Positions 1 to 43,592 of a stretch of DNA of 43,592 nt are shown in pieces. The DNA lies in assembly GCA_016929055.1 (NCBI GenBank), contig JAFGJN010000116.1, positions 1-43,592 on the forward strand, read 5' to 3'. Position 1 is the first letter of the stretch; each line of letters opens with the position of its first letter. The stretch is from Candidatus Zhuqueibacterota bacterium. GTDB taxonomy: Bacteria; Zhuqueibacterota; Zhuqueibacteria; Residuimicrobiales; Oceaniaggregativiventaceae. Below the pieces are notes generated by a model. The model was not told the DNA's origin. It worked only from the letters and a program-made list of their open reading frames with translations, and searched no databases. Position numbers and translations under genes: made by a program.

Positions 1-1386
1 CGTGTAACGGCGCCATTCCAGCAGCGACCGCCAGTAGTGAAAATCGCTGCGAAATCCGATTCCCGAAAGAGCGGCCGTCCAGCCGACAAAATAACCCCGG
101 CTTGGATAAAAAACCGGTTGTGAGCGGTCGCTAAAGAAACCAAACTCGATGGTGGATTTGTTATAGAGCGTGATGTCCAAATCCTTCAATGCATCACGCC
201 GCATGCTGCTGGAAAGGCTCAAACGGTCCTGCTCAAAGGCATATTTGAACGACAAATCCGTGCGATCGTCCATACGGTTTTGCAGACCAAAATTGCTGCC
301 GATCCGATCGATGGTGAATCCCGGTTCTCTCTCCCGGCGAATGAACGGATTGATCGACAAACTGGTGCGGGGAAACAAAAACGCTGGCTTGGTCCATGTG
401 GCATTGACATGATAGGGTTCCAGACTCGAGTGGCGCAGAAACAACCGAAACCGCAGATCTTGCCCGAAAAGAGCCAGCCGAGTGATATCCACAAACGTGC
501 GGAATTGCTCTTCCCTCCCATACCCGACTCCATACTTGAAAGTCAACCGCGGCGCTTCCCGGACCTGAACTTCAACCGGCAGCACCCCCTGCTCCAGTTC
601 CTCCCGAACAACCCGCACCACCACATAGTGAAAGAGACCCAGTTGATAGACCTGTTTCTGCGACTGCAGCAACCGTCTGTTGCTGAACCGCTCACCTTCC
701 CGAAAAGCCAGCTGCTTCAAAATCGGCGATTCGGATACAAAACGGTTGCCGACAACACGCGTCGAACCAAAATAACAGAGCGGACCGCTATCGATTTGGT
801 AGATTATCCCAACTCGCGGTCGTCCTGCAGTATCGAGTTGAAATTCCGGAGATACCTTAACAAAAGGATAACCCCGGCCGCTAAAATGGCCGGCCAGAAC
901 GGATCGATCGACCTCAAAGGCGCTGTCACGAAAACGGTCGCTTACACTGAGCAAAAACTTGTCGCGATCAAATGCCTGCAGACAGGCCTGGGAAGCCGAA
1001 TCCGCTCTGACCAGGACAAAAGCGATCGAGTCGATCCGCGCCGGCTCGCCTTCATCGATGCGAAAGACAAGCGTCACCGCCTCTTTGTCATCAAAAATCT
1101 GTATCTCACTTTGGATCCCTACCTGAAGAAAACCCTCGCGCTGATAAAAACGCTCCAAATGGTCGATGTCCCGATCGACAAGCTGACGGTTAAATGTGTC
1201 GCCTTTTTTCCAAAACAGCAAACGGGACAATCCTCGGCGATCCTTTTGTTCGAGCTGTTCGCGCAGTTCGTCGTCTTTTATCGTCCGGTTGCCAGTAAAA
1301 TGGATCCGATCGACGCGATACGCTTCCTGCGTTCGAGCACTGCCGAATAAAAGCAGCACAATAAAAAGAAACTTTGGCAAAAACAT
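1..1386 (-). CDS. BamA/D15-family outer-membrane protein, 5' part (cut by window edge)
   Basis: An open reading frame starts at ATG 1386 and runs without a stop off the left edge (462 codons visible). It begins with a signal peptide (MFLPKFLFIVLLLFGSARTQ). The next segment reads YRVDRIHFTGNRTIKDDELR, a typical POTRA start (F-x-GN-x-x-[IT]), and a second such element, YFGSTRVVGNRFVSES, lies near residue 225. From about residue 300 the sequence becomes strand-rich, aromatic and alternating (LTFKYGVGYG, FVDITRLALFGQDLRF), like the start of a 16-stranded Omp85 barrel. Omp85 proteins insert or translocate outer-membrane beta-barrels. BamA itself usually has five POTRAs; about three to four fit in the ~280 residues here, so a TamA-like or other Omp85 paralogue is equally possible. 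Divergent from the secreted-protein gene at 1640. Confidence 0.82.
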   Translation of the reverse strand, partial: MFLPKFLFIVLLLFGSARTQEAYRVDRIHFTGNRTIKDDELREQLEQKDRRGLSRLLFWKKGDTFNRQLVDRDIDHLERFYQREGFLQVGIQSEIQIFDDKEAVTLVFRIDEGEPARIDSIAFVLVRADSASQACLQAFDRDKFLLSVSDRFRDSAFEVDRSVLAGHFSGRGYPFVKVSPEFQLDTAGRPRVGIIYQIDSGPLCYFGSTRVVGNRFVSESPILKQLAFREGERFSNRRLLQSQKQVYQLGLFHYVVVRVVREELEQGVLPVEVQVREAPRLTFKYGVGYGREEQFRTFVDITRLALFGQDLRFRLFLRHSSLEPYHVNATWTKPAFLFPRTSLSINPFIRREREPGFTIDRIGSNFGLQNRMDDRTDLSFKYAFEQDRLSLSSSMRRDALKDLDITLYNKSTIEFGFFSDRSQPVFYPSRGYFVGWTAALSGIGFRSDFHYWRSLLEWRRYT

Positions 1387-1639
1387 TAAAAACCCAAAAC
1401 GGCACATAAAGCCTTTGTGGCACCACTTTTGATTAATAATAAATGAACTAAATAAATTATTTTTTCATCGAGCAAAGAAAATGTTCTTAGTCATTTAATA
1501 ATAATATCTTGCAAGTTCACTCTCAATCGACGAATTGAGGCGGATACGCCACAACCGATACCAAATAGCCACATTGATCCGCGCTACTCTTGAAAATAGG
1601 GCAGTTCGTCTTGAATGTCAACAAGAAAGGGATTGAAGG
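1387..1639. promoter_or_regulatory. AT-rich divergent intergenic region
   Basis: This 253-bp gap separates two divergently transcribed envelope genes. Bases 1430-1515 are strongly AT-rich (runs such as TAATAATAAATG and TTTAATAATAATATC), so promoters for both directions probably lie here. I could not assign a convincing -35/-10 pair. A small hairpin (CTCAAT 1522-1527 with ATTGAG 1534-1539) lies about 100 bp upstream of the plus-strand start. Confidence 0.35.
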
Positions 1640-3841
1640 ATGATAAGGTTTATCGATTTCAGTGGAATGAGGAGCGGGATATCGATCGTCTCGAACCTGC
1701 TGTTCTGGTTCAGCATTGCCGCTCCTTCGGTTTTTGCCCAATCGGCGATTTACCCGCCGGAAGAGTCGCCGTTTTTCTTTCAAACCAATGGTCCTTTTGT
1801 CAGCATCGATCAAGGCGATTGGTGGAGCAATGCCGGACGCAACGGTGGAAATCAACCCCACCTCTTTGAAATAACAGTCCCCCATCTCGTACCCGATACG
1901 TTTCAGATTGCCCTGGAACTCTATGATCCGGAATGCAATCACACAGGAACCGATTTCGATAAAATAGGGGGATGGGACTGGGACACGACAGAATTTTGGC
2001 TGGCCGGGCCGATTCAACATCAACTCATCACCCGACAGCGATTTGTGCCCCCGGATACAACGTCTGAGCGATGGGTACCGTTTGTTTCGTTTACTTCCTC
2101 CCAATATGGTTACGGTGTCTATCGGCTCTATACATCGACTGAAGTCGATGATCAGAATATGTTTCGCCTCAAAATCGTCGATTCGGATCCGGATAATCGA
2201 CCGAACAGCGGCGACGAAATAACCCTTTTACCGGTCAAGACTGCTTTTACCAGCTCGGAAGCAAGCTGTCAAACGCTGTGGTTTTACGTCGCAGGAGATG
2301 AAACGCTCCTCGAGCTCTACAATTTTGACATGGACAGGCGCGAATCGATCGACTATATCAGCCCTTCGGGCGAGGTGTTCAAAGGCACGGTCTCCGGGTA
2401 CGGCAGCTGGAACAACAGCCCCTTTGCCTATTTTCCCCATTCAGGAGGCGATTGGCTTCAGCATCCCGAACCGGGCTGGTGGCGGACCGATATGTGCATC
2501 GATGCGTCCAATCAATTTGTGTTTTATGCCGAACGAGGTCTGTTTTTACAGGCACCCCTGCCCGAACCGCGGCTTACCGTGGAAAAATTGCACTCACCCG
2601 ACGTCATTCGCCCATATGTTCCCTTTGAATACCGCTACCGTGTCGCCAATATCGGCGAGGTTCCGGCACAAGAAGTCGCTCTGGTCGATACCCTGCCTGC
2701 GGCAACTGAATTCATCTTGGCCAGCGAATCAGGTGTTTTCACCAGCGGCGTGCGTGCCACTACCGTCGATTGGTACCTGCCGGTTTTAGCACCGGGTGAA
2801 CAACAGGAATTTTCCGTCCGGCTTTTGGTTACCGATTTGGAGCAAACGACCTTTGACAATACCATCCGCCTCACTTTTCACGATGCTGCTTACAATTTTC
2901 ACGTCGGTCCGCTGCTGACCGATCACACACCCCTGGAACCCGTCGCGCTGGTGCAGGGACGGGTCTGGTTGGATGACAACACCGACGGGCTCTATAACGA
3001 ACCCGAGCAGGGGCTGAAAGACATCGAGGTTTATTTGCACAACCTGGCAAACGGAAACGAACGGATGCAACAGACCGATGCTGAAGGAGAATTCCTTTTT
3101 GTGGATTTGGAACCGGCCAACCATTCGCTTTGGCTCGACGAAACCCGGTTGCCTGCCGGCTATCGTCTGACCACCAACAACAATCCGACCCATTTTTACA
3201 TTTCTGAAGCAGAAATCGTTCAAATCGAGGGTTTTGGTTTGTCGCCCGAGGCTATGGCCATCGAATTGGCGAGTTTTTCCGTTGAGCAGGTTGGCAATGG
3301 AGCTGAGGTGCGGTGGGAAACCCATTCCGAGACCAAAAATTTGGGGTTCCATGTTTTTCGTTCCGAAACAACGGACGGCCGCTATGAACAGATCAACGAT
3401 CAACTGATTGAAGGCGCGGGCAACAGCTCCTCGCGCAAAATCTATCGCTACACGGATAAGGATGTACAGCCCGGGCAGGAATATTTTTACAAAATCGCCG
3501 ATGTGGATTTCACCGGGAGCCTGACAATGCACGGGCCGGTTCAGATTCGCATTCAGAAACCGCAAACCTATGATCTGGCTCAGAATTATCCCAATCCCTT
3601 CAATCCGGAAACCACCATCGAATTCAGTCTGGCACAACCGGGGCGGGTCGAGTTGGTCATCTATAATCTTTTGGGGCAACCGGTCCGCACGCTTGTCGAC
3701 CGCGAGCTCGAAGCCGGCGCCCATCGGGCTATCTGGATGGCGGATGACGATCGCGGCAATCCGCTGCCGAGCGGCACCTATATCTATCGCCTGACAGTCA
3801 ACGACTATCGACAAACGCGCAAGATGACGTTGCTGCGCTAA
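1640..3841 (+). CDS. Secreted mosaic protein (DUF11-like, SdrD-B-like, Fn3-like) with T9SS sorting domain
   Basis: 733 residues. An N-terminal hydrophobic segment ending SIAAPSVFAQ is a Sec signal peptide. ATG 1640 is preceded by GAAGG but with almost no spacing, so the in-frame ATG ten codons later is an equally good start. About residues 311-420 resemble a DUF11-type domain (VRPY/FEYRYRVANIGEVPAQ). About 437-535 resemble an SdrD B-like domain (VQGRVWLDDNTDG, then QQTDAEGEFLFVDL). About 542-640 are Fn3-like (AEVRWETHSETKNLGFHVFR). The last ~90 residues are a type A sorting domain: AQNYPNPFNPETTIEFSL, then VIYNLLGQPVRTLVD and a terminal RKMTLLR. Known T9SS cargos use this domain for export and lose it on the surface. 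No catalytic motif is visible, so an adhesive or structural role is inferred only. Confidence 0.88.
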   Translation: MIRFIDFSGMRSGISIVSNLLFWFSIAAPSVFAQSAIYPPEESPFFFQTNGPFVSIDQGDWWSNAGRNGGNQPHLFEITVPHLVPDTFQIALELYDPECNHTGTDFDKIGGWDWDTTEFWLAGPIQHQLITRQRFVPPDTTSERWVPFVSFTSSQYGYGVYRLYTSTEVDDQNMFRLKIVDSDPDNRPNSGDEITLLPVKTAFTSSEASCQTLWFYVAGDETLLELYNFDMDRRESIDYISPSGEVFKGTVSGYGSWNNSPFAYFPHSGGDWLQHPEPGWWRTDMCIDASNQFVFYAERGLFLQAPLPEPRLTVEKLHSPDVIRPYVPFEYRYRVANIGEVPAQEVALVDTLPAATEFILASESGVFTSGVRATTVDWYLPVLAPGEQQEFSVRLLVTDLEQTTFDNTIRLTFHDAAYNFHVGPLLTDHTPLEPVALVQGRVWLDDNTDGLYNEPEQGLKDIEVYLHNLANGNERMQQTDAEGEFLFVDLEPANHSLWLDETRLPAGYRLTTNNNPTHFYISEAEIVQIEGFGLSPEAMAIELASFSVEQVGNGAEVRWETHSETKNLGFHVFRSETTDGRYEQINDQLIEGAGNSSSRKIYRYTDKDVQPGQEYFYKIADVDFTGSLTMHGPVQIRIQKPQTYDLAQNYPNPFNPETTIEFSLAQPGRVELVIYNLLGQPVRTLVDRELEAGAHRAIWMADDDRGNPLPSGTYIYRLTVNDYRQTRKMTLLR

Positions 3842-3846
3842 AAACC

Positions 3847-3941
3847 AAACGAGAGCCTCTGCATCAAAAACCGGGGGTCACGGGTGTCCCCGATGGGACA
3901 CCCGTACCTCAAAACAATAATTTGGACAGGGGCTCTCGTTT
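3847..3941. terminator. Nested inverted repeat between convergent genes (probable bidirectional terminator)
   Basis: Outer arms AAACGAGAGCC (3847-3857) and GGCTCTCGTTT (3931-3941) are perfectly complementary over 11 bp. They enclose 73 nt that contain a second perfect hairpin (3880-3905). The right arm ends on the first base of the rlmB stop codon. The left arm starts 5 bp after the stop of the upstream secreted-protein gene. T-rich sequence on the minus-strand exit (TTTGGTTTTTAG) is compatible with termination. Confidence 0.5.
3880..3905. repeat. GGTGTCC-family palindrome, copy A
   Basis: Arms ACGGGTGTCCC (3880-3890) and GGGACACCCGT (3895-3905) pair perfectly over 11 bp around a CGAT loop. 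The same GGTGTCC core recurs in palindromes at 5615, 8343 and, degenerate, at 4735 and 18321. All are intergenic, so this looks like a dispersed repeat rather than a gene-specific terminator. Confidence 0.7.
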
Positions 3942-4681
3942 CATTCTTGCAGGTTTTTCTGACGTCGGGCTTCAAAAAAGAGAAGGGCGGCTGCCACCGA
4001 AACATTGAGGGAATTGACTTTGCCGCACAGGGGAATGGAAACGATAAAATCGCATTTTTCCCGAACCAGGCGGCGCAAACCTTTGCCTTCACCGCCGAGA
4101 ACGATCCCAACCGCACCCCGCCAATCCATCTGGGTATAGAGTCGCTCACCGTCCCCCTCGCTGCCGACCAACCAGACACCCTCTTTTTTCAATTCGTCCA
4201 TGGTACGAGCAAGATTGGTCACTCGAGCGACGGCAACATGAGCCGCTGCACCGGCTGATGCCTTGAAAACCGCTGGCGACAGACCTGCGGACTGGTCTTT
4301 CGGCACGATGAGGCCGTGCAATCCGGCGCCGTCGGCCGAACGCAGAATGGCGCCGAGATTGTGCGGATCCTGAACGCCATCCAGCAGAGCCAGAAACGGC
4401 GGTTCACCGCGTTCGCTGGCGATCCGAAGCAGATTGTGCGGTTCAACATAAAGCGCCTCGCTATCGGCGAGCAATATGACCCCCTGATGGTGATCGTGCC
4501 CGATTTGCTGCCGCATTCGCCGGCGATCGACCCGGCGAACCGCAAGCCGGTTTTTCGCCGCTGCCTGCTCGATCTCCTGCAGGACTCTGTTCTCTCCTCC
4601 CGCCACCCAAAGTTCGCGAGCGGGCAATCGCGCGCTCAACCACTCGAGGACGGCGTTGCGGCCATAGATCCAATCGGACAT
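3941..4681 (-). CDS. rlmB: TrmH-family 23S rRNA 2'-O-ribose methyltransferase (RlmB-like)
   Basis: 246 residues, the usual length for RlmB/TrmH-family SpoU methyltransferases. The N-terminus (IYGRNAVLEWLSARLPAREL) is the substrate-binding L30e-like domain. The C-terminal SPOUT knot shows all three motifs: DGVQDPHNLGAILRSADGAG near residue 100, IVLGGEGKGLRRLV near 190, and VSIPLCGKVNSLNVSVAAAL near 214. Known members transfer a methyl group from SAM to the 2'-OH of a guanosine, G2251 of 23S rRNA for RlmB. ATG 4681 follows GGGAG at good spacing. Downstream of dapF on the same strand. A related TrmH-family specificity cannot be excluded from sequence alone. Confidence 0.9.
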   Translation of the reverse strand: MSDWIYGRNAVLEWLSARLPARELWVAGGENRVLQEIEQAAAKNRLAVRRVDRRRMRQQIGHDHHQGVILLADSEALYVEPHNLLRIASERGEPPFLALLDGVQDPHNLGAILRSADGAGLHGLIVPKDQSAGLSPAVFKASAGAAAHVAVARVTNLARTMDELKKEGVWLVGSEGDGERLYTQMDWRGAVGIVLGGEGKGLRRLVREKCDFIVSIPLCGKVNSLNVSVAAALLFFEARRQKNLQE

Positions 4682-4734
4682 GGCGGCTCTCCCTGAGAAA
4701 AACCAACAGGATCAGAAATAATAATTTCCACTCG

Positions 4735-4764
4735 CATGTCCGGTCATTCGACCGAACACCAATG
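4735..4764. repeat. GGTGTCC-family palindrome, degenerate copy B
   Basis: In the 127-bp gap between dapF and rlmB, TGTCCGGTC (4737-4745) can pair with GACCGAACA (4750-4758) with one mismatch around an ATT/TC loop. The right half continues CACCAATG, while the left half appears to have lost the matching TGGT. The half-site ACCGAACACC is identical to that in the 18321 copy. It lies in the mRNA just upstream of rlmB. Confidence 0.45.
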
Positions 4765-4808
4765 ATAATTTTCGTTTTTTTCAAAAAGGAATCGCTGCCG
4801 AAACGGTT

Positions 4809-5603
4809 TCAGTCCAGCAGACGGCCGCTGTAAACGGGTGTGACCGAGCCGCTAAGGGTCAAGCGAGAAAAATCTGCGGCAAAATCGATGGTCACTTTCC
4901 CTCCGGGGAACCGGCAGGTGACCGGCGGCTTGACGCGACCGCGGCGATAAGCGATGATACTGGAAGCGACCGCTCCGGTTCCGCAAGCCAGCGTTTCTTC
5001 TTCCACCCCGCGTTCAAAAGTGCGGATCTCCAGATGATGGACGTCGAGTGCGCGGATGAAATCGACATTGGTGCCGCGCGGAAAGGCGGGATGATGGCGA
5101 TAGCGGGAACCGATTCCCTGAACGTCGAGCCCTTGCAGGTCATCGGCAAAGACCACCAGGTGCGGCACGCCGGTATCGATCTGTCCCGCAGTCACGAGGC
5201 CGCTCTCCCGCACCACATCGATCTCTAGATCAAGATTCCGGGGTGAAGGAAAATCCGTGGTCACCAGCCGCCCATCCACTTGAGCGCGATAGAGGGTGCC
5301 GAGAATTTCAAAACTCGGGATTGCCCCGCTTGCGCCGATCTGATGGGCGAAAAAGGCGACCGCGCGTGACCCGTTGCCGCACATCTCTGCCAGACTGCCG
5401 TCGGAATTGATGTGCACGTATTCGAAATCAGCTCGATCGCTCGGCTGAATCAGAATGACGCCGTCAGCGCCTACCGATGTCCGTCGACGGCAGATCTCGG
5501 CGAACCAGCTGCGGTCGCCGGATGAATCCAGCAACTTTTGCCGGTTGTCGATGACGATAAAATCATTGCCGGTGGCGGAAATTTTGATGAAATCAATCTG
5601 CAT
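4809..5603 (-). CDS. dapF: Diaminopimelate epimerase
   Basis: 264 residues from ATG 5603, giving MQIDFIKISATGNDFIVIDN, the normal DapF N-terminus. An upstream in-frame ATG at 5639 would add 12 residues, but that stretch is a palindromic repeat, so 5603 is preferred. Both catalytic cysteines of the PLP-independent epimerase are present: Cys75 in EMCGNGSRAV and Cys207 in LACGTGAVAS. DapF interconverts LL- and meso-diaminopimelate, giving the peptidoglycan cross-linking residue and the lysine precursor. It sits between ddl and rlmB on the same strand. With ddl upstream, two steps of peptidoglycan precursor supply are adjacent. No other lysine-pathway gene is in the window. Confidence 0.95.
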   Translation of the reverse strand: MQIDFIKISATGNDFIVIDNRQKLLDSSGDRSWFAEICRRRTSVGADGVILIQPSDRADFEYVHINSDGSLAEMCGNGSRAVAFFAHQIGASGAIPSFEILGTLYRAQVDGRLVTTDFPSPRNLDLEIDVVRESGLVTAGQIDTGVPHLVVFADDLQGLDVQGIGSRYRHHPAFPRGTNVDFIRALDVHHLEIRTFERGVEEETLACGTGAVASSIIAYRRGRVKPPVTCRFPGGKVTIDFAADFSRLTLSGSVTPVYSGRLLD

Positions 5604-5614
5604 CTCAACCCACT

Positions 5615-5635
5615 GGTGTCCCATATGGGGACACC
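5615..5635. repeat. GGTGTCC-family palindrome, copy C, in the dapF leader
   Basis: GGTGTCCC (5615-5622) pairs with GGGACACC (5628-5635) around ATATG. The hairpin ends 12 nt upstream of the preferred dapF start codon, in the place where the ribosome would load. It may affect dapF translation or may be a neutral repeat insertion. Confidence 0.6.
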
Positions 5636-5773
5636 CCACACTCTAATTTATGTAAAAACAATAAAGGTTTTCATAAACAACAGATCAGGTTTACAATTTC
5701 AGCGTTTGTTGCAAGCTCCTATTTATTTGAAGATTATTCATGCCGATAAAATCTATTTTGGACAGGTCTGATC

Positions 5774-6955
5774 TCAACCGTTTTTCCTGAACCAATCGGC
5801 TTTGGGGTGGTAGCTCTTTTGCAGCCGTTTTACCCGGTGCCGGCGCTCAAAAGCCAGACGTATGAGTTCATCCAATAAAGCGCTATAGGCCAGTCCAGAT
5901 GCCTCCCACAATTTGGGAAACATGCTGATCGAGGTAAACCCGGGAATGGTATTGACCTCGCTGAGATAGAATCTGTTTTCCAGGTTGTCGAGAAGAAAAT
6001 CGACCCGCGCCATACTCTCGGCGCTCACCGCCAGAAAAGCCTTGATCGCCGCTATCTGCATCGATTGCGCCAGCTCGGCATCGATTTCCGCCGGAATGGT
6101 CAACTGACTCGATCCGTCGATATATTTGGCGTCATAATCATAAAACTCGTTCGACGGCGCAATTTCACCGATGACGGAAGCCCGGGGGGAATCGTTCCCG
6201 AGAACACTGACCTCCAACTCGCGCGTGTTTCGCACCGCCTTTTCCACGAGGATCTTTTTGTCATAGAAAAATGCGTTTGTGATCGCTTGTTCCAGTTCTT
6301 GCCGATTGTGAGCCTTGCTGATCCCGACGCTGGAGCCCATGTTGGCGGGTTTGACAAAGAGCGGAAAATCGAGCCGATCGCCGCAGAGCTGCAGCATCTG
6401 TTGCCGGGTTATGTTGCCCAGCTGATCCGCCAGTATCGGCAGGCTGTCCGCATCCGAGTCGGCCTGCCAATCGATGTCGCGAATCCATAAAAAATCGACC
6501 ACCGGCAACCCCATCTGCCGGCAGATGTGCTTTTGCACGACCTTGTCCATCGAGAGAGCAGAACCAAGGACGCCCGAGCCAACATACGGAAGATCGGTCA
6601 GTTCGAGTAGACCCTGAAGCGTACCGTCTTCTCCCAAAGGGCCGTGCACAACCGGAAAGATGACATCCAATCGTTCAAAGACCTCGCCAACGCCTTTGCC
6701 GAGCGGGATCAGCTGTTGCAACAAAGGATCGACGGGCAAAGTCACCCGCGCCTCGGGATCGTTTATCTGTTCTTTCAACCGACTCATAGCCTCGGCGCCG
6801 GCATACCAGGCTCCGTCCTTGGCGATGCCGATGGGGATGATGGAGTATTTGGCCGGATCCAGAGCGTTGATCACCGAATCGGCGGAAACGATCGAGACTT
6901 CATGTTCACCGGAACGCCCGCCGAATATCACGCCCACATTGAGTCGCTTTTGCAC
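5774..6955 (-). CDS. ddl: D-alanine--D-alanine ligase
   Basis: 393 residues from GTG 6955, which has AGGAG eight bases upstream and gives [21 protein letters not shown]. An in-frame ATG at 7018 would add 21 non-conserved residues. The N-terminal [14 protein letters not shown] motif binds the first D-alanine. The ATP-grasp core follows: [30 protein letters not shown], then [19 protein letters not shown] near the C-terminus. [11 protein letters not shown] carries the tyrosine typical of D-Ala-D-Ala rather than D-lactate ligases. The enzyme makes the dipeptide for the peptidoglycan stem in the cytoplasm. dapF follows after a 170-bp AT-rich gap. Confidence 0.95.
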
Positions 6956-7444
6956 GGAACCTTTCTCCTGCTGTTGAAGGTAACCCGAATCCTGACCCCC
7001 ATCGGCCAATCGATTCATTCAAGGTAACACCTGCCGGAGCAAAAGTCAAGGCCGGAAAATCTTGCTTTTTTCAAGCAGGGAATACCCTTTCTTGACCATT
7101 TTTCCTTCATGTCCTGTGGCTCTTTGTGGTTCATCTGTTTTTTGAGTAGAAAAAAATAGGGGCAGCCCCCATCGGATTTGGCACATTGTACCGTACAAGG
7201 CATCGTGCCGGTTTGGGTCGAGCGTTCCGAGCGTATGGGGGATGGTCGGGGTTTGCTTTTTAGGGCCGCTCCGCGCAATTTCTTATTGGTGTCTCTCGTA
7301 AAGAGGTTGACTGTGATCATACGGGGTTTGTTGGTGTTTTCTCTTGGGTACCGCTCCGGCTCCGGCCCCGCCTCTGTGCCGTGACAAAGAATTGCGGGAA
7401 ATGATTCAGATCGTTCGCTTTTAATTGTTTGCGTTGCGGGGCCA
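6956..7444. other. Gene-free stretch, left part of repeat island
   Basis: No credible gene on either strand. Long open frames here have repeat-derived compositions and no recognisable domain. Bases about 7106-7140 read tccttcatgtcctgtggctc then tttgtggttcatc, resembling a degenerate intergenic filler built on 'CTTTGTGGTTCA' that recurs in many bacterial genomes. The rest shows no clear structure. Confidence 0.5.
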
Positions 7445-7462
7445 GGAGCCTGTGCAGGCTCC
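7445..7462. repeat. Perfect 18-bp palindrome at edge of repeat island
   Basis: GGAGCCTG (7445-7452) and CAGGCTCC (7455-7462) pair perfectly around a 2-nt centre. It sits immediately outside the left outer arm of the composite repeat (7471-7494). Confidence 0.7.
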
Positions 7463-7545
7463 GCGCGCTGCCTCGGCCGCAAAAGCGGCGGTCTCGGCGA
7501 TCGCGCTCCGCTCACATTTAGGGGAGTGGGTGCCTGTCGATTCCC

Positions 7546-7626
7546 GGCCCTGAAAGGGCCGAACATATCAGCCCTGGGCGCAGCCCAGGGATTGAAAACA
7601 CCGGCGAAACCCAAGCCCTGAAGGGG
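7546..7626 (+). repeat. Three-hairpin repeat unit, copy 1
   Basis: Three hairpins in order: GGCCCT-GAA-AGGGCC (7546-7560), CCCTGGGC-GCA-GCCCAGGG (7572-7590), and GCCC-TGAA-GGGGC (about 7615-7625). The linker GAACATATCA between the first two matches the CCATATCA linker of the inverted copy. Confidence 0.7.
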
Positions 7627-7733
7627 CGCCCCATAAATCCAGCGACAGCGCGGCCCAGCCATCCTCCAAAAAATCATGCCTCGCCATTCAACAGGCGATG
7701 ATCGATTCCCGGCGACTCTCCAATTTCAGGAAC

Positions 7734-7817
7734 GCCCTTTCAGGGCTAATAAAGAGAGTGGGGTTGTCCGGTTCCCGGGGCTGACGCCCCGGGCTGATAT
7801 GGGGCACCCCTCCGGGG
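7734..7817 (-). repeat. Three-hairpin repeat unit, copy 2 (inverted)
   Basis: Read on the minus strand it shows CCCC-GGA-GGGG (7807-7817), the linker CCATATCA, CCCGGGGC-GTCA-GCCCCGGG (7774-7793), and GCCCT-GAA-AGGGC (7734-7746). Stem sequences differ from copy 1 while pairing is kept, i.e. compensatory change, which suggests that the structure rather than the sequence is maintained. Confidence 0.7.
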
Positions 7818-7952
7818 CTCGGAATGCCCACGGACGAAATCGCCAAACACTCTAAATCAGAATACAACAAACAAAGCAACTCACCCCGCACAAACCGCCT
7901 CACAAAATTCAGCGGAACGCGACTCCGCAGGCCGCCGCTCTTGCGGCCGAGG

Positions 7953-8342
7953 AGGCGCACGCAGCCGCCGAAGGATCACGGCTTGCGTATCAAAAATCCA
8001 GTGATTCTGCACCAGCAAACGAACTCTGCAAACATAAAAAATGATCGTTAATCCGCGCGCAAGCCGTAGCCGAAGGCGAAGTGAAAAAAGTTAAAAGTGT
8101 GAAACTTGAAAGAACCTTTACTAATCACCGATGTCAAAAATCGATTTAGCTGCAGAGTCGGGCGAGGAGAAAGCTAGAGAAAGATAAAAAAAAGAACCCG
8201 CCTAAAGGCGGAACTAGATACGAATTGCCGAAGGCGAAGCGAAGAAAGTGCCAAGTGCCAAATTGCAAGTACGAAAGTTAAAAAACTGTCTCGAGACATT
8301 TGTGTTGTGAATCACTCTTTTTTTTTCTATTTTAATGTTTGC
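7953..8342. other. Gene-free stretch with short direct repeats
   Basis: No credible gene. GCCGAAGGCGAAG occurs at about 8069 and again at 8227, each followed by purine-rich and then AAGTG-rich sequence, so a degenerate unit of roughly 30 bp is repeated about 158 bp apart. A small hairpin CCGCC-TAAA-GGCGG lies at 8198-8211. Confidence 0.45.
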
Positions 8343-8373
8343 TCACGGGTGTCCGGTAACCGGACACCCGTGA
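8343..8373. repeat. GGTGTCC-family palindrome, copy D (longest)
   Basis: Arms 8343-8357 (TCACGGGTGTCCGGT) and 8359-8373 (ACCGGACACCCGTGA) are perfectly complementary over 15 bp around one central base. This makes a 31-bp near-perfect palindrome about 135 bp upstream of mtaB. It is the best-preserved member of the dispersed family. Confidence 0.8.
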
Positions 8374-8405
8374 TGTCTGCTTTTACCCGAACGATATTCG
8401 GGCGC

Positions 8406-8442
8406 GACGATCGTTCTGCACGGGTGCAATCGAACGATCGTC
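8406..8442. repeat. Nested palindrome upstream of mtaB
   Basis: GACGATCGTTC (8406-8416) pairs with GAACGATCGTC (8432-8442). Inside, TGCA-CGGG-TGCA forms a second short stem. Its sequence is unrelated to the GGTGTCC family, from which it is separated by only 32 bp. It lies about 65 bp before the mtaB start and could be leader RNA structure or another repeat class. Confidence 0.55.
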
Positions 8443-8508
8443 CCCTACCCGGCGATAGAACAGCAATTTTTAAGGAATTGGGCGCAAAGCGCCGAACCAA
8501 GAGTGTCC

Positions 8509-9792
8509 ATGTTTCACACCGTCTCGTTTTATACCCTGGGCTGCCGGCTGAATCAGGCCGAGACAGCCGTTCTCTCTCATCGCTTCGGCGACTGCGGCTT
8601 TGAGGTGGTCGATTTCGACCGCAAAGCCGATCTGGTGGTGATCAACACCTGCACGGTCACCGAAAACGGCGATGCCGATACCCGCCGGGTCATCAACCGC
8701 ATACGTCGTCGTTTTCCCGGAACAAAAATCGCCCTGGTCGGCTGTCAGGCCGAGGTTCAGGGCGAATCGTTGCTGCGCAGTGCTCAGGTGGATTATGTGG
8801 TCGGCAACGGCGCTAAAATGGATCTGCCGGATATTCTTCGTCAAAACGGCACAGAGACACCGGCGCTTTTGCTTCCCGGGATCGAGCCAGCGCTCTTTAC
8901 CATTCCGACCTGCGAATCCGATCCGCACCACACCCGCGCCAATCTCAAAATCCAGGACGGCTGCAACTTTTTCTGCTCCTACTGCGAAATCCCCTATGCC
9001 CGCGGCCGGTCGCGCAGCCGCGATTTCGACGATCTGGTGCGCGGGGCAGAAAAATTGGTGCAGGCCGGACATCGGGAGATCGTCCTCACCGGAATCAATA
9101 TCGGCACCTATCGGCACGGCGACAAAACTCTCTCCCATGTGGTCGAGGCGCTGGAAAAGCTGACGGGACTCGAGCGGATCCGTATCTCTTCGATCGAATT
9201 CACCACCCTGAGCGACGATCTGCTGGAGCGGCTGGCCGCAAACGGCAAGCTCTGCCGTTACCTCCACCTGCCCCTGCAGCATGGCCACGACCGCATTCTG
9301 AAGGCGATGAACCGCAAATACACCATCGCCGACTATACCGCCTTTGTTCAGAAGGTTGTCCGGCGTGTTCCCGATGTCTGTATCGGCACCGACGTGATGG
9401 TCGGGTTTCCCGGTGAAGGCACGAGCCACTTTGAGCAAACGCTGCGGGTTGTGGAGGAACTGCCGCTGGCCTATTTCCATGTTTTCAGCTATTCGGATCG
9501 ATCCCGCAACAAAAGCCGAACCTTTCCCGACAAGGTCGCCAAAACCGATATTCAGGAACGCAGCCGCATTCTGCGCGAGCTGAGCAACCGCAAAAAAGCG
9601 GCGTTTATCGACCGCTTTATCGGCCGTAAAGTTCTTGTCTTGTTCGAACAGGAAAAAAACGGCTGGTGGAGCGGTGTGACCGATACTTTTATTCGGGTTC
9701 AGGTGCGTTCCGAGCAAGCCCTGCACAACCAGTTGCTGGCGGTGGAACTCGAAAAACGCGAAGGACTGACGGTGATCGGAAAAACGCTATGA
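8509..9792 (+). CDS. mtaB: tRNA (N6-threonylcarbamoyladenosine-37-C2) methylthiotransferase
   Basis: 427 residues from ATG 8509, preceded by AAGAG five bases upstream; a GTG six bases earlier is possible. The start MFHTVSFYTLGCRLNQAE is typical of MtaB. Cys12, Cys48 and Cys79 of the N-terminal UPF0004 domain bind the auxiliary 4Fe-4S cluster. The radical-SAM motif is Cys152-x3-Cys156-x2-Cys159 in DGCNFFCSYCEIPYARGRSR. A C-terminal TRAM-like segment follows. The enzyme adds a methylthio group to t6A at position 37 of ANN-decoding tRNAs, giving ms2t6A. Its stop overlaps the miaB start (ATGA), so the two are translationally coupled. Confidence 0.93.
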   Translation: MFHTVSFYTLGCRLNQAETAVLSHRFGDCGFEVVDFDRKADLVVINTCTVTENGDADTRRVINRIRRRFPGTKIALVGCQAEVQGESLLRSAQVDYVVGNGAKMDLPDILRQNGTETPALLLPGIEPALFTIPTCESDPHHTRANLKIQDGCNFFCSYCEIPYARGRSRSRDFDDLVRGAEKLVQAGHREIVLTGINIGTYRHGDKTLSHVVEALEKLTGLERIRISSIEFTTLSDDLLERLAANGKLCRYLHLPLQHGHDRILKAMNRKYTIADYTAFVQKVVRRVPDVCIGTDVMVGFPGEGTSHFEQTLRVVEELPLAYFHVFSYSDRSRNKSRTFPDKVAKTDIQERSRILRELSNRKKAAFIDRFIGRKVLVLFEQEKNGWWSGVTDTFIRVQVRSEQALHNQLLAVELEKREGLTVIGKTL

Positions 9793-11084
9793 ATCGGGTT
9801 TATATCGAAACTTATGGCTGCCAGATGAACGAATACGACAGCGAGATCGTCGGCGCTCTTCTCCGTTCCTCCGGTTTTGCCTTGACCGCCTCGCCAGACC
9901 AGGCAGACATTATCCTGATCAACACCTGTTCGGTGCGCGAAAACGCCGCGCGCAGGGTCAAAGCGCGCGTTTATGAATTGCGCCACGCACGACGAGACAA
10001 TCCGGCGGTGATCGGCCTTCTCGGCTGTATGGTGACCAATCTCAAAGAGAGCCTCTTAAAGCTGCCGCTCGATTTCATCGCCGGTCCCGATAGCTATCGC
10101 CATCTCCCCGATTTGCTGCAACAGGCGCGGAATCGATTCCGGCCGGCGGATTATCGCCTCTCCCGAACAGAAACCTATGCGGATATCTACCCCCTGCACA
10201 AGAGCGGCGCCAATGCCTGGATCGCCGTCATGCGCGGGTGCGACAATTTCTGTTCCTATTGCGTGGTGCCCTATGCGCGCGGCCGCGAGCGCAGCCGCTC
10301 TATTGAAAATGTGGTCGAGGAGTGCCGCCGCCTGGTCGACGAAGGATTCGTGCAGGTGACGCTTTTGGGACAAAACGTCAACTCGTATCACCACAACGGC
10401 CAAAGCTTTGCCGATCTCTTGCAGGCGGTCGCCGGGGTTTCGGGCATCGAACGCATTCGCTTTACTTCTCCCCATCCCAAAGATTTTCCCGACGAACTGA
10501 TCCGCATGGTGGCCGATTATCCGCAGATCTGCAAGCATATTCATCTTCCCCTGCAGGCCGGCAACGACCGCATTCTCCATTTGATGCGGCGCACCTATAG
10601 CCGGGCAGAGTATCTGGCGCTGACAGAGAAAATCCGCCAGCGGGTACCCGGCATCGCCCTGACCACCGATATCATTGTCGGGTTTCCCACCGAAACCGAG
10701 TCGGATTTTCAGGACACCGTCGAGGTAGTGCGCCAGGTGCGTTTCGATTCGGCCTTTATCTTTAAATATTCCGTGCGTCCGGGCACGGCAGCGGCAAAAA
10801 AATTCGCCGACGACGTCAGCGCCGAGGACAAAACCGACCGCATCGTCCGCCTCAACGCTCTGCAAAGAGAAATTACCCAGGAAAAAAACCGGGCCCATAT
10901 CGGACAGATTCACCGAGTGCTGATCGAACAGCAAGGAACGCGCAAAAATCCCCTGGATTGGCAGGCGCGCACCGACGGCAACAAAATCGTCATCCTCCCC
11001 CCTGCTCCCCATCGAATCGGCGAATTTGTCGATGCCCGCATCGTCCGCACCGGCGTTCACACCCTGCGCGGCGAAATCGCCTGA
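9789..11084 (+). CDS. miaB: tRNA-2-methylthio-N6-dimethylallyladenosine synthase
   Basis: 431 residues from ATG 9789, which overlaps the mtaB stop by four bases; the open frame extends further upstream but only inside mtaB. The start MNRVYIETYGCQMNEYDSE is diagnostic of MiaB. UPF0004 cysteines are Cys11, Cys47 and Cys80. The radical-SAM cluster is Cys151-x3-Cys155-x2-Cys158 in RGCDNFCSYCVVPYARGRER. The last ~65 residues form the TRAM RNA-binding domain. It converts i6A37 to ms2i6A37 in UNN-decoding tRNAs using two 4Fe-4S clusters and SAM. Together with mtaB the pair covers both A37 methylthiolations. Confidence 0.95.
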   Translation: MNRVYIETYGCQMNEYDSEIVGALLRSSGFALTASPDQADIILINTCSVRENAARRVKARVYELRHARRDNPAVIGLLGCMVTNLKESLLKLPLDFIAGPDSYRHLPDLLQQARNRFRPADYRLSRTETYADIYPLHKSGANAWIAVMRGCDNFCSYCVVPYARGRERSRSIENVVEECRRLVDEGFVQVTLLGQNVNSYHHNGQSFADLLQAVAGVSGIERIRFTSPHPKDFPDELIRMVADYPQICKHIHLPLQAGNDRILHLMRRTYSRAEYLALTEKIRQRVPGIALTTDIIVGFPTETESDFQDTVEVVRQVRFDSAFIFKYSVRPGTAAAKKFADDVSAEDKTDRIVRLNALQREITQEKNRAHIGQIHRVLIEQQGTRKNPLDWQARTDGNKIVILPPAPHRIGEFVDARIVRTGVHTLRGEIA

Positions 11085-11109
11085 TCCCCCTTCCCTGGCC
11101 CCTGCCGCC

Positions 11110-11174
11110 CAGAAGAACCACCAACCGCTGCGCGTTTTGAGCGTTTCTCAGGAATAGACGATCCGGTTCTTCTG
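11110..11174. terminator. Long-loop inverted repeat after miaB
   Basis: CAGAAGAACC (11110-11119) and GGTTCTTCTG (11165-11174) pair over 10 bp around 45 nt that contain a weak inner stem (CGCT/AGCG). It starts 25 bp after the miaB stop. There is no clear T-run, so termination is uncertain. The layout matches other gene-end repeats in this window. Confidence 0.35.
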
Positions 11175-11230
11175 TTGAATTAAAAGAAAAAGTTGAACGA
11201 CAACAAACGAAAATAGAGGACCAAAACGCC

Positions 11231-13513
11231 ATGCGTATACGCATTTTCTCCCTTTTTTCTCTCCTGCTCTTGGCGTTGACGCCGGCCGAGCTCTATGCCC
11301 AAAAGACCGGCGTCATCGTCGGCACCGTTATCGACAAGCAGACCAATGAACCGCTTGTGGGCGCCAATGTGGTCGTTCTGGGCACACAGCTGGGCGGAGC
11401 CACGAATATCGACGGCAAGTTTCGCATTCAACGGGTACCGGTAGGAATCTATGCGGTGCGCGCTCTGGTCATCGGCTACGAGCCGGTCACCAAGACCGAT
11501 GTGGTAGTCTCGCCGATGCGCGACGCCCAACTCGATTTCAGCATGAACGAAACGGTGATCAAATTCGATGAACTGACCGTTCGCCCCGATTATTTTGAAA
11601 GCTCGAGCGAAAAACCGATCAGTACACGGCTTCAGAGCAACGAAGAGATTCGCCGATTGCCGGGCGGATTGGAAGATGTGGTGCGAGCGGTATCGATCCT
11701 TCCCGGCGTTGCCCAGGTCGATGGCGGGCGAAACGACCTGATCGTCCGCGGCGGAGCGCCGTCGGAAAACCTCTATGTCGTCGACGGCTTTGTCGTTCCC
11801 AACATCAATCATTTCGGTACGCAGGGAGCAGCCGGCGGGCCGCAGAGCTTTATCAATCTCGATTTTATCGAAACCACAGCCTTTTCTACCGGCGGCTTTG
11901 GCGTTCGCTACGGCGACCGCCTCTCGTCGGTGCTCACCCTCAACCTGCGCGAAGGCCGGCGCGACCGCCTGGGCAGCAAAGCAACGATTTCCGCCACCCA
12001 GTTCGGCCTTGACATCGAGGGTCCGGCCACCCGGCGAGGTTCGTTTCTCTTTTCGGCCCGCCGCAGCTATCTCGATTTTATCTTTAAAGCCTCCGGATTC
12101 AGCTTTGTGCCGGAATATTGGGATTTTCTCGGCAAAACCGTCATCGATCTCGGTGTTAACGACAAAATCACGCTGTTGGGTATCGCAGCTCTCAACGACG
12201 TCAAACTGTTCAACGATACCGCCGAAAAACGCTACAACAACTCGCGCATCCTGGTCAGCGACCAGGATCAATTCATCGGCGGAGCCGCCTGGAAGCGCAT
12301 CTTTCGCGGCGGATTCACCACCCTTTCGATCGGCTATACCGACTATCGCTTCAACTTTGAACAGAGCGATACGCTATCGACCGCGCTCTTTTCCAATCGC
12401 TCCAGCGAATCCGAGACGACCCTCGACGCCGGCATCACCCTCTATCCCTTTTCCGGAACCGAGCTGACGGCAGGGGTTCAGGGAAAATGGATTCGCTATG
12501 GTGCGGACATTGAGCTGAGTTCCGTACCTTCGCCCTTTGGGCCGACACCTGCCCTCAAGTCGCGGAGCGAGGCGCAGGCGCGCAAAAGCGCGCTCTGGGG
12601 CCAATGGAGCCAACAATGGAACCGCCTGCGCCTGATCGCCGGCGCTCGCATCGATGCCTTTGACCGGATCGAAAGCTCGGCAGTCGTCTCGCCGCGCCTT
12701 TCTCTGCGCTATCAGCTGAGCGAGTCGGTGGCTGTGAACGCCTCCACCGGCCGCTATCGCCAGACCCCGGCCTACATCTGGGTGGCGGCAAATCCCGAAA
12801 ACCGCCGGCTCGATTATCTCGGAGCCGACCAGTTCATCGTCGGACTGGAACGCCGTTTGCGCGAAGACCTGAAAGCGAGCCTCGAGATCTATCAAAAGAA
12901 CTATTTCGATTATCCGGTCAGTCTCGTTCGCCCCTATCTGGTCATGGCGAACACCGGCGCCGGTTTTGGCGGACTGGAAGAGGGGTTTGCTTCATTCGGC
13001 ATCGATCCGCTGGTTTCCCGGGGCAGCGGCCGTTCGCGCGGAGCCGAGTTCTTTGTTCAGAAAAAGCTGTCGCCGGTTCCCGTGTACGGTACATTCAGCC
13101 TGACCTACAACCGCAGCACCTATACGGCTCTGGACGGCATCGTTCGGCCGGGCAGTTTTGATCAGCGCTGGATTGTCAACCTCGGCGGCGGTTACGTGCC
13201 GAACGAAAAATGGGAGTTCAGCCTCAAATTCCGCTATGCCACCGGCCGTCCCTACACGCCGTATGACACGGATTTCAACCGTCCGGCCGATTTCTACAAT
13301 TCGGCCCGAGTGGCGGCCAACCACTTTTTGGATCTTCGCGTCGACCGGCGCTGGTACTTTGACGGTTGGGGTCTGATCGCCTATATCGACATTCAAAACG
13401 TCTACAATCGCCTGCCCAACGTCGTGCCGCGCTATGATGCCTATGAGGATCGGGTGCAATCGACCGGCCAGATCGGCATTCTGCCTTCGCTGGGATTGAG
13501 CATCGAGTATTAG
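11231..13513 (+). CDS. TonB-dependent receptor with carboxypeptidase-regulatory-like N-terminal domain
   Basis: 760 residues with signal peptide MRIRIFSLFSLLLLALTPAELYAQ. Residues ~27-120 are a CarboxypepD_reg-like Ig domain (GVIVGTVIDKQTNEPLVGAN, then GKFRIQRVPVGIYAVRAL). The plug follows (LPGGLEDVVRAVSILPGVAQ, LIVRGGAPSENLYVVDG). From about residue 225 to the end is a 22-strand-type barrel with aromatic strands, closing in LGLSIEY. Such receptors import ligands across the outer membrane using TonB energy; the substrate is not predictable. At 760 residues it is shorter than the receptor at 19008 and has no SusD-like partner. GAGG lies 11 bases before ATG. Its last 4 bp overlap the end of the convergent cyclase gene. 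Confidence 0.9.
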   Translation: MRIRIFSLFSLLLLALTPAELYAQKTGVIVGTVIDKQTNEPLVGANVVVLGTQLGGATNIDGKFRIQRVPVGIYAVRALVIGYEPVTKTDVVVSPMRDAQLDFSMNETVIKFDELTVRPDYFESSSEKPISTRLQSNEEIRRLPGGLEDVVRAVSILPGVAQVDGGRNDLIVRGGAPSENLYVVDGFVVPNINHFGTQGAAGGPQSFINLDFIETTAFSTGGFGVRYGDRLSSVLTLNLREGRRDRLGSKATISATQFGLDIEGPATRRGSFLFSARRSYLDFIFKASGFSFVPEYWDFLGKTVIDLGVNDKITLLGIAALNDVKLFNDTAEKRYNNSRILVSDQDQFIGGAAWKRIFRGGFTTLSIGYTDYRFNFEQSDTLSTALFSNRSSESETTLDAGITLYPFSGTELTAGVQGKWIRYGADIELSSVPSPFGPTPALKSRSEAQARKSALWGQWSQQWNRLRLIAGARIDAFDRIESSAVVSPRLSLRYQLSESVAVNASTGRYRQTPAYIWVAANPENRRLDYLGADQFIVGLERRLREDLKASLEIYQKNYFDYPVSLVRPYLVMANTGAGFGGLEEGFASFGIDPLVSRGSGRSRGAEFFVQKKLSPVPVYGTFSLTYNRSTYTALDGIVRPGSFDQRWIVNLGGGYVPNEKWEFSLKFRYATGRPYTPYDTDFNRPADFYNSARVAANHFLDLRVDRRWYFDGWGLIAYIDIQNVYNRLPNVVPRYDAYEDRVQSTGQIGILPSLGLSIEY

Positions 13514-14247
13514 GTATGCGCACCACAGGATGTGTCGGGCGAAACCAGCGCCAAGACCCTGCAGGGTGATCCGCTGCCACCTCGCAGGGGCAGGGCGCCG
13601 ACCACGACCCAGGCCCCGGTGGCGGGCACGCGGTGCAGATGGGTCAGATTTTCCAGATGATAGGCGCCGTTCTCGGCCAGGAGGTGGTTGACCGCATAGG
13701 TGGTGCTGGCGCCGCCGTCTATCCCGGCGGTATCGATGCCGAGGGCGGCGATTTTGCGTTCCTGCAGCAGGAATTGCGCCGTTTCTACCGCAACACCGGG
13801 AAAATGCAGTCCCTCGTTGCCAGTCTGTCCCAGATAGGCGCGTGAGTCTCGCCAGTAATCCGACCACCCCGTCGCCACCAGCAGCAGCGCGTTCTCGCCC
13901 AGCGGTGCGTTTGCCTGTTCCCAGCGCCTCACCTCTTGCGGCTGCAGCAAGAAATCGCGATCGTCCCGGCAGGCGGCACGACAAACGATAAAAAAAGCCG
14001 GCAAAACCAGGCGATCCGCCGGAATACCTTCGACGCTGATCCCGTCCGCAAGCGAATGAACCGGTGCACCGATGTGGGTGCCGCTGTGTTCGCCGATCTG
14101 CAACCGATGGAGCAAATAGCCATGGTGCAGCAGATCGGCAACCGCCTGCAGCTGCGTCGGCGGATCCCCCGGCCAATGCGGCATCCCGGAGTCGATGGGA
14201 TGGGTGAGATCGATGACGGAAAAGGCCTGTTCCAGGAGAGAGAACAT
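13510..14247 (-). CDS. Cyclase-family metal-dependent hydrolase (kynurenine formamidase-like)
   Basis: 245 residues; ATG 14247 follows AAGGA at good spacing. The start VIDLTHPIDSGMPHWPGDPP and the core EHSGTHIGAPVHSLADG place it in the cyclase family (PF04199), which includes KynB and isatin hydrolase. Most members have HxGTHxDxPxH, in which the Asp helps bind the metal; here that position is Gly, checked in the DNA (GGT). A later conserved segment, AALGIDTAGIDGG, is present. Members hydrolyse formamide, lactam or ester bonds, but the substrate here is unknown. Altered metal binding is possible. There is no tryptophan-catabolism gene nearby, so a kynurenine role is not supported. Convergent with the receptor gene and divergent from the MATE gene. 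Confidence 0.82.
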   Translation of the reverse strand: MFSLLEQAFSVIDLTHPIDSGMPHWPGDPPTQLQAVADLLHHGYLLHRLQIGEHSGTHIGAPVHSLADGISVEGIPADRLVLPAFFIVCRAACRDDRDFLLQPQEVRRWEQANAPLGENALLLVATGWSDYWRDSRAYLGQTGNEGLHFPGVAVETAQFLLQERKIAALGIDTAGIDGGASTTYAVNHLLAENGAYHLENLTHLHRVPATGAWVVVGALPLRGGSGSPCRVLALVSPDTSCGAHT

Positions 14248-14402
14248 CCGCTGTCCTTCGGCATTTAATAAGGGTTCTGTCGCAACACGCGAAAAGCATG
14301 CGACTGCCTGAACGATTCAGGCCAGGAATTCTATTGGTAATTTTGCAAAATTTATCGTATTGTTCAACCGAAAAGAACTGCACCTCCAACCGTACGGAAG
14401 AG

Positions 14403-15836
14403 ATGCGTAAAAAGCACAGCAAAACCGATTCTGCCGAGCATGCGTTTATCGAATGGCAATCCGCGCCCGATATTTCGGCCGGACTGGTACCGGAAGTTGA
14501 CGCCAGCGACCTCACGCAAATGCCGCTGAGCCGGGCGATCCTGACTCTGGCCGTGCCGGCTATTCTTTCCATGCTCTTTTTGATGGTGTTCAATCTCGTC
14601 GATATCTGGTGGGTCGGCAAACTCGGTCCCGATTACCTGGCCGGTGTCAGCGCAGCGGCCTTTATCCTCTGGGCGCTCCAGTCGATCGGCACTCTGATCA
14701 GCACCGGCGTAACGGCGTTGGTGGCACGGGCGGTAGGCGAACGCAATCTCGAAAAGGCCGACACCATCGCTCGCCAGGGCTTTTGGTTGGCGATCCTCAT
14801 CGGCGCGCTTTTTTCCATCGGCGGCGTTCTTTTTGCGGCCCCCACCTTTCGTCTCATGGGACTGCAGGGTACGGTCTATTCGTCGGCGCTGCACTATATG
14901 GACTGGATCATTCGCGGATTGCCGGCATTTTTTCTCGCCTATACCCTCGAAGCGGTTTTTCGCGGATCCGGCGACACGCGAACGCCCCTGAAAATCATGT
15001 CCCTCGCCCTGATATTCAACGCCGTTCTCGATCCCATCCTGATTTTCGGTTTCGGCCCCCTTCCGGCCCTCAAGGCTGGCGGCGCGGGCCTGGCCACCGT
15101 CCTCGCGCATATTCTGGCCTTTATCCTGGGCTGGTATCTGCTCAGAAACTGCCCGGTGTCGCTGCACCCCACTCGATCGCCCATCGCCGTGCCGGAGGTG
15201 ATGCGCCGCATCGGTCGCATCGGCACGCCCATTGCCTTTAACGGTGTGATGTTCAGTCTCAGCTATATGGCGCTGACCCGCATTATCGCCGACTTTGGCT
15301 CCGGCTCTCTCGCCGCATTGGGCTTGGGACACCGAATCGAAGGCATCGCCTACTTTGCCAGCGTCGGATTTGCCATCGCTGCCCAGACCCTGATGGGACA
15401 AAACCTCGGAGCCGGAAAACCCGAGCGGGCAGAAAAATCCGTTTGGCTGACCCTGCTTTTTGTGGGAACGCTTCTCGCAGCCGTGTCGATCTGCTTTATT
15501 CTGTTTTCAGAACCGATTGTCCGACTTTTCACCGACGATCCTCGTGTGGTAAACGAGGGCGTGCGCTATCTCAAAACCATCGCTGTTTTTGAGGTGTTCC
15601 TCGGTTTTGAAATCGTGCTCGAAGGCGCATTTGCCGGTGCCGGCAATTCGCTGCCGCCGATGGTCATTATCGTACCGCTGACCTGGGCCCGTATTCCGCT
15701 GGGACTATTTCTGTCGAAAAATCTGGGCATGGGCAGCCTGGGAATCTGGTGGGCGATCGCCGGAACCACAGCTCTGAAAGGCCTGCTGCTGCTCTATTGG
15801 TTTAAATTGGGACGTTGGAAAAAAATCGAAATCTGA
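14403..15836 (+). CDS. MATE-family multidrug/solute efflux protein
   Basis: 477 residues from ATG 14403; the frame is open back to 14298, but the extra 35 residues cover AT-rich sequence that looks like a promoter. After a ~40-residue polar N-terminus come twelve hydrophobic segments in two MatE halves. The first has PLSRAILTLAVPAILSMLFL and VDIWWVGKLGPDYLAG; the second starts near RIGTPIAFNGVMFSLSYMAL. Other family landmarks are GVTALVARAVGE and AAQTLMGQNLGAGKPERAE. MATE proteins export cationic drugs or metabolites by Na+ or H+ antiport at the inner membrane. The stop is 10 bp before the DUF1893 gene, so the two are probably co-transcribed. Confidence 0.92.
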   Translation: MRKKHSKTDSAEHAFIEWQSAPDISAGLVPEVDASDLTQMPLSRAILTLAVPAILSMLFLMVFNLVDIWWVGKLGPDYLAGVSAAAFILWALQSIGTLISTGVTALVARAVGERNLEKADTIARQGFWLAILIGALFSIGGVLFAAPTFRLMGLQGTVYSSALHYMDWIIRGLPAFFLAYTLEAVFRGSGDTRTPLKIMSLALIFNAVLDPILIFGFGPLPALKAGGAGLATVLAHILAFILGWYLLRNCPVSLHPTRSPIAVPEVMRRIGRIGTPIAFNGVMFSLSYMALTRIIADFGSGSLAALGLGHRIEGIAYFASVGFAIAAQTLMGQNLGAGKPERAEKSVWLTLLFVGTLLAAVSICFILFSEPIVRLFTDDPRVVNEGVRYLKTIAVFEVFLGFEIVLEGAFAGAGNSLPPMVIIVPLTWARIPLGLFLSKNLGMGSLGIWWAIAGTTALKGLLLLYWFKLGRWKKIEI

Positions 15837-15846
15837 GGCTTTTCGC

Positions 15847-16290
15847 ATGCGAAAATCCAGAGATGGACACCTGAATCAAACTTTTGATGAAAAATTAGCC
15901 GTTCTGGCCGAGAAACAGTTGTCGCTTATGGTTGAAAAAAACGGCCAGATCCTCTGTTCATCGGCCGACAGCATGCTCGCCCCGCTGCTCCAGTGTCTCA
16001 AGGAGCATGGCCAGGATATGGCAGGCGCTCTGGTCATCGACAAGATCGTCGGCGCCGCCGCCGCTCATCTCATGGTCGTCGGTCAAGTGGCACAGGTCGC
16101 CACACCCGTGGCCAGCCAGGCCGCCCTGGAAATCCTGGCTCGCCATGGAATCCCTGTGTATGCACGTCAAACCATTCCCCGGATTCAAAACCGCGATCAC
16201 ACCGATCTCTGCCCCATGGAAAAACTGGCGCTGCAGTTTACAAGCTCTTTAGATTTTTATCACCTCTTGCTTTCACGGCAAAAGAGCTGA
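15847..16290 (+). CDS. DUF1893 family protein (cytidine-deaminase-like fold)
   Basis: 147 residues; ATG 15847 follows GAGG at good spacing, 10 bp after the MATE gene. The pattern matches DUF1893 throughout: LMVEKNGQILCSSADSMLAP, then LVIDKIVGAAAAHLMVVGQV, then HGIPVYARQTIPRIQNRD, and DLCPMEKLAL near the end. The one structurally known relative I recall, Thermotoga TM1506, has a deaminase-like fold; activity is not established for the family. No zinc-binding HxE/PCxxC pair of true cytidine deaminases is visible here, so a ligand-binding or regulatory role is as likely as catalysis. Confidence 0.8.
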   Translation: MRKSRDGHLNQTFDEKLAVLAEKQLSLMVEKNGQILCSSADSMLAPLLQCLKEHGQDMAGALVIDKIVGAAAAHLMVVGQVAQVATPVASQAALEILARHGIPVYARQTIPRIQNRDHTDLCPMEKLALQFTSSLDFYHLLLSRQKS

Positions 16291-16619
16291 GGCAGCGTCA
16301 TCGCTACCGGTCACCTGTCACACAATCGCTTCACCTCAAAGCTTTACCAACGGATTGTCGGCCGACCGGCCGCGCGTTCAATGATTGCAATTTAAAATCG
16401 AATGGCTTTCTGTTCCCGCCCGGCTTTTGCGCCTGCAGAATCCATCTTTTTTGTTTTTGTTTTTATTGGTTTTGCAGCAATCGTCATTCCCGTCCATTGG
16501 ATTGGAATATTCTGTTGTTTTCCTGGATGGGTCGCTGATTGCGCCGAACCTGGATCTCGACTGTATCGAACCGATGGGATTTCAGGCACGGGATTTGCAA
16601 GAGCGACAACCGAGAAAAG
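16291..16619. other. Gene-free stretch
   Basis: Short open frames exist on both strands but none has a ribosome-binding site or a recognisable domain. A T-rich segment (about 16445-16470) and a GGCCG-ACC-GGCC mini-palindrome near 16365 are the only visible structure. Confidence 0.4.
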
Positions 16620-16708
16620 AATCCAGAGTTCACATGTGTCGAGCAGCTTGAGCCAGGCATTTGTGCAAGGCACCTGAGGGAGCGCCTTCGTGAACTCTGG
16701 ATTTTTTT
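16620..16708. terminator. Long-loop inverted repeat with T-run between convergent genes
   Basis: AATCCAGAGTTCAC (16620-16633) and GTGAACTCTGGATT (16690-16703) are perfectly complementary over 14 bp, enclosing 56 nt. A T-run (16702-16708) follows on the plus strand, suiting termination of the MATE/DUF1893 transcript. The right arm ends 3 bp from the permease stop codon, so it could also act for that gene. Confidence 0.6.
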
Positions 16709-18167
16709 ATTCTATCGGGGAGGGAGATGCGGGTTTCGGATTGAGCGTTTTGAAATAGAAATAAACAGGCAATCCGCTGGCGATCAGGATCGCCGCAACG
16801 ATGACACCGCCGCGCGAGTAGGCCGCAAAGGTGCCATACGCGAGAAAGATCTGAACCAGGATGGAAAGAATCGCCATGCCGGCCCAAAACGGCGCGCGGT
16901 AGGTCGGCCGATAGTCCGGTTTTCGCCGCAGCCAAAAGATGGTGCCGTAAACCAGGCCGTTCTGCAGCACATAGGAAAGGGTAAAATAGCCGAGCAGCGA
17001 TTCGATGCCGCCGATCAGTGTCAGGACAATGGCCAAACCCGACTGGATGACGATCGAGGCATGCGGGGTTTGATAGCGAGGATGGACCCGGGCAAAGATG
17101 GGAAAAAAGTAGCCGTCACGGGCGATGGCGTACTCGATTCGCGGCTGCACCATGATGCAGGCATTGGTGGCTCCGACCATGGAAATAAAAGCCGCCAGGC
17201 CGAGAAATCCGGCAGCGAATTTCGAAAAGACCGGCAGGTATTGAAAAGGATTGGCAAAGGAACCAACGGCGGCCACCAGAGCGTCATGAGGCATGATAGT
17301 CGAAGTCGCCAGCGAAATCAACACATAGGCAGCCATCACGCCGAGAACCGAGCCGATCAGGGCGCGAGGAAGAACGCGGGAAGGGTTCTTGATCTCACCG
17401 GCCATGTAGAGAAGATTGGGAAAGCCGGCATAGGACCAGACTGTGGCAGCCATACCGGCTCCCAACACGGCAAACAGGGAGTGCGACGAGATAGAAGTGA
17501 TGGCGGGCGTATAAAGATTGCCGGAATCGAGATAAAACGCGCCGATCAGGATCAAAAGCACCAGAGGTGACAGTTTGATGAGGGTGAGGACGACCTGCAG
17601 GTTGCCGCCCTGGCGCACATCGCGATAATGGGGAACCGTCAAAACGATGATCAAAAGAATGGCGAAAGCGCGGCTCAACAGCGGCCCGTTCAGAGGCGGC
17701 CAAAAGACGGAAAGAGCCGATGCCGCGGCCAGGGAAATAATGGTGATCGATGGCGTATCGCTGGTGAGAAAAGCGCTCCAGACATAGAGAAAAGAGAGGG
17801 CCGGACTGCCGGCCTCGCGCAGATAGAGATAGCCGAACCCCTGTTGAGGATAGGCGGTGGCCATCTCGGTGATGATCAAAATCTGGGGGATCCACACCAG
17901 TCCACCCAAAAACCAGGCCAATGCGGCCATCATCGGACTGCCCGTGGTTCGAGCGACTATGGGAAGATTGATAAAAACGCCGGAACCGATGACGGTCCCC
18001 ACCACGATTGCCAGCGCGTGGCCCAATCCGAGTTTTCGTTCCAGGTATTCGATGGCAGAATCCTCCTGTTTGATGTCCCGGTTCAAGATAGAAAATCTGT
18101 GGAAAAGAAGCAATTGATGATTGTATCGCTCGATCGAATAACTATCCCCCTTTTTTAATCGTTCCAC
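16707..18167 (-). CDS. APC-superfamily amino-acid permease
   Basis: 486 residues with about twelve hydrophobic segments. The first membrane segment carries the APC signature GTVIGSGVFINLP. Further family features are WFLGGLVWIPQILIITEMAT, WSYAGFPNLLYMAGEIKNPS (near residue 250) and RIEYAIARDGYFFPIFARVH. It resembles the LAT/SteT-like branch of amino-acid transporters; the substrate is unknown. The start is uncertain: GTG 18167 abuts its GGGAG, giving poor spacing, and TTG 18086 would give LNRDIKQEDSAIEYLERKLG with little loss. It stands alone, convergent with the DUF1893 gene. Confidence 0.88.
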   Translation of the reverse strand: MERLKKGDSYSIERYNHQLLLFHRFSILNRDIKQEDSAIEYLERKLGLGHALAIVVGTVIGSGVFINLPIVARTTGSPMMAALAWFLGGLVWIPQILIITEMATAYPQQGFGYLYLREAGSPALSFLYVWSAFLTSDTPSITIISLAAASALSVFWPPLNGPLLSRAFAILLIIVLTVPHYRDVRQGGNLQVVLTLIKLSPLVLLILIGAFYLDSGNLYTPAITSISSHSLFAVLGAGMAATVWSYAGFPNLLYMAGEIKNPSRVLPRALIGSVLGVMAAYVLISLATSTIMPHDALVAAVGSFANPFQYLPVFSKFAAGFLGLAAFISMVGATNACIMVQPRIEYAIARDGYFFPIFARVHPRYQTPHASIVIQSGLAIVLTLIGGIESLLGYFTLSYVLQNGLVYGTIFWLRRKPDYRPTYRAPFWAGMAILSILVQIFLAYGTFAAYSRGGVIVAAILIASGLPVYFYFKTLNPKPASPSPIE

Positions 18168-18320
18168 CTCCCATCGAATCTCTGCAAGAGTCCTTGCTGT
18201 TCAAAACTGATTCTTGATGCTTTGCTTGACTTTCTGTAAATGAAAAATCGTGATCAAAAAAAGTGTGTATCACCCTGATCTGTTGATTTGGAAATTCATT
18301 GCTGTTATACACAACTTGGG

Positions 18321-18353
18321 TTCGCTGGTGCCCGGCAACCGAACACCAGCGAA
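18321..18353. repeat. GGTGTCC-family palindrome, copy F
   Basis: TTCGCTGGTG (18321-18330) pairs with CACCAGCGAA (18344-18353). An inner CGG-CAA-CCG stem is separated from it by a CC/AA mismatch. The 21-nt core differs from the 8343 copy at about four positions, showing shared origin. It lies about 155 bp upstream of the permease start. Confidence 0.65.
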
Positions 18354-18616
18354 AAAATCCACTGCTTCGCATCGAATCCGAAACTATGGCTATCCATCCT
18401 ATCCCATAGTCAGGGATATCAGTCTATTTTAAACCTTGAATCCTGGATCAAAACGCTGCTTTGAACAGATAGGGTCTAATTTACTTAACATTTTTTAAGA
18501 TTTTCTAAACAATTTTAGTTTAATTTGCCAATATTACTTATTAATACTACTGAGTTGAGTTTTTTTATTAATTTTTTATTCATTTTTGCATTATTTCCTT
18601 ATTTATTGAAATTCAC
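18354..18616. other. Gene-free, very AT-rich stretch
   Basis: No gene. Bases about 18475-18615 are strongly AT-rich, with many T-runs and A-runs (for example TTTTTTATTAATTTTTTATTC). This is the kind of sequence often seen as a curved or UP-element-like region upstream of a strong promoter, which follows at 18617. Confidence 0.4.
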
Positions 18617-18644
18617 TTGACTTTGTCAGGAGAAAAAGTAATAT
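18617..18644 (+). promoter_or_regulatory. Sigma70-like promoter for the receptor/secretion cluster
   Basis: TTGACT (18617-18622) and TAATAT (18639-18644) are separated by 16 bp, each one mismatch from the sigma70 consensus, downstream of a long AT-rich tract. Transcription would start near 18651, leaving a leader of about 355 nt before the receptor gene at 19008. The match to group-1 sigma consensus is visible; activity is inferred. Confidence 0.6.
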
Positions 18645-18649
18645 TATAA

Positions 18650-19007
18650 AGGCGTATGCGGAACGGCGACAAAACGAGGGTATTTCGCAAGCGATCGTAA
18701 ACCGCGCACCAGTGCAACACGGTACCCGGCAAGGAGACTGCCATTCAGATTGTGAGTCGATTCGGGGGTGTTGTGGAGTGCCCTTCTAGGGGTGAATGGA
18801 TCTCCAACATCGAGGCGAGTGAAATCTGGATTCGCAAACAAATTGCGGCGACCGAATTGATAGCCAAACCGTCGCAAACGATTTTTCGTTTGTAAAACAC
18901 AGATTCTGATCGAAAATCGCTATTCGCATAGGCGAAACCGGTCGTCTGCGGATTCGTCGTTCAAAGCGTTCACCAATCCTTTACCCAGAATATCATGGAG
19001 GCAACGG
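18650..19007 (+). other. Long structured leader of the receptor gene
   Basis: About 355 nt with several possible hairpins: CCC-TTCTA-GGGG inside a larger pairing of GTGTTG (near 18768) with CAACAT (near 18814), CGCAA-ACAAA-TTGCG (near 18832-18846), and CAAACGA-TTTT-TCGTTTG (near 18877-18894). The element GGCAAGGAGACTGCC near 18728 resembles the conserved AGGAGAC loop of cobalamin riboswitches, which often control TonB-dependent receptors. The rest of the cobalamin consensus is weak, so this is only a possibility. No credible small gene is seen. Confidence 0.35.
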
Positions 19008-21779
19008 ATGATCAAGAAAAGCGTGTTCCTATTTCTACTTCTGTTTTTGACCGGCAGCGCATTTGCCGGCATCACCGGAAAAATCGCCGGTCGGGTGGTC
19101 GACAAAACCAGCGGCCAAGCTCTGCCCGGGGTGAATGTAATCATTGAAAACACCAGCATGGGGGCGGCCAGCGATATCAATGGTCAGTACACCATCCTGA
19201 ATGTGCCGGTCGGGAGCTATGTGGTGCGGGCCAACATGATGGGCTACACCCCCATGCGCGTCGAGCAGGTGCGGGTATCCATCGACATCACCACCAAAAT
19301 CGATTTTGCTCTGACCGAAGAAGTGCTGGACATCGCCGAGGCGATCACCGTCATCGCCACACGGCCGATGATCCAAAAAGACGAGGTCTCCACCCGCCAT
19401 TTTGTCTCTGCCGAAGAGATCGCCCTGCAGCCGGTGGACAGCTTTCAGGAAATCGCCAAGAACCAGGCCGGTGTCGTCGGCAACCATTTTCGCGGCGGCC
19501 GCAGCGGCGAAGTGTTGGTCTTGGTGGACGGCATTCCCGTGCGCGACCCGGCCGGTGAATACGCCGGCAATCTCGGCGGGTTCACCAGCGATGTGCCGGA
19601 ATACGGTATTCAGGAGCTCGAAGTCTCGCTCGGTGGATTCAGCGCCGAATACGGCAATGTCCAGTCCGGCATTCTCAATCTGGCGATGAAAGAAGGCGCT
19701 CAATCCATCAGCGGCCGCATGCGCCTGACAACCACGAATTTCGGTTCCGAATCGGTCAACACTCGACTGCTGCAAAACATCTATGAAATGAACGTCACCG
19801 GTCCGATCTTTAAAGCACGGCAAGGGGCTTTCCTGCCCGGCGAGCTGTCGTTTTCGCTTTCCGGCGAAATGACCGACAAGGGTCGCGGCTATTATCCGAA
19901 TCAGCAGACGCTCGACCAGTCCTATCAGGGCAAATTGACCTATAAAATTACCCCTAACCACAAGTTCATTCTCGGCGGTCTCTATTCCAACAGCGATTGG
20001 GAACAGTACTACTTTCCCGCATCCAAATACGGGCCCGGAGACGATTATCGCGAAAATGAACACCTGTTCGTCGACAACTCGGTGCGTTATCATTACCGTT
20101 ATGTCTACGATCCGACTCTGTTCGAACAGGGTGCCGTCGATCCCACACCCGGCGAGTTGGACGGCCAAGCCTACGACCGCACTGAAACCTATTATATGGC
20201 CGGCATGCTGAATTATCTCTGGAATTATCACAAAAACAGCGATATGATCTATGGCATCTGGACCCACACCCTCAGCCCGAAAACCTATTACGAGGTCCGG
20301 CTGCAAAATTTTTATACCAACTATCACTATGCCACGCCGGATGTCGATGACCGCGATGGTGACGGTGACACCGAAGAGGATCTCATCTGGGACATCAAAC
20401 GACCCGGCCCCCATCCGATCTACCGCGAACGCGAAGCCAACTATTGGTGGATCCGCGGCGACGATCCCGGTTTTCGCGACCAATCCTCCTGGACTCAAAG
20501 CGTCAAGGCCGACCTGATCAGTCAGCTCACCTCGAACCATCTGCTCAAGGGCGGTATCGAATTCTATGCCCACCGCACCAAGGTCGAAAACGTCAGCTGG
20601 ACCCTGAACCTGAGCACCGTGCGCAAAGATATCTGGGATCAGCAATCCTATGACATGGGCATCTATCTGCAGGACAAGGTCGAGTTTCAGGGCATCATCG
20701 CTCTGATCGGTCTGCGCTACGACCTCTTTAATCCCAATGGTTTGGGCGACGAAATATTTTATCCCACGGATTTCAACCGCCCATTCTCTAGCATCGATGA
20801 AAACGGCATGCCGATTCTGATCGATCCGAAATCGCCGACCCTCAAACATCAAATCAGTCCGCGTATCGGCATCTCGCACCCGATCACCGATCGCAATGTC
20901 ATTCACTACACCTATGGCCACTATTTTCAGCGACCGGACGGCTACTTTTTATACCGCAACAACGCCTATCAGGCGTTGACCAAAACCGGCAACAGCATCG
21001 GCAACCCGGATCTGGCACCGGAAAAAACGGTGGCCTATGAAGTGGGTGTGGAGCACCAGTTCACCGATGACCTCAAGCTCGCTCTGACCGGCTATTACAA
21101 AGACATTTCCGATCTGATGGATTATCGCAAATATGTCGGTCGCACCATTCAAAACATCGAGCTCAATGTTTTCGAAAACGCCGATTACGGCAATATCCGC
21201 GGTATGGAAGTGTCGCTCAAAAAGCGCATCGGCCGCTGGTGGGGCGGCATGGTCAACTATACCTACTCGATCGCCAAAGGGCGCAGCTCCGATCCCTGGG
21301 GCGGGTTCGGTTCTTTTACCGATGCCAAACGCATGAACCTGCTGAGCTTTGACCAAACCCATACCGTAAACGCCAATCTGACGCTGCAGACACCAAAAGA
21401 TTTCGGCATCACTCTCGGTTCGCTGCGTCCCCTGGCCAACTGGATCACCAATGTCCAGTTCGATTTCGGCAGCGGCTTGCCTTACTCTTCTTACGGCACC
21501 GGCAAGGTCAACGACCAGCGTCTGCCCTGGACCAGCACCACCGACCTGCGCTTGATGCGTCGAATGCCTCTGGGCAAATTCAATGTCGAATTTTTTATGG
21601 ATCTCTTTAACATCTTTAACAAACGCAACGTGCTCTATCTCGGCAGCACCCAATATTATGAAATTACCGGAGACCCCCGCAATCTGGGTCCCGACAATAT
21701 TACCGGCGACTATCTGCTCAATTCCCAGGTATACAGCGCCGGCAGACAAGCTCGGATCGGATTCGTGTTGCAATTCTAA
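19008..21779 (+). CDS. TonB-dependent receptor, first gene of surface-module cluster
   Basis: 923 residues; ATG 19008 follows GGAGG at six bases. The signal peptide is MIKKSVFLFLLLFLTGSAFA. Residues ~24-115 form a CarboxypepD_reg-like domain (GKIAGRVVDKTSGQALPGVN, GQYTILNVPVGSYVVRANMM). The plug spans ~120-245 (SFQEIAKNQAGVVGNHFRGG, VLVLVDGIPVRDPAGEYAG, GFSAEYGNVQSGILNLAMKE). A large barrel runs to the terminal ARIGFVLQF. An extracellular loop holds an acidic Asp-rich stretch (DVDDRDGDGDTEEDLI) that could bind calcium. It probably imports a ligand or acts as a surface receptor; the substrate is unknown. The next gene starts 23 bp downstream. There is no SusD homologue; a secreted protein occupies that place. 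Confidence 0.92.
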   Translation: MIKKSVFLFLLLFLTGSAFAGITGKIAGRVVDKTSGQALPGVNVIIENTSMGAASDINGQYTILNVPVGSYVVRANMMGYTPMRVEQVRVSIDITTKIDFALTEEVLDIAEAITVIATRPMIQKDEVSTRHFVSAEEIALQPVDSFQEIAKNQAGVVGNHFRGGRSGEVLVLVDGIPVRDPAGEYAGNLGGFTSDVPEYGIQELEVSLGGFSAEYGNVQSGILNLAMKEGAQSISGRMRLTTTNFGSESVNTRLLQNIYEMNVTGPIFKARQGAFLPGELSFSLSGEMTDKGRGYYPNQQTLDQSYQGKLTYKITPNHKFILGGLYSNSDWEQYYFPASKYGPGDDYRENEHLFVDNSVRYHYRYVYDPTLFEQGAVDPTPGELDGQAYDRTETYYMAGMLNYLWNYHKNSDMIYGIWTHTLSPKTYYEVRLQNFYTNYHYATPDVDDRDGDGDTEEDLIWDIKRPGPHPIYREREANYWWIRGDDPGFRDQSSWTQSVKADLISQLTSNHLLKGGIEFYAHRTKVENVSWTLNLSTVRKDIWDQQSYDMGIYLQDKVEFQGIIALIGLRYDLFNPNGLGDEIFYPTDFNRPFSSIDENGMPILIDPKSPTLKHQISPRIGISHPITDRNVIHYTYGHYFQRPDGYFLYRNNAYQALTKTGNSIGNPDLAPEKTVAYEVGVEHQFTDDLKLALTGYYKDISDLMDYRKYVGRTIQNIELNVFENADYGNIRGMEVSLKKRIGRWWGGMVNYTYSIAKGRSSDPWGGFGSFTDAKRMNLLSFDQTHTVNANLTLQTPKDFGITLGSLRPLANWITNVQFDFGSGLPYSSYGTGKVNDQRLPWTSTTDLRLMRRMPLGKFNVEFFMDLFNIFNKRNVLYLGSTQYYEITGDPRNLGPDNITGDYLLNSQVYSAGRQARIGFVLQF

Positions 21780-21802
21780 TCGACTATATACGGAGGCTTT
21801 TG

Positions 21803-23806
21803 ATGCGAAATCATGCATTGATCTTTTTCTTGATCGCTATTGCGTTGCTGCTTGCGGGTTCGGCCGGGGCTGCGGATTCGAATCCACGACCCACCAGGCT
21901 GGCCAAATCCGCTCTGGGCAGCAATGCCGGTCCGATTGTGGAAGACAATTGGAAATTCCATCAAATCGGCACCCTGTGGACGCGGGTCACCAATTTCGGC
22001 TACATGGGCGATGACGCCTATGAAGGCCGCACGCCCTCCTGCGACTGGCCCGGCGGCTCCGGCAACTCGTATCTCTATCGTGGAACCATTTGGCTCTCAG
22101 CTACCGTCGATGGCATCTTTCGCAGCACGCAGGGCGATGACCACGAATTCGCGCCCATCGATTCGGTGCACGTGATCACCGGGCCCGAAGCACGCTCCGA
22201 ACAGGACACGTGGACACGCTTTTATGACGTCTCTGCTCCTCTGGCGGAAAATCACTTCCCTCTCGGGCTGGAAATCACCGAGCGTTCGTTCGCCTGGAGC
22301 GCCAGCTATGCCGACGATTTCATCATCTATGAATGGACGATCAAAAATGTCGGCATCGACAGCGACGGCAACGGCGAACCCGACACCCCGCGCGATCTGC
22401 AGGATTTCTTTTTCACCATCCGCTTCGACCCCGATGTCTCCAAACTGCCCAACTGGGGAGCGGAATACCAATTCACCAACATCGACGACCATGTTCTCAG
22501 CAACGCCACGCCCTGGGATGAATGGCTGCCGCTCTTTCCGCAGATGGACGGACGGGAGCACACCCTTACCCCCGAGCAAAACGACAGCACCATGATCTTT
22601 ATGTGGGACGGCGACAATCCCAATGTTCCGGCGGACAACGGCCAGCCGGACGATTTCGGCAATCCCGGTCCCGACGGCAAACTCCAGTCGCCCGGATTTA
22701 TCGGCATTAAAATCCTGAAATCCGAACCCTATCTCGCACCTTCATCCTTTCATCAATGCAATATTTACAACGACCCCAAAACAGACGAAGAGGCCTACAA
22801 CCGCATGATCAGCAAATTCGAATATGAAGGCGTGGTGCTGAGCAAAGGCAAGCCCTTTCCCTATGATTACCGGGGTATTTTGACTTTTGGCCCCCATCCA
22901 ACTCTGGCCTACGGCGATTCGATTGTGGTCACGGCAGCACTGGGCGTGGGATGCGATCCCGACAGCGGCGGCGTCTATAGCCTGATGAAACTGGTCGAGA
23001 TCATGGATGTGGCGCAATTCATCGTCGACACCGATTATACCATGTCCACAGCTGCCATGTCGCCCGCGACCCCGGATGTGCGCGTCGAACCCAATCTGCA
23101 AGACGGCGTGGTGAACGGAGTCAAAGTGACCTGGGATGATGCGTCGGCAAACCACGACTATTTCGCCGGTTATAAAGTATGGAAAAGCGTCGGCACCACC
23201 GCGGCCGGCGGTTATGACTGGCAACCGCTGGGACTGGGCGTCTATGAAAATTTGCCCGGCAGCAGCAGCTGGCCTCCGCCCGCAGCAGACGAACCGGGCC
23301 GATTCCAGATCATCGACTATGATGTGATCAACGGTCTCGATTATTACTATTCCGTCCAGGCCTACACCATTCCCATCGAGCATCCCATACCGCTGGGCGT
23401 GGTGGAAACCAATATTCTCAACAGTCTGAAATACATCTCGCCGGCCAATCCGGTGGCGCAAACCCTCGACAATGTCAAAGTCGTGCCCAATCCCTATATC
23501 GGCAGCGCCGTATGGAACAATCCCCTGCCGAGCGACATCAATCCCTGGGAACACCGGCTGCAGTTTATCAATCTGCCCGCCGATGCCGTCATCAAGATTT
23601 TCACCCTGGACGGCGACTTTGTCGACGAAATCCAGGCCGGCCAGTCGGTGCGCAAGGGTACCCAGAGCGTTGAGGGCAACACCAGCGTGGCCGAATGGGA
23701 CATGATTACCCGCAATGACCAGGAAGCGGCTCCCGGCCTCTATATTTTTCTGGTCGATTCGCCGTCTCTCGGGCAGACGACCGGCAAATTTGTCATCATT
23801 CGATGA
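21803..23806 (+). CDS. Secreted protein of receptor cluster with atypical C-terminal sorting-like domain
   Basis: 667 residues from ATG 21803 (GGAGG six bases upstream; a TTG codon directly before it is a less likely start). The signal peptide is MRNHALIFFLIAIALLLAGSAGA. I do not recognise residues 30-420, which are rich in aromatic and acidic residues (FAWSASYADDFIIYEWTIKN, MFMWDG-like Asp-rich loops). About 430-540 are Fn3-like (GVKVTWDDASANHDYFAGYK). The C-terminus begins VKVVPNPYIG and ends GLYIFLVDSPSLGQTTGKFV, the layout of a type A sorting domain but with VVPNPY in place of NYPNPFNP. It is probably surface-exposed and may work with the receptor 23 bp upstream. It is not a SusD homologue by any motif I can see. 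Confidence 0.82.
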   Translation: MRNHALIFFLIAIALLLAGSAGAADSNPRPTRLAKSALGSNAGPIVEDNWKFHQIGTLWTRVTNFGYMGDDAYEGRTPSCDWPGGSGNSYLYRGTIWLSATVDGIFRSTQGDDHEFAPIDSVHVITGPEARSEQDTWTRFYDVSAPLAENHFPLGLEITERSFAWSASYADDFIIYEWTIKNVGIDSDGNGEPDTPRDLQDFFFTIRFDPDVSKLPNWGAEYQFTNIDDHVLSNATPWDEWLPLFPQMDGREHTLTPEQNDSTMIFMWDGDNPNVPADNGQPDDFGNPGPDGKLQSPGFIGIKILKSEPYLAPSSFHQCNIYNDPKTDEEAYNRMISKFEYEGVVLSKGKPFPYDYRGILTFGPHPTLAYGDSIVVTAALGVGCDPDSGGVYSLMKLVEIMDVAQFIVDTDYTMSTAAMSPATPDVRVEPNLQDGVVNGVKVTWDDASANHDYFAGYKVWKSVGTTAAGGYDWQPLGLGVYENLPGSSSWPPPAADEPGRFQIIDYDVINGLDYYYSVQAYTIPIEHPIPLGVVETNILNSLKYISPANPVAQTLDNVKVVPNPYIGSAVWNNPLPSDINPWEHRLQFINLPADAVIKIFTLDGDFVDEIQAGQSVRKGTQSVEGNTSVAEWDMITRNDQEAAPGLYIFLVDSPSLGQTTGKFVIIR

Positions 23807-23863
23807 ATCGGACAAGCTTGTGCAACGGGTTTGAGCTATCATGTAAAAATTGAGGATTGAGAT

Positions 23864-24853
23864 ATGATGAAAAAATGTTTGGCGACTCTGCTTCTGACCC
23901 TCTGTGCGGTCGCTCCAACCCTCGGGCAGGGATTCGCCCCCGTGGGAACCGCCGTGGCGCAGTTTCTTGAAATCGGCCTGGGCGCCCGCGCAACTGGCAT
24001 GGGATCGGCCTATACCGCCATGGTCGACGACGCCGGCGCCGTTTTCTGGAATCCCGCCGGCCTTGTCCACGTCGAGAATCACAACCTCTTTACCGCCTAT
24101 AATCAATGGCCGGCTGATATCTCCCTCGTCGGCGCATCCTATGCCGTGACCCTCGGAAACATCGGTACCTTTGCGCTGCACTCGGTCTATCTGATGACCG
24201 ATGATATGGAAATCACCACCATTCAGAAGCCGGATGGCACCGGCTCCTTTTTCAGCATCGCGAACTATAGCATGGGCATCTCTTTTGCCCGTATGCTCAC
24301 CGATCGCGTTTCCGTTGGCCTTACTGGCAAAGTGGTACACGAAAAATATTGGGAAAATGGTTATACCACCTTTGCCGTCGATCTCGGCACGCTTTACAAA
24401 ACCGGTTTTCATGGCCTGCAACTGGGCATGTCTATCCTGCACTTTGGACCGGATGTCACCTATAACGGCGACTATATCGATTACAGCGATTCGCGTTCTT
24501 TCGATGCCAACCGACCGAAAAGCTTTGAACCCCATTCCATGCCGATCAATTTTCGTTTTGGTATATCCATCGATGTGATCGATCGAGGCAACAGCAAATT
24601 GACCACAGCGGTCGACATGATCCATCCCAACAACAATCTGGAACAGTACAATCTGGGCGCGGAATATGGTTTCAACCGCACTTTTTTTCTGCGCGGCGGC
24701 TACCAGTTCGAATCGGATGAAGGCGGCCTCTGTTTCGGCACCGGTATTCGTTCTTCGCTGATCGGTCAGGCTCTCGCAGCCATCGATTATTCCTATGCAG
24801 ATCTCGGTGTTTTGCAGGATGTCCACCGGGTTTCCTTTTCTCTGTCTTATTAA
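23864..24853 (+). CDS. PorV/PorQ-family outer-membrane barrel protein
   Basis: 329 residues, signal peptide MMKKCLATLLLTLCAVAPTLG. The conserved start after cleavage is typical of PorV/PorQ-type T9SS proteins: FLEIGLGARATGMGSAYTAM then DDAGAVFWNPAGL. The barrel runs through strands such as SMGISFARMLTDRVSVGLTG to the end, SFSLSY. In studied systems PorV carries cargo from SprA to the attachment complex with PorU, while PorQ relatives act alongside PorZ; sequence alone does not separate them here. GAGG upstream and two adjacent ATGs make the exact start uncertain by one codon. Placed between a secreted protein (57 bp upstream) and a sorting-domain protein downstream, it looks like a dedicated partner for those products. 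Confidence 0.85.
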   Translation: MMKKCLATLLLTLCAVAPTLGQGFAPVGTAVAQFLEIGLGARATGMGSAYTAMVDDAGAVFWNPAGLVHVENHNLFTAYNQWPADISLVGASYAVTLGNIGTFALHSVYLMTDDMEITTIQKPDGTGSFFSIANYSMGISFARMLTDRVSVGLTGKVVHEKYWENGYTTFAVDLGTLYKTGFHGLQLGMSILHFGPDVTYNGDYIDYSDSRSFDANRPKSFEPHSMPINFRFGISIDVIDRGNSKLTTAVDMIHPNNNLEQYNLGAEYGFNRTFFLRGGYQFESDEGGLCFGTGIRSSLIGQALAAIDYSYADLGVLQDVHRVSFSLSY

Positions 24854-25092
24854 CCGCAATCGCAGCTGAAACATCAACCCAAACAAGCGAGAAGGAGGTG
24901 ACCGTTTTCTCAAATTCCACTCTTTCCCCAACCGTTCAGGGAGTGCCGAAAAAAGATATCGCTCCTGCACCGACGTCGATAGTCGACGCCTGTTTCAGCA
25001 TCTCCCCGGACTGTCGAGTTGGCGAAAAACGCACACAGCATCCGGAGCGATGATGCTTCAAAACATCCAAGCCAAACGCAAGGAGGTTAAAC
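24854..25092 (+). other. Intergenic leader with two hairpins and an orphan Shine-Dalgarno-like site
   Basis: GAAGGAGGTGA (24891 onward) is an almost full-length match to the 16S anti-Shine-Dalgarno, but no start codon follows at usable spacing. The only frame, GTG 24898 to 25053 (51 codons), overlaps the site and has no recognised content. Hairpins CGTCGA-TAG-TCGACG (24974-24988) and AGCATC/GATGCT (25037-25057) lie ahead of the true ribosome site AGGAGG of the next gene. Confidence 0.4.
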
Positions 25093-27777
25093 ATGAAACG
25101 TAACAGCGCTACGCTTTTATTTGCAACCCTGGTCGCGCTCTTTTTCATCGCATCGGCAGGTTTTGCGCAAGTTAATTTTGTCCGTGGAACCGAGATCCCC
25201 GTACCAGAAACCGACTTAAACGTGGGCGGAACCGGCGCAATGGTCTCCGGTGTTGACCTCGACAACGACGGCAAAAGCGAAATCTATCTGGTCAATGACA
25301 ACTGGAACGATACCCCTGAAGAAGTGATACCCAGAATCTACAAACTGGAAAAAGAAGGGGACGAGTGGGTCGTGGTCTGGAAAGCGATCGCACCGGTGGA
25401 AAAACAAAACACCTGGCCGATCCTAACCGTCGCCGACCTGGACAACGACGGCAAACAGGAAATCGTCTGGGGCCCGGTCAACAACACCTCGGGCGTTACA
25501 GATCTCAACCCGGCCCGCATCCTGCTCTATGAAGTCAAGGGCGACGGAAGCGATGTTTTGGGCGTCGATGACGGCAGTGGCGCTTATCTGCCCAACGCTA
25601 TGTGGACGATTTCCGATGAAGACAATGCCAATATTCGGCCGATCCATGTGGCTGTCGCCGACCCCGACGATGACGGCGTGGATGAGATCATTTTGGCCGA
25701 TCGCGCCGGCAACACGGGTGGCTATTACTGCATCATTGCCTCAGTCGATGATGTTCCGGATAACGGCGACGGATCCGAAACCTGGACCCTCGAAGCCAGC
25801 GGTCTCGATTTCGGCCTGAAAGACGCGTCGACTGAAAACAAATGGGACGTGGCAGTCATCGGAGCCAACGTCTATGCCTTTTGCGAAGTAGAGATCAGCA
25901 AATTCACCTGGACCGGTGCGGTGTGGCAGTACGAAGCCCTGGAACCTTTGCCGGGCGGCTCGCCGGTGCAGTCATCTCAGGTCGTCGATCTCGATGGTGA
26001 CGGCGTCCACGAAATCGTCACCGCTGTCTATGACTGGGGCGATGATGCCTATAAAGGCGTATATCTTTTACAGGAAGAAGGCGGCGACCTGAAAGTGACA
26101 GAGCTTGCCAACGCCTCTGCCTACTGGCCCAGTGGCTCTCGTGGTCTCTGGGGCAGCGCCTGTGGCGATATCGACGGCGATGGCTATCACGATTTTGTCT
26201 ATGGTTCCCGCGCCTCCACGCCCAACGCCGGCATCTTTCATCTCGCTTACAAGGGCGGCGCCATCGACGATCCAGCCAATTATACCTTTGAAATGATCGA
26301 CTCCGACTATACCGAAAACGGCGTCTGGAGCGTCCTCAATATCGCCAACGTCGACGACGATCCGCAACTCGAAGTGCTCTATACCTCCAGCACCGATGCC
26401 GGCACCCTCCCCGATATGAGCACTCCGCCCATCATCGTGCTTGATTTCATTTCAGCCGCTCCGCAGATGGGCGATCTGGTCGTCGCCGAAGAAGTGCTGC
26501 TCAATGGCGAAATTCCGAGCGGTTATCTGTTCAAACCGGGCCGAATCTTTAACAACAATCGGACGATCTGGTTCTGCGGTGTTGACGGCACCAACCGCGA
26601 AACCTATGTTTTCCGCTCGATCGACGGCGGCAAGACCTTTACCCACAACGCCACTCCCATAGCCGGACGTGCGGCCCAGATCGACGCCTTTAACGCCGAC
26701 GTGGCGATTGTCCCTACCGCCGAAGGCCAGATCTGGAGAACCGATGACGGCGGCCAAACCTGGAGCGAAGTCTATTCCTACATGATCAATCCGCTGGGCG
26801 GCGGCTGGTTCGACGCCTGCCGGGTGATCGACGATCAAACCGCTGTTGCCGTCGGAGATGGTGAACCCAACGGCAATATGCATTTCGTCCGCACCACCGA
26901 TCAAGGCCAGACCTGGACGGAAATCGAAGGAATCGACTTTTTGGGCGCAGCCTATTCCTACTATACCTGGGGAATGGCTTCTTGCACCCTCGGGCAGAAT
27001 ATGTGGGTATCAGCGACCAATATGGAATATAGCGCCTCTTTTGTCTTCCGCTCGAACGATGGCGGCCTAACCTGGGACAGCTTTACCATCCCGACCGATG
27101 TCATCTCGAGCTATCCCCGTACCATCGCTTTTATCGACGAGTCCAACGGCATGATCACCGACCGCCGGGGTAACGTGGTCACCTCCACCGACGGCGGCGA
27201 AACCTGGGCCCAGATCGCCAAGCCCGATACTACCGCGGACGGATGGGTGAACGCCGTCGCAGCCGTTCCCGGCACCAACATCATTATGGCCATGGACGAT
27301 GTCGGCGTCTTTTACACCACCGATGTGGGCGCGACCTGGACTCCAGTCGGAATTCTGGCTGATGTGGAAGGCGACTATATGGTTAGCGGTCTATTCGGAA
27401 GCCCCGATTTCGGCTATGTCTTTACCTACAATGGGCAGGTGTTGCGCTTTGACGACCAGGTGACCAGCGTGTTGGCAAATCGGCCGGAATCACAGCCGAT
27501 CACTTTTCAGCTCGGCCAAAACTATCCCAATCCGTTCAATCCCACCACCACAATCGATTTTCAACTGACCTCGACTGAAAAGGTCGCCCTGACGATTTAC
27601 AATCTGCAGGGACAGGAAATTAAAACTCTGGTGGATGGAGCGATGGCAGCCGGAAACCACAGCATCCGCTGGGACGGCACCACCAGTTCGGGCGCCAAAG
27701 CTACCAGCGGTATGTACCTCTATGTGTTGCGAGTCGGCGAACAGCTCGTCTCCAAACGCATGCTCCTGGTAAAATAG
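25093..27777 (+). CDS. Secreted FG-GAP plus Asp-box repeat protein with T9SS sorting domain
   Basis: 894 residues; ATG 25093 follows AGGAGG ideally. The signal peptide is MKRNSATLLFATLVALFFIASAGFAQ. Residues ~45-370 hold FG-GAP/VCBS-type repeats with calcium loops (VDLDNDGKSEIYLV, ADLDNDGKQEIVWG, VDLDGDGVHEIVTA, GDIDGDGYHDFVYG). Residues ~480-760 hold six Asp-box (BNR/YCF48-type) turns such as RSIDGGKTF, RTDDGGQTW, TSTDGGETW and TTDVGATW. Two beta-propellers are likely. The last ~90 residues are a type A sorting domain (GQNYPNPFNPTTTIDFQL, then IYNLQGQEIKTLVDG). Asp-boxes do not mean sialidase activity; the catalytic Arg triad cannot be assigned. It is the last gene of the receptor/PorV cluster and is followed by a strong terminator. 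Confidence 0.9.
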   Translation: MKRNSATLLFATLVALFFIASAGFAQVNFVRGTEIPVPETDLNVGGTGAMVSGVDLDNDGKSEIYLVNDNWNDTPEEVIPRIYKLEKEGDEWVVVWKAIAPVEKQNTWPILTVADLDNDGKQEIVWGPVNNTSGVTDLNPARILLYEVKGDGSDVLGVDDGSGAYLPNAMWTISDEDNANIRPIHVAVADPDDDGVDEIILADRAGNTGGYYCIIASVDDVPDNGDGSETWTLEASGLDFGLKDASTENKWDVAVIGANVYAFCEVEISKFTWTGAVWQYEALEPLPGGSPVQSSQVVDLDGDGVHEIVTAVYDWGDDAYKGVYLLQEEGGDLKVTELANASAYWPSGSRGLWGSACGDIDGDGYHDFVYGSRASTPNAGIFHLAYKGGAIDDPANYTFEMIDSDYTENGVWSVLNIANVDDDPQLEVLYTSSTDAGTLPDMSTPPIIVLDFISAAPQMGDLVVAEEVLLNGEIPSGYLFKPGRIFNNNRTIWFCGVDGTNRETYVFRSIDGGKTFTHNATPIAGRAAQIDAFNADVAIVPTAEGQIWRTDDGGQTWSEVYSYMINPLGGGWFDACRVIDDQTAVAVGDGEPNGNMHFVRTTDQGQTWTEIEGIDFLGAAYSYYTWGMASCTLGQNMWVSATNMEYSASFVFRSNDGGLTWDSFTIPTDVISSYPRTIAFIDESNGMITDRRGNVVTSTDGGETWAQIAKPDTTADGWVNAVAAVPGTNIIMAMDDVGVFYTTDVGATWTPVGILADVEGDYMVSGLFGSPDFGYVFTYNGQVLRFDDQVTSVLANRPESQPITFQLGQNYPNPFNPTTTIDFQLTSTEKVALTIYNLQGQEIKTLVDGAMAAGNHSIRWDGTTSSGAKATSGMYLYVLRVGEQLVSKRMLLVK

Positions 27778-27799
27778 CTCCCTGTCGTTTATAACGACA

Positions 27800-27834
27800 C
27801 CCCCTGATCAGTTGACTCTGGTCAGGGGGTTTTT
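27800..27834 (+). terminator. Rho-independent terminator closing the receptor cluster
   Basis: CCCCCTGA (27800-27807) pairs with TCAGGGGG (27822-27829), followed directly by TTTTTATTT. It starts 22 bp after the stop of the FG-GAP protein gene. A smaller hairpin GTCGTT-TAT-AACGAC lies just before it (27784-27798). Confidence 0.9.
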
Positions 27835-27840
27835 ATTTCC

Positions 27841-28201
27841 AGCCAACTACCCCCCCTCCCCTCATTCTGCCCGATCTATAACCACCGGCGCACAGAGTGT
27901 TCCGTACAGGACAACACAAACATCGCGATGGCGTCCCGGTTGTCAAATTAATCAAGCCCAAGGCGAAACAGTCTCACGGATTCTGTGTTGCCAGAATCCA
28001 ACAAAAAACATCTTTATGATTTTATTCTATTTGCAGCAGTCACCATTTCCACCCTATTGGTGAAAATATCACAGCGTATTTATTGAAGAGTCTGCCATCC
28101 CCGCCGAGTCGGTGGAATTTATAAGGGTTAGAGAGGTGATTTTTCTAGTGCGGCGAAAAGAGAGGAAAAACGTCAAGCGCTCGGCTCAATAATTAAAAAA
28201 A
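27841..28201. other. Gene-free stretch between convergent operons
   Basis: No gene is supported on either strand. GTGTTCC-GTACA-GGACAACAC near 27898-27918 may be a very degenerate member of the GGTGTCC palindrome family. Otherwise nothing notable. Confidence 0.4.
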
Positions 28202-28267
28202 CCCAGTGTTTATCGTTTCGCCTTAAAAAGAGCTCGATTAAATAGAAGCGGAACGATAAACACTGGG
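28202..28267 (-). terminator. Long-arm terminator of the minus-strand secretion gene group
   Basis: CCCAGTGTTTATCGTT (28202-28217) and AACGATAAACACTGGG (28252-28267) pair perfectly over 16 bp around 34 nt. On the minus strand the stem is followed by TTTTTTTAATT. It lies about 90 bp after the stop of the last minus-strand gene (28358), as expected for a terminator, although the loop is large for one. Confidence 0.75.
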
Positions 28268-28357
28268 CTTGAGAGAAAAATAGCCTATTCTAATACTTGA
28301 GCAGGTAAGGATTTGCCATTCACCGTGTTGTCGAGCTGAGCGGGGTCGACTCGTAAT

Positions 28358-29542
28358 TTATTTGGGTTCCAAACTTTGGCGCAACTCTTCCAGTTCGCTC
28401 TGCGGCTCTCGACCCTCCAGCACCTTGCGCAGACGTTCGAGTTCACGCTCGGCCTTGCGGCGCTCATCGCGGATGCGCTCCAGCTCCTCTTCGGCCGATT
28501 CGGTCTCTCGCCGTTCGCGAATGATCTGCTCAAAAAGTTCCCGCCGGCTTTCGGCTTTTTGCATCAGGATATCGCGCTCGCGCGTGCGATAGATCGATGT
28601 AGGCAACAGAACAAACTTGGCGCCGACATTCACCCGCCAGGTGTTGTAATTGGGTGTTCCCAATTCGGGAAAACGCTGCGGCAGCGTCGTCTCGTTGACA
28701 TCCGCAGTCAAGCGATAATCGCCGGAAACCATAAAATGAAACCAGCGAAAAGCTTTGTAGGTTACGCTTGCATTGATATAAGCGTAATTTTCCCGGCTGG
28801 CGGCAGCTCTCGGCGGCTTTTGAATCCACCACAGACCATAGAGTTCCAGACCATAGTTGAATCCGATTGTCGGGATGGTAAAACCGAGGCCGTAATTGAC
28901 ATGCTGGCTCGGGTGAATCACATTGTTTTCCGGATGAAGCACCTTTGGAATCAGATCCTGACCGACGTCGTTGTGATGCCAGTATCCGAGATTGGCATGA
29001 ACGTTCAACGCGTCTTCTGGATAAAGCGGATCATAAGCATAGCTCAGCAGAGCGGTCAAACCAGCTTCGATAGTGCCGGCTGTATAATCCTCATAGATTA
29101 CATTGTGCCGTTCGCCGGTCGGAAATCGAGCGCCGAGTTCAAAGCCATAATTCAGCGAATTCGCTTTGGGGCCAAAAGAACCGATCTTGAGACCCAGAAA
29201 CGTATCCCAGGGATACTCTTCAGTCTGACCCTGATGCACGTCCTGATAAGCGATCGGTGTAAGCGTCACACCGAAATGTTTGCCCAGGCCGTAATTCATG
29301 CTCACCAGACCCTGAACCGTCCAGACCGTCACCGCATCCTGCAAGCCCAATTGGGTGTCGGTAAACTGGCTGACCTTACCCCAGAAGCGCGTGTGCATCA
29401 ACATGGAAAGATGCGTTCTCTCTTGCACCCAAGCCGCTTTGGTGTGGGGCAATCCGCGACCGCCATTGATCACCGCCGCTTGTGAAGCGGTGCTCAAAAG
29501 CAGCACGACTGCAAAAATCAGTGCGGACTTGTAGATTTTCAT
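28358..29542 (-). CDS. Outer-membrane barrel protein with C-terminal coiled coil, unrecognised family
   Basis: 394 residues from ATG 29542, which has GGAGG seven bases upstream; an upstream ATG at 29575 adds 11 residues before the signal peptide and is rejected. The signal peptide is MKIYKSALIFAVVLLLSTASQA. Residues ~25-315 alternate polar and aromatic residues in barrel-like strands (VSMNYGLGKHFGVTLTPIAY, NYGFELGARFPTGERH, WRVNVGAKFVLLP). The last ~78 residues are a highly charged heptad-like helix (EELERIRDERRKAERELERL) that would lie in the periplasm if the barrel ends at the inner face. This is neither an OmpA domain nor a usual barrel ending in an aromatic residue. Last gene after porU, the PorV-like gene and the lipoprotein; a T9SS accessory role is inferred from position only. 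Confidence 0.8.
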   Translation of the reverse strand: MKIYKSALIFAVVLLLSTASQAAVINGGRGLPHTKAAWVQERTHLSMLMHTRFWGKVSQFTDTQLGLQDAVTVWTVQGLVSMNYGLGKHFGVTLTPIAYQDVHQGQTEEYPWDTFLGLKIGSFGPKANSLNYGFELGARFPTGERHNVIYEDYTAGTIEAGLTALLSYAYDPLYPEDALNVHANLGYWHHNDVGQDLIPKVLHPENNVIHPSQHVNYGLGFTIPTIGFNYGLELYGLWWIQKPPRAAASRENYAYINASVTYKAFRWFHFMVSGDYRLTADVNETTLPQRFPELGTPNYNTWRVNVGAKFVLLPTSIYRTRERDILMQKAESRRELFEQIIRERRETESAEEELERIRDERRKAERELERLRKVLEGREPQSELEELRQSLEPK

Positions 29543-29608
29543 CGCCTTACCTCCGGGAGAATGATAGGGGATCACCCAGAATTCGAAATAGAATACGAGT
29601 TTACTTAA

Positions 29609-29636
29609 AATCTATTATTTTTTGGCAAAGAGTCAA
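29609..29636 (-). promoter_or_regulatory. Possible sigma70-like promoter for the coiled-coil barrel gene
   Basis: On the minus strand TTGACT (29636-29631) and TAGATT (29614-29609) are 16 bp apart, in an AT-rich part of the 143-bp gap before the barrel gene. The -35 is identical to that at 18617 and the spacing is the same. The -10 is weaker. It suggests that the last gene can be transcribed apart from the porU genes. Confidence 0.45.
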
Positions 29637-29685
29637 GATAAATCATCACTTGCGACCGGTTAAAGACGGCGAACCTCTCGGCAAA

Positions 29686-30387
29686 TCAAGGGAATATGAA
29701 CCGATGCCAGTTGGATTCGCTGCCTGATCTGATCGACGAACCAACGATATCGACTCGCCAGCGGTAGCGGCGCCGGCTCTCAAGCCGATCTGAATTGCTG
29801 GTGCCGTCCCAATTGTAAACCACCTCTTCTTCCAGACCGCTATAGGAAGACTGGATCGATGAAAACCAAATCGGCGTATCGTTTTCGTCGTCATACAGTT
29901 TAAGCACATAGCGGTCGGGCAGGATCTCGGGCAACTGCCAATGAAAAAGCAAGGAAGTGATGGTAGAGATTCTCAGATTTACCGCCTTGGCCACGAGTTG
30001 ATAATCCAACGTATCTGAAGCCGGGCTGCGATTGTTGGAGACGTCCAGCCCTACAGCGGTATAAAAATAGCGTTTGTTCAGCAGGACAGTCGAATCGATG
30101 AAAAGGGTATCTGCTGCTTTTACTTCAGCGAGGGCTTGGAAATCATCCTCATCGGCGGCACGGCGGTAAAGCCGAACCCGATCCAAACGCTCGTCATATT
30201 CCCACTGGAGCTGAATGGCGTCGATTTCCGCTATCGCATCGATGCCGCGCTCATCAAGCGCCATATCGGGCGGGCTTGGCAGCAACGATGGCAGCGGTAC
30301 ATCTTTGGTCGGCCGTGTGCTCTGATCCCTGCACCCGGTTGTCGCCAAAACAAGCCATCCGATCAACAAGGCCAAAAGTAAGCGCAT
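29686..30387 (-). CDS. Lipoprotein with two Fn3-like domains, unrecognised family
   Basis: 233 residues; ATG 30387 follows AGAGG at five bases. The N-terminus MRLLLALLIGWLVLATTGC is a lipoprotein signal with Cys19 (T at -3 is slightly unusual). After a Pro-rich linker, residues ~55-130 (AIQLQWEYDERLDRVRLYRR then KRYFYTAVGLDVSNNRSPAS) and ~140-230 (LLFHWQLPEILPDRYVLKLY then RRYRWRVDIVGSS) are two Fn3-like folds. It lies 15 bp after the PorV/PorQ-like gene, which is 9 bp after porU, so the three form an operon. Possible role: an outer-membrane-anchored partner of PorU or PorV. I know no named T9SS lipoprotein with this architecture. Confidence 0.8.
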   Translation of the reverse strand: MRLLLALLIGWLVLATTGCRDQSTRPTKDVPLPSLLPSPPDMALDERGIDAIAEIDAIQLQWEYDERLDRVRLYRRAADEDDFQALAEVKAADTLFIDSTVLLNKRYFYTAVGLDVSNNRSPASDTLDYQLVAKAVNLRISTITSLLFHWQLPEILPDRYVLKLYDDENDTPIWFSSIQSSYSGLEEEVVYNWDGTSNSDRLESRRRYRWRVDIVGSSIRSGSESNWHRFIFP

Positions 30388-30402
30388 AGAGACCTCTTGT
30401 AT

Positions 30403-31434
30403 CTAAAAATTCAAATTGCAGCTCACCCGATGCACACCGTCAAAATCCAGGGTTACAAAAGCATAATCGACTTGCAGGCGCCACATTCGAAATCCGGCTC
30501 CGGCAGTGAAGCCGAATCGATTGGCTCCGATCCGCAGAGCCAGACCTCGGGTCTGGAATTCCGCCCCCCACAGGTTGTGGCTTGTATATTTGCGATATCG
30601 GGTCCAGTAAAAACCGACATCTCCGTGCAACTGTCGCAACGGGTGGCGATAGGCGATACCCAAACGCATCGCTGCATGAATCCGATCTTCGTGTTTGGTA
30701 TCCCAGATAATAGCGGTACGGGTGATATCGCTCAAAGAAAATCCGATACTCAGATCGCCCAAAGCTCGGCGATCAAAGAGCGCAGCGAGACTGAAGCGCA
30801 AAGCCGTCCCGCAATCGACGCCCAGACCCGAAGCGCTGTGGCCGTAAACTGACTCCTGAAAAACTTTGAAATTCAGACCAATCGGGATCTGAATCGGCAA
30901 ATCGATGAACAACCATCCCAGCGGGAGCACAGGCTCCCAGAGTTTGCTGAAAGTGAAATAGTAAACATCCTGCGTATCAGTAAAATAGCCAAGCGGTTCA
31001 CCAGTGGGGCGTAACTCTTTGTTCTGCCGTCGATCGGCAAAGAAAAGCTTGCCGATAGAGGGATAGATCGGAATTTCGTCGACGCTGAAACGCGTCCAAT
31101 TGACGGCGACGGCCGCCTGACCACGGAGGGGAAAAACCAGACCGGCATGATGATAATGCGCCATCGGCTCGGCGATGCTGCCAAATGTGGGCGCGTACAT
31201 CAGATGCATCTGTCTCTGCGTCAGAGCGATTAAAGCTGGATTATAGTAAAACATCGGTCCATCACCCATCAAGGCGACGGCGGCTTCTCCCAAGGCAAGC
31301 GATCGTGCACCCAAACCCAGTTCGAGCGCAGAACCGGCGTATTTGCCCTCTGAGGCCCAAAGTGACACGACCAGAGTCAGCAAAAACAACCCGATAATCG
31401 CATAGTGTTTCTTCACAAAAGCACCCGTTTTCAC
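30403..31434 (-). CDS. PorV/PorQ-family outer-membrane protein in the porU operon
   Basis: 343 residues from GTG 31434 (no clear ribosome site; GTG 31413, just before a Lys-Lys pair, is an alternative). A signal segment (AIIGLFLLTLVVSLWASEG) is followed by SALELGLGARSLALGEAAVA then GDGPMFYYNPALIAL, the same conserved N-terminal pattern as the PorV-like protein at 23864. Barrel strands continue to VHRVSCNLNF. It starts 9 bp after the porU stop, which suggests translational coupling. In Porphyromonas PorU, PorV, PorQ and PorZ form the attachment complex, so this is the likely PorU partner; the choice between PorV and PorQ is open. Confidence 0.83.
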   Translation of the reverse strand: MKTGAFVKKHYAIIGLFLLTLVVSLWASEGKYAGSALELGLGARSLALGEAAVALMGDGPMFYYNPALIALTQRQMHLMYAPTFGSIAEPMAHYHHAGLVFPLRGQAAVAVNWTRFSVDEIPIYPSIGKLFFADRRQNKELRPTGEPLGYFTDTQDVYYFTFSKLWEPVLPLGWLFIDLPIQIPIGLNFKVFQESVYGHSASGLGVDCGTALRFSLAALFDRRALGDLSIGFSLSDITRTAIIWDTKHEDRIHAAMRLGIAYRHPLRQLHGDVGFYWTRYRKYTSHNLWGAEFQTRGLALRIGANRFGFTAGAGFRMWRLQVDYAFVTLDFDGVHRVSCNLNF

Positions 31435-31443
31435 CGGTATCTG

Positions 31444-34400
31444 TTACTGTAGCCGCATCAATTTGCCCGTCAATTCAAGCGATTGACCGCCTGCAGCCAC
31501 CGATAATTTATAAAAATAGACGCCATTGGCAACCGAATCCCCCGATTGATCCCGGCCGTCCCACAACAATTCGTGATAATCGGCTCCGAGCGGATTGGAA
31601 TCAGCCAGGCTTTCACGTGCGTCCAACGTCCGGATCAATTGACCCGAAGCGGTATAGATTTTAATCTCCAAACGATCACAGGGTTGCGTCAGTTCATAAG
31701 CGAAAATCATTTCGCGCATAAAGGGATTGGGATAGGTCCCCAGCAAACGCACATCAAACCGCTCCGCCACCTGAAACGAAAATTCTTTAGGCAAAGACAT
31801 GTTGCCAAAGCAGTCAAATGCGGTTAATTCGATGGTATGGCGGCCAGGCACGAATTCGGGTCTGATTTCCACGACCACCTGATTGCCGTTGCTCGGCCTG
31901 TCGGGCATTCGAATCGATTCCTGAGTTACTGGCTGACCATCGATGTGGAAAAACAGATCATGCTTGGAGAGATCCACGCCATTGACGTCCTGCAAAACAG
32001 CGGCAATGCGCGGACGGCGCTGAACAAATCCATTTTCAACCGGCGGCTGTCCGTCGACCATCAACTCGATGGTTGGTGGCACCCGATCCTCACCCGCCAG
32101 CAATGTATAAACACCGCCCTGCCGAACAAAAGCCAGGAGCTGATCCTCATGCCGTTCCTGCTCCAGCCGCACCCATTTGCCGCTGCGCTCCTGCAAACGA
32201 AAGATGTGAACCGGTTTGCCGATCTCTTCGAGCCGAGTTCGCAGCAGCGCCGAAAGGTGAAAGGCGACCGCAACAGGCTCCACGAATTGTTCCGACGAAT
32301 CTGCCGTGAAAAATCGATAGGCAAGAATCCCGGAGAGCGCCTGAAAATCCGGCTGTTCGTCGATTCCGGGAAAAGGAGTGGAAAAAACAGTCAAAACCGT
32401 CGGCGCGGCAACAGCGCCGGAGGAAAGCCGCAGCGCAAAAACAGAATCCAATTGCAAGGAGTGGATCAGACTGTCTCCTGCCACCAAACCGAGTTCCGGG
32501 ATGCAATTAAAGTGTTCGACAGCAAAAACCGCACTAAATCGATTGTCATAGCGAAAGAGTCGATCAAAAAGCGTATCCGGATCGACCGTAACACGAACGC
32601 GTGCCGTGCCCGGAATCGGAGAAAACGGCACCTCCGCTTGCACTTTGGACAGAGCTGACAAATCCACTCGGTCGCGTCCCAGATTAAGCCAGACACCGCT
32701 TTTTTCATCATAATGCTCAAATTGCACATCCACACCGGCAACGTCGACAGCGCTGTTGTTGCTCAAGCGTACCGCCAGGCGGGTTTCTTTCGATCCGCGC
32801 AAGTGAATCGATTGTTCGAGCACAGCCAGATCGATACGGTCTGCCGGCGTAAAATCCTGCCCCTCGCTCTGCAAAACCCGGTCATCATCCAGGCGTACAA
32901 ACACACGATAGTTGAATCCAAAGGGATAATAAAAGGGCGCGGAATGATAGCGCTCTCCCGAAAGGGGGAAAAAAGGAATCGAGTCCGACTGCACCCGTCC
33001 CCAAACCCTGTCGATGCTCTGGTCGGCAACGATGCGGGCCAGAAGGCGGCTGCTGTCGCCGGGAAGCGGTTGTACCCTCAGGGAATCAAAAAGAACGGGG
33101 GCGAGCGACAGTGCACAGGAGCCATGGACCCGTTGCAGGCCCAGTTCATCTTCACCATAAAAAACAAGACGCCCGGTGGAACCGCCAAAGCTGTTCGGCA
33201 CATCGATTTGAAATGAAGCAGATCCATCTTGAATAAGCAGCGATTGTCTTCCGCTTGCGGTCAGGGCGCTGTCGATCAGGACAGCCTGACCGCTGCCGCG
33301 GGCGAAAGGCAGTTCAACATCGACCGAGACAGTTTCTCCGGGGTTGAGCAGAGAGCGTTCTGCAGAGAGCGGTATACGCTGGTCCGCTCCGCCCAGCCGC
33401 AAGGCGGGATCGCCCAGAAGGTGGTATTGGTTGGTTTCAGAAAAGACATAAGGTGTGGGACCGTTTTGAATCTGGTAGAGATTTTTTCCCTGCCGAATCA
33501 ATTCTCCCAGCGGCAGGGATGGGTTGCGATCGTAAACCTGCAAAATCTCGCGTTGCAGCAAATAGTCATTGACGACCCACCCCTCGCCACTGGCGCCCAG
33601 AAAGGCTACCGAACCGATTTCCTCGTTGAATAGCAGAGCATCGGCCAAACCACGAAAACTCGGCGATTCAAATGCACCGGAAAAACAGGTCATGCTCATA
33701 ATAAAAGGCCATTTGCCCCGATTGGCAAATCGCCCGACATCCTCTGTCCGCAAGAGTCCGTTGTCCGCCCAAATTCCGCCGCCGCCATGCCCATGAAAAT
33801 TGATGATCGAACATCCCTCATCGATATAGTCGAGAAGGTCGGCGGTTCCACCAAAAAAGGGATCGTTTTCAACTCCACCGCGTCTGACGGTCAGCAAAAT
33901 ATTTTTCTCATAATCGGGAGACATGCGCTGCACCAGATCAAGCGCCTGCTCGTGAAAAGGCGCCTGGTTGCTGAAATTGCCACCGATGAACAAATGCCGA
34001 TTTCGCCAGGACCCGCCGACAGACTCGTTTTCATAGGCGACAATCTTGTTGGTCAGTGCGTCGCATTCGTCGACTGTTCGTGCCGGCAACCGACCGAGAG
34101 CGATTTCCGACAATTCATCGTCTCCGTCTAAAAGCGTGTACCAATAATCGCTGGCGGTTGCACCCCACTGCCACGTTTGACGCAGATAGACCGGAACCAG
34201 ATCGAGCGTGTCGCCAAGCGCAGTTCGCCGTTGGCGGCTGCCGTTGCCGACCAGGAGCACATATTTCAGACGGGGGTTTTTCCAGGTGTGGTAGGCGTGC
34301 GACAGAAACGCTTTGAGCGCTTCAGGTGTTGGTCGACCGTCGCCGAATTCGTCATAGATATCCGCGACGTCGACCTTGAGCACCTGCAGTCCTTGATCCT

Positions 34401-36282
34401 GTCGTTTGCCGATCAAACGATCCAGCCCTGGGGAATTAAAGAATCGATTGTGAGTGATGACCAGGTAATCGCAGGCCAGATTTTCCGCACGCAGCCGGAC
34501 AGGATTGACGGGCAGGATTTTATGCGGCTTTTTTTTGCGATCGCGCTCGATGGCCAGGTATTCAGTCGCCGACGAGGTCGCCTGATCCTGAAATGTCACC
34601 TGAATGGAGGTGAAATCCTCAAAATCAGTCGTTTCTTTGGTTACAGCACCAACAATCCGGCTGGACCCCAATTTGAAAATGTCGATCTCGTGCGACGAAA
34701 ATCCGTCGATCTGAAAACGATAGAGTCCCGGTGTATAGTCCGGCGGCATGGTAAACCGCAGCCACCCTTCATGGGCGCGATAAAGCCGTGGGTACGTGAC
34801 CTCGAACCAGTTCAGCATGACATAATCGATCTTGGAGGCGTCGACGAGATTGATCAGCGTCAGACTGTTGCGGCCGGAATAAAGATCCGCGCCAACGAGC
34901 GTATTTGTCGCTTCCGTGCGCAAATCGCTATAATTCTGACCATACCATTCGCCCTCCAGGACGTAGCGATTGTTGATATAGGCTGAAATTTTATGAAAAA
35001 AAGGATCCATGCTGCTGGATGGTGTGCTTTTGCCGCCCATCATGATGCGAATCTGCAGAGGCTGCGCCGAACGCTTGTCCGGATGCCACAAATCAAAAAG
35101 ATAGTCGCGCTTTTCTGCAGCGGCAATGCCGCTGTCATAAAAAAAATGATCGCGACTGTCTCCCTCCGGCACATCACGCAGATGATTGAAAGCCGGGCTC
35201 TGTTCCACATGCACGGTTTGCATGAAGGAATAGGGACGATGGATCGAGGGATTGCTTTCGCTGGTCACGGCGCCGGATTCGTCAGTCAACCACAAACCCA
35301 AGGACGTCCCCCAACTCAGATAATAGACCCGAATCGGGCCGTAAGGATCTTCATACAGATCCGGAGAGGTCTGGCGATCGGGATAACGCGCATACTCACC
35401 CCAAAACTCGATACCATCCTGCTCATTGAATTGACCGTCCTGCCAGCCCTGAACGTAGATCGGCACCTGACTCGAACCGCAGGTCAGCTGCACCGTTCGC
35501 ATATCGATGGACAAGAGATCGACTCCGGCTTGACGCAAATCCTTTCCGGTGACGCGATACCAGCCGTCTTGCTCGATATAGAGTTTGCAGCGCTGCATCG
35601 CGTTGCTTTGAGATTGCTGGTTTCGCACGTCTCGCTCCGTCGCCAGTAGATAGGGCTCGCCGAGCACCAACTCTATCTGTTCTGCGCTTTGCAGTGCGAA
35701 AGTATTCGGCATGACCCTTCGGGCTTTTGCCGAACTCGAAGACCAGCTGAGGGTGACGGTATAGGATCCATCGACGATCAGCTGACCAGCAGAAGAATCG
35801 TACCGCACCGGGTTGAAACAGAGACGCCAGACATCAAAACCGTTCATTCGGCCGAGACGATACAGACTCGCCGGCTCGTCGTCGTGATCACCCGTTTCTA
35901 GCCCCTCAACCCGGCCGGTGGACAGACTCTGTTCCCGATGGTGCTGCAGCGGCGCATCCAATTCGATCCGCGTGCTTTCAAGTTTGTTGATCTCCAAATC
36001 GATGTCAGTGGCGGGAATGTGCAACGGCAAAACCTGCAACGGCAAGGAAAAGGGGCCGGATTCGATCCAGCCCTCCTGCGGCACGGACAGACGCATCCGG
36101 CGTTCGCCGTCCTCAAAGATGGTTTCAAGCAACGGATGGTCAAACCGGCAGGAAAAGACGAGTTTTTGCGAAGAGTGGTGCAGGATTCGTACCTGAGCCA
36201 AACACGGGGTCGTCGAAAGTATCGACAGAATCAGAACTTGGAGAACAAAAAAAATGCGAGACAAGGAATTCATCGGCGTCAT
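31444..36282 (-). CDS. porU: PorU-like T9SS C25-family sortase/signal peptidase
   Basis: 1612 residues from ATG 36282 (ATG 36273 also possible; the frame is open further up but only through a terminator-like repeat). The signal peptide ends STTPCLAQ. About residues 25-200 form the PorU/gingipain propeptide-like region. The C25 peptidase domain lies at about 560-950, with the catalytic pair visible as His832 in FHGHGGGGIWAD and Cys866 in MSMTCFSGAF. Ig-like and CARDB-like domains follow (LAVRLSNNSAVDVAGVDVQF). The C-terminus carries its own sorting-type domain (LLGTYPNPFMREMIFAYEL, then KIYTASGQLIRTLDA). PorU cleaves the sorting domain from cargo and attaches cargo to lipopolysaccharide at the cell surface. 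At 1612 residues it is well above the ~1150 of Porphyromonas PorU. First gene of the PorU/PorV-like/lipoprotein operon. Confidence 0.87.
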   Translation of the reverse strand: MTPMNSLSRIFFVLQVLILSILSTTPCLAQVRILHHSSQKLVFSCRFDHPLLETIFEDGERRMRLSVPQEGWIESGPFSLPLQVLPLHIPATDIDLEINKLESTRIELDAPLQHHREQSLSTGRVEGLETGDHDDEPASLYRLGRMNGFDVWRLCFNPVRYDSSAGQLIVDGSYTVTLSWSSSSAKARRVMPNTFALQSAEQIELVLGEPYLLATERDVRNQQSQSNAMQRCKLYIEQDGWYRVTGKDLRQAGVDLLSIDMRTVQLTCGSSQVPIYVQGWQDGQFNEQDGIEFWGEYARYPDRQTSPDLYEDPYGPIRVYYLSWGTSLGLWLTDESGAVTSESNPSIHRPYSFMQTVHVEQSPAFNHLRDVPEGDSRDHFFYDSGIAAAEKRDYLFDLWHPDKRSAQPLQIRIMMGGKSTPSSSMDPFFHKISAYINNRYVLEGEWYGQNYSDLRTEATNTLVGADLYSGRNSLTLINLVDASKIDYVMLNWFEVTYPRLYRAHEGWLRFTMPPDYTPGLYRFQIDGFSSHEIDIFKLGSSRIVGAVTKETTDFEDFTSIQVTFQDQATSSATEYLAIERDRKKKPHKILPVNPVRLRAENLACDYLVITHNRFFNSPGLDRLIGKRQDQGLQVLKVDVADIYDEFGDGRPTPEALKAFLSHAYHTWKNPRLKYVLLVGNGSRQRRTALGDTLDLVPVYLRQTWQWGATASDYWYTLLDGDDELSEIALGRLPARTVDECDALTNKIVAYENESVGGSWRNRHLFIGGNFSNQAPFHEQALDLVQRMSPDYEKNILLTVRRGGVENDPFFGGTADLLDYIDEGCSIINFHGHGGGGIWADNGLLRTEDVGRFANRGKWPFIMSMTCFSGAFESPSFRGLADALLFNEEIGSVAFLGASGEGWVVNDYLLQREILQVYDRNPSLPLGELIRQGKNLYQIQNGPTPYVFSETNQYHLLGDPALRLGGADQRIPLSAERSLLNPGETVSVDVELPFARGSGQAVLIDSALTASGRQSLLIQDGSASFQIDVPNSFGGSTGRLVFYGEDELGLQRVHGSCALSLAPVLFDSLRVQPLPGDSSRLLARIVADQSIDRVWGRVQSDSIPFFPLSGERYHSAPFYYPFGFNYRVFVRLDDDRVLQSEGQDFTPADRIDLAVLEQSIHLRGSKETRLAVRLSNNSAVDVAGVDVQFEHYDEKSGVWLNLGRDRVDLSALSKVQAEVPFSPIPGTARVRVTVDPDTLFDRLFRYDNRFSAVFAVEHFNCIPELGLVAGDSLIHSLQLDSVFALRLSSGAVAAPTVLTVFSTPFPGIDEQPDFQALSGILAYRFFTADSSEQFVEPVAVAFHLSALLRTRLEEIGKPVHIFRLQERSGKWVRLEQERHEDQLLAFVRQGGVYTLLAGEDRVPPTIELMVDGQPPVENGFVQRRPRIAAVLQDVNGVDLSKHDLFFHIDGQPVTQESIRMPDRPSNGNQVVVEIRPEFVPGRHTIELTAFDCFGNMSLPKEFSFQVAERFDVRLLGTYPNPFMREMIFAYELTQPCDRLEIKIYTASGQLIRTLDARESLADSNPLGADYHELLWDGRDQSGDSVANGVYFYKLSVAAGGQSLELTGKLMRLQ

Positions 36283-36376
36283 TCGATTGAAAAAAGGTGA
36301 CAAAGGCTGCTGCGCCAAATCGCATGTGCAAACAATATAGGATATTCGCGTCATGAGTCCAATGACTTTTTTAGCG

Positions 36377-36459
36377 AAAAAAGGGCTGCGGCTGAATGCT
36401 CGATCGAAATGGCAGGATGCAGAAGAAGGCCTGCCGATGCGAGTTCTCCGCCGCAGCCC
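36377..36459 (-). terminator. Nested long-loop terminator between the repeat-protein gene and porU
   Basis: GGGCTGCGGC (36383-36392) and GCCGCAGCCC (36450-36459) pair over 10 bp and enclose an inner stem GGCAGG/CCTGCC (36411-36435). On the minus strand the outer stem is followed by TTTTTTCGC. It lies 36 bp after the stop of the gene at 36495 and so separates that gene from porU. Confidence 0.65.
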
Positions 36460-36494
36460 GAAACAGCTCAAGGGCGCAAAAAATTCGATTCGCC

Positions 36495-39400
36495 TTATTT
36501 GATCATCAGCATTTTAACAGAAAGAGTCTGATGTTCCGATTCGAATCGCGCAAAATAGAGACCCGATGCGAGCGCTTTGCCGCTATCGTCCCGGCCATCC
36601 CAGGTCACTTGATATTCACCGGCTTCATAAGCGGCGTCTATCAGGCTGCGGACGCGGCGGCCGAGATTGTCATAAACCGCGACACGAATTTCGGCGCGCT
36701 GCGGCAAAATGAATTTCAGCCGAGTGGTCGGATTAAAGGGATTGGGATAATTGCTCATCACGGTGAATCGATTCGGCAAGGCCGTCGACGGGTTTTCATC
36801 GACGCTGACAACCTGATCGTCGAGGTCACCGGGAAAAAGATCGAAAACCAGTCCCGAGGTCGGTGTAGATTCGTCCACAAACACCGCGACGGCATCATCC
36901 GGCACATCCACAGCAAAGGGCAGAGGCACATGCAAAGGCAGCAACGCCTGGTCATAGCTATTGACGAAACCATGACGGGTCAGATCAAAAATAAAATCAT
37001 AGAGATTGAAAGCGAGCCAGGCATCGCCCCCGCCGTTCCAGATATCCTGATACACCTGAAAGTCGAGATCGAGATCCAAAACGGTCGACAGCAATCCACC
37101 AACCTGATCCATCAGATCACCATCGCCCATCAGGCCATCCAGCATCTCTTCGGCCATCTCTAACAGAGCTGTGGCACGAGTAAAGGATAAAGTACGCAAA
37201 TAATAAGAACCCGTCTTCAGCCCGGTCACCTCAAAAAATCCCGGATCGGAAAAAGGCATACCGCTCGACAAATCGATGCCGCTCATTCCGAATCCAACAA
37301 GGTGGCCTGTCAGGTCATAGGCCAAAACACCGATCGTGCTCAGCGCTTCGCCGGTCTCACCGTCACGAATGGAGCCGCGGATCTTTCCAGTCGCTCGAGC
37401 GAGATCGATCGAAACACCGTCTTGGATGTCGCCTGCCGCCACGGCGATGGTTTGTACCGCCTGGTCGAACGCATTGCCACCACCCAAATAGCTGGCGGCA
37501 TAAGGCGCCACCACCGGCAGGGCCATGATTTTATAGGAACCTGCCGGCAATCGATCGATTCGATAACCCCCGGTGAATTGGACATAATCATATCCCACCG
37601 TTTTCCCGGTCGCGGCATCGAACGCTATCACCGGAAAACCCCAGAGCGTATCCGCACCCGCCGAAAAGTCGCTTGCCAATCGGATAAAGCCCTGCACAGT
37701 GGCCCCTTTATTCAGTGAAAAATCCTTGTTTGAAACCGTATTGCCATCCAGCACAACGATTTCTGCTTGCTCGAAATCGCAGGTGCCACTAAAATATTGA
37801 CTCAGATAAAGATCGCTGCTTTGGAGACCGCTGAGAGCCAGCAGTTTGTATTGACCAGGGGGCAAAGGCGTGATCGAAAATTGTCCTTCTGGGTCGATTT
37901 TTTTTCCAGGTAGGTCGGCGTAACCGCTGACCAGAGGCAGATAGGGATAACCGGTAGCAGCATCTAGCGCGACGATGGCCACATCGTGTACCGCCGCCCC
38001 GCTATGAGCATCTCTGACGGAACCGGAGATCGTTCCCACCGGCGGCAATTGAAAATTGATATTATTTGTCACCTCTCCAACAATCAATGGAACGCGCTCG
38101 GCATCACCGAATCGAAAGATATTTGCAATACCGCCGTAATAGATATCGATGATTTCGCCGGCGTGCTTACCCGGAGCGATCAGATCACCAACGTCGGAAA
38201 GACCGCCGAGATCGGCATTGATCATGTAATCGGAAAACGTACGTACATAATAATCGCCATCCGGCAAACCCGTAATCTCGTATCGGCCATCGAGATCGGT
38301 AACCGCAAGCCCGAGTTGGACACGGGTGAGGAACGGATCCTTACCAGGGCCGCCAAGATCGGCGTTTACAGCCAATACGATCAACGAATCGACCGGTTGT
38401 CCCTGTTGATCCATCACTCGACCGGAGATGGAAGCGCCCGACAACAGGGTGAAATTGATATTTTCCTTGCGCTCGTTGGCAGTGACTTTGACCAGGGTGG
38501 CTTCGGCCGGCGTACGAGCACCGTCATAGAATTCGCCGAGGTAATCGCCGGCACCTACAAGGCTGCCCAGATAGTCGTTGGCATAGACGTAATACTCTTT
38601 AGGCAAGAGATTGTCGATGGAATAACTGCCAAAAAGACCATTTAATTCGAGGACATTGTTCATCGCGACCAGTGAAGTGTCTTCGGCGTCAAAAACGAAA
38701 ACAAGAGCCAGAATGCTGAGATAGCTGTCTTCAGGCCAAACCCGGCCGGAAATCCCGCCGGTTTCCGGGCCTTGAGGCAAAGGCCAGAGATTGAACGACA
38801 GAACCGGCATGGCTCCGCCCTCCACCAGCTGCACCGGTTCGGCGAATGCCCATTCGACGCCGGGATACCAGGTGGTCTGGTAACCGGCGACACGAGCGCC
38901 AATTTTCACCGCCCCGGCTGCCGGTATAAGCAGATTGAAAATGCCGTTCGATTCGTTGTGAATCTGGGCAATCTCTATGTCGGGATTATCCGCAGGCGTG
39001 ATGAAAAACCAGACATTCTGATCTTCGAATTTACTCATGCCGTCTTCACGGTAAAGCGTGACTTTGACCGGATTGCCAGTCTGAAGCACAAAATCGATAC
39101 CGCCGGTCATTTGGTCGTCGACCACATCAACAGCTGTGGCCATGCGCCAGGTCTCCCGCGAGCCCATCGGGGCGATGACATTTGGATAGATAGCATTGAT
39201 GCAATAGTCGCTTTCCGTCATCACATAATAGGCGCCGGCTACAAGATTCCAGATGCGATAAACGCCTTCGGCATCGGTCGAGGATGAGCCGAAAAAATAT
39301 CCATGCCGGTCAAAAGCCAAAACCCGCACCGGATGGGCCGGCACGGCACCGCCGACGATCACCGTCCCGCTTATCGATCCCGAACCCTGGACCGCTTGTT

Positions 39401-39776
39401 GCTGGTGCCGGTTGAGTTTTTCCCAGGCTTCTCGATCATCGTCGATTTGAGCCCGCATGTGGGAAAAGGACTCGAAAAATGACGGGACCAAAATATCGGG
39501 TCGCAACTGTTGTTCGATCTCGCTATCGATTTTGGCCATGACCGCACGGTCACGAATGGCGGACTCGACTGAATGCTTGATCTGCGCATCCATCGATTGA
39601 GCCGTTTGTACGGCAGCCTGCAGCCTATCGGCTTCCATCGGCCGAGTAAACTGTTGCGCCAGCACCTGGGCAGCGCTCTCCTTTTCGCTCCGGTCGATGG
39701 CAGCTGTGGCGAAAACACTGAACGCATAAACCATCAAAAACGAGAAAAATGCTATGGAAAAACGGCTGATTTTCAT
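36495..39776 (-). CDS. Large secreted protein of tandem carboxypeptidase-regulatory-like repeats with T9SS sorting domain
   Basis: 1093 residues; ATG 39776 follows AAAGGA seven bases upstream. The signal peptide is MKISRFSIAFFSFLMVYAFSVFATA. A helical, Gln/Glu-rich stretch (~30-130) is followed by at least six Ig-like CarboxypepD_reg-type repeats, each starting [SGT]x[IV][SRQ]G[TRSF][VI], for example SGSISGTVIVGGAVPAHPVR, GISGRVWPEDS, ASISGRVMDQQGQPVDSL, GTISGSVRDAHSGAAVHD and KIRGSIRDGETGEALST. Each has a GxYxIxxLPxGxYY turn. Residues ~1003-1093 are a type A sorting domain (SNYPNPFNPTTRLKFILP, VAVYDNLGRRVRSLID, SVKMLMIK). It is probably a surface stalk or adhesin; no enzyme motif is seen. 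It is separated from porU by a terminator. Confidence 0.88.
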   Translation of the reverse strand: MKISRFSIAFFSFLMVYAFSVFATAAIDRSEKESAAQVLAQQFTRPMEADRLQAAVQTAQSMDAQIKHSVESAIRDRAVMAKIDSEIEQQLRPDILVPSFFESFSHMRAQIDDDREAWEKLNRHQQQAVQGSGSISGTVIVGGAVPAHPVRVLAFDRHGYFFGSSSTDAEGVYRIWNLVAGAYYVMTESDYCINAIYPNVIAPMGSRETWRMATAVDVVDDQMTGGIDFVLQTGNPVKVTLYREDGMSKFEDQNVWFFITPADNPDIEIAQIHNESNGIFNLLIPAAGAVKIGARVAGYQTTWYPGVEWAFAEPVQLVEGGAMPVLSFNLWPLPQGPETGGISGRVWPEDSYLSILALVFVFDAEDTSLVAMNNVLELNGLFGSYSIDNLLPKEYYVYANDYLGSLVGAGDYLGEFYDGARTPAEATLVKVTANERKENINFTLLSGASISGRVMDQQGQPVDSLIVLAVNADLGGPGKDPFLTRVQLGLAVTDLDGRYEITGLPDGDYYVRTFSDYMINADLGGLSDVGDLIAPGKHAGEIIDIYYGGIANIFRFGDAERVPLIVGEVTNNINFQLPPVGTISGSVRDAHSGAAVHDVAIVALDAATGYPYLPLVSGYADLPGKKIDPEGQFSITPLPPGQYKLLALSGLQSSDLYLSQYFSGTCDFEQAEIVVLDGNTVSNKDFSLNKGATVQGFIRLASDFSAGADTLWGFPVIAFDAATGKTVGYDYVQFTGGYRIDRLPAGSYKIMALPVVAPYAASYLGGGNAFDQAVQTIAVAAGDIQDGVSIDLARATGKIRGSIRDGETGEALSTIGVLAYDLTGHLVGFGMSGIDLSSGMPFSDPGFFEVTGLKTGSYYLRTLSFTRATALLEMAEEMLDGLMGDGDLMDQVGGLLSTVLDLDLDFQVYQDIWNGGGDAWLAFNLYDFIFDLTRHGFVNSYDQALLPLHVPLPFAVDVPDDAVAVFVDESTPTSGLVFDLFPGDLDDQVVSVDENPSTALPNRFTVMSNYPNPFNPTTRLKFILPQRAEIRVAVYDNLGRRVRSLIDAAYEAGEYQVTWDGRDDSGKALASGLYFARFESEHQTLSVKMLMIK

Positions 39777-40051
39777 GATTTTTTCCTTTCTTTTGGAATC
39801 CCTTCGGGATCACCTTACGGCCGTTGCCGCAAATTTTTCAGCATTGAATTTTCGCGCTCGCACCCTAGTTTATCGATCTTGATGGACACGAAACGTGAGC
39901 GAGGACACATTCGACCGTTTTTTTAGTGGCCGACTCTAGCAAATCTAAAACAAGCGTTTTGGTTAGGTAAATTCCCGCCGGGTTCTGATAAAAGCGACAA
40001 GTACAAAGGCTCAAGTCCGGCAATGCACTGATTCGGATCGATTTCCTGCCA
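39777..40051. promoter_or_regulatory. Upstream region of the secreted repeat-protein gene
   Basis: 275 bp without a gene between the prmA end and the next minus-strand start. A minus-strand TAGATTTG near 39940 resembles the Bacteroidota -7 element TAnnTTTG, but the matching upstream TTTG at usual distance is not found. The promoter is therefore expected but not assigned. Confidence 0.25.
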
Positions 40052-40067
40052 GATAGCGGTCGCTATC
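40052..40067. terminator. Short palindrome at the prmA stop
   Basis: GATAGCG (40052-40058) pairs with CGCTATC (40061-40067) around GT, overlapping the prmA stop codon. There is no T-run on the minus-strand side, so a terminator role is weak. Confidence 0.3.
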
Positions 40068-40971
40068 GATCATGATCAGGGTTGAAATCGGCGGTTTGTT
40101 TTATCGCATGCACCGCGATCCACTCTTCTTCTCGCAGAACGGTCAATGGGTGAAACCCGGCTTGATGCAGATGTGTGCAAAACTCGATCTCTTCAGCAAG
40201 GAGCAAACCGGAAAGAATGACATGCCCATCCGGGGAGAGGCGATCAAAAAAATCGGGCAAAAGGGGGACAAGGATGGAACGCTGAATGTTGGCGACGATT
40301 CGATCGAAGCGCAAAGGGTTCAGGGCATCAAGAGTCCCGGTGTAGAATTCGATCCGGTCGGCTACCCCGTTCTTGATAGCGTTTCGACGAGCGGTTTCCA
40401 CCGCGATCGGATCGTTGTCTAGAGCGACACAGTTTTTGGCTCCCAGCTTGACGGCGGCGATGGCCAGAATGCCGGTGCCAGTGCCAACGTCGAGCACCCG
40501 ATCGCCGCCGCTGATCGCCGTTTCTAAAAACAGCAATGTCAATCGCGTGGATGCGTGAGTTCCGGTACCGAAGGCCATTTCCGGATCGATCTCGAGCAGA
40601 CAAGCAGGCTCCGGCTCAGGAGCCGGCAACCAACTCGGCCGAATCCAGATCCGATCCGAAACACGCAGGGTTTTCCACCCGGCTTTCCAGGTGCTGTTCC
40701 AGTCCTGATCGGCAAAAAAAGAGGTCTCGGGACTGCGTGCGGGTACGGTAAAACCACGATCGGCCAAAAGACTCAGAAAAACGGCATAGGCAGATTGAAT
40801 TTCCTCGATCGACTGCGAAGGCGGAAAATAGGCCTCAATTCCTTCCGGTTTTTCGATCAGGCCGCTTGCCCCTTGATCGAAACAAAACCGAGAGATCGCT
40901 TCCCGTAATTCATCGGGCGAGTAAAAGAGCCAACGGCTCCATAAAACGACGGGTTGACTGGTATCGGACAT
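40063..40971 (-). CDS. prmA: Ribosomal protein L11 methyltransferase
   Basis: 302 residues from ATG 40971. A TTG at 40986 overlapping the sprA stop would add five residues. The N-terminal domain (WLFYSPDELREAISRFCFDQ, GLIEKPEGIEAYF) is the L11-recognition part. The catalytic half shows EIDPEMAFGTGTHASTRLTL, then the SAM-binding VLDVGTGTGILAIAAVKLGA, the acidic VALDNDPIA and FDRIVANIQRSILVPLLP. PrmA trimethylates lysines and the N-terminus of ribosomal protein L11 in the cytoplasm. It directly follows sprA on the same strand, an unexpected pairing of a ribosome-modification gene with an outer-membrane translocon gene. Confidence 0.94.
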   Translation of the reverse strand: MSDTSQPVVLWSRWLFYSPDELREAISRFCFDQGASGLIEKPEGIEAYFPPSQSIEEIQSAYAVFLSLLADRGFTVPARSPETSFFADQDWNSTWKAGWKTLRVSDRIWIRPSWLPAPEPEPACLLEIDPEMAFGTGTHASTRLTLLFLETAISGGDRVLDVGTGTGILAIAAVKLGAKNCVALDNDPIAVETARRNAIKNGVADRIEFYTGTLDALNPLRFDRIVANIQRSILVPLLPDFFDRLSPDGHVILSGLLLAEEIEFCTHLHQAGFHPLTVLREEEWIAVHAIKQTADFNPDHDR

Positions 40972-40982
40972 GACAGCACCGC

Positions 40983-43592
40983 TCAATTGCCGCGGATGGC
41001 GATATTGACGTCGATCGAAAACTCTTTATAGGACGAATCCCCTACCAAAGCGTTGTGGGTTTTGCCCATTTCAAAGCTGGTTCCTCCGCGCACCCGGTCG
41101 GAAAAACTGTATTGAACGGCTGGCTTGAGCGACCACTTGCTCGTTTCGGAAGTGGGCTCATAGTCACCGCCTGCTCGGCTCTTGTACTGTTCCTGGCTGG
41201 TCATGCTAAAGGTAAAGGAAAAATTGATGCTGTTCTTGAGACGCATGTTCTCGAAAGGCCAGATCGGAATGCGGAAATCGCTCTGTTTGGACCAATTGGC
41301 CGACAGCGACAGGTCGTCGCTGACCGAGCGTGTTGCGCCATAATTGGATCCAATACTGATGGACTCGTCGTTTTGAGTGTTGTAGCGCGCCTGTATCGAC
41401 AGGCCATTATTCATCTGCATCGTCAATCCAATCAGTGGCCGAAAACCCGATTTGTTGTTTTCTTTGGTCGGAATCTCGCGGCCGTTTTCCACATCAAACG
41501 TGTTTGAGCTCTGACCGTTATAGGCATGATCAAGAGAAACTCGGCTGAACCAATCCTTTATAAAAGGCAATTTCTCGCCGCCGCCGACACGCACCGACCA
41601 ACTGGGAAAGAGCATATCAAAATCATCTCCCATAACCAGCCAACTCTGCGACCGGGAACCGGTGGTCTGAGTGCTCGAGTTGAGTGAATAGGATTGGTCG
41701 TACTTGAAACTGATATTGATGTTGCGGCTGATATTAAAGCCGGATGAGGTGTTGAAAGAGCGATTGATTCCGCTGGAACCGCGGTTAAAACTGCCACTCC
41801 CGGTGTTGGCCTCCAGGGGTACGCCAAGGCTGTCGGTCAGTCCCAGTTGAAATCCCCATTGCGGAATTCCCATCACACCAAATGCGGTTATGTTGTTGCG
41901 TTCGGACCAATTTAGGGTAAAAGGATCGAAAATGCTAAAAAATTTGACAAACAAACCGAGGGATTTAAGGGCCACATTCGGACCGCTATCGGTTTGTTCT
42001 TCCTTTTTATCTGTTTCGCTCTGATCCGTTTGTCCCGGACGGGGGCGTCCGGTTCGCTGGGTCGGGCGCCGCCCGCGTGCGCTTTTATCCGGATCATAAA
42101 TGGATCGCGTCAGGGTCTTGAGATTCAGCGATCCGTTGAAACTCACGGTGCGGTTTTGCGAGGCATTAGCCGCAGCCAGGGTCTGTTGCCGATTAAAGCT
42201 GTATTTGAAACTCGTGCTGTAAGTGAAATTGCTGGTCAGCCAGGCAAAGATCTGGGGTGAATACTTGACCGAGGTATTCTGATCGATTCCAGTTAAAAGA
42301 CCCAATCGTCCGGCTCGTATTTGCGCCCACAAAGAATCGCTCGGCACATCGCGCAAATCGTTGGTATAATTGCGGCTCAAATCGAGCGACAAACTCTCGA
42401 ATATTTTCATGCGGGTGGAGAAATTGCGATTGATGGTAAAGCTGCTGTTGGCGCTAAAAACCTCTGTTCGGGTCAGCGACTCTTGGTTGTTTCGCGTGCC
42501 ACTCATACTGGTCGAAATCGACTGAGGAGTGTAATAGAGCTTGAGATCCGTTAACTTGCGCACCATTTTGGCATCACCCAACCATTTCAATGGACGCACG
42601 TAATTATCGCGGGAAAAATTGATGCCCCAGTCCAGTTTGCCGTTCTCCTGCAACGCCGTGGCGTATTTGGTGGTCGAATTGTGGCTAAACGATTCGCTGC
42701 GGCTGTAATTCGCCTTGAACTGAGACAACAGGTGTTTGACGACAAAGCTTTGCGATCGGGAGCGAACGGATAGCGAAACGCTGAATCCTTTCTTCTCGTT
42801 GTACTTGCGCACCAGATCGACGATTGAATCGGGCAGCGCTTCAGTTTCCACATCGGTGCCAGGCTTGTATTTGGGCGTCGCCTCACTGCGCGCATAGTTG
42901 TAATTAACCGGCAAAGAGATTCCGAGTTTACTCGGGAAAAACTTGTCGAGATTGAGAGTCGTGCTGAAATTACCGCTTAGCTGATTGTCGCCGTCGCCAA
43001 ACCGGGTGGCCACATTGTGAAAATCTGCATCCCGCTGGTTAAGTTCTCCGTTGAAACGAATCAGATCGGCCCATTGCAGGTCGAGACGCGCGCGCATGGC
43101 CATACCAGCGTCTTTTTTAACGTTGGAAAGACGCAGTTCGTTCAGCCAGATTTCGCCGTTAAAGGGAAACACTTCATTGATCGGCAGGTCGAGCTCTTGG
43201 GCACTGAGATTTTTAACACCGGCGATCAATGTCCGCACATTGGTCAGCGCAGGCTGCCCCTTGATATAGAGAATCTGACCATTCGGCTGAACCTGCTGCC
43301 ATCCGTATCGCCCGTCGACAGTGGAATCGGCATCGGTTTTCAGCTTGAGTGCAGCCAATTCCACCAAATCGACATCAACATCGTTGTTCAACCACCCCTC
43401 ATAAATCCGTCGCCGGACTTCGTAATAGTTGTTTTCATCGGAGCCAAAACGCAAAAAGACCTCGATGTGACTCGAGTCCGAGCGGATATGACTGCCAAAA
43501 AGATCCGAGCCATAAACATACATTTTCAAATTCTTGTAATTAATATAATTCTGCGGCTCGTAAAAGGTCTTTTGAATGGCGCCATTTTCGCC
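40983..43592 (-). CDS. sprA: SprA-like T9SS outer-membrane translocon, C-terminal part (cut by window edge)
   Basis: 869 codons are visible and the frame is open through the right edge, so the start lies outside. SprA landmarks are present: YINYKNLKMYVYGSDLFG, FPFNGEIWLNELRLSNVKKD, LDLQWADLIRFNGELN and KFFPSKLGISLPVNYNYARS. The rest is a long run of amphipathic strands ending VNIAIRGN. SprA forms the very large (about 36-strand) outer-membrane pore through which T9SS cargo passes; Bacteroidota SprA has about 2400 residues, so roughly the last third is here. A low-complexity basic stretch (RGRRPTQRTGRPRPGQTDQS) near visible residue 500 is probably a loop. The stop codon overlaps a possible prmA start. 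Confidence 0.88.
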   Translation of the reverse strand, partial: GENGAIQKTFYEPQNYINYKNLKMYVYGSDLFGSHIRSDSSHIEVFLRFGSDENNYYEVRRRIYEGWLNNDVDVDLVELAALKLKTDADSTVDGRYGWQQVQPNGQILYIKGQPALTNVRTLIAGVKNLSAQELDLPINEVFPFNGEIWLNELRLSNVKKDAGMAMRARLDLQWADLIRFNGELNQRDADFHNVATRFGDGDNQLSGNFSTTLNLDKFFPSKLGISLPVNYNYARSEATPKYKPGTDVETEALPDSIVDLVRKYNEKKGFSVSLSVRSRSQSFVVKHLLSQFKANYSRSESFSHNSTTKYATALQENGKLDWGINFSRDNYVRPLKWLGDAKMVRKLTDLKLYYTPQSISTSMSGTRNNQESLTRTEVFSANSSFTINRNFSTRMKIFESLSLDLSRNYTNDLRDVPSDSLWAQIRAGRLGLLTGIDQNTSVKYSPQIFAWLTSNFTYSTSFKYSFNRQQTLAAANASQNRTVSFNGSLNLKTLTRSIYDPDKSARGRRPTQRTGRPRPGQTDQSETDKKEEQTDSGPNVALKSLGLFVKFFSIFDPFTLNWSERNNITAFGVMGIPQWGFQLGLTDSLGVPLEANTGSGSFNRGSSGINRSFNTSSGFNISRNINISFKYDQSYSLNSSTQTTGSRSQSWLVMGDDFDMLFPSWSVRVGGGEKLPFIKDWFSRVSLDHAYNGQSSNTFDVENGREIPTKENNKSGFRPLIGLTMQMNNGLSIQARYNTQNDESISIGSNYGATRSVSDDLSLSANWSKQSDFRIPIWPFENMRLKNSINFSFTFSMTSQEQYKSRAGGDYEPTSETSKWSLKPAVQYSFSDRVRGGTSFEMGKTHNALVGDSSYKEFSIDVNIAIRGN

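Follow-up and report, generated by a model that had tools for sequence, protein, structure and literature searches.

Gene layout at the locus

The window analysed here is a whole contig of 43,592 nucleotides, in which seven contiguous open reading frames lie on the minus strand (28358-29542, 29686-30387, 30403-31434, 31444-36471, 36495-39776, 40063-40986 and 40983-43592), as the initial annotation had described. The spacings that it gave also hold: 9 bp separate the gene of a C25 peptidase from that of a PorV-like protein, and 15 bp separate the latter from a lipoprotein gene, which is followed after 143 bp by the gene of an outer-membrane barrel. Pfam and NCBIfam models identify SprA and PrmA along with a PorV/PorQ-family barrel, a CTD protein and a C25 peptidase whose tail is of the FlgD_ig/T9SS type. 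No curated family in either collection was matched by the lipoprotein or by the outer-membrane barrel, in keeping with the earlier remark that the two resemble no T9SS component.

The sprA/sov gene of the outer-membrane translocon (40983..43592, minus strand; TIGR04189 265.9 bits, cut-off 200; SprA_N) is present only as its 3′ part, as previously noted, because the contig ends inside it; a 5′ part was found on contig C160. Next to it lies prmA, for ribosomal protein L11 methyltransferase (40063..40986, minus strand; TIGR00406 above cut-off), a conserved housekeeping neighbor which adjoins the peptidase gene at L035, L043, L064, L066, L068 and L093. The gene at 36495..39776 (minus strand) encodes a large surface protein with carboxypeptidase-regulatory-like repeats (CarboxypepD_reg) and a type A T9SS sorting domain (TIGR04183, 31.4 bits, cut-off 23). 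It is a recurrent neighbor of the peptidase, with orthologues upstream of it at L034, L039, L043, L064, L068 and L092, and is probably cargo. Weak NCBIfam matches to ComGA and Cas12k in the window were dismissed as chance.

A PorU-like peptidase, its PorV and a two-Fn3 lipoprotein

The PorU-like C25 peptidase, hereafter C25A (31444..36273, minus strand; Peptidase_C25 267.9 bits), likely starts at 36273 with the signal peptide MNSLSRIFF..., giving a protein of 1609 aa; the TTG listed at 36471 is not favored. Its catalytic domain (33394..34467 by Pfam coordinates, minus strand) carries the conserved His (GHG) and Cys (TC), a dyad of GHG/GHA-type His and TC/SC-type Cys that is kept in all 42 aligned C25 proteins. 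At the C-terminus there is an Ig domain of the FlgD_ig/T9SS type (31495..31704, minus strand), which exceeds the cut-off of PF13860 (36.8 bits against 27) and falls below that of TIGR04183 (15.9 bits against 23).

This gene had been named porU, which turned out to be wrong in detail. C25A reaches 325 bits with the NCBIfam model of PorU (NF033707, cut-off 420; model positions 7-741 of 1095) and 196.3 bits with that of PorU2 (NF052324, cut-off 450), the same genome encodes a canonical PorU on another contig (907.6 bits), and C25A forms a separate clade (support 100/100), apart from both the canonical PorU and a second paralogue, C25B. On sequence grounds, C25A is a paralogue and not the canonical PorU sortase, one that has retained the PorU-type N-terminal region (residues 294-1035 match the PorU model).

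Its cognate, PorV(A) (30403..31434, minus strand), is a PorV/PorQ-family barrel whose gene directly follows that of C25A at every locus where the contig extends far enough. It obtains 71.6 bits with NF033709 (cut-off 90) and its orthologue at L047 obtains 92.4, so that the clade straddles the cut-off; with the PorV2 model (NF052325) it obtains 61 bits, cut-off 325. The NCBIfam PorU2/PorV2 families share with this locus the idea of a second PorU-like/PorV-like pair, although the proteins of the window lie below both cut-offs. A search of the literature available to the analysis returned no published description of PorU2/PorV2 and nothing on T9SS in KSB1, the uncultured bacterial phylum to which the window belongs.

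The lipoprotein (29686..30387, minus strand) represents a new family with two Fn3 domains. It has the signal peptide, the lipobox Cys (Cys19) and the Fn3 fold of a bacterial outer-membrane lipoprotein of this kind; its AlphaFold model has a pLDDT of 94.5, a PDB search gave tandem Fn3 matches, fn3 was detected in 5 of 23 family members, and the alignment of homologues shows an invariant C19 together with W/RVD/SGSES motifs. It is single-copy and intact in 34 of 82 KSB1 genomes and recurs in Calditrichota and Marinimicrobia. Its gene practically always comes after C25A-PorV(A), and in the checked genomes it directly follows PorV(A). Of the 36 genomes in which the lipoprotein has a complete or partial match, 32 carry the barrel gene within 3 kb of it, more than chance would give.

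The order PorU-like/PorV-like/lipoprotein/barrel is kept in related genomes. Deeper KSB1 lineages show the complete array of C25A, PorV, lipoprotein, a protein with an SLBB domain, a variably present RmlA-like nucleotidyltransferase and the barrel; in Calditrichota and in G088, a genome from another phylum, the same array occurs without the nucleotidyltransferase. The set thus extends from KSB1 to Calditrichota and to one or more lineages besides, for which the term “lineage-specific” in the initial annotation was too narrow.

In one genome (G064) C25A and PorV(A) are gone from the locus, which has kept SLBB, nucleotidyltransferase and barrel, and the lipoprotein is a broken remnant. The lipoprotein depends on the C25A-PorV(A) pair, so that it may reasonably be placed in a complex of the attachment type. 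It is dispensable and not a core part, since six C25A-PorV-barrel loci, one of them in the same family, lack it. Its history requires at least four state changes on the tree, with several losses while C25A-PorV(A) stayed, and the proposal that it is essential was rejected on these two grounds.

Such repeated loss would also fit a loose set of surface genes, in which C25A is an ordinary secreted protease that a PorV-family protein helps to export, with two unrelated envelope genes, those of lipoprotein and barrel, beside it by chance. The differing distributions of the latter two and the abundance of PorV-family proteins in the genome of the window (21 above cut-off) point the same way. We regard this reading as rather unlikely, given an order kept over several classes, Calditrichota and another phylum, the breakage of the lipoprotein where C25A and PorV(A) are gone, and the PorU-type N-terminal region of C25A.

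The outer-membrane barrel and its putative SLBB partner

The barrel protein (28358..29542, minus strand), also of a new family, is predicted with moderate confidence (pLDDT 76.6) to consist of 12 strands and a 54-residue C-terminal periplasmic helix or coiled coil (28418..28579, minus strand; residues 322-375), which is long and conserved in the alignment. FapF also bears a coiled coil. The top matches in the structure search were FapF, NanC and COG4313 channels, with about 11% identity over the alignment; the best of them, FapF and COG4313 (Phenol_MetA_deg), are likewise 12-strand barrels, and the helix of the window protein is C-terminal. A PDB sequence search with the barrel profile gave coiled-coil matches only.

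Relatives of the barrel occur in 80 of 99 genomes searched, nearly phylum-wide in KSB1. They are present without C25A, PorV(A) and lipoprotein at L085, L086, L090, L091, L095 and L098, and the paralogues carried by the genome of the window and by its sister are surrounded by housekeeping genes (L087, L088). In 25 genomes, of which 11 lack the lipoprotein, an SLBB gene adjoins that of the barrel; it encodes a protein of about 170 aa, with SLBB as the sole Pfam domain detected and a hydrophobic C-terminal stretch. This adjacency suggests that the two proteins may work together. In the window, SLBB and nucleotidyltransferase genes are unlinked to the barrel, and the SLBB gene of this genome adjoins a Wzz/GNVR/kinase co-polymerase. 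A barrel specific to C25A was rejected as an option, since it stands beside the SLBB protein in many genomes without C25A.

Lipoprotein and barrel thus have different evolutionary ties, the former tracking C25A-PorV(A) and the latter occurring also where C25A does not. Since it is often found without C25A or lipoprotein, beside SLBB, and has a FapF/COG4313/NanC-like fold, the barrel is probably not a translocon component, and a partner in glycan export is the more likely role. The earlier proposal that both proteins belong to an attachment or translocon complex consequently is reasonable for the lipoprotein, tied to a PorU-like/PorV-like pair, and probably does not hold for the separately inherited barrel. 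In its strongest form, that both are lineage-specific parts of a single T9SS complex with the PorU of the genome, the proposal agrees with the conserved order beside a PorU-like gene and with the proximity of sprA-prmA in several genomes (L035, L066, L093). It is nevertheless unlikely, as the adjoining C25 peptidase is a paralogue of a canonical PorU encoded elsewhere, the barrel occurs without C25A, PorV(A) and lipoprotein, and most genomes with SprA and PorU lack the lipoprotein.

The Bacteroidota-type system and that of KSB1 share the SprA translocon (TIGR04189 found in 44 of 44 KSB1 genomes tested), but the GldM and GldN of the former were not detected in the latter: no GldM above cut-off in 82 KSB1 genomes and no GldN in 44, with the same two outside genomes positive for both (156-158 bits for GldM). 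GldL was found in none of 60 genomes, in a search without a positive control. If the coiled coil of the barrel tied the module to peptidoglycan or to a hub in the periplasm, the barrel could replace the missing PorK/N ring as a structural or energizing T9SS part; its nearly phylum-wide presence, its helix and the ExbB/ExbD genes that follow it at L064 and L068 would fit. We consider this quite improbable, because the ExbB/ExbD adjacency was seen at those two loci only, barrel paralogues lie among housekeeping genes and the structural neighbors are channels.

A putative second attachment module

The reading that we favor, and to which we would give about an even chance, is that the group provides a type IX-like secretion system with a second, paralogous module of the attachment type, with the lipoprotein as an accessory and the barrel likely devoted to glycan export. 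C25A would be a PorU-like surface cysteine transpeptidase or peptidase bearing its own sorting domain, which PorV(A), as its dedicated barrel, is expected to hold at the surface as PorV does in Porphyromonas gingivalis; by the same analogy, PorV(A) may pass cargo to C25A. The Fn3 lipoprotein would be an accessory subunit of the pair, anchored in the outer membrane, and its Ig-like domains would place it on or beside PorV/C25A, where cargo or glycan could dock. The barrel, with its 12 strands, would be a separately inherited channel working with the small, OPX-like SLBB periplasmic protein, most likely to deliver a glycan or glycolipid, the acceptor to which C25A would join cargo.

T9SS biology is based on a few Bacteroidota. 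In the PorU-PorV-PorQ-PorZ attachment complex of P. gingivalis, the beta-propeller protein PorZ delivers the A-LPS to which PorU joins cargo (PMC8545088). Shared with this complex are a C25 peptidase with its own Ig-like domain, in C25A a candidate sorting domain, PorV/Q-family barrels, an accessory surface protein and a probable link to a glycan acceptor; in contrast, C25A, a paralogue, scores under the PorU cut-off in a genome that also encodes a canonical PorU, and the accessory is a two-Fn3 lipoprotein, not a CTD-bearing beta-propeller. Lacking both propeller and sorting domain, the lipoprotein was not assigned a PorZ-like role by homology. SprE, SkpA, PorD and PPI, the Extended Translocon parts of F. 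johnsoniae (PMC10994853), are likewise accessory envelope proteins around SprA-PorV, but neither the lipoprotein nor the barrel has the architectures published for them (TPR lipoprotein, Skp homologue).

Composite translocons of OPX proteins and beta-barrels are known for glycans, the partner barrels having 18 strands (PMC9601211). As in EpsY/EpsX of Myxococcus xanthus, an outer-membrane barrel gene adjoins that of a short periplasmic SLBB/OPX-like protein, with a nucleotidyltransferase nearby. Unlike there, the barrel has 12 predicted strands and not 18 (AlgE-like), a C-terminal periplasmic helix and a link to a PorU-like sortase, and the SLBB protein, in which Pfam detects SLBB alone, ends in a hydrophobic stretch and is not encoded next to the barrel in the genome of the window.

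A whole phylum has retained SprA, PorU and sorting domains while multiplying the PorU-PorV pair and adding protein families without a name. The inheritance of C25A-PorV(A) with a new lipoprotein and a new barrel suggests an alternative way to finish and anchor type IX-like exported proteins. Were the lipoprotein a dedicated subunit, it would offer a small, well-folded handle on cargo and acceptor choice by PorU-like sortases, and with motor proteins undetected, the powering of such systems becomes a directly testable question. A broader picture, possible though on the doubtful side, is that KSB1 and relatives perform type IX-like export without the known GldM/GldN motor/ring, using several PorU-like sortases, each with its own PorV and lipoprotein, of which that of the window would be coupled to an OPX/barrel glycan exporter and join proteins to a particular surface polysaccharide. 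The genes of the analogous pair C25B-PorV(B) are accompanied by those of a beta-propeller lipoprotein and of glycosyltransferases.

Gene content of the group and paralogy of its C25 peptidase

The seven genes of the group are all encoded on the minus strand, at the coordinates that the initial annotation had assigned to them (28358-43592). Pfam and NCBIfam identify the 3′ part of SprA, PrmA, a repeat protein carrying a sorting domain, a C25 peptidase whose tail is Ig-like (31444-36273) and a PorV/PorQ-family barrel (30403-31434), and neither collection holds a curated family for the two-Fn3-domain lipoprotein (29686-30387) or for the barrel with a C-terminal helix (28358-29542). The window covers the whole of contig C183, one of the 366 that make up this 4.05 Mb genome, which is why sprA is cut. 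While the observation itself is confirmed, its interpretation, in which the C25 gene was called porU and the lipoprotein and barrel were proposed as T9SS attachment or translocon parts, is supported only partly, the peptidase being a paralogue. A further PorV/PorQ-family barrel, well over the cut-off, lies at 23864-24853, with two TonB-receptor-like proteins and a sorting-domain protein nearby; in the whole genome, PorV-family matches over the cut-off occur at 21 places.

The window peptidase, hereafter C25A, reaches 325 bits on the PorU model (cut-off 420) and 196 on the PorU2 model (cut-off 450), and the canonical PorU of the same genome is found on contig C7, with 907.6 bits (cut-off 420). 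Furthermore, in a tree of 42 C25 domains, the 21 C25A rows, which take in Calditrichota and a single genome from a further phylum, are split with full support from all the others. The latter include canonical PorU as well as C25B, a second paralogue. With scores under both cut-offs, a clade of its own and a canonical PorU encoded elsewhere, the window protein has to be regarded as a paralogue and not as PorU itself. The catalytic His and Cys are kept in all 42 proteins.

C25B has its own PorV-like partner, PorV(B), and sits among glycosyltransferases with a beta-propeller lipoprotein, a setting reminiscent of PorZ. In the window genome this pair is located at L057:5036-12288 (contig C45), and it was also observed at loci L059, L062, L065, L067, L072 and L074-L077; its usual surroundings are a polysaccharide cluster, with the beta-propeller lipoprotein and a glycosyltransferase of the PMT_2 type close by. 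A fourth C25 group, also with full support, comprises proteins of about 1630-1810 aa at L078, L079, L080 and L073, and no PorV-like gene adjoining them was detected at these loci.

The lipoprotein and its association with C25A-PorV(A)

An intact lipoprotein, in one copy each, is encoded by 34 of the 82 genomes of the phylum (KSB1); beyond these, there are fragments in genome G064 and a partial match in the outside genome G088, and named collections contain further homologues, from Calditrichota and Marinimicrobia. Its predicted structure is confident (pLDDT 94.5), with a fold similar to that of tandem Fn3 domains. No variation was seen at the lipobox Cys, at W62 or at the positions WRxD and G..S.W, and SDT is nearly invariant. 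Where the contig allows, the gene directly follows that of PorV(A), the barrel next to C25A; a single exception was seen, at L055, where the homologue is a distant one from Marinimicrobia.

Other KSB1 lineages have the genes in the order C25A-PorV(A)-lipoprotein-SLBB-RmlA-like-barrel, and in Calditrichota and G088 it is C25A-PorV(A)-lipoprotein-SLBB-barrel, the nucleotidyltransferase being missing. The arrangement in the window may have arisen from this longer order by reduction.

The lipoprotein is missing from six C25A-PorV(A)-barrel loci (G002, G006, G010, G014, G016 and G017), a distribution that the tree can explain only with four or more state changes. In turn, the G064 locus (L099, contig C64) carries neither C25A nor PorV(A), and there the SLBB, nucleotidyltransferase and barrel genes are intact and the lipoprotein exists only as broken fragments. 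Therefore, the pair occurring without the lipoprotein at six loci and the lipoprotein being broken in G064, the dependence is one-way: the lipoprotein depends on the C25A-PorV(A) pair, which is itself independent of the lipoprotein.

Secretion core and motor genes

Each of the 44 KSB1 genomes tested has a SprA score over the cut-off, and PorU and sorting domains are present in the phylum. Among the motor components, GldM gave no match over the cut-off in the phylum's genomes, two outside genomes being positive (156-158 bits); GldN was found in none of these 44 KSB1 genomes and is present in the same two outside genomes; and GldL was found in none of 60 genomes, in a search that had no positive control. 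KSB1 may possess a highly divergent motor.

The barrel, the SLBB protein and a possible mechanism

The predicted structure of the barrel has 12 strands and a 54-residue C-terminal helix, with FapF, NanC and COG4313 channels as best PDB matches. Because the number of strands is even, the helix would lie in the periplasm. Relatives of the barrel exist in 80 of the 99 genomes searched, often with paralogues, and in several of them it occurs without C25A, PorV(A) and lipoprotein, such lone barrels often adjoining a small SLBB protein (at L095 and L098) or, at L090, a nucleotidyltransferase that is RmlA-like. SLBB and barrel genes lie side by side in 25 genomes, and 11 of these lack the lipoprotein. 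In the window genome, a small SLBB gene (G000:C327:4335-4805) adjoins a Wzz/GNVR/kinase-type polysaccharide co-polymerase. These associations are the pattern of OPX/barrel glycan export, although the barrel of that system has 18 strands (PMC9601211) and 12 are predicted for this one.

In P. gingivalis, PorU removes the sorting domain and attaches the cargo to A-LPS, which PorZ delivers, PorV acting as the shuttle (PMC8545088; PMC11285876). By analogy, C25A and PorV(A) would constitute a second sortase-shuttle pair, the lipoprotein could serve it as a docking subunit, and the acceptor glycan might come from the barrel-SLBB pair. We infer each of these functional steps from the likeness to known systems, the direct observations being of genes, folds, catalytic residues, paralogy and co-inheritance. 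It seems to us rather improbable that the whole amounts to a system that has no motor, uses several sortases and is coupled to the export of glycan.

The small SLBB protein is conserved almost throughout the phylum. Moreover, in two genomes lacking the lipoprotein, the barrel is followed by MotA/ExbB and ExbD genes (L064:12713-13809 and L068:13732-14879), whose identity was confirmed by Pfam in L064 and assigned by sequence similarity in L068.
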